64,000 bases of DNA from Ferrimicrobium sp. (lineage in GTDB: Bacteria; Actinomycetota; Acidimicrobiia; Acidimicrobiales; Acidimicrobiaceae), in the NCBI RefSeq assembly GCF_027319265.1, contig NZ_DAHVNP010000076.1, forward strand, positions 1-64,000. Reading direction: 5' to 3'. Of the stretch, positions 1-64,000 are shown one piece after another. The notes under the pieces are model-generated. The model did not search any database. It saw only the letters and a list, made by a program, of their open reading frames with translations, and was not told the origin of the DNA. Position numbers and translations under genes: made by a program. Every line of letters begins with the position of its first letter. Positions within the stretch are counted from its first letter, which is position 1.

Positions 1-312
1 CAAAACTTTGCGTCTATGTCCATTGAGAGCGGAGCCAACTTCGGTTACTACGCGATCTACCGAATACCCATGTTCAGTAGCGAAAGCTAGTACTCGTGCC
101 ACTTGTCTGTCTAGGTCTTGTTTTTGGTCAGAGGAGGATACCCGCGCATAGCCCAGTGACGATCCGTGTTGTGGATCTTCCGATGCTAAATCTCGGACCA
201 GGATGAGCTGGCCAGCCTTGGGTGCTTGGACGGGCATCTTCCCTGTTCGATACCACCTATACGCCGTCTGAGGACGTATATCTTGGGAGAGCGCCCAATC
301 AGCCGAGTTCAT
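1..312 (-). CDS. tnpA: IS607-type serine recombinase TnpA, 5' part (C-terminus off the window)
   Basis: Translated from the ATG at 312 the frame stays open to base 1 (104 codons). Residues 1 to about 40 form a MerR-like DNA-binding head (WALSQDIRPQTAYRWYRTGK, then KMPVQAP), the usual N-terminus of IS607 TnpA. Residues 53-61 read LGYARVSSS, where a Ser is the nucleophile of the resolvase fold, followed by DQKQDLDRQ and an LNGHRRK segment. IS607 TnpA cuts and joins DNA through a serine-phosphate link as an oligomer and has little target preference. The start lies 2 bases after the coxE stop on the same strand. The rest of the catalytic domain is outside the window, so intactness cannot be judged. 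Confidence 0.85.
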   Translation of the reverse strand, partial: MNSADWALSQDIRPQTAYRWYRTGKMPVQAPKAGQLILVRDLASEDPQHGSSLGYARVSSSDQKQDLDRQVARVLAFATEHGYSVDRVVTEVGSALNGHRRKVL

Positions 313-345
313 TATTAATCATTATGGTGTGTCGCTCTGACAACT
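1..345 (-). mobile_element. IS607-family insertion sequence, left part only (continues off the left edge)
   Basis: The only part of the element visible is the first 104 codons of its serine recombinase gene and a short stretch upstream of it. The outer end of the element cannot be fixed by eye. IS607 elements usually start a few tens of bases before tnpA and make no target duplication, so the boundary should lie somewhere in about 330-365, inside what is now the 3' end of coxE. A partner tnpB would lie outside the window. Confidence 0.65.
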
Positions 346-1439
346 GTTGGAACCCCTTCACTACAGATTACTTTCGCGAGATGTTCAAAGGATCGTACGC
401 TCTCACCAGGGAGAAGGGCGTCGATGTACGGCAATGCGGTGGCCATCCCTCGTGCCAACGGGGCGTAGTCCGCCGCTGCCGCCAACGGATTCACCCAAAG
501 AATCGTCTTGGCGAGGCGACACAACCGTGCCATCGCCTCCTCCATGACCTGAGGGTCACCACGATCCCAGCCATCCGAGAAGACCACCACGATCGCCCCC
601 CGTGCTAGCGCTCTTCCCCCGTGCTCCGTGTTAAACATCGCCAATGACTCGCCCAGTCTGGTACCTCCCGCATAATCCTCCACCACCGCCGAAACCCTGG
701 CCATCGCTCGGTCAGGATCATTCGCGCCAAGGGCACGGGTGATATTGTTGAGACGCGTGCCGAGGGTAAAGACAGCAACCTCCCCCAAGGCGCGTTGGGA
801 TGCCCAGGCGAAGTGCAAAAGCCCCTCTGCGTAGGCGTGCATGGAACCAGAGATATCAACCAGAAACAGCAGTCGGCGACATCGCCATCCCTTGCTTCTG
901 AAGCGGCGACGCACTGGCTCGCCATCGGTCCCGATGGCTAGGCGCAGTGTTTGCGCGAGGTCAAGCCGTTGGGGTTTGTGACTCTTGACGAGCCGATAGC
1001 TCCTGCGTAGCGGAGGTGCAAACCGAAACCGATCGATCAGATCGAAGGCCTCGCGACGTTGCGCAGGCTCCAGCGACCGTAGATCAACCCTCCGGAGACG
1101 CTCGGCAGCGGAATAGCGCACGACACGTTCAACCTCATCGTCGATTCCCTGTTCACCCTCGGGAGCCTCTTGGGAGTCGAAGCCAACGGTGACTTGTCGC
1201 GGCACCACCTCTTGGACTCCTTCAGCAAAAAAATACTCATCAAAGACTCGGTTGAAGAGTTCATCGTCCTGGTGCGACTTGACCAACGTAGCTCGTGCCA
1301 TCTCCCGCACGTACGCTGGGTCGCTGATGCCAACCACTTCCAATGCCTGGAAAAAATCTCGTGCACTCGACAGAGGAACTCGCAGGCCGCGCACCCGAAG
1401 AAGCTCGACAAACCCTGTCACTAACTCCTCAGGCTTCAT
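315..1439 (-). CDS. coxE: CoxE-like VWA-domain protein
   Basis: 374 aa. The C-terminal half is a von Willebrand A domain with the MIDAS motif DISGSMHAYAEG (around residues 194-205) and a second acidic loop, FSDGWDRGDP. The N-terminal half (LVTGFVELLRVRGLRVPL) matches CoxE/VWA proteins that work with a MoxR ATPase. In known cox clusters CoxD and CoxE act together in maturing the molybdenum-copper site of CO dehydrogenase; that role is inferred here from position. The ATG overlaps the stop of the upstream ATPase gene (ATGA), so the two are probably co-translated. The last 10-16 residues look unlike normal family ends and the stop sits 2 bases from the IS607 tnpA start, so the C-terminus may have been replaced by element sequence. 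Confidence 0.85.
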   Translation of the reverse strand: MKPEELVTGFVELLRVRGLRVPLSSARDFFQALEVVGISDPAYVREMARATLVKSHQDDELFNRVFDEYFFAEGVQEVVPRQVTVGFDSQEAPEGEQGIDDEVERVVRYSAAERLRRVDLRSLEPAQRREAFDLIDRFRFAPPLRRSYRLVKSHKPQRLDLAQTLRLAIGTDGEPVRRRFRSKGWRCRRLLFLVDISGSMHAYAEGLLHFAWASQRALGEVAVFTLGTRLNNITRALGANDPDRAMARVSAVVEDYAGGTRLGESLAMFNTEHGGRALARGAIVVVFSDGWDRGDPQVMEEAMARLCRLAKTILWVNPLAAAADYAPLARGMATALPYIDALLPGESVRSFEHLAKVICSEGVPTVVRATHHND

Positions 1440-2368
1440 GCACCAAACCGAGCAAATGCCCGCTCGATGAGCGTCGTCAGACCAACGGAATCGATTCGCT
1501 CCTCATCCTCACGATATTTGATCACGGTGCCGAGGGTCATCTCGAGCCATGCCGGTGTAACCTCCACAGCCGTCAATCGGGTCAAGGCGCTCGCCCAATC
1601 GATCGCCTCGGCAATGCCAGGTGGCTTCACCAGTCCCTGACGCCGGAACTCTTGAACGATCGCTCCGATCTGCGCAGCGAGCGACGCACTTGCCTCGGGG
1701 ACACGAAGACGGATGATCTCAACTTCACGTTCAAAACTCGGGTGGTCTACCCAGAGGTAGAGACACCGGCGTTTGAGAGCATCGTGAAGATCACGAGTCC
1801 GGTTAGAGGTCAAAATCACCACTGGCTTGACGAGCGCTCTTCGCGTGCCGAGTTCTGGAATCGTGATTTCAAAGGTGGAGAGCAGTTCCAGTAGAAATGC
1901 CTCAAACTCGTCATCGGCTCGATCCAACTCGTCGATCAACAGGACCGGTGGACGCGTTGGATCGGCATAACCGAGGGATCGCAACAACGGTCGCTCGATG
2001 AGGTAACGGTCCTCATAGAGCTCAGCCTCCAGTGAGGTGCGATCCGCCTGCACACCCACGGCCTCAGTGGCTCGCAGATGCAGGAGTTGCTTGGCATAGT
2101 CCCAGTCATAGACGGCCTGGGTGGCATCGATCCCCTCATAACACTGCAGTCGGATGAGATCACTCCCGAAAAGCCGCGACAAGGCCAGTGCGAGCTCGGT
2201 TTTACCCACTCCCGCATCCCCCTCAAGCAGCAGTGGCTTCTCGAGTGCCAACGCCAAAAACGACGCGGTCGCGATCTTCAAATCAGCGAGATAGTCGACG
2301 CTCGACAGCCCTTGCGCCAGTTTTTCGGGCGTCGCCACGCCAAGTTGATCCGTCCGAGACTCAGCCAA
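1436..2368 (-). CDS. coxD: MoxR-type AAA+ ATPase, CoxD-like
   Basis: About 310 aa. Walker A is GDAGVGKTE and Walker B is LLIDELDRADDEFEAF, with the MoxR-typical sensor region ILTSNRTRDLHDALKRRC. MoxR ATPases remodel or load cofactors into partner enzymes together with a VWA protein, here CoxE directly downstream with an ATGA overlap. The frame is open to 2485, but that would overlap coxM by more than 120 bases. The likely starts are TTG at 2368, which overlaps the coxM stop, or GTG at 2338; conserved MoxR sequence begins at TPEKLAQGLSSVDYL. I chose 2368 without a strong ribosome site. In Oligotropha-type clusters CoxD helps build the sulfur/copper part of the active site; transfer of that role to this form II system is inference. 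Confidence 0.82.
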   Translation of the reverse strand: MAESRTDQLGVATPEKLAQGLSSVDYLADLKIATASFLALALEKPLLLEGDAGVGKTELALALSRLFGSDLIRLQCYEGIDATQAVYDWDYAKQLLHLRATEAVGVQADRTSLEAELYEDRYLIERPLLRSLGYADPTRPPVLLIDELDRADDEFEAFLLELLSTFEITIPELGTRRALVKPVVILTSNRTRDLHDALKRRCLYLWVDHPSFEREVEIIRLRVPEASASLAAQIGAIVQEFRRQGLVKPPGIAEAIDWASALTRLTAVEVTPAWLEMTLGTVIKYREDEERIDSVGLTTLIERAFARFGA

Positions 2369-3173
2369 GTTCGACCAGAGCTCGACGCACCAGAACCCGT
2401 GCGAGGTGGCGTCGGTACTCAACACTCGCGTTGATGTCAGCCGAGGGGGAGGTCCCCTCATCGGCCACCGCAGCGGCCTCCTCAAGGCTTGCCCCTGCCG
2501 CTAGGCGCTCCTCAACTGCCGTCGCACGCAAGGGGGTCGCCCCCATGTTGACAAAGCCAACGTTGGTGCGATCATTACGTACAGCGACAACCCCAACGAT
2601 CGCCCAGTCCTGGGCACGCCGATTGAACTTTTGATAGGCAAACTTCGTAAAGCCGGTCGGCACGCGAATCTCAGTCAGAATCTCATCCGGCGCCAGCGCC
2701 GTCTCTAAGAAACCTTTGAAGAAGTCGCCGGCCGCTATCGTGCGGCGTCCAGATGGGCCCTCGGCCACCATGGTTGCGCCTAGCGCAAGAAGCGCGGCGG
2801 GAAGGTCAGCAGCGCCATCTCCGTGCGCGGTCGAACCGCCAATCGTGCCGACATGGCGAACCGAGGGATCACCGATTTGGCCCGCTACCTTGACCAAAAC
2901 AGGAACCTCCCGTGCGAGCAGCTCCGAGGTCTCCACGTCGCGATGCCGGGTCAGCGACCCGATCGCCACCTCACCGCCATCCTTACGAATATAGGAGAGC
3001 TCAGTGATGCGTCCGATGTCAACCAGCTTCGATGGCGTAGCCAACCTTAGCTTCATGAGTGGCAACAACGAGTGACCTCCTGCGAGCACCTTCGCATCCT
3101 CATCATCAGCGAGCATCGTGATCGCCTCTGCAACGGTTGTCGCTCTCGCATAATCGAAAGTTGATGGGTACAT
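2361..3173 (-). CDS. coxM: CO dehydrogenase-type medium subunit (FAD-binding), CoxM
   Basis: 270 aa, the usual length is 270-290. It carries the two FAD-pyrophosphate loops of the vanillyl-oxidase-like fold: AGGHSLLP (residues 32-39) and TIGGSTAHGDGAAD (about 106-119). The first matches CoxM well; the second is a variant of the common TTGGNVANGDP-type loop. The subunit passes electrons from the 2Fe-2S centres of CoxS to FAD and on to the respiratory chain at the membrane. An RBS (GAAGGG) precedes the ATG. It follows coxL by 27 bases, giving the S-L-M order usual for form II clusters. A neighbouring-family identity (other xanthine-oxidase-family medium subunits) cannot be excluded by sequence reading alone. 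Confidence 0.88.
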   Translation of the reverse strand: MYPSTFDYARATTVAEAITMLADDEDAKVLAGGHSLLPLMKLRLATPSKLVDIGRITELSYIRKDGGEVAIGSLTRHRDVETSELLAREVPVLVKVAGQIGDPSVRHVGTIGGSTAHGDGAADLPAALLALGATMVAEGPSGRRTIAAGDFFKGFLETALAPDEILTEIRVPTGFTKFAYQKFNRRAQDWAIVGVVAVRNDRTNVGFVNMGATPLRATAVEERLAAGASLEEAAAVADEGTSPSADINASVEYRRHLARVLVRRALVELG

Positions 3174-3200
3174 GTCTATCCCTTCTGTTGGTGTTCGTTC

Positions 3201-5579
3201 TTACTTAGACATTGCCTGTTGGATCAACCGATAGACCCGCTCTGGAGTCGCCGGCATCGGACAATCGGTGACCCCGAGGTCCGACAAGGCGTCCACCACC
3301 GCATTGATCACCGCTGGTGCCGAACCAATCGTACCGGCCTCCCCAACGCCCTTGACTCCAAGCGGGTTGGTCGGCGATGGTGTCACCGTTGAGGCGAGTT
3401 CAAAGCTCGGCATCTCGCAGGCAGACGGGACCAGATAATCGGCGAGTGACGCGTTGAGAAGCTGCCCCGATCCATCATAGAGCGCCTCCTCATACAACGC
3501 CTGTGCGACGCCCTGGGTGATGCCGCCATGGATCTGTCCCTCCACAATCAGGGGGTTAACCTGATTTCCGCAATCGTCGACCGCAATGTAGCGGATGAGT
3601 TCAACCCGACCGGTCTCCTCGTCGACCTCCACCACCGCGATGTGGGTGCCGTTTGGGAAAGTAAAGTTCGGAGGATCCCAACTGATGGACGCCTCCAGGT
3701 TCGGCTCAACCCCTTCGGGCAGATTGTGGGCTGTGAATGCCTCGAAGGCGATCGCTGCGAGGGGTAGCTGCTGCTCCGGCGATCCCTTCACACGGAACGT
3801 CGCCCCAACATATTCAAGATCCTCTTCGGCAACCTCCATCTGATGCGCCGCAATCTTCATCGCCTTCTCAATGACTCGCTCCGTCGCCAAGTACACCGCC
3901 GTCCCTCCGACCGAGAGCGAGCGACTGCCGTAGGTATCCATCCCATAGGGCGCGATCGAGGTGTCGGAGTGCAGTACCTCCACATCGTCAGGCGAGATTC
4001 CAAGCTTGTCCGCCACGATCATCGACCAGCTCGTCTCGTGCCCCTGGCCGTGAGGAGCCGTACCGGTGACTACCTGCACCTTCGAGGTCGGCAAGATGCG
4101 AACAGTCGCCGCCTCCCAGCCTCCGGCTCCGTAATTGAGACTCGCGAGTACACGAGATGGAGCGAGTCCACACATCTCGACATAGCACGAAACACCGATA
4201 CCGAGTCGGCGTGGATGGTGAGCCTTGCGGCGCTGTTGCTGTTCCTGGCGCAGCTGCGTATACCCAGCCGTGTCAAGTGCTTTCGCAAGATTCTCCTCGT
4301 ACGATCCGGAATCGAACACCAGTCCCGCCACGGACTCATAGGGGAACTTCTCCGCAGCGATGAAGTTCCGACGTCGCAGTTCAGCCGGGTCCATCTCGAG
4401 CTTGCGGGCCAGAGAATCCATCGCTCGCTCAATCGCGTAGGTGGCCTCAGGACGTCCAGCACCACGATAGGCATCGGTCGGCGTCTTGTTCGTAAACAAG
4501 CCGGTGCAGGTGAACGAGTAGGCACCGACGTCATAGACGCCGTGATAGAGGAACGCACCAAGAAGAGGAACGCCAGGCGTAACCAGCTGCAGGTAGGCAC
4601 CCATGTCTGCGAGGAGCTTGACGCGAATCGCAGTCACCTTGCCCTCGGCATCCGCGGCCAGCTCCATGTACTGGACCTGGCCGCGACCATGGATAGTCGC
4701 CATCGTGCCTTCGCCTCGCTCTTCGGTGAAGCGAACTGGCTGGCGCAGACGACGCGCAAGCGCCAGACACAAAAGCTCCTCAGCATAGACATCCAGTTTT
4801 GACCCGAAACCACCTCCAACCGCAGGAGCCACCACACGAAGCTTGGTCTCAGAGATCCCAGCGGTGAGCGCCAACATCACGCGCAGAACGTGAGGGATCT
4901 GTGTCGATGAGTAGACCGTGAAATCACCCCCCATTGGAGAGGGGACGACCACCATAGCCCTCGGCTCCATGGCAGCGGGGATGAGACGCTGTTGCACATA
5001 GCGCTCACTTACGGTGACGGCGGCCTCCCGAAAGGCCGCATCAACCGCCTCGGGATTTGGTTCCAACGCCCACACAAAACTTGCGTTGCTCTCAAGCTCC
5101 TCATGTGCCAACGTTGCATCCTTCACCGCGTCCTCGAGATCGAGCACCGGGACCAACTCCTCGTACTCCACGATCACGGCGCCCGCGGCATCGACCGCTT
5201 CGACCTGCGAACGTGCGACCACCGCGACGACACCTTCACCTGCGTAGTGCACATACTCCTTCGCCAGTGGATAGTGCGCTGGACTCTTCATCTCTGGGGT
5301 AACGGGCCAGGCACACGGCATTGGAGCGGCCCACTCCGCCTGTAGATCCTCGCCAGTATAGATCCCGACAACCCCTGGCATCGCTTGCGCGGTACTAGCA
5401 TCGATCGCGCGGATACGAGCATGCGCATGCGGCGAACGAACGAGGACAAGGTGGAGAGCCCCTGGAATCACCAGATCATCAGCGAAATGCTTCTCACCGG
5501 AGAGAAGCTCGGGATCCTCTCGACGAACCCGACGCTTGCCAATGATGTGCTCCTGTTGGGTTGGATCAGTCATCGTCAT
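3201..5579 (-). CDS. coxL: Form II CO dehydrogenase-like large subunit (molybdopterin-binding), CoxL
   Basis: 792 aa, normal for CoxL. It has the N-terminal xanthine-oxidase hammerhead domain ([17 protein letters not shown]...), molybdopterin loops such as [11 protein letters not shown], and a C-terminal [13 protein letters not shown] segment with the catalytic Glu. The active-site loop near residue 370 reads AYRGAGR. That is the form II signature, not the AYxCSFR of proven form I CO dehydrogenases, which carries the copper-binding Cys. Its substrate is therefore uncertain: CO, or an aldehyde or heterocycle as in related hydroxylases. The ATG at 5579 overlaps the coxS stop (ATGA). An ATG two codons downstream is also possible. 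Confidence 0.9.
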
Positions 5580-6049
5580 GCTTGTGCCCCCATCTCTTCT
5601 TTAGCGGCGAGTACCGCCTTCACAATGTTGTGGTAGCCGGTGCAACGACAGAGGTTCCCCTCGAGCCCCTCACGCACCGTCGCCTCATCGAGGGTGTCGT
5701 TCTCAGCCAAGATGGACATCGAGACCATGACCATTCCAGGAGTGCAGTAACCACACTGGAGGGCATGGTTTTCCTGAAAAGCCCGCTGAAGTGGATGGAG
5801 TGTGCCATCAGCAGCGGCCAACCCTTCAATGGTCGTTACCCGTCGTCCATCAGCCTGGGCCGCCAAAACCGTGCAGGATTTGACCGATTCACCATCGAGC
5901 AGCACCGTACAAGCTCCGCAGGACGAGGTGTCACAGCCAACGTTGGTGCCCGTCAATCCAAAATCCTCTCGCAGGAGGTGAACCAAAAGCGTCCTGGGTT
6001 CGACGTCAGCCACCCTCTGTTGTTCGTTTACCGTTACTGCTACGCGCAC
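5576..6049 (-). CDS. coxS: CO dehydrogenase-type small subunit (2x[2Fe-2S]), CoxS
   Basis: 157 aa, standard length. The plant-type ferredoxin cluster is bound by [16 protein letters not shown] plus the later Cys of VKSC. The second, alpha-helical domain binds its cluster through CGYCTPGM and CRCTGY. It relays electrons from the molybdenum centre in CoxL to the FAD in CoxM. The start is GTG at 6049, chosen because GGAGGAG lies a few bases upstream. It is the first gene of the minus-strand cox operon, so the operon promoter should lie in 6050-6392. Confidence 0.93.
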
Positions 6050-6392
6050 TCATCTCCTCCTTCGCCGGGATTTCGTCGTGCAGTCGAGCAGGCACATCCG
6101 TGCCGACCAGACTCTGCCTACCAAATCGAAGTTAGCACGAATCCGGAGCCCGTACCTTGCGAAGGGCAAAAAGACTCGCCAATAGCTGTTTTGTTCGCAT
6201 CCGTTGCGTGCCCTTCGCATCCGCATCGACCACTGTCCCGCGAGCGAGTGCGGCCCGTCAAACGAAGAGGAGTCACCAGGCCCGTTGGCGATCCCGATCG
6301 GATCGCGAGCGCAAGCAACCTCCACCCACTCACGTTGACTCAACATAGATTTGTGCCTGTGGTAAACTATGAGTCAAGTAGATCGAGGTTCT
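6050..6392. other. Divergent intergenic region between coxS and the nfeD-like gene
   Basis: No convincing gene. It must carry the cox operon promoter on the minus strand, which I could not identify, and the promoter for the nfeD/SPFH pair on the plus strand. A TTGACT at 6335-6340 lies 22 bases from a TAAACT -10-like box at 6363-6368; that spacing is too long for a classical promoter. Confidence 0.5.
6363..6368 (+). promoter_or_regulatory. Probable -10 box of the nfeD-SPFH pair
   Basis: TAAACT fits the TANNNT pattern that recurs in this window. A transcript starting about 7 bases on would exclude the ATG at 6369 and include GAGG plus the ATG at 6393, which supports the later start. Confidence 0.45.
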
Positions 6393-6878
6393 ATGGTTGT
6401 CACTGTCATCGTAGTCGTCATCGCCGTCGGGTTGCTTGTCCTAGTCGGCATGCACGTTGGGCCTCATGGATCGATCGTCACCGCATCCATTGGCATGGGT
6501 GCCGGTGTGCTGCTTACCCTCATGTTGAGCCACTCACACTCGTCGCTGGCAGCCATCCTATGGAGTTTGGTGGTCCTGCTCTTTGTGGCCGTCATCGCCG
6601 TCGGGTTGGCCGGGGTTCGGGGCCTGCGGACAACGCAGTACCATTCGAAAGAGGCTGTCCCAGGATTGGTAAAGCTGCTTGACTCCGCGGGAGTCGCCAC
6701 CTCTCGGCTCGACCCGATTGGAACCATCCAAATCGCTGGTAAGGGTTGGTCCGCTGAGAATGATTCTGACGATCCTATCGAGATCGGAACTACCGTCTTC
6801 GTGACCCGGATCGACGGCCTCAAGCTGCACGTCATCCCAGAGGCCCCCCAGGGGGCAAATCGAAAGGAAACATCATGA
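6393..6878 (+). CDS. NfeD-like membrane protein
   Basis: 161 aa. Residues 1 to about 75 form hydrophobic segments (VVTVIVVVIAVGLLVLVGM, then two more). The C-terminal part, about residues 95-155, is an NfeD OB-fold: LDPIGTIQIAGKGWSAEN, EIGTTVFVTRIDGLKL. Proteins of this fold pair with SPFH/stomatin proteins in bacterial membrane microdomains, and the next gene is exactly that, overlapping by ATGA. It lacks the N-terminal protease domain of long NfeD proteins. The start at 6393 is preferred over the ATG at 6369 because GAGG lies 4 bases ahead and a likely -10 box lies directly before 6369. Confidence 0.8.
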   Translation: MVVTVIVVVIAVGLLVLVGMHVGPHGSIVTASIGMGAGVLLTLMLSHSHSSLAAILWSLVVLLFVAVIAVGLAGVRGLRTTQYHSKEAVPGLVKLLDSAGVATSRLDPIGTIQIAGKGWSAENDSDDPIEIGTTVFVTRIDGLKLHVIPEAPQGANRKETS

Positions 6879-7873
6879 TTACTGCAGGCATCATCATCCT
6901 GATTGTTCTGGTCATTCTCCTCCTCGTCCTCACCAGGACGATCAAGATTCTGAAGGAGTATCAGCGAGTGGTGATCTTTCGACTCGGTCGTTCGATCGGT
7001 TCCAAGGGTCCAGGGTTGCTCCTGATCAACCCAGTTATCGATCGCTTAAATCTCGTCGATCTTCGTGAGCAGTACTTCGAAATCCCCCATCAGACAGCCA
7101 TCACCAAGGACAACGCCCCGATCTCGATCGACTTCATCATGTTCTATCAAGTGGTCGATCCGGTACAATCGGTCGTCGCTGTCCAGAACTTCTCAGGAGC
7201 TGCTCTCAATGTGGCCGCTACGACGCTGCGCAGTGTCGTTGGCGACATGTCACTCGACGATGTTCTCTCCCGCCGTGAGGATATGAATTCGCTGCTGCGC
7301 CTACGACTCGATGAAGTCACCGAACGATGGGGCGTCAAGGTCTCCAACGTCGAGGTCCGTGAGATCAATCCTCCTCCGGCGGTGCAGGATGCGATGACTC
7401 GTCAAATGTCAGCAGAACGGACCCGACGAGCAGTGGTCACCGAGTCTGAGGGGCAAAAACAGGCTGCCATCACCGTCGCCGAGGGGCAGAAGCAAGCCTC
7501 CGTGCTCGCCGCCGAAGGGCAGAAGCAGGCAACGATCCTAGCGGCAGAGGCTGAACGAGAGTCGGCTAAGTTGCGGGCTCAGGGTCTCTCTGATGCCCTG
7601 GAGGCGGTCAACACCAATGCTTCGCGATCCGACGCCAACGTTTTGACGCTCCAGTATCTTGAGACGCTACGCCAACTCGCTCAATCGCCGTCCACCAAGT
7701 TCGTCATCCCCGCCGAGCTGACGGGTCTACTCGCGACCATGGGGCAAGCGACTCGCAACGCAATGGAGATCACGCAACCGCCTACAGGGAACAAGAACGT
7801 GCCCAAGGTTGCTGCTGCGCGCACAACGAATGGCAAGATGGATCCGGCGGCCGGAGCCGCTATCGTCGATTAG
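6875..7873 (+). CDS. SPFH/band 7 domain protein (stomatin/slipin-like)
   Basis: 332 aa. One N-terminal membrane helix (about residues 2-20, rich in I/L/V) is followed by the SPFH domain: EYQRVVIFRLGRSIG, PGLLLINPVIDR, ITKDNAPISIDFIMFYQV. The flotillin-like coiled-coil that follows contains a short repeat, EGQKQA three times in about 30 residues, then AEAERESAKLRAQG. Such proteins oligomerise on the inner face of the membrane and organise protein turnover or lipid domains. Its NfeD-like partner overlaps it upstream, so a complex of the two is a reasonable inference. The C-terminal 40 residues are low complexity. Confidence 0.9.
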   Translation: MITAGIIILIVLVILLLVLTRTIKILKEYQRVVIFRLGRSIGSKGPGLLLINPVIDRLNLVDLREQYFEIPHQTAITKDNAPISIDFIMFYQVVDPVQSVVAVQNFSGAALNVAATTLRSVVGDMSLDDVLSRREDMNSLLRLRLDEVTERWGVKVSNVEVREINPPPAVQDAMTRQMSAERTRRAVVTESEGQKQAAITVAEGQKQASVLAAEGQKQATILAAEAERESAKLRAQGLSDALEAVNTNASRSDANVLTLQYLETLRQLAQSPSTKFVIPAELTGLLATMGQATRNAMEITQPPTGNKNVPKVAAARTTNGKMDPAAGAAIVD

Positions 7874-8071
7874 CTGTCCGCCCTTACCTCCCCAGATCCT
7901 TCACGGCCAATTGTCAGTTGGTGGTCGCCTAGGTTGATGAACCAACCAGGTTTGATGAGCACCGATCCATGGGTGGGGGTAGCGTCGTGGGAGAAGCGTA
8001 GACTCAGCGATTCCGGGTCTGCATACCGTAGTCGATGGAGAGGTCTACGCCCAAGAAGGAGCGCTCCACCC

Positions 8072-8077
8072 TACACT
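8072..8077 (+). promoter_or_regulatory. -10 box for a leaderless transcript (gene at 8085)
   Basis: TACACT is followed by 7 bases and then the GTG start. No Shine-Dalgarno lies at the usual distance; the AAGGAG at about 8055 is too far away. Confidence 0.5.
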
Positions 8078-8084
8078 GACAGAG

Positions 8085-10418
8085 GTGAACGAGGTGGCCA
8101 ATACCGCGAAGCGACCCGGAACCATTGCTTTCGTCGACGAAGATGCAAGCGTTGGAACAAGCACAGAGACGCTGATCAGTCGGCTACCTGGGACCCAGGC
8201 GAGGCTGCACCAACTCGATCAATGGCTCCTCACGCGAGCCGATGTTCGCAGCACCCATCGAGAACGGGTCAGAGCGGCGCTCCTCGAACTCGATCGATTC
8301 AATGTCACGGTTGCAACCCTCGCCCAAGCCGGTTATCACGGCAAGAAGATGGCCAGCCTCCTCAGCGATTTTCAGAATCACTTTCCTTCGGTGACCCGCG
8401 ATGAGTCGATCGTCAACGGGCCGCACTGGACACGAGCAAGACTAGGTTTCGATCTCCTGTCGGAGGCCGAAATCGCCGACCTGGTATCGGCTGGAGCGGA
8501 CCATGCCCTCCTCACAATAGCCAAGTGGCGCTCACCTGACCTTGATCCTGCAAGCGCGAGAGTGATCAAAGGCCTCACCCGAGACGGTTTTGATCTCCAT
8601 GGTCACTTCGATGACCACCCACAGGTCACCAGCGCCACGCAGATCTACCATTTCACGGATCCCGATCAAGAGGTGTCGTGGACGCTCGCCGAGATTCTGG
8701 CTCGGCTCCACACCGGAGCCTTCCGGATGCAAGATCTTGTCATCTACCTCCCCAACAGCCGGCACTACCACCGCGCCCTTCGGCACTACAGCCGCGCCTA
8801 TCGCCTTCCTCTCATCCTCCACCAGCAACGCCAGGCATCCCAAACAACTCTCGGTCGCCACCTCCTCGAACTCTTGGACCTTCTCCAGGTCGGTCATGTG
8901 GTTGGATCAGCCCACCGAAGTCGGCTACTCGCCAACCTCATCGCCGACCAAGCACCACCCGACACCTGGGATCGTTTGCTCGAATGGCTTCTGGAGCTGC
9001 TCGACAAGATGATGGCTGATCCAAATGCGAGTGCGCAGATCAACTCCATGGATCAAACGCTGCGAGCGGAGCTCTTCGCCCAACTCCAACCGTCTCTGCC
9101 AACTACCGCGTCGGTGGACACCTTGTCCCAGTTCCTCGACGCTGTTCGTGACCGTCTTGGCGCCATGACACTCGCGGAGAAAGCAGGAACAGAGGGGATT
9201 ACGGTGGCCAACACCGGTCAGCCCATCGGCCAGCATCGAATCGTCTTTGTCCTGGGTGGTGTCGATCGCCATCTTCCCCCTGAACTCTCCAACAACCCGC
9301 TCCTCCCGCTTGCAATACGCGACCGTGTCGATGGGCTGCCCACCACTGCAGAACTCGTCCAGTGGCAACGTGCACAAGCGATCGGCATGTTCCATGCCGC
9401 CACCGAAGAGCTCATCATCACCGCCCCCCAGCGGATCGAGAATGAACGCACCCTTGCAAGTCTGCTCCTCGAAGAACTTGGGCTGCAACCCACAAGTGCA
9501 CCACCCCCCTATGGTGTGCTCCCCATGGAACGGGTGGCGTTTGACACCACCCATCCGGAGATCAAAGTCCGACGCGACCACGCGCTAGCGATCGAGCGAT
9601 CACGTATTCGTAACGTCGAATCCTCAGACTTCTCTGGCAAGGTTGGTCCGCTTGCCTTTGGACAACTCTCAGCGACCCAGCTCGAGGATCTCGGCCAGTG
9701 CCCATTCCGCTGGTTTGTCAAACACCGCCTCCGTGTTCGGGCGCCGGACGATGAGACAAATGAACCCGACCCTCGAACACTCGGGCAGCTCGTGCATACG
9801 CTCCTTGAGACGTTGGTCACGACGCCCGAGCCAGTACCTCGTCAAGTCCTTGAGGAGCTGCTTGAACAACACGCCCCAGTAACGTTGACGAAGTACACAC
9901 CTAACTGGTTGCCGATTCGGGCCGAGATCGCCAAGCAACTCGAGACGCTGGTCGCGAATCCAGAGTTTTCGCTGGGTGCTTTGGGGACCCAGGTCGAACT
10001 CGCGCTCAATGGCTATTGGCATGAGATCCCGGTACAAGGCCGTATCGACCGCCTCGATCACGTCGGACCAAACGACTACGCGATCATCGATTATAAGTTT
10101 TCAAAGTCAGTACCAACGGGCATCCAAGACGCCGAGGGTCGTCTCAAGGTCGATGTACAGCTCTCTGTCTATACCCAACTAGTGGAGGGCCAAGGCAAGC
10201 ACGTCGTCGGTGCGAAGTACTGCCTAGTGAAACGTGGCACATTCGTCAAAGCGCCAGGGATCACCAAGGGCGAGGAACCCGCAAAGGAGGCAGCGGCCCG
10301 CCTGCTCACTCGTCTCGAGAATGGTGATTTTGCGGTTGCTCCTGACATCGATCGCAAGGCGTGCACCTACTGCGACTTCGCACAGACCTGTCGCATCGCG
10401 AGCCGAAATGCTGGCTAA
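8085..10418 (+). CDS. AddB/AdnA-like subunit with active PD-(D/E)XK nuclease domain and Fe-S cysteines
   Basis: 777 aa. The N-terminal half resembles an inactivated UvrD-type helicase: no Walker A, only a degenerate DEDASVGTSTET. The C-terminal nuclease domain looks intact: CPFRWF with C539, GQLVHTLLE with H571, GRIDRLD with D655, IIDYKFSK with D669 and K671, then VQLSVYTQLV. Cysteines C539, C760, C763 and C769 match the iron-sulfur staple of AddB-type nucleases. It would process double-strand breaks for RecA together with the helicase encoded next. It is shorter than typical AddB or AdnA (usually over 1000 aa). The start is GTG with a -10 box 7 bases before it, suggesting a leaderless mRNA. 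Confidence 0.82.
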   Translation: MNEVANTAKRPGTIAFVDEDASVGTSTETLISRLPGTQARLHQLDQWLLTRADVRSTHRERVRAALLELDRFNVTVATLAQAGYHGKKMASLLSDFQNHFPSVTRDESIVNGPHWTRARLGFDLLSEAEIADLVSAGADHALLTIAKWRSPDLDPASARVIKGLTRDGFDLHGHFDDHPQVTSATQIYHFTDPDQEVSWTLAEILARLHTGAFRMQDLVIYLPNSRHYHRALRHYSRAYRLPLILHQQRQASQTTLGRHLLELLDLLQVGHVVGSAHRSRLLANLIADQAPPDTWDRLLEWLLELLDKMMADPNASAQINSMDQTLRAELFAQLQPSLPTTASVDTLSQFLDAVRDRLGAMTLAEKAGTEGITVANTGQPIGQHRIVFVLGGVDRHLPPELSNNPLLPLAIRDRVDGLPTTAELVQWQRAQAIGMFHAATEELIITAPQRIENERTLASLLLEELGLQPTSAPPPYGVLPMERVAFDTTHPEIKVRRDHALAIERSRIRNVESSDFSGKVGPLAFGQLSATQLEDLGQCPFRWFVKHRLRVRAPDDETNEPDPRTLGQLVHTLLETLVTTPEPVPRQVLEELLEQHAPVTLTKYTPNWLPIRAEIAKQLETLVANPEFSLGALGTQVELALNGYWHEIPVQGRIDRLDHVGPNDYAIIDYKFSKSVPTGIQDAEGRLKVDVQLSVYTQLVEGQGKHVVGAKYCLVKRGTFVKAPGITKGEEPAKEAAARLLTRLENGDFAVAPDIDRKACTYCDFAQTCRIASRNAG

Positions 10419-10502
10419 GCTCCAACCTCTTTGGCGTATCACTTCGCGACACAGGATCGACCAAAACGAAGTCGCCACCTCCTGCCGTCCACCGAGGCGA
10501 CC

Positions 10503-13500
10503 ATGCAGCTGAGCGATCGTCAACGCCAAGCGGTCACCAGCGGTGGGGACGTCGCGATCTCAGCTGGAGCTGGGACCGGAAAAACCCAGACGATGGCTGC
10601 CCGCTATCTCGCTCATGTTGAAGCGGGGTTACGACCTCTCTCTATCGTCGCGGTCACCTTCACTGTCCGAGCTGCAGCTGAACTTCGCCATCGTATCCTG
10701 AGCCAAATGCGCGAACGATACCGTGCCAACGACCCAAGGGTGCTGGAGGTCGAGGTTGCACCGATCGGTACCATTGACTCCCTCTGTCAACACCTCTGCA
10801 CCGAGTTTCCGGTCGAATCCGAACTCGACTTCGACTTCGAGGTCATTGACGAGACCAGTTACCGCCAGCTACTCTCCCTTGAGCTGCCCCACCTCCTCGA
10901 ACGGATCCCTCCAACCACCTACGAACTGATCGACTACTCCACCTTAAAGTCCTTCGTCACGATTTGTCTCAAAGATCTTGAGCGCTTCCGGAGTGCTGGC
11001 GCCATGGACATCGCCACGATCAAAGCGGCCATCCACGACGCCCAACAAGCGGCCATCACCACCGGGCCCTGGGCAGAACTTGAGGCAGCGTTAGCGCAGC
11101 ACCAGGCTCTGCGCGAAACCGACCTCATCGAACAGACCAGACGCACAGCGCTACGAGGGTTGCAGCTGTTACGCCAAGGAGATCATGAAGGCTGGATAGT
11201 ACTCTCGGCGTTGAATCGCCGAGGTGGCTCGGCTAAAAATTGGCTTCCAGGAGAATACGACCAGGTCAAAGAAGATCTCAGGATCCTCCAGGAACAGATC
11301 AAGGGACTGCCCGACTACGTCCGTATCGGTTGGAATGAGATCGACGACCGCAACCAAGTCATCGTAGAGGCCGTCCGTGCAGCTGTAGAGATCGTGGCGA
11401 CCCAGCTCGACGAGATCAAGGCAGCGCAGGGCATCGTCGACTTTGCTGACCTGGAGACGCATGCGCTCAAAGCGCTCAATAACGAGTTTGTCCGTGAGGA
11501 ACTCACGGATCGGTGGCGAGCTATTCTGGTCGACGAAGTACAAGATATCAGTCCGCTCCAGTACCAGCTACTCGAACGCCTTAGCCGTCATGCCACCCTC
11601 TCCGCAGTCGGTGACGCCAAACAGTCGCTCTATCGTTTCCGGGGCGCGGACCCGGAGCTCTTTGCGCAACAGATTGCCTTGAGCCAGGAGCATGTAACGC
11701 TCGACGAGAACTACCGTACCGTCCCTGCGCTCGTAGAGCTCGTCAACAACACCTTTGCGACGCTCATTCCAGGCTATGAGGCGCTGCGCCCCATGCGCAC
11801 CACCGAGTACGCACGCCCCCCGGTGGAAGTCATGGTGGTTGATGAGACGAGCGATGCCACCATGGCCGAGCGACGGCGAGTCCTCTCCGAACGTATCGGC
11901 GATCGAATTCTCAATCTACTCGAAGAGCCCTTTGTGATCGCCGACCCAACCACCGGTAACCTTCGCCAGGTCAAACCCCAAGACATCGCCATCATCTCCG
12001 CCAGTTGGGATATGTTGGACCGAGTCGCCGAGGAGCTCCAGCGGCTCCAGCTGCCCGCGAATATCGTCGGTGGAGGTCGGCTCCTCGCTAGCCAGGAGGC
12101 GGCGGACGTCGTGACGATGCTCTCGTTCTGCGCGAACCCTCATGAGAATCTCTCCTGCCTCGCACTCATGCGTTCCCCAATGGTTGGGTTGAGCGACGTG
12201 GAACTTGCGGAGTTAGGTGGAGCAAAGGAACGATCGAGTTCGTGGTTCAGTTTTCTCCTTGACCACCTCCGAGATGACCCGCGTATCGAACCGATCGCGC
12301 GCCTTCCCTTCTCTCCCACCAGTCTGTCCCCAAGCGACCAGCTTGCGCTGGTCGGCGACATCCTTCTCTACCCCGAGATTCTTGCCGGCTTAAACCATCC
12401 GCAGCGACGTCGCGCCGATTGGATTGCTCTGCTTGACCTCGTCGACGAGCGTGCGAGTAAGGGTTTTGATACCAACGATATCATCCGCTACCTGCGTTTT
12501 GCCATCCGCGATGGTGCGCGAATCGCCCGCCCACCCGTCGAAGCAGAGGATTCGATCTCGCTGGTGACGGTACACGCCTCTAAGGGTTTGGAATGGCCGA
12601 TCACGATCGTGATCGACCTCGATCGAAGCCCTCGCCCAGCACCTTCGCTCGCCATCGACCCGCATCGTGGCATCGCCTTCAAGCTCCAAGACGAACACTC
12701 TGGCCATCTCTCGTGGATTAACGAACTCCAACGCGAGGAGGAGTTGCTCGAAGAACGTCGACGTTGGTACGTCGCCACTACACGGGCTCGTGACCACCTG
12801 ATCCTTGCCCTCGCTTCCCGAGATCGGGTCAGCACACTCCTCGACCAGATCGGTGAATACGCCGAGATCACGCAACTGCCCACGAATCTGGCTCCCCCTG
12901 TCCCTCGAGTCGTCGCGGGCACCGAGGCTCCACGCTATCGCCCCTCAAGCGTCGATCTGTCCGCCCCCTCACGACACGTACACCAGACCCTGGCAAGTCG
13001 GGATCTCACAGACTTTCGTCGCTGTCCGCTCCTGTTGGCGACGACAGAGACACCAATGGGAAGGAGCGATCGACTCAGGCGACTCCTACTCGAGCGCGCG
13101 ACCGAGGGACTACCCCTTCTCAGCAGCGATCTTGACTGGTTGCCGACTTCGCGGGCTGAGGAACTGATCCAACAGGTCGGCTACTACCAGGAACTTCTCA
13201 CCTCCCATCTGCGGACCGCTCCAGCACTACGCTACGGAACGTCGACGGTCTGCTCCTGGTCTCTCCAGTGGGGTCCCTTTCTCTCCGACGAAGATTCGGT
13301 CATCGACCTCACCCTATCGGAGGGAGATTTGACCGGCTTGAGCCTTGCTCACGCCGAACACCCGGGACTACGAGCAGGCATCCTCTACCTCACGCAATCA
13401 CGAATCCACTGGCTCTCCTCCGCCGAGCTGGGCCAGATTGAGCGCGAACTACCATCCCTACTTCGTGAACTCTCCGAATGTCCGTGTGGACCTCGACGAG

Positions 13501-13577
13501 ACCGAGCCGCGAGCTGTCGTCATTGCCGTCAAGCGCGTACCTGTCATTGGATCCAACGAGAAGACCATAGGCTTTAA
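10503..13577 (+). CDS. UvrD/RecB-family helicase, AddA/AdnB-like, nuclease domain degenerate
   Basis: 1024 aa. The SF1A helicase motifs are complete: SAGAGTGKTQ (K27), DEVQD (344-348), AVGDAKQSLYRFRGAD, VTVHASKGLEWP and WYVATTRARDHLIL. It should unwind DNA 3' to 5' from break ends. The C-terminal 200 residues keep the frame of a RecB-like nuclease domain, with C841 in RRCPLLL and C993, C995, C1005, C1008 and C1014 near the end. I see no histidine, DxD or D/E-x-K catalytic set there. The start at 10503 is chosen because GAGG lies 5 bases upstream; an in-frame ATG at 10431 lacks this. It lies 84 bases after the nuclease gene, so both probably form one enzyme. Confidence 0.85.
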   Translation: MQLSDRQRQAVTSGGDVAISAGAGTGKTQTMAARYLAHVEAGLRPLSIVAVTFTVRAAAELRHRILSQMRERYRANDPRVLEVEVAPIGTIDSLCQHLCTEFPVESELDFDFEVIDETSYRQLLSLELPHLLERIPPTTYELIDYSTLKSFVTICLKDLERFRSAGAMDIATIKAAIHDAQQAAITTGPWAELEAALAQHQALRETDLIEQTRRTALRGLQLLRQGDHEGWIVLSALNRRGGSAKNWLPGEYDQVKEDLRILQEQIKGLPDYVRIGWNEIDDRNQVIVEAVRAAVEIVATQLDEIKAAQGIVDFADLETHALKALNNEFVREELTDRWRAILVDEVQDISPLQYQLLERLSRHATLSAVGDAKQSLYRFRGADPELFAQQIALSQEHVTLDENYRTVPALVELVNNTFATLIPGYEALRPMRTTEYARPPVEVMVVDETSDATMAERRRVLSERIGDRILNLLEEPFVIADPTTGNLRQVKPQDIAIISASWDMLDRVAEELQRLQLPANIVGGGRLLASQEAADVVTMLSFCANPHENLSCLALMRSPMVGLSDVELAELGGAKERSSSWFSFLLDHLRDDPRIEPIARLPFSPTSLSPSDQLALVGDILLYPEILAGLNHPQRRRADWIALLDLVDERASKGFDTNDIIRYLRFAIRDGARIARPPVEAEDSISLVTVHASKGLEWPITIVIDLDRSPRPAPSLAIDPHRGIAFKLQDEHSGHLSWINELQREEELLEERRRWYVATTRARDHLILALASRDRVSTLLDQIGEYAEITQLPTNLAPPVPRVVAGTEAPRYRPSSVDLSAPSRHVHQTLASRDLTDFRRCPLLLATTETPMGRSDRLRRLLLERATEGLPLLSSDLDWLPTSRAEELIQQVGYYQELLTSHLRTAPALRYGTSTVCSWSLQWGPFLSDEDSVIDLTLSEGDLTGLSLAHAEHPGLRAGILYLTQSRIHWLSSAELGQIERELPSLLRELSECPCGPRRDRAASCRHCRQARTCHWIQREDHRL
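13568..13573 (+). promoter_or_regulatory. -10 box for a leaderless transcript (gene at 13580)
   Basis: TAGGCT, 6 bases, then GTG. It lies across the 3' end of the helicase gene and would give the next gene its own transcript. Confidence 0.42.
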
Positions 13578-13579
13578 CC

Positions 13580-14119
13580 GTGTCTACCATCGATCTCGCA
13601 GGGTTCATCACGGAAGTCAAGGGGCAAGCCATCCACCACGGCTTCCATGTCCATGACGAACGTCACTTCATGGAGACCTATTCACTCCGACAGTGGTGGG
13701 AGGTCGATCTCCATCCCGAATCCGGCTGCGGATCCCCGATGGAGCTCCACCTCGCCTTGGATGTTGATCCTCGTGTGTTGCTCGCCTTCGATGACGCCTT
13801 TGCTACCGCCTCCGAGCCGAACTCGGTTCCGGATGAGTTCTTCTTCCCGTTGACCCTCACCTGGACCCTCCCCGCCGGTTCCATCGACCTTCTGAATTTG
13901 GCGCTCAACCTCGCAGGTCTCACCGGCATGTCGCTCCCTCTCGAAGTGGCGGCGACCGACAGCTACGGATCACCCGCAGCCACTCCAGAGCGAGCCATCA
14001 GCGTGACTGCCAGACGCTCCGTCTCCCTCGCCAAGATCACCGAGGGTGAGGAGGCGATTGACGACACGCTCGACCGCGCCAACGATGTCAGTCTTTTTCT
14101 TCTCAAGCTCATCGAGTGA
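13580..14119 (+). CDS. Unrecognised soluble protein
   Basis: 179 aa. I do not recognise the family. There is no signal peptide or membrane helix. The N-terminal part is His/Asp-rich (IHHGFHVHDERHFMETYS, then RQWWEVDLHPESGCGSP). The middle is a mixed sheet-like segment (MELHLALDVDPRVLLAFDD) and the C-terminus is charged and helical (EGEEAIDDTLDRANDVSLFLLKLIE). It sits 2 bases after the helicase stop and 6 bases before the ECF sigma gene, so it could belong to either transcript. A TAGGCT box 6 bases before its GTG suggests its own leaderless promoter. Base composition looks like that of its neighbours. Confidence 0.72.
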   Translation: MSTIDLAGFITEVKGQAIHHGFHVHDERHFMETYSLRQWWEVDLHPESGCGSPMELHLALDVDPRVLLAFDDAFATASEPNSVPDEFFFPLTLTWTLPAGSIDLLNLALNLAGLTGMSLPLEVAATDSYGSPAATPERAISVTARRSVSLAKITEGEEAIDDTLDRANDVSLFLLKLIE

Positions 14120-14125
14120 GTCCAG

Positions 14126-14746
14126 ATGAACAATACCTCCATCCAACCTGGCCGTCGGCGTCGAAGTAGGGTCATAGAACCACAACTACACGAAATCAGC
14201 GATGCCGCACTTGTTGTCGCAGTAGCGCGCTACAACCAAGATGCATTGGCAGAGATCTTCCGGCGGCATGGAGGTGCGGTGCACGCGCTTGCCAAGCGCG
14301 TCACGCGCGATCAAGCGCTGGCCGAGGAGGTCACCCAGGAGCTGTTTGTACGGCTCTGGAACGAACCGGAGCGCTATGACTCCGCTCGTGGCACGTTACG
14401 TACTTTCTTATTGATGCAGACTCACCGTCGATCAGTGGACGTCATTCGATCCGAAGAGGCCCGGAAGCGTCGCGAACAGAACGATACCGCGACCATCGCT
14501 GCCACCTCTTATGATATCGACCATGAGTTCGGTGACCTTGCCGATCGCGAGGCGGTGCGCGAGGCACTCCAGACCCTCCCCCAAGATGAACGCAGAGCTA
14601 TCGAACTCGCCTTTTTCCATGGGCTCACCTATCGCGAGGTCGCTCAGCGTCTCGAACAGCCTGAGGGCACCGTCAAGACGCGCATCCGATCTGGGCTCAA
14701 ACGAATGAACGATGCACTTGCACAGTGGAAGACGGTGGAGGCATGA
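14126..14746 (+). CDS. ECF-type RNA polymerase sigma factor
   Basis: 206 aa. Region 2 spans about residues 28-100 (ALAEIFRRHGGAVHALAKRV, then DQALAEEVTQELFVRLW) and region 4 about 140-195 (LPQDERRAIELAFFHGLTYR, then EVAQRLEQPEGTVKTRI with its helix-turn-helix). The type resembles SigK/RpoE-like extracytoplasmic-function factors that are released when a membrane anti-sigma is cleaved. The next gene overlaps its stop and encodes such an anti-sigma factor, which strongly supports the pairing. The stimulus is unknown. Confidence 0.92.
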   Translation: MNNTSIQPGRRRRSRVIEPQLHEISDAALVVAVARYNQDALAEIFRRHGGAVHALAKRVTRDQALAEEVTQELFVRLWNEPERYDSARGTLRTFLLMQTHRRSVDVIRSEEARKRREQNDTATIAATSYDIDHEFGDLADREAVREALQTLPQDERRAIELAFFHGLTYREVAQRLEQPEGTVKTRIRSGLKRMNDALAQWKTVEA

Positions 14747-15501
14747 TGGAACGAACCAATCCTGCAGATCAGACGGAACACCAAGACGCTGAGGAGCTAC
14801 TCGGTGCCTATATTATTGACGCAGTCGACCCAGAGGAACGCGCCACTGTTGAGGCACATCTGAGCCGTTGCGTCACCTGCCGAGGAGAGGTAGACGCCCT
14901 CCGATCAACACTCGGCATGCTTGCCAATGAGGGCGGCCCAGCACCCGCTGGCATCTGGGATCGGATCGAGGATGAGATCAATGGAAGCGGAGACGTCGTT
15001 GCCTTTCGCCCCCCCCAACGCTCGCGGCTGCGGATCCCGACCATCATTGCATCGACCGCTCTCGCTGTGGCTGCTGCCTTAACGCTCATCTTCGGCATCG
15101 CGATCCATAGCCTCCACAACCAGGTCGCGGAGCTCAGTACACAGGTCACGACGTCCGCTACGAGGGCCATCGCCACCGCTGCGCTCCTGCAGCCGGGTGC
15201 CAAGCGCTTTGCCCTCGACAACCCGCAGGGTCACACCGTGGGCAGCGTGGTTGCGCTTCGCTCAGGCGAGGTCGTCCTCACGTCATTCCTGATGCATCCA
15301 CTGGCGACAAACTCCACCTACCAAGTCTGGGCGATCGTCGATGAGAAACCGATATCGCTCGGGCTCCTTGGCAGTCATCCAACCGTCTCCGTCTTCCACA
15401 CAGGCGGCAACCACGCCTTCGAGTTTGCGATCACCGTTGAGCCGGCCAGTGGCGTGGCTCAACCGACCGGAGCACCCGTGGCAACGGCCGCCATCATCTA
15501 A
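14743..15501 (+). CDS. Zinc-finger anti-sigma factor, RskA family
   Basis: About 252 aa. The cytoplasmic N-terminus carries the zinc-binding anti-sigma motif HLSRCVTCRG (H-x3-C-x2-C). One membrane helix follows at about residues 100-125 (IPTIIASTALAVAAALTLIF). The outside part matches the RskA domain (TNSTYQVWAIVDEKPISLGLLG). It would hold the sigma factor encoded just upstream at the membrane until regulated proteolysis. The start is ATG at 14743 (ATGA overlap) or ATG at 14746; GGAGG at 14737-14741 serves either. A GTG at 14725 is less likely. Confidence 0.9.
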   Translation: MMERTNPADQTEHQDAEELLGAYIIDAVDPEERATVEAHLSRCVTCRGEVDALRSTLGMLANEGGPAPAGIWDRIEDEINGSGDVVAFRPPQRSRLRIPTIIASTALAVAAALTLIFGIAIHSLHNQVAELSTQVTTSATRAIATAALLQPGAKRFALDNPQGHTVGSVVALRSGEVVLTSFLMHPLATNSTYQVWAIVDEKPISLGLLGSHPTVSVFHTGGNHAFEFAITVEPASGVAQPTGAPVATAAII

Positions 15502-15533
15502 TCCCAGGCACCAGGTTCCAACGGCCCGCCCGG

Positions 15534-15539
15534 TAAGCT
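15534..15539 (+). promoter_or_regulatory. -10 box for a leaderless transcript (gene at 15546)
   Basis: TAAGCT, 6 bases, then ATG. No Shine-Dalgarno is present before the ATG. Confidence 0.48.
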
Positions 15540-15545
15540 CATGAG

Positions 15546-17105
15546 ATGACCGAGACCCTGTTCCGCCATGTTCGATCGGTGCTTGACCTCCTCAACGAGC
15601 ACATTCATGAGCACATCGCTCAACTAGCAGACTCGGGCCAACTCGAGTCTGCACAGGTGGAGGCCTACCAACTCGCCACGGCTGCGTCAGCGCTACTGGC
15701 GATACCCACCATGCTCGAGTATGCCAACCGTGGCCAACAAGAGCGTGCGGTTGCCACCGTCTTTTGCCTGCAGACTCTTCGCGAGACTGCTGCAGACCTG
15801 CTGACCGCAGGTCTCATCGATCCAGCGGCCGTCCAGATTGTCTTCGGCGACGAATTCCAGGTCACTGATGCGTTGATCGACGCGATCGCCCTCGACCCAG
15901 GACCTGCACACCTGGGCGAGGATCTTGAGCTGGTCGCTGAGACCTTCCGCCGCGTGGCAAATGAGAAGATTGCCCCCCTCGCCGACGAAATCCATCGCAA
16001 CAACCTTGATATACCCGACACGATCATCGACCAGTTAGCCCAGATGGGCGCCTTTGGCCTCTCCATTCCTGAGGAGTTTGGTGGCTCGTCGAATGAGACC
16101 GCCGACGACCTGATCGCCATGCTCATCGCAACGGAGGAGCTCTCACGCGCCTCACTTGGCGCTGGGGGATCATTGATCACCCGTCCCGAGATCCTCGCCA
16201 AGGCGATTCTCGCCGGCGGAACCGAGGAACAGAAACAGCGTTTCCTGCCCGCTCTTGCGAGCGGCGAACTCATGGGTGCCGTTGCCGTCACTGAACCAGA
16301 CTTTGGCTCTGATGTCGCCAATATCACCACCACGGCCACACCTACCGAAGGGGGCTGGCGCATCAACGGCACCAAGACCTGGTGCACCTTCGCGGGCCGC
16401 GCCGAAGTCCTCGCGGTACTTGCACGCACCGATCCCGATCGACGGCTCGGGCATCGAGGACTCTCACTCTTTCTCGTCGACAAAGCACGCGCCGATGGTG
16501 AGAGCTTTCGCTTCGAGTCCAACGGTGGAGTCATCGAGGGCCGGGCGATCGCCACTCTTGGCTATCGAGGCATGCACTCTTTTGAGGTAAGTTTTGCCAA
16601 CGTCTTCGTCCCTGCTTCCCAACTCATCGGCGAATCGAGTGGTCAGGGACGCGGATTCTATCTTCAGATGGCAGGATTCGAAAATGGAAGAATCCAGACA
16701 GCTGCCCGCGCCGTTGGCGTCATGGGTGCTGCCTATGGGGCAGCGTGCACGTACGCGCAGTCACGGTCAGTCTTTGGACAACCCCTCGTCAATTACCGAC
16801 TGAGTCGCGCAAAACTTGCACGTATGGCCGCGACCCTACAGGCCAGCCGCCAGGTGACCTACGCCACTGCCCGGCTGCTCGCCCAACATCAAGGCTCGCT
16901 CGAGGCATCAATGGCCAAAGCGTATACCTGCCGGGCGGCTGAGTGGGTCACAAGGGAGGCGATGCAGTTACATGGTGGCATGGGTTACGCCGAGGAGTAC
17001 CCAGTCAGTCGTTATTTTGTCGACGCCCGTGTGCTCTCCATTTTTGAGGGTGCAGAGGAGACGCTCGCATTAAAGGTCATCGCCAAAGGTCTCGCGCGCC
17101 GCTAG
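15546..17105 (+). CDS. mcd: Acyl-CoA dehydrogenase with N-terminal extension, probable (2S)-methylsuccinyl-CoA dehydrogenase
   Basis: 519 aa, about 135 longer than ordinary acyl-CoA dehydrogenases because of an all-helical N-terminal domain. That extension is characteristic of methylsuccinyl-CoA dehydrogenase of the ethylmalonyl-CoA pathway, which converts methylsuccinyl-CoA to mesaconyl-CoA with FAD. The core shows AVTEPDFGSDVAN, TLGYRGMHSFEVSF, GRIQTAARAVGV, LHGGMGYAEEYPVSR, and IFEGAEE with the base Glu. The ARIQTAARAVGV-type and LGYRGM segments resemble what I remember of the Rhodobacter enzyme. A malyl-CoA-lyase-like gene lies 0.9 kb on. A different long-chain or branched-chain substrate remains possible. 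Confidence 0.75.
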   Translation: MTETLFRHVRSVLDLLNEHIHEHIAQLADSGQLESAQVEAYQLATAASALLAIPTMLEYANRGQQERAVATVFCLQTLRETAADLLTAGLIDPAAVQIVFGDEFQVTDALIDAIALDPGPAHLGEDLELVAETFRRVANEKIAPLADEIHRNNLDIPDTIIDQLAQMGAFGLSIPEEFGGSSNETADDLIAMLIATEELSRASLGAGGSLITRPEILAKAILAGGTEEQKQRFLPALASGELMGAVAVTEPDFGSDVANITTTATPTEGGWRINGTKTWCTFAGRAEVLAVLARTDPDRRLGHRGLSLFLVDKARADGESFRFESNGGVIEGRAIATLGYRGMHSFEVSFANVFVPASQLIGESSGQGRGFYLQMAGFENGRIQTAARAVGVMGAAYGAACTYAQSRSVFGQPLVNYRLSRAKLARMAATLQASRQVTYATARLLAQHQGSLEASMAKAYTCRAAEWVTREAMQLHGGMGYAEEYPVSRYFVDARVLSIFEGAEETLALKVIAKGLARR

Positions 17106-17118
17106 GTCTCGTTCGCGC

Positions 17119-17124
17119 TACACT
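17119..17124 (+). promoter_or_regulatory. Possible -10 box for the membrane protein gene
   Basis: TACACT shortly after the mcd stop. It would give a leader of about 100 bases before the gene at 17234. Confidence 0.35.
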
Positions 17125-17233
17125 AGCCAAGGGCATCAGTGGAACTGCCTCAATGCTCCCCGATCAAGGGAACGCAATGTTGTGCCGAAACCTCTCGCGG
17201 TGACCCTCTGATGAATCGAAGGATAGAAAGGAG

Positions 17234-18040
17234 GTGATTGCTCTGCGTAGGTTTCTCGGCAATATCTTGCTCAGCCTTGGCCTGTTGGCAGGGACCATCG
17301 CCATCCTTGCCCATCTCTCCTTGTTGACAATCTTTAACCCCAACCGCCTCGCCAACGATGCGCAGACCCTCAGCACCAGCAAGACCATTCAATCTGCGAT
17401 GGCCGATGGCCTCACCAACTCGCTTGCCCCCATTACCGGGGTATCAGGTATCTCCATCTCTCACGCAGAGCTGCAAGGGATCATCGCCGCAGCGCTCGCA
17501 CAACCTGCGGTCAAGCAGGAGTTCGTCAATGCGATCCGCCAGGCCGACGGCCATCTTCTCGGCACCAACCACGCTCCGATTACCATTGGTGGTCCGGGGC
17601 TTACCGAGTTTATCGCAGCAGGGATTTCACAGTACTCCAGCTCCCTCGGCAACTCCGTGCAACAGACTAACTTGAGAATCGCGATTCCTGGGGCCGATCT
17701 CCCCAACCTTGGGTTCCTTGCTCGCGCCGCTACGACGGCCGTTCCGATCGCCACCGAGATCGCGATCGTCCTCTTTCTCCTCGCGCTCATCATCCACAAG
17801 GCGCGTTCAGCGGTGATTGCAAGGATCGGCAAGTGGCTGATCGCGATGTCGATTTTTGCGGTCTTACTCTTCTGGGCGATCCCGACCTATCTCCTGCCTC
17901 GCATCCACCTGAGTTGGGCGCTCATCGCCTCTGTCGTCCTCAAGGCCACCGGACAGGGAGTTACCGTCTTCTACCTCGAACTCGCGATCTCTGGCGTCAT
18001 CCTCTACCTGTTGTCAAAGGTCGCCTCCAAGCTGGTCTAG
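17234..18040 (+). CDS. Unrecognised membrane protein with large extracytoplasmic domain
   Basis: About 268 aa. There is one N-terminal membrane helix (LGNILLSLGLLAGTIAILAH), an outside helical domain of about 140 residues (FNPNRLANDAQTLSTSKTIQ onward) and three helices near the C-terminus (about 175-265). The family is not recognised. Upstream lies AAAGGAGGTGAT at 17227-17238, the full complement of the 16S rRNA tail, but it overlaps the GTG at 17234. A CTG at 17243, 8 bases past the GGAGG, would have normal spacing and start the protein at LRRFLGN. The 3' end meets the convergent mcl gene, the two stops sharing CTAG. Confidence 0.7.
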   Translation: MIALRRFLGNILLSLGLLAGTIAILAHLSLLTIFNPNRLANDAQTLSTSKTIQSAMADGLTNSLAPITGVSGISISHAELQGIIAAALAQPAVKQEFVNAIRQADGHLLGTNHAPITIGGPGLTEFIAAGISQYSSSLGNSVQQTNLRIAIPGADLPNLGFLARAATTAVPIATEIAIVLFLLALIIHKARSAVIARIGKWLIAMSIFAVLLFWAIPTYLLPRIHLSWALIASVVLKATGQGVTVFYLELAISGVILYLLSKVASKLV

Positions 18041-18990
18041 GTGTGCACCTCGCCTTGTGAGGTCCGCACCATCCGTGCCTTCTCACCCCGGGCTCGGAAC
18101 TTCATCGCCATCTTTCGACTCGCCTCATCGATCATCTCATCACCGAACATCACTGCTCCGCGTCCATCGTCGCTGGTTGCGGCGGTGTAGGCGTCAAGTA
18201 GATCGCAGGCTTTATCAAAGAGTTCCTGGGTCGGACGATAGACATCATTGAGAACCTCTACTTGCGTCGGGTGAATGGCCCACTTACCATCGTAACCGAG
18301 CATCGCCGAACGCTTCGCATAGTTGCGTAATCCCTCAAGATCCGCGATTTTCAGGTAGGGTCCATCGATCACTTGGATGCCAGCAGCGCGGGCCGCCATC
18401 AGGATCTTGGAGAAAACATAGTGAAAGTGATCGCCAGGATACTCCGGCACCTCGACCCCACCCGTGAGCACCGGCATCTCCATCGAGGCTGCGAAGTCGG
18501 CTGGACCAAAAACAACAGCCTCGATCCGTGGCGATGCCAGACAGATCTCCTCCACATTGATGAGTCCAGTGGTCGTTTCGATCTGAACTTCGAGCCCCAC
18601 ATGACCGGGCTGTAAACCAGCTTCAGCCTCGATCTGGGTCAAAAGAAGGTCAGTCGCGACAACCTGCGCGGCATTTTGGACCTTGGGAAGCATAATCTCA
18701 TCAAGACGTTCTCCTGAACCCGTTACGACCTCCAGAATGTCGCGGAAGGTCAGCGCCGTATCCCACGCATTGACACGCACGCACAGCACCCGCTCATCCC
18801 ATCCTCCAGCAGCGATCGCCCGAGCAATGTTGGAACGCGCAGTGACCTTTTCCGATGGCGCTACCGAGTCCTCGAGATCCAAGAAGGTCATATCAGCCTC
18901 GATATCACGGGCTTTAGCGATAAAGCGCTCACTCGACCCAGGAACAGAGAGACATGAGCGACGTAACAGCGAACGAGAGCGAAGTGACAT
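18037..18990 (-). CDS. mcl: HpcH/HpaI-family lyase, probable L-malyl-CoA/beta-methylmalyl-CoA lyase
   Basis: 317 aa TIM-barrel of the CitE/Mcl family. Visible are LSVPGSSERFIAKA, FLDLEDSVAP (metal and CoA region), LDEIMLPKV, LEVQIETTTGLINVEE with the metal-binding Glu, FGPADFAASM, and GYDGKWAIHPTQVEVLN. These enzymes cleave beta-methylmalyl-CoA to glyoxylate and propionyl-CoA, or malyl-CoA to glyoxylate and acetyl-CoA. Proximity to the methylsuccinyl-CoA-dehydrogenase-like gene supports an ethylmalonyl-CoA pathway role. Citrate lyase beta subunit is less likely because no citrate lyase alpha or gamma genes are near. A TAAGAT box 6 bases before the ATG suggests a leaderless mRNA. Confidence 0.82.
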   Translation of the reverse strand: MSLRSRSLLRRSCLSVPGSSERFIAKARDIEADMTFLDLEDSVAPSEKVTARSNIARAIAAGGWDERVLCVRVNAWDTALTFRDILEVVTGSGERLDEIMLPKVQNAAQVVATDLLLTQIEAEAGLQPGHVGLEVQIETTTGLINVEEICLASPRIEAVVFGPADFAASMEMPVLTGGVEVPEYPGDHFHYVFSKILMAARAAGIQVIDGPYLKIADLEGLRNYAKRSAMLGYDGKWAIHPTQVEVLNDVYRPTQELFDKACDLLDAYTAATSDDGRGAVMFGDEMIDEASRKMAMKFRARGEKARMVRTSQGEVHT

Positions 18991-18996
18991 GGCTCT

Positions 18997-19002
18997 ATCT
19001 TA
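18997..19002 (-). promoter_or_regulatory. -10 box for a leaderless transcript (mcl)
   Basis: On the minus strand TAAGAT is followed by 6 bases and the ATG at 18990. Confidence 0.48.
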
Positions 19003-19146
19003 CGCGAAGAACAAGCGCCAATGGTTCCCGTCGTCAGACATTCGCCCAATGGTGGAGCAATCCCCTAGAAGCTTCTGCGACGCTCACCATCAACCACCTA
19101 TCGAGAGCGAGGTTAGCTCAACGTCATACTGGCACTACGAGAGGGC

Positions 19147-20820
19147 TTAGGCCACACACAACTCAAACCAAAGAAAGCCATATGGGGCGAGCGTCAACCC
19201 ATACGCACCGCTGGCGTCAATAGCCGGAAAGGGCGTCATGCCAAGCAACTCAACGGGGACACGGCCATCCCAGTCCCGGAGATCGACCGTGACTGGCTGG
19301 ACCTTCGAGGCGAAGTTAAAGACGCAGAGCACCACCCGTTCCTCCCTCGCGATAAATCGTGCAAAAGCCAGGATGGCATCATTGTCGACCGACAGGAGTC
19401 GAAAGTCACCGTCGCCGAGGACCGACTCTCGATGTCGAACCGACAACATCTCTCGTGTCCATCGCAGAAACGACGAGGGGTTATTCATCTGTGATTCGAC
19501 GTTGACCACCTGGTACCCATAGACCGGGTCGATGATAAGTCCGGAGTACAGGCGCGCGGGATCGGCACGCGAGAAACCCCCGTTGCGATCTGGCGACCAC
19601 TGCATCGGAGTACGAACCGAGTCTCGATCACCGAGGTAGATGTTATCTCCCATCAAAATCTCGTCACCATAATAAAGAATGGGTGACCCAGGGAGTGCAA
19701 GAATCAGTGCGTGCAACAGCTCAGCCACCCGACGATCATTGTCGATCAGTGGGGCAAGACGACGGCCTATCCCCACATTCCGACGAGAGATAGGATCGCT
19801 TGCAAAGGCGCTGTACAGGAACTCACGCTCCTGTTCCGTCACCATCTCCAGCGTTAGCTCATCATGGTTACGGAGAAAAATGCCCCATTGACAACCGTCA
19901 GGGATCGCGGGAGTCTGCCGCAACGCCTCGGCGGTGGGAAGCGCACTCTCAGTCTTCACGCTCAAAAACAGTCGAGGCATCAACGGGAAGTCGTAGCACA
20001 TATGGCACTCATCACCGTCACCGAAATAGCTCACCACCTCAGCGGGAGACTGATTCACCTCGGCGAGGAGCACCGCCTCTGGAAACTCCGTGTCAACAAG
20101 GGCACGAATCCGCTTGAGAAAGGCGTGTGTCTCGGGCAGGTTCTCACATCGCGTCCCCTCCTCCTGAAAGAGATACGCGGCGGCATCGAGCCGGAATCCA
20201 TCAAACCCCAGTCCCAACCAGTAGCGGACGACTTGGAGCATGGCCTCCTGTACTTGGGGGTTCTCATAGTTCAGATCGGGCTGATGCGCGAAGAAACGAT
20301 GCCAATAGTACTGATCACGCTCCGGACAGTAGGTCCAATTTGAACTCTGCGAATCCACGAAGATCACTGGTGCAGATTGATAACCGCTATCATCGTCAGC
20401 CCAGACATACCAGTCGGCCATCTGATTATCGCGCGACGCCTTAGACTCCACAAACCAGGGATGTTGGTCACTGGTGTGATTGAGGACGAGATCAGCGATC
20501 ACCCTGATACCCCGCAGATGCGCTTGGTTCAAGAGTTCTTCGATATCGGTCACATTGCCATAGGCGGGATGAACGCTGAAGTAGTCAGAGACGTCGTAAC
20601 CCCCATCCTTCCACGGGGAGGGATAGAAGGGCAACAACCAAAGGCAGTCAATACCCAACCACTCCAGATAATCGAGCTTCGAGGTTACTCCACGGACGTC
20701 GCCTTGACCATCACCGGAGGCATCAAAGAATCCACGGATATAGACCTCATAGAAAACCGCTCGCTGGAACCAAGTCCGCTCATCCCCGCCAGCAAGGATC
20801 CTTCGAGAAGCATCAGTCAC
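19147..20820 (-). CDS. treS: Trehalose synthase (maltose alpha-D-glucosyltransferase), TreS
   Basis: 557 aa GH13 enzyme. The family-specific start is FYEVYIRGFFDASGDGQGD. Catalytic residues are the Asp in DGFRLDAA, the Glu in LLAEVNQSP and the Asp in LRNHDELT; PILYYGDEILMGDNIYLGDR is typical of TreS. It interconverts maltose and trehalose in the cytoplasm, linking glycogen/maltose to the compatible solute trehalose. There is no fused maltokinase domain. The start is GTG at 20820, directly after the stop of the upstream hydratase gene, with GAGGG 8 bases ahead inside that gene. It is the last gene of the murA-meaB-ech-treS run. Confidence 0.93.
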   Translation of the reverse strand: MTDASRRILAGGDERTWFQRAVFYEVYIRGFFDASGDGQGDVRGVTSKLDYLEWLGIDCLWLLPFYPSPWKDGGYDVSDYFSVHPAYGNVTDIEELLNQAHLRGIRVIADLVLNHTSDQHPWFVESKASRDNQMADWYVWADDDSGYQSAPVIFVDSQSSNWTYCPERDQYYWHRFFAHQPDLNYENPQVQEAMLQVVRYWLGLGFDGFRLDAAAYLFQEEGTRCENLPETHAFLKRIRALVDTEFPEAVLLAEVNQSPAEVVSYFGDGDECHMCYDFPLMPRLFLSVKTESALPTAEALRQTPAIPDGCQWGIFLRNHDELTLEMVTEQEREFLYSAFASDPISRRNVGIGRRLAPLIDNDRRVAELLHALILALPGSPILYYGDEILMGDNIYLGDRDSVRTPMQWSPDRNGGFSRADPARLYSGLIIDPVYGYQVVNVESQMNNPSSFLRWTREMLSVRHRESVLGDGDFRLLSVDNDAILAFARFIAREERVVLCVFNFASKVQPVTVDLRDWDGRVPVELLGMTPFPAIDASGAYGLTLAPYGFLWFELCVA

Positions 20821-21594
20821 CTAGCGACCCTCAAATTGGGCCTTGCCAGGCCCATTTTCGAAGAACGACTGAATGCCAATCTCTGCATCCCTTGTCCCAA
20901 AGACTTGGCCAAAGAAGGACTTCTCGAGCTCTAAGCCTTCAGCGAGGCTGCCAGAGAGTCCGGCGTCAATGGCGCGCTTTGCAAACGACTGCGCCACGAG
21001 TGGGCCTCGAGCGAACTCCGTCGCCCAGGCGACCGCTGCCGCCTCGGCTTGGCCATCGGCAACGACACGGTCGACCAAACCCCACGCCAACGCCCGATCC
21101 GCATCGACCGATTGACCACCGAGGATCATCTCCTTGGCCCTCGATGCTCCGATGAGACGTGGCAAACGCTGGGTCCCTCCACCGCCGGGGATGATGCCAA
21201 GAGCGATCTCGGGTTGTCCGAGTTTCGCACCATTGCCTGCGACCCGAAAATCACAAGACAACGCGAGCTCAAGCCCGCCACCCAAGGCATAGCCCTCGAT
21301 GGCTGCGATCACCACTCGTGGTAGCGTGCTGAGCGCGTTGAGCGCCCAATGAAAGTACTGTCCCATCTCACGTCCGACCGCCATGCCGCCAAACTCACCG
21401 ATTTCGGCACCAGCCGCGAAGATGCGCTTCGACCCGGTGATCACCACCGCAGCCGGCGGATCCAAAGCCATCGCATTGGCATAGGTCCACAACTCCTCCA
21501 GGAGCCCCTTGGAGAGCGCGTTCGCCTTTGGCCGGTTGAGACGCAGTATGACCACATTGTCCTCGGTCTCCTCTCGAATGAGAAACTCCTCCAC
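20821..21594 (-). CDS. Enoyl-CoA hydratase (crotonase family)
   Basis: 257 aa, normal for crotonase. Both catalytic glutamates are present: GGGLELALSCDF (E144 of rat crotonase) and GQPEIALGIIPGGGGTQRLP (E164). The oxyanion-hole segments IFAAGAEIGEF and ALGGG are intact, so it should hydrate short-chain enoyl-CoA. Next to meaB and near mcd and mcl it could serve as the crotonase step feeding an ethylmalonyl-CoA pathway, or ordinary beta-oxidation. The GTG start shares one base with the meaB stop (TAGTG), indicating coupling. Confidence 0.9.
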   Translation of the reverse strand: MEEFLIREETEDNVVILRLNRPKANALSKGLLEELWTYANAMALDPPAAVVITGSKRIFAAGAEIGEFGGMAVGREMGQYFHWALNALSTLPRVVIAAIEGYALGGGLELALSCDFRVAGNGAKLGQPEIALGIIPGGGGTQRLPRLIGASRAKEMILGGQSVDADRALAWGLVDRVVADGQAEAAAVAWATEFARGPLVAQSFAKRAIDAGLSGSLAEGLELEKSFFGQVFGTRDAEIGIQSFFENGPGKAQFEGR

Positions 21595-22559
21595 TATCGC
21601 CCTCCTTCTTCCTCATTCGAGGATATCTTGATCATCTCAATAAGCTCGGCTGCCGCCGTCACCGGGGTCATGGAACCCTCGCGTACACGATCACGCAGAT
21701 TAGTCCGTTCTGCCAAGGATTCCACGGTGCTCCGAAGCGTTGACATCACCAGTCGGTCAAACTCTGCCAATCGCCGTGTCGCACGACGGTTCGCGAGCTC
21801 ACCACTCTCCTCAAGCCTTACCTTCAATTGCACCAGCGCTTCGAACAGAGCTTCAACCCCATCCCCTCCAGTTGCGACGGTCTCCACAATCGGTGGACGA
21901 TGGTCATGAGCACCCAGCTCCAACATATTCTCCAGATCACGACGCGTGTCACGAACACCCGCTCGGTCCGCCTTGTTGATCACAAAAATATCAGCGATCT
22001 CCATGAGCCCAGCCTTATTAGCTTGGATGGAATCGCCCCAACCTGGGTTGATGACTACCACCGTCGCATCGGCCTCCCCAGTGATCTCGATCTCTACCTG
22101 ACCGACCCCGACGGTCTCAATCACCACCCAAGGAAACCTCAACGCCTCGAGGAGACGAACGATCCTCGGCACCGCCACGGTGAGGCCACCAAGGTGGCCG
22201 CGAGTCGCCAACGATCGGATATAGACCCCAGCATCTTGGGTGTGGTTCTGCATGCGCACCCGGTCACCGAGGATAGCGCCACCACTAAATGGCGATGAAG
22301 GATCGACCGCTAGAACGGCGACACGTTCATCGCTCGTGCGAATCTGGCTGATGAGACGATCGACTAGTGTCGATTTTCCGCTACCAGGGGCACCGGTCAT
22401 ACCGACTACGAAACCTGTCTCAGCCTGGGCCGCAAGCCATAACTCAAGTTCCTCACGCTCCCTAGACGCGGGCCGCTCGACGATAGAGATCAACCTCGCG
22501 ATTGCACCCTTATCGTCATCGTCAAGCACCCTGGCAATGAGCTCCTTGGAATTGTCCAC
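21594..22559 (-). CDS. meaB: MeaB, GTPase chaperone of B12-dependent acyl-CoA mutase
   Basis: 321 aa, standard length. G-domain motifs are GAPGSGKSTLVD (G1), AVDPSSPFSGGAILGDR, the G3 region IETVGVGQVE and NKAD (G4). MeaB gates cofactor loading and protects methylmalonyl-CoA, ethylmalonyl-CoA or isobutyryl-CoA mutases. A mutase large subunit lies 11 kb away at 33658-35337, but the immediate neighbours are murA and a crotonase. The GTG at 22559 follows the murA stop at once, with GAGG inside the end of murA. Confidence 0.93.
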   Translation of the reverse strand: MDNSKELIARVLDDDDKGAIARLISIVERPASREREELELWLAAQAETGFVVGMTGAPGSGKSTLVDRLISQIRTSDERVAVLAVDPSSPFSGGAILGDRVRMQNHTQDAGVYIRSLATRGHLGGLTVAVPRIVRLLEALRFPWVVIETVGVGQVEIEITGEADATVVVINPGWGDSIQANKAGLMEIADIFVINKADRAGVRDTRRDLENMLELGAHDHRPPIVETVATGGDGVEALFEALVQLKVRLEESGELANRRATRRLAEFDRLVMSTLRSTVESLAERTNLRDRVREGSMTPVTAAAELIEMIKISSNEEEGGR

Positions 22560-23822
22560 CTATACCTCTATCGTTTCTATCGTTGCCCCCAAAGTCACCA
22601 GCGTTTCAGCAAGCGCATCGTAGCCCCGTTCGATGTGCGCTACCGCGTTGATCTGACTCTCTCCCCACGCTGCCAGCGAAGCGACCACCAACGCTGCGCC
22701 GGCACGGATGTCGTGGGCCGTTACCTCAGTTCCGAGGAGTCTGGGAACGCCACGGATGATGATATGGTGTCCTTCAGCGCGCAGATTCGCCCCATATCGA
22801 CGCAGTTCGTCCAGGTAGCGAAATCTGCCAGCAAAGAGATTCTCGCTCACTACGCTGGCGCCATCGGCGATGGAGAGCATCGCCACCAACATTGGCTTGT
22901 AGTCCGTTGCCACCCCGGGATATGGAAGGGTTTGAATATCTACCGCCCGAAGATGCCCATCACCGGCAACCTCGATCCATTCATCCCCAACCTCGATAGT
23001 CAGTCCGACGCTCACCAGTTTACGAAGGAGAATGAACATGTTGGACGGCGCAATACCCTCGATCCGAACTCGGCCTCCGACTGCTCCCACTGCCGCGAGG
23101 TACGTCGCTGCCGCCACTCGATCGCCGATGACACGATGATGCATCGGGCTAAGCCGCTCGACGCCCTCTATCACGATGCGGGAGGTGCCCACTCCTTCAA
23201 TATGAGCCCCCATCTCGATCAGGGCATTTGCCAGATCAATAACCTCTGGCTCCCTCGCCGCATTATCGATAGTCGTCACACCCTTCGCCGTGGTGGCCGC
23301 CATCAAAACGTTATCCGTTGCCGTGTGCGAAGGAAATTCAAGGACAAGGTCGCAACCGACCAGATGATCAGCTTTTGCGATCAACTGTCCGTCAACCGCC
23401 TCCACCACCGCGCCCAATGCCGTGAGGGCGAGCTCATGGATATCAACTGGTCGGTCGCCAAAATCATCACCGCCGGGTGTTGCCAGGACCACCTCGCCGG
23501 TTCGCGCAAGGATCGGCCCCAAGAGCACGACCGATGCACGAATGCTTTTGACGAGTTCATAGTCGGGCCGACTGGAGAGATCCTGCGACTCCGGGACCTG
23601 GACCTCAAGTCGATGCGGTCCTCGCCAAGTGCTCGTTACACCAAGCGAGTCAAGAATCTGCCGCATAATTTCAACATCGGTGATCCTCGGCACATTATCG
23701 AGTACATGCACGCCAGAGGCCAGAATGGTTGCTGCCATGAGCTTGAGCACCGAGTTCTTTGCACCTTGCACCGCAAGGCTTCCGTCAAGGCCAACACAGT
23801 GCTCAATACGATAGGCCCGCAT
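22560..23822 (-). CDS. murA: UDP-N-acetylglucosamine 1-carboxyvinyltransferase MurA, Cys-to-Asp active site
   Basis: 420 aa. It catalyses the first committed step of peptidoglycan synthesis (PEP plus UDP-GlcNAc). Visible are QGAKNSVLKLMAATIL (K22/N23 region), TPGGDDFGDRPVDIH, YPGVATDYKPM (catalytic Asp region) and HDIRAGAALVVAS (R397 region). The loop that in E. coli reads GGCxxGxRPVD has Asp at residue 119 in place of the Cys alkylated by fosfomycin, as in mycobacteria, so intrinsic fosfomycin tolerance is expected. The start is ATG at 23822 because AAAGGAGG lies 5 bases upstream; the frame extends to 23855 without a ribosome site. Confidence 0.93.
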   Translation of the reverse strand: MRAYRIEHCVGLDGSLAVQGAKNSVLKLMAATILASGVHVLDNVPRITDVEIMRQILDSLGVTSTWRGPHRLEVQVPESQDLSSRPDYELVKSIRASVVLLGPILARTGEVVLATPGGDDFGDRPVDIHELALTALGAVVEAVDGQLIAKADHLVGCDLVLEFPSHTATDNVLMAATTAKGVTTIDNAAREPEVIDLANALIEMGAHIEGVGTSRIVIEGVERLSPMHHRVIGDRVAAATYLAAVGAVGGRVRIEGIAPSNMFILLRKLVSVGLTIEVGDEWIEVAGDGHLRAVDIQTLPYPGVATDYKPMLVAMLSIADGASVVSENLFAGRFRYLDELRRYGANLRAEGHHIIIRGVPRLLGTEVTAHDIRAGAALVVASLAAWGESQINAVAHIERGYDALAETLVTLGATIETIEV

Positions 23823-23946
23823 GACGTCCTCCTTTGCACCGTTCCAACGACCCATGTTAGTTGCGATCCTCTCGCCAGGAGATAGTCGCTGCCCGTCCTA
23901 CGAGTGCGAGGCAGTCGCTCACACCACCGTTCAACGATGAAAGTGA

Positions 23947-23952
23947 AGTGTA
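23947..23952 (-). promoter_or_regulatory. Possible murA -10 box
   Basis: TACACT on the minus strand, giving a leader of about 115-120 bases that includes the AAAGGAGG of murA. No good -35 is visible. It overlaps the left arm of an inverted repeat. Confidence 0.4.
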
Positions 23953-23973
23953 CAATTGTGGACTATTGTGCAC
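23948..23973. repeat. Inverted repeat, possible operator in the murA promoter
   Basis: GTGTACAAT, 8 bases, ATTGTGCAC: eight of nine positions pair. ATTGTG also recurs directly at a 10-base step. The left arm overlaps the -10 box, so a bound dimer would block initiation. No cognate regulator can be named. Confidence 0.4.
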
Positions 23974-24248
23974 CTCAGCTCGTGCTCGCTCGCAGCGAAC
24001 CACGGACAAGCTAGTAACGCAACGATTCGAATCGACCAACACAGCGAGAGATGCGAGATGCTCCTAGAGGAGTAAATGCAGAGCTACCTCCGTCATCAGG
24101 TCGAACGAGGAGAATAGCAAAGTGCTCGCGCCACTTACGAGGCGTTGGATTCCCTTCCTATCGTGGCGCTTGGGCCAAGACACGAGTGGCTCACATCCCT
24201 CATCGGCCCCACAACATGACCATATACCCCGATAGGTTGACCCGAAGA

Positions 24249-24761
24249 TCATGCATCCTCGCAGCTGCCTGCCGCTCCTTGACGGCATCCTGTCGTATCC
24301 GCCAACAGGCCAAGATCAGCAAGAAGGTTCTGTACGTAGGGTATCATGGAGTATTCAGCCAACCGTTCTGGTGGACACCAGCAGAGTTCGACTAGTTCAA
24401 CTCCATCGGGAACGGGTTCTTGGTCAGCTCGACATCGACTGCGATAGATCGCCGAGGTGTACTCCACCTGATCACCACTGGCATAGACCACCTGGTAACG
24501 GGGGCCGCCAACGACGGTCACGAGTTCGACCTCTTCAATATCCAAACCGGTCTCCTCAGCGACCTCACGGACGACTGCCTGCGTCGGTGTCTCACCAAGC
24601 TCTATCGCACCGCCCGGGAGCGACCAATCGGCCATATCAGCCTGCCGAACAAGGAGCAATTCACCAGACTGGCGTTCAACCAGCGCTACCGCGCTCGGTA
24701 ACAATAACCAGTCGTGTCCCACGTGTGCTCGCAATCGACGAACGTAATCAGAGGGCACCAC
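24249..24761 (-). CDS. NUDIX hydrolase
   Basis: 170 aa. A complete NUDIX box is present: GAIELGETPTQAVVREVAEE followed by TGLDIEE, preceded by SLPGG. It cleaves a nucleoside diphosphate linked to another group; the substrate cannot be read from the sequence. The start is GTG at 24761 (another GTG directly follows), with TAGGCT 8 bases upstream and no ribosome site, so leaderless translation is likely. The last 15 residues are low complexity. It stands alone on the minus strand. Confidence 0.85.
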   Translation of the reverse strand: MVPSDYVRRLRAHVGHDWLLLPSAVALVERQSGELLLVRQADMADWSLPGGAIELGETPTQAVVREVAEETGLDIEEVELVTVVGGPRYQVVYASGDQVEYTSAIYRSRCRADQEPVPDGVELVELCWCPPERLAEYSMIPYVQNLLADLGLLADTTGCRQGAAGSCEDA

Positions 24762-24769
24762 GGTCTACC

Positions 24770-24775
24770 AGCCTA
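24770..24775 (-). promoter_or_regulatory. -10 box for a leaderless transcript (NUDIX gene)
   Basis: TAGGCT on the minus strand, 8 bases, then GTG at 24761. Confidence 0.42.
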
Positions 24776-24853
24776 GCCGCAAGTGATCGATAGCTAAGCG
24801 ACATACCATCAGCTAGCGAGCTGCGGGCGAACGAAATAGCTCCCGACGCAGGG

Positions 24854-25537
24854 TTAGTCGTCCAGCGTATCCCTCAGAAACTGTGTGGTTCGGTCCCACG
24901 CCTGCATTGCGGACTGTGCATGGTAGACCTCGGGTCGATCGTCATTGAAGAAGGCATGCTCAGTACCTGGATAGATGAAAAACTCTACCGACTTGCCCAT
25001 CGATCGCAAGCGTTGCTCAAGCTGGCGGACGATCTCCGGAGACGACGCATCGTCGTGTTCGGCATAGTGACCCTGGATCGGGGCCTGAATCAGGGCATAA
25101 TCGGGCTCCGCGTCAGGCCAAGGGATCACGCCATAGAAGGGGACTAGAGCCTTCACCAGTTCCGGCTGGTTCGCCGCAAGCACATAGGCCAATCCCCCAC
25201 CCATGCAAAACCCGACGACGCCCACGCCACTGCCCCCTGAGCGCCGCAGGAGCTCCTTGACCGCTCCCGTCATTTGTTTGGATGCGTCCTGCAGCTGTAA
25301 TGCCATCATCGCCTTGGCAGCCTCATCAGGCTCGGCGACGACACGCCCATTGTAAAGGTCTGGAGCCAGCGCGAGAAACCCCTGTGCGGCAAAGCGATCA
25401 CAGACATCCTTGATATGACTGTTGATACCCCACCACTCCTGGATAACAATGACGCCAGGCCCCACACCTGCCTCCGGCGTAGCTAAATATCCGGATGCCT
25501 CATGTCCATTACTAGGAAAAGTAATCATTTCGCCCAT
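24854..25537 (-). CDS. Dienelactone hydrolase family alpha/beta hydrolase
   Basis: 227 aa. The catalytic triad is Cys in VGFCMGGGLAY, Asp in HYAEHDDASS and His in YPGTEHAFFND; VIVIQEWWGIN is the classic DLH start segment. Family members hydrolyse dienelactone in chlorocatechol breakdown, but many copies act on other esters and no catabolic genes are near. ATG at 25537 is preferred: TAGGAT lies 6 bases upstream, a leaderless layout, and the alternative TTG at 25543 falls in that gap. Confidence 0.9.
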   Translation of the reverse strand: MGEMITFPSNGHEASGYLATPEAGVGPGVIVIQEWWGINSHIKDVCDRFAAQGFLALAPDLYNGRVVAEPDEAAKAMMALQLQDASKQMTGAVKELLRRSGGSGVGVVGFCMGGGLAYVLAANQPELVKALVPFYGVIPWPDAEPDYALIQAPIQGHYAEHDDASSPEIVRQLEQRLRSMGKSVEFFIYPGTEHAFFNDDRPEVYHAQSAMQAWDRTTQFLRDTLDD

Positions 25538-25543
25538 GGTCAA

Positions 25544-25549
25544 ATCCTA
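25544..25549 (-). promoter_or_regulatory. -10 box for a leaderless transcript (dienelactone hydrolase gene)
   Basis: TAGGAT on the minus strand, 6 bases, then ATG at 25537. Confidence 0.48.
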
Positions 25550-25612
25550 GCAAGTCACGAGAGGACAGCCGCGGACCACACGTCAGAGCACGAATCTGCT
25601 GGCTTCAATCCT

Positions 25613-26074
25613 TCAGTACCCACCGTGTAGCTTGCGATGGTCCCAACTCACGGAGTCCTCGACCACCAAAGCAAACGCAATACGCTTCGGAGCGGAACCC
25701 AAGAATGTCTGCTCTGTCACCGTCGAGTCCCCAGACTGGTAGCGAGCGAAGAGGCGACTGCCTACCCGTCGTATCTGATCCAGATCCTCAGTGATATGAG
25801 CCCGTGCATACAGCGTCACACCTCGGAGTTCCTCGTAGTACTCTCCTGCTTCAACCAAGCCTGTGACGCGAGGATCCCTCCGCAAATTGAACGCCTTCTG
25901 AGATTTCGCATACGTCCAACACCAGATCGTCTCCTCGATGAGGCAATACCACATCGCGACAAGATGAGGACGACCATCGAGGCCGATGGAAGCCAAGTTT
26001 AAGGTCCGACCGGTTCGCAAAAAGGCTTCACACTCAGCATCGGTCATGGTGATTGACGAGCGACGGTTTCCCAT
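25613..26074 (-). CDS. PPOX-class (pyridoxamine phosphate oxidase fold) flavin/F420-binding protein
   Basis: 153 aa. The split-barrel pattern is visible: LNLASIGLDGRPHLVAMWY, then WCWTYAKSQKAFNLRRDPRV, then GVTLYARAHI. Actinobacterial relatives often use F420H2 or FMN to reduce diverse substrates. Neither cofactor can be assigned by eye. The start is ATG at 26074, where AAAGGAG lies 8 bases upstream; the frame is open further, to 26143, without a ribosome site. Confidence 0.8.
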   Translation of the reverse strand: MGNRRSSITMTDAECEAFLRTGRTLNLASIGLDGRPHLVAMWYCLIEETIWCWTYAKSQKAFNLRRDPRVTGLVEAGEYYEELRGVTLYARAHITEDLDQIRRVGSRLFARYQSGDSTVTEQTFLGSAPKRIAFALVVEDSVSWDHRKLHGGY

Positions 26075-26354
26075 GCCTACTCTCCTTTCGTTCGGTCTCC
26101 CAAACATCCCGGCGACGTGTGCTGGGTCAATCGACATGGACACTCCTCAACGCCCGATGCCTGCCTCCGCGCGCTCAATTGGGAAGAGCTCACCAGAGAA
26201 CCACCCAATACCGTCACCCAAGCCAAGGGAATGACGCGGCGCTCGCCAAATGCCCGACCAGTCCCCATGGCCCCTTGGGGCCGGTCCCAAGCCTAGCATC
26301 CAACCGTGGGTCGCTCAAAGTGTGTACGAATACGAGGGGTCACCACTAGACGTT

Positions 26355-27938
26355 CTAGGAGGCCTCCAGCTGCTCGACCTCATCAACCGATAACCTGCTG
26401 TGGACTGCCCATGGCAAGATCACGAAGATCGAGACGACCACGACCAGCACCGAAGAGAGATTGAAGGAGATCTCATTGCCCTTCCCAACACTTCCGATCG
26501 CAGCCATCACCGCCAGGAAGAGAATCCAGACGATGTACCACAACGAATGGAGCAGCTGCTTAAAGTTCTGCGCAAATCCGAGGAGTACAGAGCCAATAGC
26601 GATGAGGATCACCGCATAGGGAACGGCAGGCCAACCGGACCAATACACCACAAGTGAGGCCCCACCAAAGCCCAACGCTGCGATAAGGGTGGAACCAACA
26701 CTGAATGATTCACCGCGTTGCTTACGCACCGCCAACATCGCTGCAGGAACCGCACCAAAGGATATGTAGCCTCCGACCACGGCGTCATCGATCAGACTGA
26801 TAATGCGCGGAACTGGCGCCGCGAGCAGGGCCAATGCCGCACCAATCAATGCGACCACGATCAAGGAAAGCGCTGGCGTCTTGTGGCGTGCGTGGATCTC
26901 CTTGAAACGCTTAGGGACATAACCGGTACGAGCCATCGCCAAGAGCACCCGCGATCCCGCACCCTGGTAGACATAGCCAGCAACCCCTGGACCAAGGATG
27001 CCAACGATGACAGCAACGACGAGGAGCCAATCCACACCACGGTTGGTGGTGAGGGCGATAAATGGGTTGGTCGTCACTTTGGTGAGAGCCGTCCACTCGC
27101 CGACCTTGGTGGAGAGAGTGCCCCAGCTGAGTCCAGCTATCAGCGCAACACTAAAGAGCACGTAGATGACGAACTGAACGATCAGGGTGTAGATGATTCC
27201 TACCTTCAGGGTGCGGCCATCCTTAGCCTCTTCGGCAAAATCAGGAATCACCCTGATCGCGCCGAAGGCAAACATTGCTATTGGCACAGCGGCAAAGATT
27301 GGACCGATCCCATACGGCGCAAAGCCGCCAAAAGCACTGAAGTTCGATGCCCGCCCCATGACAAGAATAAATCCGATCGCCAACAGCAAGTACAGTACGA
27401 TCTTGACACCACCAAGCGCATTGTTGATGCGAGCGAGGATCTTCACGCCGTAGAAGTTCACTGGGATGTAGACAACGAGGAGTACCAGTGCAACGAGCGC
27501 GCCCGAGAGCGTGGGATCGCCCTTCGCATTCAAAAACCCAGAATCGAAGTAGCTGAGTGCAGTGACAGTAGCGATAGCCTCGATCGGCGGGATGAGGAGG
27601 TACCACACAAGGCTGCCGACTGAATTCACCAGATTTGCCACCCAACCATGGGTATAGAGCGAGTAACGTGCAGGGCCACCTGCCTCAGGGAAACGAACAC
27701 TCATGTCCACATAGGTGATACCGATGAACGTATATATCACACACCCGATCACCCATGAGACGATCATTGCTGGCCCGGCGACTGCCGCCATTCCGATACC
27801 ACTAAAGAGGGCACCCGTTCCGACTGCACCTCCAACACCAAGAATAATCATCGGTAGAAGCGAGATTCCCTTGCGAAGAGATCCACCACCTTCTCCCGAA
27901 TTATCGATAGAACTATCCGTCGTTTGAGCCATAAGCAC
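26355..27938 (-). CDS. APC-superfamily amino acid permease
   Basis: 527 aa, about 12 to 14 hydrophobic segments. The first helix has the APC pattern with a broken helix, GVGGAVGTGALFSGIGMAAV, and the third region has FPEAGGPARYS. It moves amino acids or polyamines across the inner membrane, probably with protons. Substrate not predictable. AGGGGG precedes the ATG by about 6 bases. No metabolic partner gene is adjacent. Confidence 0.88.
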   Translation of the reverse strand: MLMAQTTDSSIDNSGEGGGSLRKGISLLPMIILGVGGAVGTGALFSGIGMAAVAGPAMIVSWVIGCVIYTFIGITYVDMSVRFPEAGGPARYSLYTHGWVANLVNSVGSLVWYLLIPPIEAIATVTALSYFDSGFLNAKGDPTLSGALVALVLLVVYIPVNFYGVKILARINNALGGVKIVLYLLLAIGFILVMGRASNFSAFGGFAPYGIGPIFAAVPIAMFAFGAIRVIPDFAEEAKDGRTLKVGIIYTLIVQFVIYVLFSVALIAGLSWGTLSTKVGEWTALTKVTTNPFIALTTNRGVDWLLVVAVIVGILGPGVAGYVYQGAGSRVLLAMARTGYVPKRFKEIHARHKTPALSLIVVALIGAALALLAAPVPRIISLIDDAVVGGYISFGAVPAAMLAVRKQRGESFSVGSTLIAALGFGGASLVVYWSGWPAVPYAVILIAIGSVLLGFAQNFKQLLHSLWYIVWILFLAVMAAIGSVGKGNEISFNLSSVLVVVVSIFVILPWAVHSRLSVDEVEQLEAS

Positions 27939-27996
27939 CCCCTAGGTACGTTAGATTTTGCTATGTCCCTAGTAACGATGTTAGCAAGATCTCCCG

Positions 27997-28002
27997 TATA
28001 AT
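27997..28002 (+). promoter_or_regulatory. Consensus -10 box TATAAT
   Basis: An exact TATAAT followed by G. The -35 area, 17 bases upstream, is weak. No gene follows on the plus strand for over 1.2 kb, so it could drive a non-coding transcript. Confidence 0.45.
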
Positions 28003-28008
28003 GTGCTA

Positions 28009-28141
28009 TTCATTGTATGAGTATGCAGTAAAATCCAGGAGAACTACCAGCTCAATAAGGAAATATCACCACGCAAGAATTTTTACGGCTTGTTCCGCTG
28101 CATACCGTTTTCAGGTGCCAAGAAGTCCTGGCACTCCTTTT
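28009..28141 (+). ncRNA. Candidate small RNA, about 130 nt
   Basis: It is bounded by TATAAT at 27997-28002 and an intrinsic-terminator-like hairpin at 28115-28134 followed by TCCTTTT. No open frame of useful length lies inside; the longest ATG-led frames are a few codons. The inside is A/T-richer than the surrounding genes. This is inferred from boundaries only, without a family match. Confidence 0.35.
28115..28141 (+). terminator. Intrinsic-terminator-like hairpin
   Basis: GTGCCAAG, loop AAGT, CCTGGCAC (7 of 8 pairs plus extension), then TCCTTTT. On the opposite strand no U-tract follows, so it points rightwards. Confidence 0.5.
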
Positions 28142-28367
28142 ACCCGGAGGCATTTATCGCTATAGTGAGATCAACTCACACTAATCGTGCCCATGCCACC
28201 ACACAAAGCGCCGCTATCACTGATCAGATCTATCCCAGATGTGAAAGCGACTCCGAGGGCAGAGGGCCTTCTAGCTCTGTCTGAGCACTCACACAACATT
28301 GACTCTGATGAGAAGACGAGCTCTGTCAATCGATGCAGAGTCCTACCAATTCAGCCTGGTGAGCAGG

Positions 28368-28877
28368 TTAATGATCCGCCAATATTGGAGCTAAGTTCGG
28401 CCACTCGTACTGTTTCGCGAGGACTCTCACTCCATCGACGTAGACTGGGCGAGACCCCAATGCCTCCACATGGTATCCGTAATGCGTCGCATAGCGATGG
28501 AGTAAGACATCAGGAAGCAGTCGGAAGCGACAGGTGCAACACTCCTGCAGGGCACCTATCTGGAGCGCGGACTGTGCGCTCACCGCGAGCGGCATGATCG
28601 GGGATCGATGAAGCTCGCACCCGCTGATGTGCGCTATCAGTGCCCAGCCAAGCTCGGCGGCGGCACTCGCGAGGTCAACAGCCCCGAGCAGTGAATTCGT
28701 GACACTCCAAATCTCGACCGCTTTCGGCATTCCCTTCAACAACTGAACCAATGCGGGACTAAGCTCGACTGGATCGTCTGCCCCTTCCGCCAGAAGATAG
28801 CCAAACTCGGTCACGATATCGGGATCATCGAACATCGCATAGCGTGCCAGGTAGCGAAAGTGTTCCAAAAGTGCCAT
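28368..28877 (-). CDS. Unrecognised soluble protein, Cys-containing
   Basis: 169 aa. Family not recognised. The protein is helical and soluble, with CELH near residue 107 and a cluster ECCTCRF near 130 that could bind metal, though no standard zinc pattern is complete. The start is ATG at 28877: TAGACT lies 7 bases upstream and there is no ribosome site, matching the leaderless pattern of this window. The frame stays open to 28964, but the extra residues are Arg/Ser-rich and look non-coding. It stands alone. Confidence 0.6.
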   Translation of the reverse strand: MALLEHFRYLARYAMFDDPDIVTEFGYLLAEGADDPVELSPALVQLLKGMPKAVEIWSVTNSLLGAVDLASAAAELGWALIAHISGCELHRSPIMPLAVSAQSALQIGALQECCTCRFRLLPDVLLHRYATHYGYHVEALGSRPVYVDGVRVLAKQYEWPNLAPILADH

Positions 28878-29267
28878 AGCTAAGAGTCTACGAGTCGGCT
28901 TGTTCGTCCTGCTCGACCTCTCGCTCCAGCGGCGATTCTGGCACCAGCTCACGTGCTTATTCACACTTGTGTGCTCACATTACGAACCTACGGCCTTCCC
29001 CCGACCGAAAGCCGTCGTCCACACCCACGCCACCGAGGATCAGGGAACGGAGTGTGTGCTTTCGCATTGCCTGCACAGTGGCCCAGGCGCGAGACTTCGT
29101 CCGGACGCATTCGCACCCCACCTACGTCGTGTTACTCCTTCATGCACACTCTGTCGGTGCTACGACCGACACTACCGACTTAAAAATACCTGAAAATTTG
29201 CGGGCATACAACGTTGCGTTCCGCGCGTTAACATCAGCGAACCAACAGAAGTTGAAAGGAGGATCAA
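28878..29267. other. Intergenic region between two divergent small genes
   Basis: Contains the TAGACT box of the left gene at 28885-28890 and the AAAGGAGG ribosome site of the right gene. I see no other gene, repeat or hairpin of note. Confidence 0.5.
28885..28890 (-). promoter_or_regulatory. -10 box for a leaderless transcript (gene at 28877)
   Basis: TAGACT on the minus strand, 7 bases, then ATG. Confidence 0.45.
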
Positions 29268-29603
29268 ATGCACTTCTTTGGGCTTGTCATCCTGTTCGGC
29301 CTTGGCATCTACGCCTTGAGTCTCCTCGGGGAGCGTGCATACGGACACACCCGAGAACTCAAACCACTTGTACAGCTCATTCTGGGTGTCGCACTCGCTT
29401 GGATCGCCAACCTCAATCTATGGAGCGGATTCGCCATCAGTCACCTACGAGCCGACTGGGTGGGCGTCACCATCACCGGTCTGGCCCTTGGTGGGATCGC
29501 CTTCTTCTTTGATGCAGTCGTCGGCTTCTTTGCTGGGTTACACCGTAAAATCGAGGATCAAGCGGTCCAACTTGAGCGAAGCGACCTCAAACGAGTCGCC
29601 TGA
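29268..29603 (+). CDS. Small membrane protein, three helices
   Basis: 111 aa. The hydrophobic stretches are HFFGLVILFGLGIYALSLLG, LVQLILGVALAWIANLNL and VGVTITGLALGGIAFFFDAV, followed by a charged tail (HRKIEDQAVQLERSDLKRVA). A strong ribosome site AAAGGAGG lies 6 bases before the ATG. Family not recognised; the size and layout recall small holin-like or regulatory membrane proteins, without proof. Confidence 0.75.
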   Translation: MHFFGLVILFGLGIYALSLLGERAYGHTRELKPLVQLILGVALAWIANLNLWSGFAISHLRADWVGVTITGLALGGIAFFFDAVVGFFAGLHRKIEDQAVQLERSDLKRVA

Positions 29604-29622
29604 GGTTAACGTCAAGCTCGCT

Positions 29623-29657
29623 GCCACGGCTGCGGTCCCTGCGACCAAGGCCGTGGC
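29623..29657. terminator. Hairpin between convergent genes, possible two-way terminator
   Basis: GCCACGGC and GCCGTGGC (8 of 8 pairs) enclose an inner GGTC/GACC stem. It lies between the small membrane gene and fumC, which converge. There is no U-tract on either side, so Rho-dependent ending or an RNA stability element is equally possible. Confidence 0.35.
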
Positions 29658-29710
29658 GAGGACAAGAGGGGTACCAACAAACGAGCAGTGCCTCAGCCTT
29701 GTTCGGTGCA

Positions 29711-31096
29711 CTAGCGGATGATACCTCCCTTGGTCATGGCCATGACATCGAGAGCAACATCAACCTCTGCTTCGGAGAGGAGACCCTTCTCAAGCACCAC
29801 GGTGCGCAAGTCCTTGTCGCTCGCGAGCGCTTCCTTGATCACCTTTGCCGCCTGTTCGTATCCGATATAGGGGTTGAGCGAAGTTCCGATTGACGGCGAG
29901 GAAAGTGCATACATGCGACAGCGCTCGACATCGGCCTCAATGCCGAGAATACATTTGCTGACCATTGAGTCCGCAATCGTGCTCATGATGTGGATCGAAT
30001 CCAAGACAGCTACCCCAATGATTGGCTGCATAACGTTGAGCTCAAAGTTTCCTGCCGATCCCCCAAAGGCGATCGTCGCATCGTTACCGATGACCCTGGC
30101 GACGACTTGACCCATCGCCTCTGGCACGACCGGATTCACCTTGCCAGGCATAATTGATGAACCAGGTTGGAGATCTGGCAGATGGATCTCACCGAGGCCG
30201 CAGCGTGGTCCTGACGACATCCATCGGAGGTCATTGGCTAGCTTATAGTAGGCCATCGCCAAGGTCTTGAGTGCCCCAGAGAGGAAGACGACAGCATCTC
30301 GTGCGCCATGGGCTTCGAAGTGATTGTTTGCCTCTCGAATGGGTACTCCAAGCCGATCCTGCAATCGCGCCAACACACCCGCCGCAAATCCCGGGGGAGC
30401 ATTGAGCCCGGTGCCAACAGCGGTTCCTCCCAGAGGAACCTCACCAACGTCATCTCTCGCTATCTCGATGCGACCGATCCCCTTGCGAACCGCCGCTGCA
30501 TAACCAGAGAATTCCTGGCCAAGTGTGATCGGGGTCGCATCCATGAGATGCGTGCGACCCGACTTCACGACCTCGGAAAACTCCGATGCCTTCGCCTCAA
30601 GGCCATCGGCAAGTCGTTGAAGTGAGGGGAGGAGAGATCCCGAGAGTTCAAGCAAAATTCCCAGGTGCATCGCCGTTGGGAAGACATCGTTGGACGACTG
30701 CGAGGCGTTGACGTGATCGTTCGGCAACACGGGAGCACCCAAATGAACACTGGCAAGGTGGGCGATCACCTCGTTCACATTCATGTTCGACGAGGTTCCA
30801 GATCCCGTCTGGTAAATATCGATGGGGAACTGATCATCATGATCGCCTTCGAGCACCTCCTGGCATGCCTTGACGATGGCCTCGCCAATCGAGAAGTCAA
30901 GGATGCCTAACTCTACGTTGGTACTCGCAGCGGCCCACTTGATCCACACAAGACCTCTGATGAGCGACATTGGGAGCCGCTGTCCTGAGATCGGAAAATT
31001 ATTGACCGCGCGTTGGGTCTGCGCGCCCCACAGCGCAGCAGCTGGGACCTCAACCTCACCCATCGAGTCGTGCTCGATTCGCATCTCTTCAGTCAT
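29711..31096 (-). CDS. fumC: Fumarate hydratase class II (FumC)
   Basis: 461 aa. It has the superfamily signature GSSIMPGKVNPVVPEA, TGSGTSSNMNVNEVI and the active-site THLMDATPITLGQE segment. FumC converts fumarate and malate in the TCA cycle and is iron-free and stable to oxidants. Aspartase is less likely given the FumC-type GTAVGTGLNAPPGFA. The start is at 31096 (or 31099); GGGAGG lies just ahead. The frame continues to 31135 without support. Confidence 0.93.
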   Translation of the reverse strand: MTEEMRIEHDSMGEVEVPAAALWGAQTQRAVNNFPISGQRLPMSLIRGLVWIKWAAASTNVELGILDFSIGEAIVKACQEVLEGDHDDQFPIDIYQTGSGTSSNMNVNEVIAHLASVHLGAPVLPNDHVNASQSSNDVFPTAMHLGILLELSGSLLPSLQRLADGLEAKASEFSEVVKSGRTHLMDATPITLGQEFSGYAAAVRKGIGRIEIARDDVGEVPLGGTAVGTGLNAPPGFAAGVLARLQDRLGVPIREANNHFEAHGARDAVVFLSGALKTLAMAYYKLANDLRWMSSGPRCGLGEIHLPDLQPGSSIMPGKVNPVVPEAMGQVVARVIGNDATIAFGGSAGNFELNVMQPIIGVAVLDSIHIMSTIADSMVSKCILGIEADVERCRMYALSSPSIGTSLNPYIGYEQAAKVIKEALASDKDLRTVVLEKGLLSEAEVDVALDVMAMTKGGIIR

Positions 31097-31263
31097 CATT
31101 ACCTCCCTGGTTAGAACAGCTGTTGCATCCACCACGCTACCGGAGTAGGTCTCGAAAATCCACTTGACACCCGTTCGAACAGCGTGCTTCCCACCTGTCG
31201 TTCACCAACACTAAGCTAGTTTCGACGGTGATCGACGATGATGCACCAATAGAGGGAGAAGCG

Positions 31264-32208
31264 ATGCGCGCACTCATTGCAAAGAACGGATCCGTGAGGG
31301 TAGCAGAGGTCCCAACACCACAACCCGACCCTCACGAAGTCCTCGTCCGGGTGAGAAGTGCTGGTATCAATGCTGCCGATCTGCTCCAAGCCCGTGGCCA
31401 CTATCCCCCTCCGACAGGCTTTGATCCTGAGCGGCTTGGGCTGGAGTTCGCCGGCGAAGTCGTAGAGGTCGGCTCCACGGTCACCACACTCCAACCTGGT
31501 CAACTGGTGATGGGGATCACCGGAGGGGGAGCTCATGCCGACTTTCTCACCGCGCCAGCAAGTGCTTGCATTCCGGTCCCTGACGGCATCGATCCCACAA
31601 TCGCTGGCGGCTACCCAGAGGCAGCATTCACCGCCTTCGACGCGTTGATGAGTCAGGTCCACCTCAGCATCGGAGATCGGCTGCTGGTGCATGGTGCCCT
31701 CGGCGGAGTCGGCAACGCAGCGGTACAGATTGGTGCATTACTCGGCGCTCATGTCACCGCCGTTGTGCGCAGTCACGAGAGCGACGCACAGGTCTTCTCA
31801 CTGGGCTGTCACACGAGCGTGACTCCCGCCGAGATCGTTGCCTTCGGCCCCTATGACGTCATCATCGAACTCGTCTCCGGCGAGAATCTTCCAACCAACC
31901 TCGAATCGCTTGCGCTTGGGGGCAGGATTGTCGTGATCGGCGTCGGCAGCTCGGCCAAACCGGAGATCGATCTCCGCCTCTTGATGAGCAAGCGTGGGAC
32001 GCTACGTGCATCCACTCTTCGTGCACGCAGCTGGGAGCAGAAGTCACTGCTTGCAGCTGACGTCGAACACCACCTTCTCGGACACCTTGCCACCGGCGCG
32101 TATCGGATTATCGTCGAGCAACAATTTGATCTCGCCGAGGGGGAAGCTGCCTATGAACGCTTCCGCCAACCTGGGAAATTTGGAAAAATCATCCTAACGA
32201 CCGACTAA
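31264..32208 (+). CDS. Zinc-independent quinone oxidoreductase-like MDR protein
   Basis: 314 aa medium-chain dehydrogenase/reductase: NPHEVLV-like start (PDPHEVLVRVRSAGINAADL), the Rossmann motif GALGGVGNAAVQ, and no catalytic zinc cysteines. These are NADPH:quinone or enone reductases; the exact substrate is unknown. The ATG at 31264 has GGGAG 5 bases upstream and is preferred over the GTG at 31228. It is divergent from fumC. Confidence 0.87.
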   Translation: MRALIAKNGSVRVAEVPTPQPDPHEVLVRVRSAGINAADLLQARGHYPPPTGFDPERLGLEFAGEVVEVGSTVTTLQPGQLVMGITGGGAHADFLTAPASACIPVPDGIDPTIAGGYPEAAFTAFDALMSQVHLSIGDRLLVHGALGGVGNAAVQIGALLGAHVTAVVRSHESDAQVFSLGCHTSVTPAEIVAFGPYDVIIELVSGENLPTNLESLALGGRIVVIGVGSSAKPEIDLRLLMSKRGTLRASTLRARSWEQKSLLAADVEHHLLGHLATGAYRIIVEQQFDLAEGEAAYERFRQPGKFGKIILTTD

Positions 32209-32319
32209 CGGGAACAACCCGACAACAACACCACGAGCGACCTTCGAACCGTGTCACAGCCTGGAGGCCATGGCACGGAACGATACCTCCCGACCCAACA
32301 GGGTCTTCGCCTGGGGTCA

Positions 32320-32649
32320 TTATGGCGCTGCTATAGGGACGACGATTCGTTCTCCGGGCACGAGGAAAGTACCGTGTGTCTGTACCTCCATCTGTGCCAC
32401 GATTGGATAAGGATTCCTATTCGGATCAGCTCGCTCAGCGATCGAAACCAACGTATCTCCCCGACGCACGACGAAAACCTCGGAAGAGGCTCGTGAACCA
32501 TCGACGAGTGGACCAAAAACCCGAGTGAGGACCACCAACACCGCGAGCACAACGATCGTCAAGGCCAACAACCGTAACAGGACTTGACGTGGGTGTTCAT
32601 GGGTCCGAGATCGATCGGCCACCATAGGAGAGGTTCGCATTTCTATCAT
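32320..32649 (-). CDS. Small membrane-anchored LysM protein
   Basis: About 109 aa. One membrane helix lies near residues 26-46 (LLRLLALTIVVLAVLVVLTR). Outside it is a single LysM domain, VFVVRRGDTLVSIAERADPN, ending in GERIVVP. LysM binds peptidoglycan sugars, so the protein probably sits at the cell wall. TACAGT lies 6 bases before the ATG at 32649, a leaderless layout; ATGs at 32640 and 32625 are alternatives. In many actinobacteria a protein like this lies next to lexA or nrdR; here its divergent neighbour is a TetR regulator. Confidence 0.75.
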   Translation of the reverse strand: MIEMRTSPMVADRSRTHEHPRQVLLRLLALTIVVLAVLVVLTRVFGPLVDGSRASSEVFVVRRGDTLVSIAERADPNRNPYPIVAQMEVQTHGTFLVPGERIVVPIAAP

Positions 32650-32655
32650 AAGCGA

Positions 32656-32661
32656 ACTGTA
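32656..32661 (-). promoter_or_regulatory. -10 box for a leaderless transcript (LysM gene)
   Basis: TACAGT on the minus strand, 6 bases, then ATG at 32649. Confidence 0.4.
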
Positions 32662-32717
32662 GTTCGAGACTCTGACAGAGAAATTTGATATTCGGGTAGA
32701 CGGAAGCAAAACAGCTA

Positions 32718-32723
32718 TATACT
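32718..32723 (+). promoter_or_regulatory. -10 box for a leaderless transcript (TetR gene)
   Basis: TATACT, 7 bases, then ATG at 32731. It is the closest to TATAAT of the leaderless set. Confidence 0.55.
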
Positions 32724-32730
32724 TTGATCA

Positions 32731-33309
32731 ATGCCCAAGATCATGGCCCCCACAGTTAAGGAACATCACGCTCAACGACGACAGGCGCTACTTGATGCCG
32801 CCAAGGAGTCGTTGCTTAATCCAACCATCAGGTCGGTAAACTTTGAGGCCGTAGGACCTCGGGCCGGCTTGAGGCGCAACAGTGTCTATCTGTACTTCCC
32901 TTCGGAAAACCATCTGGCGCTTGAACTCGCAGACGATGTGTTGCCCGGATACCAAGAACAACTCGTCGCCGCGATGAAGCGTCACCGTGAGCCGCGTGAG
33001 CAGATCACTGGTTTTGCCAAGGTCGTCACGGCGTCGGACGCGCGCCTCGCCCATGAGGTGCTTCGCAACCTTGAGAACCGAGATCGCACTCCTGAGATCG
33101 CCAGCAAGGTCAAGGAGTACTATCTCGAGTTATCGCGTCCTTTGGTCGAACCGCTCAAGCTACTCAAGCTCACCGACCCGGACAACACAGCCGTACTCTT
33201 GTTCGCCATGCTGAGCGCCACCCAGGATATTGCCGACAAGGTGATCGACGCCAAGGCTGCAATTCGACGCGCACTGGCCGTTGTCGATGCCTTCATTCCA
33301 AAAGGCTAA
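32731..33309 (+). CDS. TetR-family transcriptional regulator
   Basis: 192 aa. The N-terminal helix-turn-helix is RRQALLDAAKESLLN, then FEAVGPRAGLRRNSVYLYFP, where TetR families usually have VA..AGVS.GTLYxYF. The C-terminal ligand domain is helical without a known signature. The promoter overlaps the region shared with the divergent LysM gene (81 bases), the usual place for a TetR operator, but no clear palindrome was found there. Ligand unknown. Confidence 0.85.
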   Translation: MPKIMAPTVKEHHAQRRQALLDAAKESLLNPTIRSVNFEAVGPRAGLRRNSVYLYFPSENHLALELADDVLPGYQEQLVAAMKRHREPREQITGFAKVVTASDARLAHEVLRNLENRDRTPEIASKVKEYYLELSRPLVEPLKLLKLTDPDNTAVLLFAMLSATQDIADKVIDAKAAIRRALAVVDAFIPKG

Positions 33310-33657
33310 CCACCCTCACACAGCTCGTGTACCCATCGGCGCTCTACCGATCGGTTGCGTGCTCGGTAGTCGCATCCCTCGCTAAACGACAGGTCCGCAT
33401 GATGCTCTGGCGCTGCCATTTCTCAGGCCGTGAACGGCCAGCATGTGGATGCATGCAGCGCTCACCGTGGTAACCACCAGCAGCATTGCTGTCGAATCCG
33501 TCCCGACTATCACGTAACCACGCCGAATTCCATCGCTAGCGGAGTTGGCTTCAGCCCGAAGAGAAGGCGACGCAAGAAGAGTTGATCCTGGCGGGCTTAC
33601 GCTCGACCACAGCCTCTGCCACTCGGCAGCGACCCATGGCAACGCTCGAGGGATGCC
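33310..33657. other. Intergenic region with two hairpins
   Basis: No supported gene; an 86-codon minus frame at 33382-33642 has no ribosome site and no family features. Hairpin 1 is CTACCGA/TCGGTAG at 33344-33350 and 33363-33369, likely the end of the TetR transcript. Hairpin 2 is GGCCG-TGAA-CGGCC at 33426-33439. Neither has a U-tract. Confidence 0.5.
33344..33369 (+). terminator. Hairpin after the TetR gene
   Basis: CTACCGA, 12-base loop, TCGGTAG, extendable by GCG/CGC across a mismatch. It lies 35 bases past the TetR stop. There is no T-run. Confidence 0.35.
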
Positions 33658-35337
33658 TCAGATACCAGGCTCCTCGTAGTAACCAAAGACTTCGGCAAGC
33701 GCCTCCATGATCTCTCCAACCGAGACCCGCGCCCGTGACGCACGGATCAACGGCTCCATAAGGTTCACTTCGGGGTCTCGTGCGTCAGCCTGCAACCCGG
33801 CGAGCGCGCGAGCAACCTCATCAGAGTCTCGCCGCTGGCGGACATCGTGGAGCCGCTGCACCTGGAGTCTCTCCACCTCTGGACCGATCACCAAAGTATC
33901 GATGGGCTCCTCGTTGTCGAGGACGAAGTTATTCACGCCTACCACAATACGATCTCCGGAAGAGATCTTTTTTTCGAGCTCGTACGCAGAGTCAGCGATC
34001 CTGTTCACGTGATAAAACGAATCGATCCCGAGTAACGCGCCCTCGAGCATGGACCCATGACCCAACTCAGCAATCTCGGCAAAAATCTCCTCAGCCTGTC
34101 GCTCCATCTCTCGCGTTAACTCTTCGACGAAATAGGATCCACCCAATGGGTCGACCACGTTCGTCACGCCAGTCTCATAGGCCACGATCTGCTGGGTACG
34201 AAGTGCGATCCGGGCCGCTTTTTGGGTAGGCAGCGAGAGTACCTCATCCATCGAGTTGGTGTGAAGGCTCTGCGTGCCGCCAAGTGTTCCCGCTAACGCC
34301 TCAATAGCCGTGCGAACGATATTGAGCTCAGGTTGCTGGGCGGTCAAAGAGACGCCAGCAGTTTGGGTGTGAAATCGAAGTAGCCAAGATCGAGGATCTT
34401 CTGCATGGTAATGCTCGCGCATCCAACGCGCCCAGATGCGACGTGCTGCCCGATACTTTGCGATCTCCTCAAAGAAATCGATGTGCGCGTTGAAAAAGAA
34501 CGAGAGCTGTGGCGCGAAATCATCGATCTTGAGCCCTGCGGCTAAACCCGTCTCCACATAGGCAAAGCCATTGGCGATCGTGAAGGCTAACTCCTCCGCC
34601 GCTGTGGACCCTGCCTCGCGGATATGATAACCAGAGACCGAGAGAGGGTGCCACTTCGGCATCTCGGCAGCGGCAAAGGTCATGGTGTCACGCACGAGAC
34701 GCATCGAGGGCCGTGGCGGAAAATAGTACTCTTTCTGGGCCTGATACTCCTTGAGAATGTCATTCTGCAAGGTCCCACCGAGCTTATCCCTCGACACGCC
34801 ACTCGCCTCAGCGACCGCTACAAAAGATGCCAAGATAAAGGCAGCTGGCGAGTTGATCGTCATCGAGGTGGTGATATCACCGAGTCGAATGCCAGTGAAG
34901 AGTGTCTCCATGTCATCATAGGTGTCGATCGCGACACCACACTTGCCAACCTCACCAAGCGACTTCGGGTCATCTGAGTCCCGTCCCATCAGGGTCGGGA
35001 GATCGAAGGCCACTGACAAGCCGGTACCACCAGCAGCCAGCAGCTCGCGAAAGCGTTCGTTGGTCTCCTGGGCCGACGAGAACCCTGCAAACATCCTCAT
35101 GGTCCAGAGCTTGGTCCGGTAACCACTGGCGTAGATCCCCCTGGTATAGGGGTAGCTGCCGGGTAGCTCCTCATCCATGGGGAGTACAGCTTGTGACCCC
35201 GTAGGCATCGTTGTAGCGTCAAGAGGGCCTTGGCTGGTATAGACCGGAGCAAGTTCGATGCCTGAAAGTGTCTCGAAACGATCCTGCCTCTTCGGAGCGC
35301 GGCTATAGCTCGCAACCCACTCATCAAAACGTGTCAT
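33658..35337 (-). CDS. B12-dependent acyl-CoA mutase large subunit, isobutyryl-CoA-mutase-like
   Basis: 559 aa, the catalytic TIM-barrel half only; the C-terminal B12-binding domain is absent and must come from a separate small subunit not present here. Core motifs are YPYTRGIYASGYRTKLWTMR, SVAFDLPTLMG, LGGTLQNDILKEY, SGYHIREAGS and GGTQSLHTNSMDE. The two residues that hold the free carboxylate in methylmalonyl-CoA mutase (Y89, R207) are Phe83 and Gln201 here, and the position that is Asp in 2-hydroxyisobutyryl-CoA mutase is Ala110. That combination is the one described for isobutyryl-CoA mutase (Phe80/Gln198). Automatic annotation would likely say methylmalonyl-CoA mutase. MeaB is encoded 11 kb away. 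Confidence 0.85.
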   Translation of the reverse strand: MTRFDEWVASYSRAPKRQDRFETLSGIELAPVYTSQGPLDATTMPTGSQAVLPMDEELPGSYPYTRGIYASGYRTKLWTMRMFAGFSSAQETNERFRELLAAGGTGLSVAFDLPTLMGRDSDDPKSLGEVGKCGVAIDTYDDMETLFTGIRLGDITTSMTINSPAAFILASFVAVAEASGVSRDKLGGTLQNDILKEYQAQKEYYFPPRPSMRLVRDTMTFAAAEMPKWHPLSVSGYHIREAGSTAAEELAFTIANGFAYVETGLAAGLKIDDFAPQLSFFFNAHIDFFEEIAKYRAARRIWARWMREHYHAEDPRSWLLRFHTQTAGVSLTAQQPELNIVRTAIEALAGTLGGTQSLHTNSMDEVLSLPTQKAARIALRTQQIVAYETGVTNVVDPLGGSYFVEELTREMERQAEEIFAEIAELGHGSMLEGALLGIDSFYHVNRIADSAYELEKKISSGDRIVVGVNNFVLDNEEPIDTLVIGPEVERLQVQRLHDVRQRRDSDEVARALAGLQADARDPEVNLMEPLIRASRARVSVGEIMEALAEVFGYYEEPGI

Positions 35338-35413
35338 ATACGCTCAGTCTAGTCCTGTTGCATACCGTGGACATAGAAGCAATGCAAGTCGCGCTCGGAC
35401 CCAACACTCAGCC

Positions 35414-35430
35414 CCCGGATTTGCTCCGGG
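35414..35430. repeat. Short perfect hairpin upstream of glpX
   Basis: CCCGGA, TTTGC loop, TCCGGG. It lies 35 bases before the likely glpX -10 box; it could be an operator or chance. Confidence 0.25.
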
Positions 35431-35464
35431 ATTTGGCATTGCGCCCACGCAGACCACCTTGTGC

Positions 35465-35470
35465 TACCAT
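35465..35470 (+). promoter_or_regulatory. Possible -10 box for a leaderless transcript (glpX)
   Basis: TACCAT, 7 bases, then ATG at 35478. Weaker than the others in the set. Confidence 0.35.
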
Positions 35471-35477
35471 ACTGTAG

Positions 35478-36464
35478 ATGATCGATAATACTCCACCAGA
35501 TCGCAACCTCGCACTCGAAATTGTCCGTGTCACGGAGGCAGCGGCCCTCGCCTCGACCCAATGGGTGGGGCGTGGGCAAAAGGAGTCAGCCGACGGCGCA
35601 GCTGTCAACGCCATGCGCAGTGTCCTCGATGTGGTTGCGATGGATGGAACCGTCATCATCGGCGAGGGAGAGAAGGACAACGCACCGATGCTCTTTAATG
35701 GTGAGCATGTTGGTGACGGCACGGGCCCCAAAGTCGATATTGCCGTCGATCCCATCGAAGGCACCACCCCAACAGCGATGGGACGGAGCGGTGCAATGAG
35801 TGTGATCGCGATCGCTGGCACAGGATCGATGTTCTTTCCTGGTCCGATCGTCTACATGGACAAGCTCGCTACCGGACCTGAAGGAGTTGGAGCCGTCTCA
35901 CTCGATCTCTCCCCAAGAGAAAACGTCGTAGAACTAGCGAAAGCCCGGCACTGTCAGACCGCGGACATTACCGTCGCTATCCTGGATCGACCTCGCCATG
36001 AAGGGCTCATCGAGGAGGTCCGTGCAGCCGGCGCCAGGATCTTTCTGATCGGTGATGGTGATGTCGCAGCCGCCCTCCTTACTGCCCTCCCATCGTCCAA
36101 TATCGATATGCTCCTGGGTGTTGGGGGCAGTCCCGAGGCGGTGATCGCCGCCGCTAGCCTCCGATGCGTTGACGGAGCCATTCAAGCACGGCTGTGGCCA
36201 CGTGACGAGACTGAGAAGCAACGCGCGATCGACGCCGGCTACGATCTCGACAAGATTCTCCACACCTCAGACCTCGTCAACTCCGAGGACTGCTTCTTTG
36301 CCGCGACCGGCATCACGGACTCCGAACTACTACGGGGTGTTCGCACGCATCGCGATCAGGCGATTACGCACTCCATCGTGATGCGCTCGCGAAGCAAAAC
36401 CGTGAGAACCATCGAGGCTGTTCATCGCGTAGAGAAGCTCAAAAACTTCCATCTGATGGCGTAA
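35478..36464 (+). CDS. glpX: Class II fructose-1,6-bisphosphatase GlpX
   Basis: 328 aa. Motifs are VGRGQKESADGAAVNAMR, IIGEGEKDNAPM, VDIAVDPIEGTTPTAMGRSG and YMDKLATGP, all typical of the lithium-sensitive phosphatase fold with metal-binding Glu/Asp. It produces fructose 6-phosphate for gluconeogenesis; in actinobacteria GlpX is often the only FBPase. No ribosome site precedes the ATG. Its 3' end overlaps the convergent 2H-phosphoesterase gene by 43 bases. Confidence 0.94.
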   Translation: MIDNTPPDRNLALEIVRVTEAAALASTQWVGRGQKESADGAAVNAMRSVLDVVAMDGTVIIGEGEKDNAPMLFNGEHVGDGTGPKVDIAVDPIEGTTPTAMGRSGAMSVIAIAGTGSMFFPGPIVYMDKLATGPEGVGAVSLDLSPRENVVELAKARHCQTADITVAILDRPRHEGLIEEVRAAGARIFLIGDGDVAAALLTALPSSNIDMLLGVGGSPEAVIAAASLRCVDGAIQARLWPRDETEKQRAIDAGYDLDKILHTSDLVNSEDCFFAATGITDSELLRGVRTHRDQAITHSIVMRSRSKTVRTIEAVHRVEKLKNFHLMA

Positions 36465-37390
36465 GAACCACCTAACCCCTTCGAATCGGCCATGGCCAAA
36501 CCAGAGTGGTCGGGGCCCAACTGATCGAGGCCCAACAGCCATGCTGCCTCCGCACTCATCGACCTGGCTCCAAAGGTATCAAGGATCTTGGTCGATGATT
36601 GCCCCACGAGGGTGCGGGGTCGGAGGTACTCCATCAGCTCCTCGACGACCAACTCCTCAAAACCACACCCGACGAGGTCACCATCGAGTAGCACCGGATC
36701 ATTGAGTATCCAAACTCCACTTGGCGCGCCTATTGCCTCGCCCCAACCGAGCAGTCCCCCCGACTCATCCAGTAACCAACAACTTATCGAGGGCGCAGAT
36801 CCCTGGTGCGACAATGGACTTGAGTGTGATAAGACTGCCAGAACTGATCGATGCGCTCGACGTCGCAGACCACCAAAGCCTACGAGCGCCCGGAGGAATG
36901 GTCGCCAACCTCTCCTTTTCCCTCGCGCATCGGCCACCAGCAGGCTTACTTCCTTCGCCTGAACCGCCAAGGTGTACTGTGCCAGTCGCTCCCGGAGGAC
37001 GGAGCTCGTCGCAAGATCGAGGTCCTCCACAACCGTCACATGGGGGAGGTAGGGGCGCTCATCCGGTTGACCAACCAAACGATCATGCCACTGCCCAAGG
37101 GCCTCCCTGCCAGCTTCGACCGGAAGATGTCCCGTGATCCGGCGATTGGCGAAGAAGCCAAAGCCGCTCAACTCGAGATCGACGGGCGCCACCTGCGTGC
37201 TCAAGGTACCGATCCTGCCCACCCACAACCACGCCTCCATCGGAGTGCAATCCACTGGTGGAACAAGGGTGATATGGGGAGGAATCCAATCAGTCGATCG
37301 TGATCCGAGAAGCCTTCTGACGACGTTCAGTTCCGTCTCGATTGGATCAGCAAATGTTACCGCCACACAGCACCGAACTCGCGGTGTCAC
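36422..37390 (-). CDS. 2H phosphoesterase (2'-5' RNA ligase-like) with unknown C-terminal domain
   Basis: 322 aa. Residues 1 to about 165 carry the two H-x-T motifs of the 2H fold, HITLVPP and HVTVVED, with the spacing of ThpR/LigT-like cyclic phosphodiesterases. Residues about 180-322 are of unknown type (ISCWLLDESGGLLGWGEAIG, then CGFEELVVEELMEYLRPRT). The start is GTG right after the atpC stop, so it is the last gene of the ATP synthase run. Its last 14 codons overlap the end of glpX. RNA substrate and any link to ATP synthase are unknown. Confidence 0.75.
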   Translation of the reverse strand: MTPRVRCCVAVTFADPIETELNVVRRLLGSRSTDWIPPHITLVPPVDCTPMEAWLWVGRIGTLSTQVAPVDLELSGFGFFANRRITGHLPVEAGREALGQWHDRLVGQPDERPYLPHVTVVEDLDLATSSVLRERLAQYTLAVQAKEVSLLVADARGKRRGWRPFLRALVGFGGLRRRAHRSVLAVLSHSSPLSHQGSAPSISCWLLDESGGLLGWGEAIGAPSGVWILNDPVLLDGDLVGCGFEELVVEELMEYLRPRTLVGQSSTKILDTFGARSMSAEAAWLLGLDQLGPDHSGLAMADSKGLGGSYAIRWKFLSFSTR

Positions 37391-37782
37391 CTAGTCGATC
37401 AGACTCCCCCGAAGCTCCAGCGACCGCAGTTCGGACTCCGCAATCGCATCATCAAGCTCCTCTAATCGCTCCTCGTAGCGCTGTCTTCTGCGCCGAAGAG
37501 ACTCCTGTTCAACGTCGCTAGCCAACTGTGCGTCATTGGCCAAAACCACCACACGATTACCACCGGCTCGAACCAGTCCGCCGTCGATCACAATCTGGAA
37601 GGAATCGCCTTGCCCCCGCACCACCGTCCCCAGACAAACCTCCACCTCTCCGACGAAGGGGGCATGATGAGCAAGGAAGGCGGCATCCCCGAGTGCCGAA
37701 CGAAGTGTGAGGCTTTCAACCTCCTCGTCAAAGAGCACTAACTCCGGGTTAGCGATCACCAGATTGAAGGTCTCGTTCGCCA

Positions 37783-37783
<1 letters not shown>
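37391..37783 (-). CDS. atpC: ATP synthase F1 epsilon subunit
   Basis: 130 aa. The N-terminal beta sandwich reads FNLVIANPELVLFDEEVESL, then AFLAHHAPFVGEVE, then FQIVIDGGLVRAGGNRVVVL. It is followed by the helical hairpin (RRQRYEERLEELDDAIAESE). It couples and regulates rotation. The GTG shares a base with the atpD stop (TAGTG). Confidence 0.94.
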
Positions 37784-40175
<2,392 letters not shown>

Positions 40176-40181
40176 GAGACT

Positions 40182-41708
40182 CTAAACCTTTACTGAGGTG
40201 GCAAACCCACCCGCAAAGGTGGTGATTGCATCCGTCAACGCCTGCTTATCCGGCATCTTACCATTGGTGTTAATTCCGTCAATGAAATCAGGGTGTCGAG
40301 CCTTCAAGAAGCCAATCATCTCGGCCAAGAACTTCGACACATCACTTACCGGCAGTGCGTCAAGAAGACCGTTGGTGCCCGCAAAGATGCTCACCACCTG
40401 CTCAGCGACGGAGAGAGGAGCTCCTTGATTTTGCTTCAACAGCTCAGTCAGTCGATAACCACGATCGAGCTGTGCCTGTGCATACTTATCCAGTTCGGAG
40501 CCAAAAGTGGCAAAGGCCTCGAGTTCACGGAACTGAGCAAGGTCCAGTCGTAGGCTTCCAGACACCTCTTTCATCGCCTTGGTTTGGGCGGCACCGCCAA
40601 CTCGTGACACTGACGTCCCGACGTTAATCGCGGGACGAAGACCAGAGTTAAAGAGGTCAGAGTCGAGAAACACTTGACCATCCGTGATCGAGATCACATT
40701 GGTAGGGATATAGGCGGAGATATCTCCTGCCTTGGTCTCAATGATCGGCAGCGCCGTCAACGAACCTCCACCAAGCGCATCGCTGAGCTTCGCCGCGCGC
40801 TCAAGAAGCCGGGAATGGAGGTAAAAAATGTCACCAGGATAGGCTTCACGTCCTGGTGGACGACGAAGCAACAACGAGAGCTGCCGATAGGCGTCAGCCT
40901 GCTTCGAAAGATCGTCATAGACGATCAGGGCGTGCTCCCCATTTTCCATCCAATGCTGGCCCATCGCACAGCCTGCATACGGTGCAAGGTACTTGAACGG
41001 CGCAGCCTCAGATGCTGCCGCTGCCACGATCACCGTATACTCAAGCGCTCCATGATCACGCAACGTGTCGACCACTGCCGCGATGGAGGTGCCTTTCTGC
41101 CCAATAGCCACATAGATACACTTCACACCCTGGCCACGCTGGTTGATAATCGTGTCAAGCGCCACCGTCGTCTTGCCGGTTTTGCGGTCACCGATAATCA
41201 ATTCGCGCTGACCACGTCCAATCGGAGTCATGGCGTCGATAGCCTTGATTCCAGTCTGTAGCGGTTCTCCAACCGGCTTGCGCTGGACAATACCTGGCGC
41301 CTGCACCTCAAGGCGACGCTGTATTGTGGAATCGATAGGACCAAGCCCGTCGATCGGTCGACCGAGCGGATCGACAACCCTACCGAGCAGTGCATCGCCC
41401 ACCGGAACTGACAGGATCTCGCCGGTCGACTTCACTAACTGGCCTTCGGAGATACCGGATTCCTCGCCGAGGACAACCACGCCGATCGTATCCTCTTCGA
41501 GGTTGAGCGCGAGACCAACCGTACCGTTGGCAAAGCGCAAAACTTCATTCACCGCCACCGAGGGGAGTCCCGAGACCGAGGCGATCCCGTCACCGAACTC
41601 CAGCACTCGGCCGACCTCTTCGCCTGCGGTCGTCGTCGTGTACTCCTGTAGCCGCCGCCGGATGACATCAGCGATCTCCGACTTATCAATTTTCAACTCT
41701 ACCGCCAT
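40182..41708 (-). CDS. atpA: ATP synthase F1 alpha subunit
   Basis: 508 aa. P-loop [23 protein letters not shown]-like segment [38 protein letters not shown] and the arginine-finger region [17 protein letters not shown]. Non-catalytic nucleotide-binding subunit. AAGGAGAGACG precedes the ATG. Confidence 0.97.
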
Positions 41709-41720
41709 CGTCTCTCCTTG

Positions 41721-42587
41721 TTATCGCCCGGCAAGCAACTGCTGGGCCCTCTGTAGTTCTCTGGCAACACTCACGTCGTAGACCCGATCGCCAATAACAG
41801 CGACCATTCCACCGATGAGTGTTTCATCGACTCTCCACTCGACGATCAGCTCGCGCCCAATACGATGCTCGAGCGTTGACGCGATCCGCGAACGGTAGAT
41901 ATCGTTGGCTTGACGAGCGAGTGTCACTCGGGCAATCTGGCTCTCGATCAGCCTGGAGCAGTCACCAATGATCCTCTCGAGCGACTCCGCTAGGGAGCGC
42001 GGGTTGCTCACAGCAACGACTGCGCGAAGAACCGACAACGCCGCCGACGAGACTCGTCCTCCAAAGAGATCCTCAACAATGTGAATCCGTTGCTCTGGAT
42101 CGCCACCAAGACCTGATAGCACCCTTCGTAACGCGACGTCTCCGGCCAACAACTGCGTCACGCTGATGAGTTCATCCAACATGAGCAGCAGAGCATCTCG
42201 ATCGAGATCGCCCATAATCGCGTGTGCATATCCTCGCGCACGCGCACCAGTCACCGTCTCGATTCCGTCACCGAGGACGTAGGTGCTTTGCAGCACGGCT
42301 TCAAGACCCGCCAGAACCTCGGGAATATCCCCCGCCAACTCGGTCTCCACCACATAGCCAGCGAGCGCAGTGATCCGCGGGTCCACACGGTCGCTCAAGA
42401 GCTCGACCAACACTGATCGTCGAACATCAGAACGGAGACCACGGTCGATCAGTACATCGGTCAATTCGACGGAGTCGGTCACGAGCACCGCCACCGCCGC
42501 CATCTCTTGTGTTATGCGTGCCAACTCATCACTCCTGATCCCAAGATCACGAGTGGCGATGGCGAATCCACGGGTCCGCTCTCTCAT
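41721..42587 (-). CDS. atpH: ATP synthase delta subunit, long actinobacterial type
   Basis: 288 aa versus about 180 in E. coli. The N-terminal helical domain appears twice: residues about 15-105 (ELARITQEMAAVAVLVTDSV...) and again about 115-210 (GYAHAIMGDLDRDALLLMLD...). They are followed by the usual C-terminal LIVEWRVDETLIGGMVAVIG. Such duplication is known in Streptomyces-type delta subunits. It joins F1 to the peripheral stalk. Confidence 0.92.
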   Translation of the reverse strand: MRERTRGFAIATRDLGIRSDELARITQEMAAVAVLVTDSVELTDVLIDRGLRSDVRRSVLVELLSDRVDPRITALAGYVVETELAGDIPEVLAGLEAVLQSTYVLGDGIETVTGARARGYAHAIMGDLDRDALLLMLDELISVTQLLAGDVALRRVLSGLGGDPEQRIHIVEDLFGGRVSSAALSVLRAVVAVSNPRSLAESLERIIGDCSRLIESQIARVTLARQANDIYRSRIASTLEHRIGRELIVEWRVDETLIGGMVAVIGDRVYDVSVARELQRAQQLLAGR

Positions 42588-42589
42588 GT

Positions 42590-43108
42590 CTACTCCGAAT
42601 CCGCCTCCGCGAGGAAGGACTCCACTAGGGGATCTACCTCACTCGAGGCGAGTTCATGCGCGAGTATCCGAGTGGACAGTTCGATAGCCATGCCAGCCAA
42701 TTCACCCCGAAGCTCAAGGATCAGCCGGGATCGCTCCGCCGCTACCTGCAGCTGAGCCTGCTCACGTACCATCTGGGCCTCACGTTGTGCTTCAGCCGCC
42801 GCCTCTTGGCGCAGCGCCTCACCGGTAGCTCGCGCGTCCTCAATGATACGCTGGCCCTCTTCACGTGCACGCCCAAGCTCAGCGCGACGCTCCTCTGCGA
42901 GACGTTCGGCGTCTCGACGCGCCGACTCAGCGGCCTCAAGATCATCTCGGATCTTGTCACTGCGTTTGGCCATCATGGAGGCCACTGGGGGGAAGGCATA
43001 CTTCACCAATATGACCAACAGGAGGGCAAAGGAGATGACCGACCAGATAATCTCCCCTGTCGAGGGCAGAATTGGGTTCGGCGACTGCGTAACTACTCCG
43101 AAAAGCAC
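42590..43108 (-). CDS. atpF: ATP synthase Fo b subunit
   Basis: 172 aa. One membrane helix (IIWSVISFALLLVILVKYAF) is followed by a long charged coiled coil rich in Ala/Glu/Arg forming the stator stalk. GTG start at 43108 with AAGGA 8 bases upstream. It is a separate gene, not the b-delta fusion of mycobacteria. Confidence 0.94.
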   Translation of the reverse strand: MLFGVVTQSPNPILPSTGEIIWSVISFALLLVILVKYAFPPVASMMAKRSDKIRDDLEAAESARRDAERLAEERRAELGRAREEGQRIIEDARATGEALRQEAAAEAQREAQMVREQAQLQVAAERSRLILELRGELAGMAIELSTRILAHELASSEVDPLVESFLAEADSE

Positions 43109-43119
43109 GAAACGATTCC

Positions 43120-43455
<336 letters not shown>

Positions 43456-43480
43456 TCACGGCGAACTTCAGACCAACTCC

Positions 43481-44251
43481 TTAGTGCCCACCTCCCAAAG
43501 ATTCGCCTAAGTAGACGGCGGTCAAGATGGTGAAGATAAAGGCCTGCAGAAAACCTACAAAGATCTCGTAGCCCGTCAACACCACCAGGGTAGCCGCTGG
43601 CAACGGCAACACGATCAGGCCAATGCTGCGGACGAACAGCGCCTCCGAGATCACTGCAAACGTCACTAAGAGGAGGTGGCCGGCGAGCATATTGCCAAAC
43701 AATCGGACGGCGAGAGCAAAGGGGCGGACGATGAAGGTAGAGAGTAACTCGATGGGGACAAGGAGTATCAGCAGTGCTACCGGCACTCCACTCGGGACAA
43801 GCGCTGATTTGAAATAGCGACCAAAGCCTTGCTTCTTGATGCCTACCACAATAAAGGTGACATAGACGATGAGCGCTAGAGGGATCGTGACGCTCGTTCG
43901 TGCGGTCGCCGGCATCTGTATAAAGGGAATGACTTCAAAGAGGTTGTTGAACAGGATGAAGAAGAACAGACCGGTGAGCCACGGCACCCACGCGAGGCCC
44001 TCTTGACCCATCACGTCGATCACGACCGAGTTGGTGATAAAGTCGATCGACGACTCCATGATGTTCTGGATGCCACGGGGAACGAGATTTTGGCGCCGTC
44101 CAGCGACGAAGAACAGCGCGAGGGTAATCGCGGCTGAGAGCAGGGTAAGGACAGCGATCTTGTTGAACATAAGCGCCGTGCCGCCAAAGGCGATCGGCTT
44201 CCAGTTCAACAGCTCCGCTATGGGCGGAAAGTTAATGCCAGCAAAAATCAT
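43481..44251 (-). CDS. atpB: ATP synthase Fo a subunit
   Basis: 256 aa, five to six membrane helices. The essential arginine lies in RPFALAVRLFGNMLAGHLLL, and the last helices GYEIFVGFLQAFIFTILTAV complete the proton half-channels. The ATG overlaps the stop of the AtpI-like gene (ATGA). Confidence 0.96.
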   Translation of the reverse strand: MIFAGINFPPIAELLNWKPIAFGGTALMFNKIAVLTLLSAAITLALFFVAGRRQNLVPRGIQNIMESSIDFITNSVVIDVMGQEGLAWVPWLTGLFFFILFNNLFEVIPFIQMPATARTSVTIPLALIVYVTFIVVGIKKQGFGRYFKSALVPSGVPVALLILLVPIELLSTFIVRPFALAVRLFGNMLAGHLLLVTFAVISEALFVRSIGLIVLPLPAATLVVLTGYEIFVGFLQAFIFTILTAVYLGESLGGGH

Positions 44252-44670
44252 CTGACCAATCTCCAGGGAGCAAGACCATCATCACCCAAACGTCCAGAGA
44301 CACGGCGCGCCTCAATGATCACCGCAGCGAGGTGGCCAAGAATCACCACAAGGCCGAAGACGATGAGATCCATCCAGTGCGCATGCGCAACCGGAATGAT
44401 CGCCGCCGTCAACACTCCGAGCCCGATGAGCAGTGCCAGGAAAGCAGCGGCCATCAGACCCGTCATACCAAATTTGGCACCCTCACGGAAGAACACGATC
44501 ATAATGGCGAAGTTGACGGCGACCAACGCGAGACCATACAACGAGGACCACAAACCTCGATCACCGGCAAGAGCCCACGAGATGGCGACCGCCACTGGGG
44601 CGACAATGAGCAGCCGAATGAGAAAGCCTTTGGCGATACTCACCTCAGGCTGAATAGGTGTGCTAGACAC
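44248..44670 (-). CDS. atpI: AtpI-like ATP synthase assembly membrane protein
   Basis: 140 aa with four hydrophobic segments (LLIVAPVAVAISWALAG, SLYGLALVAVNFAIMIVFF, LMAAAFLALLIGLGVLTAAI, LIVFGLVVILGHLAAVII). Position directly before atpB and the helix layout match AtpI, which helps assemble the c-ring. Sequence in this family is poorly conserved, so the name rests partly on context. Confidence 0.78.
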   Translation of the reverse strand: MSSTPIQPEVSIAKGFLIRLLIVAPVAVAISWALAGDRGLWSSLYGLALVAVNFAIMIVFFREGAKFGMTGLMAAAFLALLIGLGVLTAAIIPVAHAHWMDLIVFGLVVILGHLAAVIIEARRVSGRLGDDGLAPWRLVR

Positions 44671-44671
44671 G

Positions 44672-45013
44672 CTACTCGTTCCTCCTCAGCCACGCATCAG
44701 CCTGACGAACGTCGTCAGAGAGTTCGAGATCTGACTCAAGCAGACGCGAAACACCACCTCTCTCGGGCCGCCGCGTCTTGACTGGCACAGGAGTGCTGTC
44801 GATCTCCGCCTTCGAGCGGTAGTACATCGACAGGATCGAACCCACGACTCCGAAAACGGCTATACCTACACCCCATGCCCAGGAGTGCGTCCACTGACCG
44901 ACCACGACGGCGACAACGAGCGAAAGCACCATGGTCCCGAAGGACTCAATCATTTTGGCAATTGCCTCGCTAAAACTCGCTACCATACCTCGGGCCACTG
45001 ACGGGCTGTCCAC
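44672..45013 (-). CDS. AtpZ-like small membrane protein
   Basis: 113 aa with two helices (MVLSLVVAVVVGQWTHSW, WGVGIAVFGVVGSILSMYY) and a charged tail. The two-helix form before atpI resembles AtpZ, which with AtpI has been linked to c-ring assembly and Mg/Ca handling. The start is GTG at 45013 because AGAGG lies 7 bases upstream; the frame runs to 45076 without such a site. A TAGAGT box just upstream could start an atp transcript. Confidence 0.65.
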   Translation of the reverse strand: MDSPSVARGMVASFSEAIAKMIESFGTMVLSLVVAVVVGQWTHSWAWGVGIAVFGVVGSILSMYYRSKAEIDSTPVPVKTRRPERGGVSRLLESDLELSDDVRQADAWLRRNE

Positions 45014-45098
45014 GATCGAACCTCTTCCGAACCAAACCTTAGTTACTCTACCAGCTACGGGCCAACCAACTGCCATCCTGGACGCAAACCAGAATAAC

Positions 45099-46241
45099 TC
45101 ACCGTCTGATCCCGCTATCCCTTCGACGCATCACCGCCAGAGCCCTCCCGCTCCGCGAATGCGTTCCCTTCAAATCAGGATGGAACAACGTATACAGTAG
45201 CACTCCAACCGCCGCCACAGCAATGGGGAGTTCAAATCCGAGGCCTCCAACATAGGTAGGGAGCAGCGCAAAGGCTGACAAAATGGCGGTCCATGCCCAG
45301 AGGATAGCCACGGAGCGGCGCGGCCCATGCCCCATCTCCATGAGGCGGTGGTGAAGGTGCTTTTTGTCGGGCGTGGCAAAGCTCACATGATGGGCCGTAC
45401 GACGAAGCACAGAAAACACTAAGTCCGCCATTGGGACTCCTAGTATGACAAACGGAATCACCAATGGCGCAAAGAAAAAGAACGTCTGGTCGGAGACGTT
45501 GGCGGTCCGGCCCCCTACGACCGAGGTACTGGCAGCCAAGAGGAGTCCGAGCAACATGGCACCAGTGTCACCCATGAATATCTTGGCTGGATTCCAGTTG
45601 TGGGGCAAAAACCCGACGCAGACTCCAAGGATCGCGAACGCGATCAGTGGCCCGATGGAGGAGCTCGGCAGCTGCCCCAACGCCTCAAGCCTCAATGAGT
45701 AGAGACCAAAGGCGAGCGATGCGATCGCGACGATACCAGAGGCGAGCCCATCAAGGCCATCGATAAGGTTGATGGCGTTCTCCATGGCAATCACCCAAAT
45801 CGCCGTCAACAGCGGCGTTAATGAGTTCGAAAGGACAACGATGCCAGCGAAGGGGACCTTGAACCAGAACATCGTCACGCCGAAGACCCAAAGCAATGAT
45901 GCCGACAACACCTGTCCCGCCACCTTGGCGGGAGCAGACAGATTCCACACATCGTCGACCACACCGATACCCGTAATGGCGATCGCCGCGAGGAGCACTC
46001 CCATCGGTTCGGAGGAGTCAGTAAAGACGGGGCGAAAGGCATGCAGCAGACTGCCGACCCCCATCGCCGCTCCAAATCCCACCAACATACCGACCCCCCC
46101 AAGGGTCGGTGTCGGCTTAAGGTGAGCCATACGGCCACCAGGCTGCACGACCTGACCGGTCCGGAACGCGATACGTCGAACGATCGGCACCACCAGAAAC
46201 GTAACGATAGCTGCGACGAACGCTACCAGGACGTATTGCAC
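45099..46241 (-). CDS. wecA: Undecaprenyl-phosphate GlcNAc-1-phosphate transferase, WecA/TagO type
   Basis: 380 aa, about ten membrane helices. Catalytic motifs are GVVDDVWNLSAPAK, NLIDGLDGLASG, FMGDTGAMLLG and the His-rich HLHHRLMEMGHG. It loads the first sugar-phosphate on the lipid carrier for cell-wall polysaccharide (in mycobacteria, the arabinogalactan linker). It follows glyA by one base. MraY is less likely because the HLHHR loop is of WecA type. Confidence 0.92.
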   Translation of the reverse strand: MQYVLVAFVAAIVTFLVVPIVRRIAFRTGQVVQPGGRMAHLKPTPTLGGVGMLVGFGAAMGVGSLLHAFRPVFTDSSEPMGVLLAAIAITGIGVVDDVWNLSAPAKVAGQVLSASLLWVFGVTMFWFKVPFAGIVVLSNSLTPLLTAIWVIAMENAINLIDGLDGLASGIVAIASLAFGLYSLRLEALGQLPSSSIGPLIAFAILGVCVGFLPHNWNPAKIFMGDTGAMLLGLLLAASTSVVGGRTANVSDQTFFFFAPLVIPFVILGVPMADLVFSVLRRTAHHVSFATPDKKHLHHRLMEMGHGPRRSVAILWAWTAILSAFALLPTYVGGLGFELPIAVAAVGVLLYTLFHPDLKGTHSRSGRALAVMRRRDSGIRR

Positions 46242-46242
46242 A

Positions 46243-47523
46243 TTACCTCTCGAGCGGCGGAGGGAAGGCTCGACAGAGTTCAGCTATCTCGTGCCGCACC
46301 TCCAGAGGGGTCTGCTCATCATCAGTGCGCAGTACCCGCGAGATCAGCGCGGCCACCGTCTTCATCTGATCGGTGCGCATGCCCGTCGTAGTCATCGCAG
46401 CGGTACCAAGGCGCAGTCCGCTGGTGACAAAGGGTGAGCGAGGATCAAAGGGGATCTGGTTTCTATTGCAGGTGATCCCCGCCCGATCCAGCCGATCTTG
46501 CGCGGTGCGTCCATCGAGTTCTGCATCGAAGTCTCGCAGATCTACTAAAGCAAGGTGGACATCCGTGCCTCCCGAAACGATGCGAAATCCCTCAGAACTC
46601 AGTGCATCGGCGAGCACGCGAGCGTTCTCCACAACGCGCTCGGCATACTCCCGAAAGGAAGGATCGAGCGCCTCTGCAAAAGCGACGGCTTTTGCGGCTA
46701 TCGCATGCTCAAGGGGACCTCCCTGCAGTCCAGGAAAGACCGCTTTGTCAAGCGCTTTGCCAAGATCCTCGTGGGCAACGATAGCGGCTCCTCGAGGACC
46801 GCGCAATGTTTTGTGGGTCGTAAAAGTCACGACATCGGCACCCCGCTCCCCCGAGCGAGTGAAGAGCGGATTGGGATAGACCCCTCCGGCGATCAGCCCT
46901 GCCACGTGAGCAGCATCAAAGAGGACCAGTGCCCCAATCTCGTCAGCAATTTCGCGGATTGGATCGACCTCAATGATTCTCGAGTAGGCGGTAGCCCCTA
47001 CCACAATCAACTTCGGTCGTTGCTCGAGGGCGAGTTGACGCATCTGGTCGAGATCCAGCCACTCCCGATTCGGGTCCGATTCGCGCACCCCATAGGCGAT
47101 GAAATCATAGATCTGCCCGGAGAAATTCACCGGAGAACCGTGGGTAAGGTGTCCGCCTTGGTCGAGCCTCATGGCAAGTACCCGATCTCTGGGTGCCAGC
47201 AGTGCCAAATAGGCTGCCGCGTTCGCGTTTGCACCAGCGTGTGGTTGGACGTTAGCATAGGGAGCCCCAAAGAGCTGTTTGCACCGCTCACGAGCGAGGT
47301 CCTCAACCTGATCGACGACCTGATTACCCCCGTAATACCGACGACCTGGATAACCCTCAGCGTATTTGTTGGTCAACACGCTTCCCGTCGCCTCCATCAC
47401 CGCTCGAGAGGTGAAGTTTTCAGAGGCAATCAACTGCAGCGTCGTTCGCTGTCGTTCCTCTTCCTCACTCAGAAGTCGCGCTACTTCAGGATCTTGGCTC
47501 CAGAGCAACTCGGTAGAACGCAA
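46243..47523 (-). CDS. glyA: Serine hydroxymethyltransferase
   Basis: 426 aa from the TTG at 47523, the family length. Motifs are [27 protein letters not shown] and [13 protein letters not shown] with the PLP lysine. It makes glycine and methylene-tetrahydrofolate from serine. TTG is chosen because AAAGGGGG lies 7 bases ahead and the conserved DPEVARLL then falls at residue 11. ATGs at 47562 and 47622 lack ribosome sites. A TACACT box at 47579-47584 could give an internal promoter. Confidence 0.93.
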
Positions 47524-47578
47524 CAGGGCACCCCCTTTCGAATCGTCGACCCACGACTGCATGGAATCGATACCACTG

Positions 47579-47584
47579 AGTGTA
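47579..47584 (-). promoter_or_regulatory. Possible internal -10 box before glyA
   Basis: TACACT on the minus strand; transcription from about 47572 would include the AAAGGGGG/TTG start of glyA. Confidence 0.38.
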
Positions 47585-47638
47585 GGGGAAGCCCGCCTTG
47601 AAAGCCTACGGGATGCGCCCATGACAATCGGGACTAGC

Positions 47639-48331
47639 TCAGCGAGGTTGTAGCCCGGGAAGCCGCTCTGCGACGATCTCATAGGCTAATGCCCCCTGTC
47701 GCACGATCGTTGGCGGCTGGCAGGTGAGGTCAACGACGGTCGATGCAATGGTCCCGGCCGCACCATCCCCTGATCGATCGATCGCTAGGGTAAGGGGGGC
47801 ATCGTAGGATCCAGCCGTCAATGCAGCGATGGCCCCCTCAACGCTGGTTTCGGTAGCCACGCCATGTCGGTTGGCTGAAGAAGCAGCGAGCGGCATGTCC
47901 CGACAGAGTGCACGGAGCCATGGTACCGCTGGCACCCGAAGCGCTGCCGTCCCAGCTGTCGGATTTACAGCCTCACCGAGTGGATCATCGATATCGACAA
48001 TCACCGAAAGCGGCCCTGGCCACAGATCGCTGACGCGCGACAATAGCCCCATCATCGACGGTGCAGCCAATCGCACGGCCATCGCAACGCTATCGATCAA
48101 TACCGGTGCGGGAGTCGCACTCGTACGTCCTTTGATGCGTGCGATATTCGCGACTGCCAGGGGGTTGCGAGCGTCGGCGAGGAGACCGATGACGGTATCG
48201 GTTGGAGCGATGACACATTGTCCATCGCGGAGCTCCGACCGTGCCCACTCGATAGCAGCGGAATCGTCGCGTTCAACGATACGTCCCGTTCGCAGGTTAT
48301 AGACCAGCATCGATGATGGCTGGTGCATCAT
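47639..48331 (-). CDS. tsaC: Threonylcarbamoyl-AMP synthase (TsaC/Sua5)
   Basis: 230 aa YrdC fold. Motifs are [51 protein letters not shown] and [11 protein letters not shown]. It activates threonine for t6A37 of ANN-decoding tRNAs. It lacks the extra C-terminal Sua5 domain. The start overlaps the end of prmC by 4 bases; an ATG at 48310 is an alternative. Confidence 0.92.
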
Positions 48332-49146
48332 AGCCGAGCCACCACAAAACGATCTCTACCAACCAAATCCTGTTTGATAACGGCGCCAAAGGAGGCATTA
48401 CGAGCAATGGCAACAACCTCAGCGCCCTGATCGGCACCGATCTCAACGACAACAGTGCCGTGTCCTCGGTCAAGATGACAACCTGCATGCGCGAAGATGA
48501 CTTCGTAACACTCGACACCAGAAGTGCCAGCTACCAGTGCCTCTCTTGGCTCCCAGTCACGGACGGTCGAGTCCAATCCGATCCATTCATCATCGGTCAC
48601 ATACGGTGGGTTCGAACAGATGACGTCGAAACGCTCTTGGGGTTCCACCGCCTCCCACCAACGACCGAAACGGAGCTCCACCCTTTGGTCAAGCTCTAGC
48701 TGGCGAAGATTTTCAGCGGCCAGCGCTAAGGCATCCCTAGAGAAGTCGGTCGCCACGACTTGGAGCGTCGGAAACTCGTGTGCGAGGGATGCCGCAATAG
48801 CACCCGTACCAGTCCCTAGCTCTAAGACTCTTCCCGATCTCCCACTGTCTACTTCTGCGACGACAAGGTCAACTAGCAGCTCCGTCTCTGGACGAGGGAT
48901 AAGTGCCCGACGGTCCACCCCCAAGTTCAGCCATCGGAATTGCCAGCTCCCCAGCACGTATTGGAGTGGCTCGCCATCATCTAAACGCGATCGATAATGG
49001 GCGAGCACGGCAACCGCAGGTTGCCCGGTACGTGCCGCGACCTCCCTAGCTGCTTGCTCCAACCATCGCTGTTGCACCCGAGTAGGGAAGACGGAAGGGG
49101 GCGCGGAGGGGGTGATAGCCTCGCGCGCAGAATCAGCGACCATCAT
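48328..49146 (-). CDS. prmC: Release factor glutamine methyltransferase PrmC (HemK)
   Basis: About 272 aa. The N-terminal helical domain is followed by the SAM-binding motif LELGTGTGAIAASLAHEFP and the catalytic SNPPYV motif. It methylates the Gln of the GGQ loop in release factors, and prfA is directly upstream. Starts at 49146 or 49143 (ATG ATG) both overlap the prfA end by a few codons; TTG at 49155 is less likely. Confidence 0.94.
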   Translation of the reverse strand: MMVADSAREAITPSAPPSVFPTRVQQRWLEQAAREVAARTGQPAVAVLAHYRSRLDDGEPLQYVLGSWQFRWLNLGVDRRALIPRPETELLVDLVVAEVDSGRSGRVLELGTGTGAIAASLAHEFPTLQVVATDFSRDALALAAENLRQLELDQRVELRFGRWWEAVEPQERFDVICSNPPYVTDDEWIGLDSTVRDWEPREALVAGTSGVECYEVIFAHAGCHLDRGHGTVVVEIGADQGAEVVAIARNASFGAVIKQDLVGRDRFVVARL

Positions 49147-50209
49147 CCTGATCAAGTAGCTGTGCGGCGCGCTCGTCCTGGATCAGCGCATCAGAGATTT
49201 CAAGAAGGTCGCCCATCAAAATCTGGTCAAGGCGATGCAACGTCAGTTTGATCCGATGATCAGTGACCCTGTTCTCCTTGAAGTTGTAGGTACGAATCTT
49301 CTCAGAGCGACCACCACCGCCAACCTGGGACTTCCTCGTGCGCGAAAGCTCCTCGTTCACCCGGTCCTGTTCGGCCTTGAGCAGTCGCGCCCGCAACACC
49401 TGCAACGCCTTGGCGCGGTTCTGTATCTGGCTCTTCTCATCCTGCATCGCCACAACAATCCCGGTAGGGATATGGGTGATTCTCACCGCCGAGTCCGTCG
49501 TGTTGACCGACTGTCCTCCAGGTCCCGTCGATCGATAGACGTCGATCCGAAGGTCATTTGGATCGATCTGGACCTCAACCTCGTCGGCCTCAGGCAATAC
49601 CGTTACCGTCGCGGAAGAGGTATGTACCCTTCCTTGGGTCTCAGTCACTGGCACCCGTTGGACCCGATGGGGGCCCGCTTCATGCTTCAATCGACGCCAC
49701 GCATCATCCCCTTTGACCAACAGCGAAGCGAAGTTATAACCACCAAGCTCAGACGGATCTGCAGCCAGCATCTCGACACGCCACCCCATCCTGTCGCCGA
49801 AGCGCTGATACATCTCCGTCAAATCCTTAGCAAAAAGGTTCGCCTCTTCCCCACCTTCGGCCCCACGAATCTCAAGAATCACATTACGGCCATCGTTAGG
49901 GTCCTGTGGCAAAAGGAGGATCTCGAGCTCCTCTGTCTTCGCGGCAAGAACAGTTTCGAGGGACGCTATTTCATCGCCCCAAAGGGACCGCTCGTCAAGG
50001 GGAGCCGCCTGGTAAAACTCAGTGGCTGCCGCCAAATCCTCCTGCAGCTTGTCGACCTCACGCAGGGTCGCGACAATTGCCTCGAGCGCCTTGTGACGTC
50101 GTGCGACCTCGCGAGCTCGATGCTGATCCTGAAACAGCTTCGGATCAGACATCTCCTCGATGCTGCGCTGATACTCGAGCTCGAACTTCTCCAGACGCCT
50201 ATCAGCCAC
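49133..50209 (-). CDS. prfA: Peptide chain release factor 1
   Basis: 358 aa. Decoding loop RVPVTETQGRVHTSSATV holds the P-x-T motif of RF1 (reads UAA/UAG); STGPGGQSVNTTDSAVRI holds the GGQ that triggers peptide release. GTG start at 50209 with GGAG 7 bases upstream, inside the end of the preceding unknown gene. Confidence 0.97.
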   Translation of the reverse strand: MADRRLEKFELEYQRSIEEMSDPKLFQDQHRAREVARRHKALEAIVATLREVDKLQEDLAAATEFYQAAPLDERSLWGDEIASLETVLAAKTEELEILLLPQDPNDGRNVILEIRGAEGGEEANLFAKDLTEMYQRFGDRMGWRVEMLAADPSELGGYNFASLLVKGDDAWRRLKHEAGPHRVQRVPVTETQGRVHTSSATVTVLPEADEVEVQIDPNDLRIDVYRSTGPGGQSVNTTDSAVRITHIPTGIVVAMQDEKSQIQNRAKALQVLRARLLKAEQDRVNEELSRTRKSQVGGGGRSEKIRTYNFKENRVTDHRIKLTLHRLDQILMGDLLEISDALIQDERAAQLLDQDDGR

Positions 50210-51176
50210 CGGTTAGCTCCTTGACCTCGATCGAATAGGGAACTCCTACTAGCCTAGCCAACTCCACGAACGCCTTCATTGGTTCTCCATCAAGAACGTA
50301 GGTGACCTGCCTCGCTTGACCAGCCAGCAGCCAGAGGGCAGCCGTCTCCACGATGAGCCACAGGTCGACCGCGCTACCAAATCCGTAGAACTCCTGGCCC
50401 ATCTTCGCGTAGGCACGCGACCTTGCCTGTCCAACCGTACCGAACTCGACGGGCATGACCTCAGGGTGCTCGAGGCGGAAACGTGATCGCAGGAGACGGC
50501 CCAATGCGACCCGGGAAAAATCGAATCGGCCTTGGCGGCGCTCGCGTGACCCCAGCAACGTCACGAGAACCTCTCGGGCGAATGCCTCCAGTGACTCTGG
50601 TGTCATCAGCGCCTCCTTGGCCATCGCCTGGTCGCGTGGATCAATACCCACAACGAGAGACTCTTCCACCAATCCGAGTACTGGGACCCCAAGATACTCC
50701 GCAAAGACAGAACCTTGATACCACGCATATTCGGGTTGCGCCGCTCGCCCAAAGACCTGCTGGGCCAACGCTTGGAACCGAACCGGGAGTATGCCAGGTG
50801 TGACTGCCACCAGGGGAGACGGCGGACAAAGCCGAGAGAACACATCCCGATGCAGCGTCAACACCTCAACGCCGGGGGTGGCCCTAGCGAACACCGAGTT
50901 AAAGTCCTCAACCGCCACCAAAAGGTGATCATCGCGATTGCCAACGTGAGTCGGGAGGATAACCTTACACGGATACTCCGGATAGCGCCGACGAGCTTTG
51001 ATCACCTGACCAAGTACCGCCTCCATCGAAGGCACTGAGAAACCTGGGACTGGCCAAACGATGACGGCATCGGAGGTGAGACCAATCCGCCAGGATTCTC
51101 CCATCTCACACACCGTCGCAAACGGGCCATACGCCCGAGCGATAACTGACGCAGGTGGTAACCCAGTTACATCCAA
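50202..51176 (-). CDS. Unrecognised protein between rpmE and prfA
   Basis: 324 aa, soluble, no signal peptide. It contains SDAVIVWPVPGFSVPSMEAV, KVILPTHVGNRDDHLLVAVE and CPPSPLVAVTPGILPVRFQA. I do not recognise a family. Its coupling to prfA (8-base overlap, shared ribosome site) and its position in a housekeeping run argue that it is expressed. In other actinobacteria rpmE and prfA are usually direct neighbours or separated by a different gene. The start is TTG at 51176 with GAGG 8 bases upstream; this is the least certain part. Confidence 0.72.
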   Translation of the reverse strand: MDVTGLPPASVIARAYGPFATVCEMGESWRIGLTSDAVIVWPVPGFSVPSMEAVLGQVIKARRRYPEYPCKVILPTHVGNRDDHLLVAVEDFNSVFARATPGVEVLTLHRDVFSRLCPPSPLVAVTPGILPVRFQALAQQVFGRAAQPEYAWYQGSVFAEYLGVPVLGLVEESLVVGIDPRDQAMAKEALMTPESLEAFAREVLVTLLGSRERRQGRFDFSRVALGRLLRSRFRLEHPEVMPVEFGTVGQARSRAYAKMGQEFYGFGSAVDLWLIVETAALWLLAGQARQVTYVLDGEPMKAFVELARLVGVPYSIEVKELTGG

Positions 51177-51191
51177 GGCGCGAGCCTCGAG

Positions 51192-51410
51192 CTATTGTGC
51201 TCGATTCTTGGAACGATCACCATAACGGCGTTGGAAGCGCTCGACACGGCCTCCGGTATCCACCAACTTCTGTCGGCCCGTGTAGAACGGATGGCACTCG
51301 TTGCACAACTCTATGTGCAGGTCAGCCTTGGTCGAACGAGTCACAAAGGTGTTTCCGCACGAACAATGCACGGTGGCCACCACGTACTCTGGATGAATAT
51401 CGCTCTTCAT
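51192..51410 (-). CDS. rpmE: 50S ribosomal protein L31, zinc-binding type
   Basis: 72 aa. Four cysteines in CSCGNTF and [12 protein letters not shown] form the C+ type zinc ribbon, indicating a zinc-replete form of L31. Start ATG at 51410 with GAGG 5 bases ahead. It follows rho by about 380 bases, the longest gap in this gene run. Confidence 0.95.
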
Positions 51411-51786
51411 AATGTCCTCTGTCCTATTCTTCCCATGGCGGCCCAAAACGGGCGCACCCTCTCATCCGGGACCGCAACAACACGTGCGCCCACGAGCCGT
51501 CTCGCTGGCCAGCTAGTTATCACCGCCAACATTGCCGCCGCTGACATCATCCATGCCGCCAGGACAACCGTTATCGCCGATTGATCCGGGCTGAACGCCC
51601 ACTCTCGCACGGTAACGGAAGCATCAAAACATCGATTCGGTCTTCGGAGTCTCAGACTCGCTTGCCAACCATTGACAACAACGCGCCATGAACTCCGAGT
51701 TCACACCATGGCAACCAGACTACTACCGCCAACTCCGCCCATCAGCATAGCGCCCCATCCCCCAAGCCCGTTAACGCCTGATCCTC
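51411..51786. other. Intergenic region between rho and rpmE
   Basis: No supported gene and no clear terminator. It must hold the rpmE ribosome site and possibly a promoter; nothing else stands out. Confidence 0.5.
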
Positions 51787-53499
51787 CTATTGCATTCCCG
51801 AGCTGCGGGCGATCTCGGCGAGGAATTCGCTATTCGATCGCGTACTGCGAACCTTGTCGAGCAACAACTCGAGTCCTGCTGCGGCCGTCCCATCTTGGGT
51901 GATCGCATTTAGGACCCTCCGGAGCTTCCAGATCTGGTTCAGGTGATCACGTGAGAAGAGTAACTCTTCGTGGCGGGTAGAGGAGCCGTTGACGTCAACA
52001 GCGGGATAGAGCCGACGCTCTGAAAGTCGGCGGTCAAGCTTCAACTCCATGTTGCCGGTTCCCTTGACCTCCTCAAAGATCACCTCATCCATTTTCGATC
52101 CGTTCTCAACCAAAGCGGTCGCGAGGATGGTGAGCGATCCCCCCTCCTCGATGTTGCGCGCCGCGCCGAAAAACTTCTTTGGTGGATAGAGTGCCCCTGA
52201 GTCAATACCACCCGACATAATTCTTCCACTGGCGGGCTGGGCAAGGTTATAGGCGCGAGCCAAACGAGTGATGCCATCGAGAATGACCACCACATCTCTC
52301 CCCATCTCAACCATACGTTTCGCGCGCTCGATCGTGAGCTCGGCCACCTGGGTGTGCTCCTCTGCGGGGCGATCAAAGGTCGAGGCAATCACCTCACCTT
52401 TGACCGAACGGCGGAAGTCAGTAACCTCTTCAGGTCGCTCATCCACGAGAAGCACAATGAGTGCAACATCTGGATTGTTCCGTTCGATCGCATTCGCGAT
52501 CTCCTTCATGATGGTCGTCTTGCCGGCTTTCGGGGGTGAGACGATCAACCCACGCTGTCCCTTCCCTATCGGCGCGATGAGATCAATGATCCGTGGTGTA
52601 ATGTTGGTTGGGTCGGCACTGGTCTCGAGCGTGAGTCGCTCATTCGGAAAAAGCGGAGTGAGATCCTCGAACCGACGACGTGCCTTCGCAGTTTCTGGAT
52701 CGAGACCCGTAACGGTATCCACCCTCGATAGTGCAGGATACTTCTCCGTCGATCCCGCGGGCCGGGCTCCACCAACGACGATATCACCACGTCGCAGACT
52801 CATCCTCCGCGCCAATGATGCAGGTACGTAAACATCATCTTTTGAAGAGAGGTAGCCCTTTGTGCGAAGAAAACCATAGCCATCATCACGCAGATCCAAC
52901 ACACCAGAGACGGTCACCAGCTCTACCGGTTGCTGACTCTCTGATCTCTCCGAACCCTCTGGGCGATCCGTTCGATCCTTGCCTCGCCTATTGCGTCGAG
53001 AGCGACGCGAAGCCCCGTCTTCCCCTCGGGGCTGCTGGGAGGGACTCGGTGATTCATCGACTTGTGGCGCATTTGTGCGCTCGGTAGGATTCACCGTGAT
53101 GGGTGGGATCAGTGTCGCAAGGCCCCCGCGGGTACTCTCGGCACGCTTCGACTCGCTCGTCCCATTGGTAGGCCGATTATGACCGCTGGTCCTCGCTTGC
53201 GAGGCCTCCTGGCGGGATTCCCCATCGGGAGCCGATCCGTTCGTGCTAGACCCGTTCGTGCTGGATCCATTCGTGCTGGATCCATTCGTGCTATCACGTT
53301 GGTGGGTCTGAGCAGACGAGACAACGCTTTGTTGCCCTGCCGGCGTATCGTGCTCCCCACCAGCGGATCCGCGACCTTCGATCATCGAGATCAGCTCTGC
53401 CTTTCTCAGCCGAGCAGAGACCTTGAGATCGAGCTGGCGAGCAAGCCCCATCAGTGTCTCTTTATCAAGCGATTCAAGCGTACCAGACGATACGTCCAT
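51787..53499 (-). CDS. rho: Transcription termination factor Rho
   Basis: 570 aa, long because of an actinobacterial-type insertion. Residues 1-45 are the Rho N domain ([20 protein letters not shown]). About residues 50-200 are disordered, Ser/Thr/Asn and then Arg-rich (STNGS four times, [16 protein letters not shown]). They are followed by the RNA-binding cold-shock-like domain ([20 protein letters not shown]). The ATPase has the P-loop [15 protein letters not shown] and [15 protein letters not shown]. Start ATG at 53499 with AAGGGAAAG upstream; the frame goes to 53571. Confidence 0.96.
53234..53293 (-). repeat. Minisatellite inside rho: four 15-base units
   Basis: Four tandem 15-base copies encode STNGS x4 in the disordered insertion of Rho. 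The copies differ at a few third positions, so the array is old enough to drift but could still change length by slippage. Confidence 0.9.
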
Positions 53500-53574
53500 C
53501 AGTTCTTTCCCTTCTTTGCCAAGGAACTTGGCGAATTGAGTGACGAGGTATCCATCAAATCCTGATCTCAAAAA

Positions 53575-54621
53575 TCACAGACCAATCGCCTCTGCCACTT
53601 CTTTCATTGACGTACCCACTACCTTTGGTACTTGCACTTGGGATACCGCAGTGTCTGGATCCTTTAACCCATTTCCGGTCAGCACACAAACAATTGACGA
53701 ACCAGGAACAACCGGGGTTTTGAGAAGTCCAGCTACTGACGCTGCTGAGGCTGGTTCACAGAATACTGCCTCATCTCTCGCTAAGAGTATATATGCCTGA
53801 AGGATCTCTTCGTCGGTCACCGCCGTAATTGCCCCACCGGATTCATCACGCGCTGCTAACGCAAGTGACCAACTGGCAGGATTGCCGATGCGGATGGCGG
53901 TCGCGACCGTCTCGGGCTGTGGCACGACTGCACCGTTGACGATGGGTGCAGCACCAGCTGCTTGCACACCAAACATCTTCGGGAGCTGCTGCGCGTAGCC
54001 AGCTTCGTAATACTCCCGATAGCCAAGCCAATACGCGCTGATATTACCAGCATTGCCAACAGGAATGAACTGAGCATCGGGGGCAAACCCGAGTTCGTCA
54101 ATCACCTCAAAGGCTCCCGTCTTTTGTCCCTGGAGGCGATAGGGGTTGATGGAATTGACGATCGTCAACGGATGGGACTCTCCAAGAGCACGAACGAGGC
54201 GGAGACCTTCATCGAAATTACCATCGATCTGAATCACCTGTGCTCCATAGACAAGCGCCTGTGCCAGCTTGCCAAGAGCGATATGACCCGAGGGTATCAA
54301 CACTACTGCATCAATCCCCGCAGCAGCCGCATAGGCCGCCGCGCTCGCTGAGGTGTTGCCAGTAGAGGCGCAGATAATAGTACGGCTCCCCTCTGCGAGC
54401 GCCTGCGAAACCGCCATGGTCATGCCACGATCCTTGAAGGAGCCAGTGGGGTTGAATCCTTCCAGCTTGAGATAGACATCTGCTCCCACCCGACCTGACA
54501 GTCGTGGGGCGTACCGTAGAGGTGTTCCTCCCTCACCAAGGCTCACGACTGGCGTCGTCGCATCAACGGGTAAAAATGCGCGATATCGCTCGATCACCCC
54601 TGGCCAGGTCTCCTTTTTCAT
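53575..54621 (-). CDS. thrC: Threonine synthase
   Basis: 348 aa. PLP-binding [36 protein letters not shown], and [16 protein letters not shown]. It converts phosphohomoserine to threonine. Start ATG at 54621 with AGGAG 7 bases ahead. The homoserine kinase gene thrB, often placed between thrC and rho in actinobacteria, is missing here. Confidence 0.96.
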
Positions 54622-54632
54622 GCCTTCACTCC

Positions 54633-55913
54633 TCATTCCAAGACGCGCAAAATTTGGTGTAACCGCTCGATCACATCGAGTCCTGCCAGTCCCGCCATCG
54701 TTGCCTTGATGGCAGAAAGACGGGTACGGTGTGTAAGGAAGACCAGATGCGCAAGCTCGCCACCGAGTTCGTCCTGCTCCATACGAGCGATCGAGACACC
54801 ATGCTGACCAAACACCTCGCTCACCTGCGCGAGGACCCCAGGAGCATCGACCACCTCCATGGAGAGTGCAAAGACTGCCTCAATGGCTGAATCCTCGACA
54901 AAGCGGGTACCCTCAGCGATGCGCATCGGTGCTCGAGTGGCACTTCGCAGGTTCCTCACTGCGTCGATGATGTCGGCCAAGACGGCCGATGCCGTCGGCA
55001 GACCACCTGCTCCAGGACCAGAGAACATCAGCTGACCAACCGCCGACCCTTCCACAAAGATCGCGTTGAATGAACCGCGAACACTAGCCAAAGGGTGCGT
55101 CGACATCACGATAGCTGGAAATACTTCGACACGAACGGGGGCATCCGAGGTGGTGATGTCTCGCTCAGCCTGCGCAAGGAGTTTGATGACTCCTCCGCTC
55201 CGCTCTGCGAAGTCAAAATCCGCTGGGGTTACTCCCCAGATTCCATCCACTGTTACGTCTCCTACGTCAACATGGCCTCCAAAGGCGATACTGGCAATGA
55301 TCGCAAGTTTGGAGGCTGCATCCCTGCCGGACAGATCTCCCGAAGGATCCGCCTCAGCATAACCGAGTTGCTGAGCTTCCAGCAGCGCCGCCTCGAGGCT
55401 GAGATGCTCCTCCTGCATCCGGGTCAGAATGTAGTTGGTCGTTCCGTTTACGATACCCACAATCCGTGAAAGTCGCTCACCAAAAAGCGAGACCCGCAAT
55501 GCACGGATGAGCGGAATACCTCCCGCCACCGCCGCCTCAAAAAAGATATCTCGATGCACCGCCTGAGCAGCAAGTTCAAGTTCAGGAAAGTGCGTACTCA
55601 GGATCTCCTTATTGGCCGTCACCACCGACTTTTTTGCCCCAAGCGCAGCCCGAATCGCGGAGAGGGCAAACTCACCAGGTCCTATGAGCTCGACCACCAC
55701 CTCGATCTCGTCATCGTCGATCACCTCGGCCAACTGGGTTGTCAGCAAACCAGCTGGTATTGGCCCACTCCGTTCCTTGTCCAGAGTACGAACCAAGATG
55801 CGTCCGACTTCGAGAGGTTCACCTAGTAGGTAAGCGAGCCGATCTCCCTCCTCTGCGAGCAGTGAAACGAGCGCGCTGCCCACCGTTCCGCACCCCAAAA
55901 GACCGACTTTCAT
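54633..55913 (-). CDS. hom: Homoserine dehydrogenase with ACT domain
   Basis: 426 aa. NAD(P)-binding [44 protein letters not shown] and [19 protein letters not shown]; the last 80 residues are an ACT regulatory domain for threonine feedback. It reduces aspartate semialdehyde to homoserine. The ATG overlaps the lysA stop (ATGA). Confidence 0.96.
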
Positions 55914-57190
55914 AGACCCAACTCCAAACGAAAGAGATCGTCAACCGTCTCCCTCCGGACCATCAATCGCGCCTGTCCTTGGTGAACCCCAACAACGGCC
56001 GGTCGTGGCAGCTTGTTATAGTTCGATCCCATCGCCCAACCATAGGCGCCAGTGACCGGCGTCATGACGAGTTCGCCAACGCGCAGATCCGACGGGAGAC
56101 GAGCTTCCCGTACGAGCACGTCGCCTGACTCGCAGTGTTTGCCGACAAGGGCTACCGTCGTGTCGTGCGCAGCAAATAAGCGGGACGGGGCGTAGGCTTC
56201 GTAACCACTCCCGTAGAGGACGGGACGCGGATTATCGCTCATACCTCCGTCGACAGCCACATAGGTACGCACTCCAGGTATCGCTTTGATGACTCCAACG
56301 GTGTAGATAGTGACTGCAGCTGCAGCAGCGATTGCGCGACCTGGTTCAACAAAGGTTCGCTCTGGGTCAATGCCATGTGCATCCAACGTTTCGCGGAGCC
56401 AATGCGTCCAATCGCCAAGCGAGGGGACCAGCTCGTCCCGCAAGTACCCGACTCCAAACCCACCACCGATGCATAACTCTTCAACATCGTTCTCCTGCAC
56501 GAGCTCGACCATGATCGCCACCGCTTCGCGGAAGGAGTCCAGCGCAAAAACCTGAGAACCGATGTGACAGTGGAGGCCGGACAGCACGAAACGTGAACTT
56601 GTCTTCATCCGCGTAATCGCGCGCTGAGCGTCCCCATTGGCAAGATTGAAGCCAAACTTGGAGTCCTGTTGCCCCGTGCGTACATAGGCATGCGTGTGTG
56701 CCTCAATGCCAGGGGTCACCCGAAGCCACACATGGATCGCATCTCCCGCCAGACCTTCAAGCCGGTCGATTTCATCGAATGAATCGACCACCACTCTGCC
56801 GATCCCCACCTCGACCGCCAACCGTAACTCCTCCATCGACTTGTTGTTCCCATGGAGCACCATACGCGCTGGCTTGACTCCACCAAGTAGACCCGCCTTC
56901 ATCTCCCCAAGCGATGCGGCGTCCCACCACAACCGTTCTTCATCGACGATCCTTGCCATGGCAATCGTCGGGAATGCCTTGGAGGCGTAGATGACTTGTC
57001 CTCGACCAAACCCGTTGGCTGCCTCGCGCATCCGGCTCCGGAGATGTCCCTCATCATAGATGAACAGCGGGGTTCCAAAACGGCCTGCGAGCTCGCTCAC
57101 TGCGAGGCCACCCACCAAGAGCTCACCAAGGCCATCGACCGTGGCACCCTGTGGGGCGAGATGTTCAGGGAGTACCCCTAGGTCGGCCAA
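55910..57190 (-). CDS. lysA: Diaminopimelate decarboxylase
   Basis: 426 aa. PLP lysine in VIYASKAFPTIAMARI, HCHIGSQVFALDSF, CIGGGFGVGYL and the CESGDVL loop for substrate binding. It makes lysine from meso-DAP. Start TTG at 57190, with GAGGAG 7 bases ahead. It directly follows argS. Confidence 0.95.
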   Translation of the reverse strand: MADLGVLPEHLAPQGATVDGLGELLVGGLAVSELAGRFGTPLFIYDEGHLRSRMREAANGFGRGQVIYASKAFPTIAMARIVDEERLWWDAASLGEMKAGLLGGVKPARMVLHGNNKSMEELRLAVEVGIGRVVVDSFDEIDRLEGLAGDAIHVWLRVTPGIEAHTHAYVRTGQQDSKFGFNLANGDAQRAITRMKTSSRFVLSGLHCHIGSQVFALDSFREAVAIMVELVQENDVEELCIGGGFGVGYLRDELVPSLGDWTHWLRETLDAHGIDPERTFVEPGRAIAAAAAVTIYTVGVIKAIPGVRTYVAVDGGMSDNPRPVLYGSGYEAYAPSRLFAAHDTTVALVGKHCESGDVLVREARLPSDLRVGELVMTPVTGAYGWAMGSNYNKLPRPAVVGVHQGQARLMVRRETVDDLFRLELGL

Positions 57191-57191
57191 C

Positions 57192-58814
57192 TCACATCTC
57201 CTCGAGGGGCGTCACCCCGAGCAGTTCAAGCGCGACGCCCAATGCGAGTTGTGTGGCTGTGGCCAACGTCAGTCGGGCATCACGCACGGCAGGCTCAGCC
57301 GTGAGTACCGGACAGTCATGATAGAAACCATGAAAATCAGCGGCCGCCTGCATCAACCAGCCGACAATCTTATGAGGAGCCCGCTCGTGCGCAGCACGTG
57401 TGATCACCGATTCCAACCGCAAGAGATCCTTCATCAGGGCTACTTCGCGAGGATGGCTTAGACCGGCCAGTGCTTCAGACGAACTCGGCTCACTGCTGAC
57501 ACCACGACTCACCACATTGCGCAGCAACGCCGAGATCCGAGCATAAGCGTACTGAATGTAGTAGACCGGGTTCTCCATCGACTGCGCCTTCGCCTGCGCC
57601 AGGTCGATCTGCGAGGCGCGATCGATGGAGCTAGAGAGGATCAGCAGCCGCGTTGCATCACGGCCCAACTCTTGGATCAGCCAGTCAAGAGGAATCGCCG
57701 TTCCAGCACGCTTGGAGAACTTAACCGCTTGGCCCTGTTCGAGCAGGGACACCATCTGACCAAGTTTGATCTCCAACCGATGTTCATCGATGCCAAGCGC
57801 ACGCACCGCAGCCATCATGGAGGCAACTTGACCATGATGATCGGCCCCCAGAACGTCAATCACCAGCGAAAACGATCGAACCACGAGCTTGTTATAGTGA
57901 TAGGCGATATCTCCGGCAAGGTAGGTGAAGTCCCCGTTGGACTTACGCATCACCCGGTCACGGCTATCACCAAAGCGCTCAGAGGCGAACCAGAGCGCGC
58001 CGTCACGCTCATAGGTCGCTCCCTGTGCATCCAACTTGGCCACCACCTCGGCGACATCCCCCGACTCCTCGATCGAGGCCTGCGAAAACCAACTATCCAT
58101 CTCGATGCCGAGTGAACCAAGCGTTGCTTGGATCAATTCCAGAATGATCGGGACGGCCCAGCTGCCAGCCTCCACCACATCATCTGCGCCCTGATAACGA
58201 AGCGCCAGATCAGAGATATACGCCCCCTGATATCCACCTTCAGGCACCTCGTCTCCGCGCCGGACCGCAATGATAGAGGCACCAAGCTGTCGAATCTGCC
58301 CCCCGGTATCGTTCACGTAGTACTCTCGAGTCACCCGATAGTTCACAAATTCAAGCAGCCGACTCAGCGCATCACCGTAGGTCGCAAGCCAACCATTGCC
58401 AACATGGAGCGGACCAGTAGGGTTCGCCGACACGAACTCGACCTGGGCAGTGGCACCGTGGCCTAGGTCAGGGCGAAAGTACTCAACCTTTTCGTCAAGC
58501 AGTGCCGTAATCTCTCGACCCAACGCCTCGGGAGCGATCCAAAAGTTCAAGAAGCCAGGGCCAGCGACGGTCACCCGATCCACCATCGCATCGGCACGAA
58601 GTCGCTCGGCAAGCTGCTCAGCGATGATCCGAGGAGGCGTTCCCAGTGTCTTTGCGAGCACCATCGCTGCATTTGTCGCGTAATCGCCATGATCAGGGAT
58701 CGCCGGTTCATCAATCGCAACCGCCCCTAAAGGCGTAGGATCAGCCTGAAGTATCGCAAAACTATCCTGTGCAGTGGTGTGCACCAACGTCAACAGCCGG
58801 TCTGCAATCGCCAC
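57192..58814 (-). CDS. argS: Arginyl-tRNA synthetase
   Basis: 540 aa class I synthetase: HIGH-like motif NPTGPLHVGNGW, KMSKS-like VKFSKRAGTAIPLDW, and a DALR anticodon domain at the end (YIQYAYARISALLRNV). GTG start at 58814, AAGGAG 6-7 bases upstream. It leads the long minus-strand run; tRNA-Arg lies 140 bases away on the other strand. Confidence 0.96.
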   Translation of the reverse strand: MAIADRLLTLVHTTAQDSFAILQADPTPLGAVAIDEPAIPDHGDYATNAAMVLAKTLGTPPRIIAEQLAERLRADAMVDRVTVAGPGFLNFWIAPEALGREITALLDEKVEYFRPDLGHGATAQVEFVSANPTGPLHVGNGWLATYGDALSRLLEFVNYRVTREYYVNDTGGQIRQLGASIIAVRRGDEVPEGGYQGAYISDLALRYQGADDVVEAGSWAVPIILELIQATLGSLGIEMDSWFSQASIEESGDVAEVVAKLDAQGATYERDGALWFASERFGDSRDRVMRKSNGDFTYLAGDIAYHYNKLVVRSFSLVIDVLGADHHGQVASMMAAVRALGIDEHRLEIKLGQMVSLLEQGQAVKFSKRAGTAIPLDWLIQELGRDATRLLILSSSIDRASQIDLAQAKAQSMENPVYYIQYAYARISALLRNVVSRGVSSEPSSSEALAGLSHPREVALMKDLLRLESVITRAAHERAPHKIVGWLMQAAADFHGFYHDCPVLTAEPAVRDARLTLATATQLALGVALELLGVTPLEEM

Positions 58815-58932
58815 TGTTTACTCCTTCACGTATCGAATACAGCTATCGCCGGGCAACGAAGAGCTTTGAGCAAAGCATATCAGCGCTACCAGCGCAGACA
58901 ATGCACTCGGCGTCTCAGACCTCAGAGAACGC

Positions 58933-58938
58933 TAGACT
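58933..58938 (+). promoter_or_regulatory. -10 box of tRNA-Arg
   Basis: TAGACT, 17 bases before the mature tRNA 5' end; the -35 is not recognisable. Confidence 0.5.
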
Positions 58939-58955
58939 CGGGTTCGCCTGATTGA

Positions 58956-59027
58956 GCCCCCGTAGCTCAGGGGATAGAGCATCGGCCTCCGGAGCCGGGT
59001 GCGTAGGTTCGAATCCTACCGGGGGCG
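58956..59027 (+). tRNA. tRNA-Arg (anticodon CCG)
   Basis: Full cloverleaf: acceptor GCCCCCG/CGGGGGC plus discriminator G, D stem GCTC/GAGC, anticodon stem TCGGC/GCCGG with loop CTCCGGA (anticodon CCG, reads CGG), T arm GTAGG-TTCGAAT-CCTAC. CCA is not encoded. No copy of its 3' end occurs elsewhere in the window, so no integrated element is indicated. Confidence 0.97.
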
Positions 59028-59370
59028 CTCAGGCCATCTCCCGATACGCTGAGAGGCCCGGGCCCGGCCGTCCAACAAAGACGGTCGCCCAAAGACGGTA
59101 GAGCAAGCCAGTTACCTGACGCTCCCTAGCTATTTGAGGCCAGGAGGACTACGACCACAAGTCCTGCTTCAAGTATGGGCTCGGCAAAGTATAAGGCCTG
59201 AAGCGGACTTGTTCCCTGCTCTCGGGATTAATCAGGCATCGTTCCTGTGTTGAGATAGGAAGATCTGTAGAGAAACAACTAACCTGAGGACAGCGAGCTC
59301 ATAACGACGACGTCTTCGTCAGCTGAGACCCCTAGCAACACAACATTTGATCAAGCCCATCGGAGGTGAG
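59028..59370. other. Region between tRNA-Arg and the ABC exporter genes
   Basis: No gene. It contains a direct repeat CAAAGACGGT (twice near 59073-59100) and two competing hairpins at 59144-59210. Confidence 0.5.
59145..59210 (+). promoter_or_regulatory. Two mutually exclusive hairpins, possible attenuator
   Basis: The segment AAGTCCTGCTTCA (59159-59171) can pair upstream with AGGACT (59145-59150, 9-base loop) or downstream with TGAAGCGGACTT (59199-59210, one bulge, 27-base loop). The ABC exporter starts 160 bases later. No U-tract follows either hairpin. Confidence 0.35.
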
Positions 59371-60318
59371 ATGACCCTAGCCATCGAGGTGCGCAACCTG
59401 CGCAAAACGTTCAAAGGAGGCGTTACTGCCCTGGAGGATGTGAGCTTTCAGGTGGAGGCTGGAACCGTTTTTGGTCTACTCGGTCCTAATGGGGCTGGGA
59501 AGACGACCATCGTCAGGATTCTCACCACCATCATCCCTCCCGACAATGGCGAGGCGACCATTATGGGCATCGACGTCACCAAATCCCCCCAGCAGGTCCG
59601 CGAACACCTCGGTCTTGCGGGTCAGGCTGCGGCGGTCGACGAACGGCTAACGGGTGAGGAGAATCTCTTCATGATTAGCCGGCTCAACCACCTCCCGAAA
59701 CAAGTTGCAAGGGACCGGTCCGCTGAGCTCCTCCATGACTTTGGCCTTGAGTACGCGGCCAAACGCGTGCTCAGCACCTACTCAGGAGGGATGCGACGGC
59801 GACTTGACCTCGCTGCGGCCCTCGTCGCACGGCCTCCGGTGCTGTTCCTCGATGAACCTACTACCGGCCTCGATCCCAAAAGTCGCAACGACCTTTGGGA
59901 GATCATCGAAAAACTCCTCGTGAATGGGACAACCGTACTGTTGACCACGCAATACCTCGAGGAGGCGGATCGACTGGCATCGCGGATCGCTGTCGTCGAT
60001 CATGGCCTCGTGATCGCCGAGGGTACGCCAGATCAGCTTAAAGCGAACTTTGGAGCAACGGTGCTAGAACTTTCCTTCAAGGACGAAGAGGTCACCGACA
60101 AAGCCAAGGCAGCCGTCACCTCGCTGGCCTCGGCGGCCGTACAACAGGTTGAGAATCGCTTAGAGATTCCTGTGGCTGATGGTGCAGCGACCACCGCACT
60201 GGTCCTTGAGCGTCTGCTCAACGAGAAGATCAACCCGACCAGAATCAACCTTCGCGAACCGAGCCTCGACGATGTCTTTCTCGCGCTCACCGAACAACCA
60301 GCGACAATGGAGGGATAG
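59371..60318 (+). CDS. ABC exporter ATPase, DrrA type
   Basis: 315 aa. Walker A LLGPNGAGKTTIVRIL, signature LSTYSGGMRRRLDLA, Walker B PPVLFLDEPTTGLDP, then the DrrA-like C-terminal extension of about 80 residues with REPSLDDVFLALT. Partners with an ABC-2 permease to export lipophilic drugs or lipids. GGAGGTGAG precedes the ATG; a TTG at 59347 is a weaker start. Confidence 0.93.
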   Translation: MTLAIEVRNLRKTFKGGVTALEDVSFQVEAGTVFGLLGPNGAGKTTIVRILTTIIPPDNGEATIMGIDVTKSPQQVREHLGLAGQAAAVDERLTGEENLFMISRLNHLPKQVARDRSAELLHDFGLEYAAKRVLSTYSGGMRRRLDLAAALVARPPVLFLDEPTTGLDPKSRNDLWEIIEKLLVNGTTVLLTTQYLEEADRLASRIAVVDHGLVIAEGTPDQLKANFGATVLELSFKDEEVTDKAKAAVTSLASAAVQQVENRLEIPVADGAATTALVLERLLNEKINPTRINLREPSLDDVFLALTEQPATMEG

Positions 60319-60322
60319 GCCC

Positions 60323-61159
60323 ATGGCACTCGCAGAACTTACGACCAGTCCGCACCGCTCTCGTCTCTATTGGATGGTGGCCGATGCCCTCACGATCACC
60401 AAGCGTAATCTCCTGAACTATGTCCGTATACCCCAGTCGTTGGTCTTCTCTACGATCCAACCAGTAATGTTCGTACTCCTCTTCCGCTACGTCTTCGGGG
60501 GTGCCATCGGCTCAGAGACCTCCAAGCTTGGCCTGAGTTACGTCAACTATCTGATGCCAGGAATCTTCATCCAGACGATCGCCTTTGGCTCAGTCCAGAC
60601 CGGCGTTGGCTTGGCCGAGGACCTCCAGAAAGGGCTCATTGAACGCTTTCATGCCCTTCCCATGACACGCTCTGCGGTTCTGGCAGGAAGAACGATCGCA
60701 GATCTCATCCGCAACCTGGTGGTGATCGTTATCATGGTGATCGTCGGTTTCTTAGTCGGTTTTCGCATCGGAACCAACGTAGGGGAGTTTCTCGCGGGAA
60801 TCGGCATCGCCCTCCTCTTTGCCTATGCGCTTTCGTGGTTCTTTGCGTTGATCGGACTGGCCGCGCCTAACAGTGAAACCGCGCAGGTGATGGCTTTCCC
60901 CTTGCTCTTCCCACTCACCTTCGCCTCATCTGCCTTCGTTCCCGTGGAGAGTATGCCATCGTGGCTGCGTGGGTTTGCCAATCACCAGCCGCTGAGTGTG
61001 GCGGTCAATGCAGCAAGGAGCCTCATGGACGGCCCGGTCGCAGCCCGTGCAGCCCAATCCGCCACCGGTGATTTGACCATCACCGCGATCATCTGGTGCG
61101 TCGGCCTCCTGATCATCATGATTCCGCTTTCGGTCAATATCTACCGTAAGAGGGTGTAA
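60323..61159 (+). CDS. ABC-2 type permease, DrrB-like
   Basis: 278 aa with six hydrophobic segments. Motifs are QPVMFVLLFRYVFGGAI, GLAEDLQKGLIERFHALPM and FASSAFVPVESMPSWLRGFA, typical of DrrB. Starts 4 bases after the ATPase gene, with GGAGG upstream. It forms the channel of the exporter; substrate unknown. The end is 3 bases from the convergent murE stop. Confidence 0.92.
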   Translation: MALAELTTSPHRSRLYWMVADALTITKRNLLNYVRIPQSLVFSTIQPVMFVLLFRYVFGGAIGSETSKLGLSYVNYLMPGIFIQTIAFGSVQTGVGLAEDLQKGLIERFHALPMTRSAVLAGRTIADLIRNLVVIVIMVIVGFLVGFRIGTNVGEFLAGIGIALLFAYALSWFFALIGLAAPNSETAQVMAFPLLFPLTFASSAFVPVESMPSWLRGFANHQPLSVAVNAARSLMDGPVAARAAQSATGDLTITAIIWCVGLLIIMIPLSVNIYRKRV

Positions 61160-61162
61160 GTC

Positions 61163-62620
61163 TCAGCGGCTACCGCGGGCAATCAACGCCGACCGCGCCA
61201 CCTCGCGATCGTCCAGATAGACAACTGCAGGACCAACCCTCAAGCTTTGCTCGTGTCCTCTGCCCACAATGAGCACCGTATCTCCCGGTTCAGCCTCGTT
61301 AATAGCGAACTCGATCGCCCTGCGCCTGTCCAATTCAACCACGATGCGAGAGGTAGCGACGTCGAGGGTGCCAGCCAATAACTGAGCGACAATCTCAGCA
61401 GGCTCTTCATCACCTGGGTTATCTGCCGTCAAGATCGCAAGATCGCTCGTCGCCGCAGCCCGGCCGAGCTCTGGACGCTTGAGCCGATCGCGTCGCCCTC
61501 GGGCTCCCGCCACCAAAATGACTTTGCCGGCCGAGGACTGAAGCCTGACCGTCTCGATAAGCGATCGGATCGCATCTGGGGTGTGCGCATAGTCCACCAC
61601 GACCTGAAAATCCTGCCCCATTGTGATTGACTCAAAACGGCCAGCCACCGCATGACAATTCTCTATGCCCGCATAGACGACGTCTTGGTCCACCCCTAGG
61701 ACAAAACCGGCTGCTGCTGCCGCTGCTGCGTTGTACGCGTTGTGGGCGCCAAGTATTGGAACGGTCAACTGGGTTGTCTGTCCATGGTGACGGAGGAGAA
61801 AACGGGTGCCGATCGAGAGGAGCTCGATGTCTGAGACGACAAAATCGTTGCTCGGCCCTGGTCCGTAGGTCACATGTTCAACCGCCACTTGACTGGCTAG
61901 CCGACGCCCCCACTCGGTATCCGTACCGATGACAGCGACATTGGTGAGGGTCGGCACGAATAGTCGCGCCTTGGTGTAATAGTACTGCTCCATCGTGCCG
62001 TGATAGTCGAGATGCTCGGGCGACAGATTCGTGAACACGGCCACTTCAAAACGCATCGAATCAATCCGATGCTGATCGATACCATGCGACGAGACCTCCA
62101 TGACTACGGACTGCGTCCCATCCTGGAGCATGTCAGCCAGGAGACGGTGCAGGTCAGGGGCCTCCGGTGTCGTATAAATACTCGGCCGATTGAGCCCGGC
62201 AAATCTCGATTCGATCGTTCCGATTAGACCAACGCTGCGCTCGGTCCTATTCAACACCGACTCGATCAGATACGAGGTGGTCGTCTTCCCGTTGGTACCC
62301 GTGATCCCAATCACCTCTAGCGACTTCGATGGCTCACCGAAAAAATAACTCGCGACACGGCCGATCGCGTGGCGCACCGAGGGGACAATGAGTTGGGGAA
62401 CCTTCACGTTCACCGGATGCGCGACCATCACCGCCGCCGCTCCGGCCTCGATCGCATCATCGATGAAGATATGTCCATCGTAACGACTGCCCCGGGTTGC
62501 ACAAAACAGCGACCCAGGGCGAACCGCCCGCGAGTCAAGTGTCAGATCCGTCAACGACACCGATTCGCCAATCAGCTGCGCCGAGGGCAAAAGGTCAGCG
62601 AGCTCCGCTAGTCCAGGCAA
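61163..62620 (-). CDS. murE: UDP-MurNAc-tripeptide synthetase MurE, altered DNPR motif
   Basis: 485 aa. ATP-binding GITGTNGKTTTSYLIES, YTTPEAPDLHRLL, MEVSSHGIDQHRID, and the carbamylated lysine K217 in YYYTKARLF. The residue-3 selectivity loop reads DNPG (400-403) where meso-DAP enzymes have DNPR; the later GRGHE keeps the Glu that contacts meso-DAP. It adds the third amino acid of the stem peptide, probably meso-DAP. TTG start at 62620 is the only start in frame before a stop. It is separate from any visible division cluster. Confidence 0.92.
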   Translation of the reverse strand: MPGLAELADLLPSAQLIGESVSLTDLTLDSRAVRPGSLFCATRGSRYDGHIFIDDAIEAGAAAVMVAHPVNVKVPQLIVPSVRHAIGRVASYFFGEPSKSLEVIGITGTNGKTTTSYLIESVLNRTERSVGLIGTIESRFAGLNRPSIYTTPEAPDLHRLLADMLQDGTQSVVMEVSSHGIDQHRIDSMRFEVAVFTNLSPEHLDYHGTMEQYYYTKARLFVPTLTNVAVIGTDTEWGRRLASQVAVEHVTYGPGPSNDFVVSDIELLSIGTRFLLRHHGQTTQLTVPILGAHNAYNAAAAAAAGFVLGVDQDVVYAGIENCHAVAGRFESITMGQDFQVVVDYAHTPDAIRSLIETVRLQSSAGKVILVAGARGRRDRLKRPELGRAAATSDLAILTADNPGDEEPAEIVAQLLAGTLDVATSRIVVELDRRRAIEFAINEAEPGDTVLIVGRGHEQSLRVGPAVVYLDDREVARSALIARGSR

Positions 62621-62659
62621 TAGGATCGTCTCGCCGAAAAGCCGTCACTCATGAGATGC

Positions 62660-62666
62660 TAGGCTA
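62660..62666. promoter_or_regulatory. Overlapping divergent -10 boxes of murE and the glycosyltransferase
   Basis: TAGGCT on the plus strand at 62660-62665 and TAGCCT on the minus strand at 62661-62666 occupy almost the same bases, so only one direction could initiate at a time. Confidence 0.3.
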
Positions 62667-62700
62667 GCAGCCGCAACCATCAACAGAATCCTGGGAGTCA

Positions 62701-63570
62701 ATGCAAATCTCAGTCATCGTCACCTGCTACAACGCCCACGCTACCCTCGCCGCTGCTCTGACGAGCGTGGCGGTGCAGTCATACCCACCGTCAGAGATCA
62801 TCATCGTCGATGATGGCTCCACCGATGATTCTGTAGCGATTGCGCGCAGCGTCATGCCAGCAGCAACGATCATCGAACAGGCCAACCAGGGCGTTTCTGC
62901 AGCACGTAACAAAGGTCTAGCCCATGTCAATGGCGACGTTATCGCATTCCTCGACGACGATGACGTCTGGCATCCAACCAAGCTCGAGCGCCAGATCAGA
63001 CTTTTAGAGCTACACCCACACCTCGACCTTATCGCCACCCGCTGGTCGCGAACATCTCCTGTGCCACGCCAGGACTTGTCGATTCGTTGGTTGAGCTATC
63101 GAGACCTCACCTTGATGAATCAGTTCCAGACATCAACGGTCCTCATGCGCAGCCAACTCGCAGCCGAGGTCGGCGGGTTTGACTCAACACTCGACACCGT
63201 GGAAGATTGGGCGTTCTGGATTGCCTGTGCCAAGAAGGGTACCTTGGCCGTTCTTGAACAGGACCTCGTTCTCTACCGTGATTCACCTGACGGCGTCTCT
63301 AAGGACCTGCATCGCTTCTGGACGACTCTCGAACGGATGATCCACACCACTGACGCCATGGCGCTCCTTGACGCCAGTGACCGTGAACGCATCATCGCTT
63401 GGCACGTCCAACGCATGTTTGTCGCTGCACTGTTGCAACGTGACCTATCGCTCCTCACCAAGATCACCTTTCGCGGCCTACGGGTATCGCCAATCGCCCA
63501 GCTGCACGCCACGAGGACACTCACCATCCCCTTCCTCACCGAGCGACTTCGTCGAAGGAGGGAGATCTGA
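62701..63570 (+). CDS. Family 2 glycosyltransferase
   Basis: 289 aa GT-A fold: SVIVTCYNAHATLAAALTSV, IIIVDDGSTDDSV, GVSAARNKGL and the metal-binding AFLDDDDVWHP. The acceptor domain follows. It transfers a sugar from a nucleotide donor, probably to a surface glycan; donor and acceptor unknown. GGGAG lies 3 bases before the ATG. Confidence 0.92.
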   Translation: MQISVIVTCYNAHATLAAALTSVAVQSYPPSEIIIVDDGSTDDSVAIARSVMPAATIIEQANQGVSAARNKGLAHVNGDVIAFLDDDDVWHPTKLERQIRLLELHPHLDLIATRWSRTSPVPRQDLSIRWLSYRDLTLMNQFQTSTVLMRSQLAAEVGGFDSTLDTVEDWAFWIACAKKGTLAVLEQDLVLYRDSPDGVSKDLHRFWTTLERMIHTTDAMALLDASDRERIIAWHVQRMFVAALLQRDLSLLTKITFRGLRVSPIAQLHATRTLTIPFLTERLRRRREI

Positions 63571-63608
63571 GGTTTCCAACCACTCTCACACTCCCAAAAC
63601 GGCACGCA

Positions 63609-64000
63609 TCAATCCTCAGCAGCAGGATTTGGCTTCCGCAAGGACGGACCAAAGTGTCGATATAGCCCAACACCGAAGAATAAGACAACCACAAGCGCCA
63701 ACACAATCTCACTCGTCAGACTTGCATCCTTCAACACGGATGCATAGTTCGCTCCTGCGACATACCCAAGCCCTGTGTAGAGTCCCGCCCAACAGATGCC
63801 ACCGAGCGCATTAAAGACCAGGAACCGCCGGTAGCGCATCTCGGCAATCCCCGCAGCCCCTGGAATCAGCACACGAAGGACCGTCGTAAACCGGCCAACA
63901 AATACGCCGAGGCCTCCCCGCCGACGCAATAGGTCAATAGCCTTGTCAAGCGACTCTGGCTTTAGCAGTCGGCGCGGAATCTTCTTCATCACCCGCGGCC
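63609..64000 (-). CDS. DedA-family membrane protein, 3' part (5' end off the window)
   Basis: 130 codons open to the right edge. FVGRFTTVLRVLIPGAAGIA, with the conserved GRF.P..R...P..AG pattern, and FNALGGICWAGLYTGLGYVA are typical. DedA/DUF374-type proteins are membrane lipid scramblases/transporters linked to proton-force homeostasis and drug resistance. The GTG/ATG at 63992/63989 is probably internal, since DedA proteins have about 80 more residues before this point. Confidence 0.83.
   Translation of the reverse strand, partial: PRVMKKIPRRLLKPESLDKAIDLLRRRGGLGVFVGRFTTVLRVLIPGAAGIAEMRYRRFLVFNALGGICWAGLYTGLGYVAGANYASVLKDASLTSEIVLALVVVLFFGVGLYRHFGPSLRKPNPAAED

Follow-up and report, generated by a model that had tools for sequence, protein, structure and literature searches.

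The gene pair and its AddB-like subunit

The window, i.e., the whole stretch of 64,000 nucleotides of Ferrimicrobium sp. DNA that was analyzed, carries two genes of the same orientation for a candidate helicase-nuclease pair, and both open reading frames were found where the original prediction had placed them (Table 1). The smaller subunit is referred to as P0001 and the larger one as P0002; for the latter, an alternative TTG start at 10431 would yield 1048 aa.

Table 1. Features of the gene pair, with positions in the window.
Feature	Position	Strand	Evidence
P0001, AddB-like nuclease subunit, 777 aa, GTG start	8085..10418	+	ORF, translation, AddB chain matches
P0001 intact PD-(D/E)XK nuclease domain, residues 527-770	9663..10394	+	PF12705, invariant catalytic residues
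P0001 C539, first Fe-S-type cysteine	9699..9701	+	Alignment of 10 rows
P0001 C760/C763/C769, remaining Fe-S-type cysteines	10362..10391	+	Alignment of 10 rows
P0002, AddA-like helicase subunit, 1024 aa, ATG start	10503..13577	+	ORF, Foldseek AddA match
P0002 SF1A motor, residues 1-795	10503..12887	+	UvrD-helicase and UvrD_C Pfam matches; AddA alignment
P0002 pseudo-nuclease domain with Fe-S-type cysteines, residues 826-1024	12978..13574	+	Cysteines, catalytic losses, selection
P0002 C841, first conserved cysteine	13023..13025	+	Alignment of 11 rows
P0002 C1005/C1008/C1014, remaining conserved cysteines	13515..13544	+	Alignment of 11 rows

The nuclease domain of P0001 was matched by PDDEXK_1 (PF12705; E 1e-32; 114.5 bits as compared to a cut-off of 22), which was present in all ten P0001-type proteins; the nuclease subunit of genome G274 was excluded as a fragment. 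In the alignment of ten rows, H571, E638, D655, D669-Y-K671, Q692 and Y696 were invariant, as were the four cysteines. Thus, the claim that this subunit keeps a full nuclease site together with Fe-S-type cysteines was borne out.

Structure comparison of P0001 returned AddB chains as the five top rows by Z score. With 4cej_B, 575 residues were aligned (Z 20.1, rmsd 20.0; residues 11..771 of the model), and the score for AdnA was lower (Z 16.0). AddB was the sole match in the profile A6 search, and a phmmer search of P0001 against PDB sequences gave no match at E <= 1. P0001 scored below the NCBIfam AddB equivalog cut-offs, with 35.2 vs. 486.5 bits for TIGR02786 and 30.9 vs. 903.7 bits for TIGR02773, and with 72.3 bits also under the curated cut-off of 299.6 for TIGR03623 (probable DNA repair protein). 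Judged by sequence and modeled structure, P0001 is an AddB-type partner, with a helicase-like N-terminus followed by an Fe-S-type nuclease.

A Walker A motif, searched for by pattern, was present in none of the ten P0001-type proteins of the clade described below and in none of 16 AddB-like controls; the pattern did occur in L169, an AddB-like protein outside these sets. The absence of helicase motifs from the 777-aa subunit was thus confirmed, but as a novelty it was rejected, since the controls show it to be the usual state of AddB. The region N-terminal of the nuclease is shorter in P0001 than in most of the 16 controls.

The helicase subunit and its C-terminal domain

Helicase motifs I, Ia, II, III, V and VI were located in P0002 at residues 22, 52, 343, 370, 689 and 756, respectively, in agreement with the expectation that the 1024-aa subunit has them all. 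AddA chains occupied Foldseek ranks 1-4, with 4cej_A as the best match (E 8.1e-41). In the structure-library comparison, which covered residues 1-795, the motor aligned with residues 9..957 of AddA 4cei_A over 780 residues (Z 37.8; rmsd 5.6), and AdnB scored lower (Z 26.8). Since UvrD 4c2t_B scored as high as AddA (Z 40.8 over 583 residues), the AddA identity of P0002 is based on aligned length, Foldseek order and pairing. The best NCBIfam model was addA_Gpos, and the scores were under the cut-offs of the equivalogs TIGR02785 for AddA (229 vs. 707.65 bits) and TIGR00609 for RecB (186.1 vs. 696.05 bits). By its motifs and its predicted structure, P0002 is an AddA-type SF1A motor subunit.

The original prediction that the nuclease residues have been lost from this subunit was upheld. 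In the alignment, P0002 has R in place of the catalytic His, T in place of both the first Asp and the Lys, and a gap in the Gln column. In the DxK column, D935 (in 'VIDLT'), which is found in the seven rows of the window's genus, stands without the lysine. The complete catalytic set (H, D, D/E, K and Q) was found in 0 of 11 clade helicase subunits as compared to 57 of 57 other helicase subunits. Since the DxK aspartate column holds D or E in nine of the 11 clade rows, and the first Asp or the Lys is kept in single clade rows, an unusual active site in the P0002-type domain is conceivable. PDDEXK_1 did not match P0002; at E <= 0.001 it matched 0 of 10 P0002-type proteins (one of the ten at 0.094), all ten control helicase subunits of a first set and 25 of 27 of a second set. 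As the profile misses two of these 27 controls, its absence is not decisive on its own.

The 57 controls, collected by similarity, are non-independent: L111 and L114 are near-copies, and the two rows of L116 are an adjacent pair resembling AdnAB. Excluded were the helicase of L043, which stops at a contig end, L173, which is too short, and loci L105, L112, L113, L115 and L117, in which the pattern used found no helicase ORF. The helicase of genome G264 lies on two unjoined contig pieces; its N-terminal piece was excluded, and its C-terminal piece is part of the 11-row counts.

Four cysteines with the spacing C-x163-C-x2-C-x5-C in P0002 (C841, C1005, C1008 and C1014) were present in all 11 clade helicase subunits. 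The automated alignment with the 57 controls had gaps in three cysteine columns for two of the 11 rows, and a separate alignment covers all 11. Of the cysteine set originally proposed (C841 and C993-C1014), these four were retained, whereas C993 and C995 vary across the clade. Residues 796-1024 were mostly modeled by AlphaFold with a pLDDT <50, yielding no confident fold. The C-terminal domain gave a weak profile match to Fe-S AddA nucleases (probability 40%, E 3e-4), and only its cysteine tail aligned with the P0001 nuclease (48 columns). Fe-S AddA proteins with an intact nuclease, from the phylum's other families (L131-L136) and from Myxococcales (L110), share the order of AddA motor and nuclease domain as well as the first cysteine and a C-x2-4-C-x5-6-C tail, but differ in that their catalytic residues are complete.

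Distribution and relationships of the pair

The split pair was found in 11 of 42 sampled genomes of the family, representing three genera, and in all seven sampled genomes of the window's genus. It is neither a frameshift nor the feature of a single odd genome; a frameshift or truncation artefact was rejected because the identical architecture was found in 10 other genomes. One stop each was counted in the matches of G262 and G014, and the ORFs used are open to their own stop codons.

The trees of the two subunits each recovered the clade as monophyletic (SH-aLRT 100 and 97), with identical genus order. For the tree of AddB-like proteins, 10 loci were newly fetched, five of which had an AddB-like ORF by pattern. 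In the helicase tree, the closest neighbors of the clade were the long-branched L107-L109 (SH-aLRT 85). Since these lack the Fe-S-type cysteines, the case for descent from an Fe-S AddA comes from the cysteines together with the alignment of the C-terminal domain and not from the helicase tree, which does not show Fe-S AddA proteins as the nearest relatives. Vertical descent within the class was weakly disfavored (p-AU 0.025, from a quick tree and for a group named after the tree had been viewed). The hosts of the clade are a group of acid-loving bacteria.

Proposed action of the pair and alternatives

In AdnAB of mycobacteria, a helicase-nuclease of two subunits, each chain has a UvrD-like and a RecB-type domain. 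The clade pair likewise has two subunits, but its structural scores were lower for AdnAB than for AddAB, and a catalytic nuclease in both subunits, as taken for AdnAB (PDB titles name AdnA D934A and AdnB D1014A mutants), is not predicted for it. More likeness was seen to AddAB of Bacillus subtilis (4cej, 4cei, 3u4q): P0002 aligns to AddA over its motor and P0001 to AddB over its length, and the arrangement of one motor with an Fe-S-type nuclease in the AddB-like subunit is shared. It differs in that the AddA-type nuclease of the clade lacks the catalytic set while the four cysteines are kept, and in that the AddB-like subunit is shorter (750-821 aa vs. 976-1132 aa in nine other genomes of the same family). 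According to PMC4824097, Bacillus AddAB has two nuclease domains, one per strand, with AddB degrading the 5' strand; the clade would appear to lack two active nuclease domains of this kind. That the motor subunit carries a catalytically incomplete nuclease domain with retained cysteines, unlike in AddAB and AdnAB, and is paired with a motorless nuclease subunit was supported by the difference from the 57 controls and by conservation in three genera. Only the missing AddA nuclease is unusual; AddB proteins ordinarily have no helicase motifs. In the literature searched, titles and abstract beginnings contained no report of a naturally occurring AddA whose nuclease is dead; no experiment on a clade member was found, and neither Ferrimicrobium nor Acidimicrobium was named among the papers listed by one of the searches. 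A precedent for a catalytically dead nuclease domain turned into a DNA guide is RecC, in which it serves as a hoop (PMC1185551); there, the dead domain belongs to the motor-dead subunit, whereas in the clade it belongs to the motor protein, with the nuclease in its partner.

The pair is probably a diverged AddAB-type processor of DNA ends, with P0002 as its sole motor and P0001 as its sole nuclease, that makes 3' tails without a Chi switch. By homology to AddA, P0002 would bind the DNA end, move along the 3'-ended strand in the 3'-to-5' direction and separate the two strands. Its C-terminal domain would not cut; held by its cluster, it would most likely have a structural role or guide the DNA, comparable to the hoop of RecC. 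P0001, the only nuclease of the pair, would degrade the emerging 5'-ended strand, as AddB does, and analogy suggests that only this strand may be trimmed. This would leave RecA a 3' single-stranded tail, obtained without the Chi-triggered sparing needed by canonical AddAB; in the Bacillus model, Chi holds the 3' strand off the motor subunit's own nuclease (PMC4824097, PMC4027173). We infer for this enzyme that the two subunits form a complex, which strand is cut, that a cluster is bound and that Chi is not needed. More tentatively, the pair might be a Chi-independent resection enzyme in which the 3'-strand nuclease is fixed in a dead state and the Fe-S pseudo-nuclease acts as a gate or as an iron- or redox-sensitive control of the 3' strand. 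If so, every DNA end in the clade would be converted straight to a 3' tail. The clade is a natural experiment on the need for a Chi switch once the motor-subunit nuclease is lost and, as the scaffold cysteines are kept, on a role of the Fe-S cluster beyond catalysis, and its pair could offer a simpler enzyme for biochemistry.

It is unlikely that the single P0001 nuclease cuts both strands as in RecBCD, with Chi or another signal still shifting strand preference. P0001 resembles 1w36_F (Z 15.8, rmsd 21.5, 468 aligned residues), a RecBCD chain that we take to be RecC. Moreover, an enzyme with one nuclease is workable, as shown by RecBCD, which contains one nuclease domain less than AddAB (PMC6452273). 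However, the P0001 nuclease lies in an AddB-type subunit, i.e., the type that in Bacillus degrades the 5' strand, and the part before it, within which Bacillus AddB has its Chi recognition region (PMC4027173), is the one found to be shorter than in most controls.

For the genome pair G000/G263, dN/dS was 0.148 for the pseudo-nuclease domain, 0.123 for the motor and 0.166 for the P0001 nuclease; for G000/G261, the values were 0.136, 0.073 and 0.152. Across seven pairs, dN/dS of the pseudo-nuclease domain was 0.11-0.32, with synonymous sites near saturation in several; these values indicate purifying selection on this domain. Together with the invariance of the four cysteines, this makes it improbable that the domain is a functionless, eroding relic tolerated by the enzyme, although it has diverged more quickly than the motor (73% vs. 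84% identity for G000/G261) and is even shorter in the second genus.

The genome of the window has RecA, two PDDEXK_1 matches and other P0002-like helicases in frames of 617-723 aa; searches with PDDEXK_1 and for P0002-like helicases found no second AddAB-, AdnAB- or RecB-like enzyme in this assembly. A defence or mobile-element helicase-nuclease in place of a housekeeping repair enzyme is highly improbable: P0002 was hit by the GajB helicase models of Gabija (E 3e-39), as UvrD-like helicases generally would be, but the only PADLOC match of P0001 is a weak one to Cas4 (E 6e-5), neighboring genes are shared among clade members, every sampled genome of the genus has the pair, and no other AddAB-like enzyme was found.

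A 179-aa gene (13580-14119) lies 3' of the helicase gene in the nine searched loci of the clade that extend beyond it (G274 excluded). A role as third subunit was rejected: 129 of 198 genomes of the class contain matches to it, and in the six genomes compared by eye (G169, G072, G002, G027, G107 and G075) it is on another contig or >150 kb from the AddA match. It is therefore considered a neighbor and not part of the pair.

Domain content of the gene pair

The genes of P0001, the AddB-like nuclease subunit, and P0002, the AddA-like helicase subunit, lie on the same strand, separated by 84 bases (table). P0001 ends in a C-terminal PD-(D/E)XK nuclease domain (PDDEXK_1, PF12705; E 1e-32, residues 527-770). 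Pfam assigned P0002 to the UvrD-type helicases (PF00580, E 3.3e-48) and gave no nuclease match for it. As the original prediction had stated, the helicase motifs of P0002 (I, Ia, II, III, V and VI) were found in place. The full nuclease site and Fe-S-type cysteines it had assigned to P0001 were also borne out by sequence comparison: H571, E638, D655, D669-Y-K671, Q692, Y696 and C539/C760/C763/C769 were invariant in 10 P0001-type proteins, all of which matched PDDEXK_1.

Features of the pair, its neighbourhood and related loci
Feature	Position	Strand	Remark
P0001, 777 aa	8085-10418	+	ORF/translation
P0002, 1024 aa	10503-13577	+	ORF/translation
179-aa protein	13580-14119	+	begins 2 bases past helicase gene
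ECF sigma factor, then anti-sigma factor	14126-15501	+	see text
Solo PDDEXK_1 nuclease, 276-aa frame	G000:C14:71444-72184 (locus L002)		only other PDDEXK_1 match in assembly
Shortened AddB-like protein, 831 aa	L041 1981-4476		another family of class
Shortened AddB-like protein, 903 aa	L042 2923-5634		another family of class

The predicted model of P0001 (mean pLDDT 74.4) was closest to Bacillus AddB (4cej_B; Z 20.1, rmsd 20.0, 575 aligned), the alignment spanning the helicase-like N-terminus and the nuclease. Residues 1-795 of the P0002 model (mean pLDDT 73.3) aligned to AddA (4cei_A; Z 37.8, rmsd 5.6, 780 aligned). UvrD chains reached Z values up to 40.8, yet over 583 residues, and AddA chains headed the Foldseek list. 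Both proteins scored far below the NCBIfam cut-offs for AddA, AddB and RecB and are therefore diverged.

Apart from P0001, PDDEXK_1 matched only the solo nuclease in the assembly, which is 95.9% complete, so that a further such enzyme could sit in the missing part. The remaining P0002-like helicases were frames of 617-723 aa, and RecA was found. Across the order, several genomes contained frames of 262-281 aa that P0001 also matched.

Loss of catalytic residues and retention of the domain

Of the 42 family genomes sampled, 11 had relatives of the pair: all seven from the window's genus and two from each of two further genera. Among the matches listed for the class (247 genomes) and phylum (296 genomes) samples, the end of the helicase profile was reached only in the window's genome and G014. 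At E <= 0.001, none of the 10 helicase subunits tested from the clade matched PDDEXK_1 (one did at 0.094), against 10/10 and 25/27 in two sets outside the clade. Residue by residue, all 57 control helicase subunits (37 met earlier, 20 fetched for this comparison) carried the RecB-type His, Asp, Asp/Glu, Lys and Gln, whereas the catalytic His and Gln occurred in no clade member and the set was incomplete in all 11. Thus, the predicted loss of nuclease residues from P0002 is borne out by the alignment. Full loss is countered by the DxK aspartate column, with D or E in 9/11 rows (D935 in P0002). The first Asp was kept in one row and the Lys in one, D and K together in none of the 11.

The cysteine set predicted for P0002 (C841, C993-C1014) held in part: C841, C1005, C1008 and C1014 were conserved in 11/11 clade members; C993 and C995 were not. 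The C-x2-C-x5-C tail spacing is identical in P0002 and P0001, and is C-x2-4-C-x5-6-C in Fe-S AddA nucleases. Cluster binding by such cysteines is established for related nucleases and may extend to P0002.

For the two closest pairs, dN/dS was 0.148 and 0.136 in the dead domain, 0.123 and 0.073 in the motor, and 0.166 and 0.152 in the active P0001 nuclease. Over all seven pairs measured it ranged from 0.11 to 0.32, synonymous sites being near saturation in several. An eroding relic would not fit well with the dead-domain values or the invariant cysteines.

In the helicase-domain tree, the clade was monophyletic (10 rows, SH-aLRT 100) and did not group with the AddA proteins of its class, which lack the Fe-S cysteines; constraining the two together was weakly rejected (p-AU 0.025). 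The genera branched in the same order in the nuclease-subunit tree (10 rows, SH-aLRT 97). We favour a history in which an Fe-S AddA had already lost its catalytic function in the common ancestor of the three genera. The basis for this is the cysteines, a weak profile match and the third genus, in which the C-terminal domain is alignable with Fe-S AddA nucleases that are active. At the first catalytic aspartate, the two proteins from this genus are unlike each other (G-S-L-D in G275, G-S-L-G in G274). The helicase tree did not group the clade with Fe-S-cysteine AddA proteins; nearest were three long-branched rows without Fe-S-type cysteines (SH-aLRT 85). AddA C-terminal nucleases with an Fe-S-type cysteine set and intact active site were seen in other families of the phylum (L131-L136) and in Myxococcales (L110).

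Proposed mode of action

To our knowledge, the nuclease-like domain of RecC is the nearest precedent for the dead domain of P0002 (residues 826-1024), whose nuclease-type fold is putative. The RecC domain has lost catalysis and now forms a hoop for single-stranded DNA (PMC1185551). No report of a natural AddA with a dead nuclease was seen among the papers listed by the literature search, the key papers lying outside its coverage.

Bacillus AddAB has a single motor and two nucleases, with AddA cutting the 3'-ended strand and AddB the 5'-ended one; Chi is proposed to hold the 3' strand off the AddA nuclease (PMC4824097, PMC4027173). Since the AddA-type nuclease appears dead, a putative P0001-P0002 complex would cleave only the 5' strand as it unwinds the duplex, with a 3' tail as the immediate product. 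The pre-nuclease part of P0001 is shorter than in most controls. As this region recognizes Chi in Bacillus AddB (PMC4027173), reduced Chi control, perhaps independence, would fit; the argument is only suggestive, since the shortened AddB-like proteins of L041 and L042 adjoin AddA proteins with intact nucleases.

Neighbouring genes

The 179-aa protein had no Pfam or NCBIfam match. Its gene adjoins the helicase gene in all nine clade loci searched that extend past the latter, and it is class-wide, with matches in 129/198 genomes. Several loci of the clade also carry homologues of the ECF sigma and anti-sigma factor genes next to the pair.
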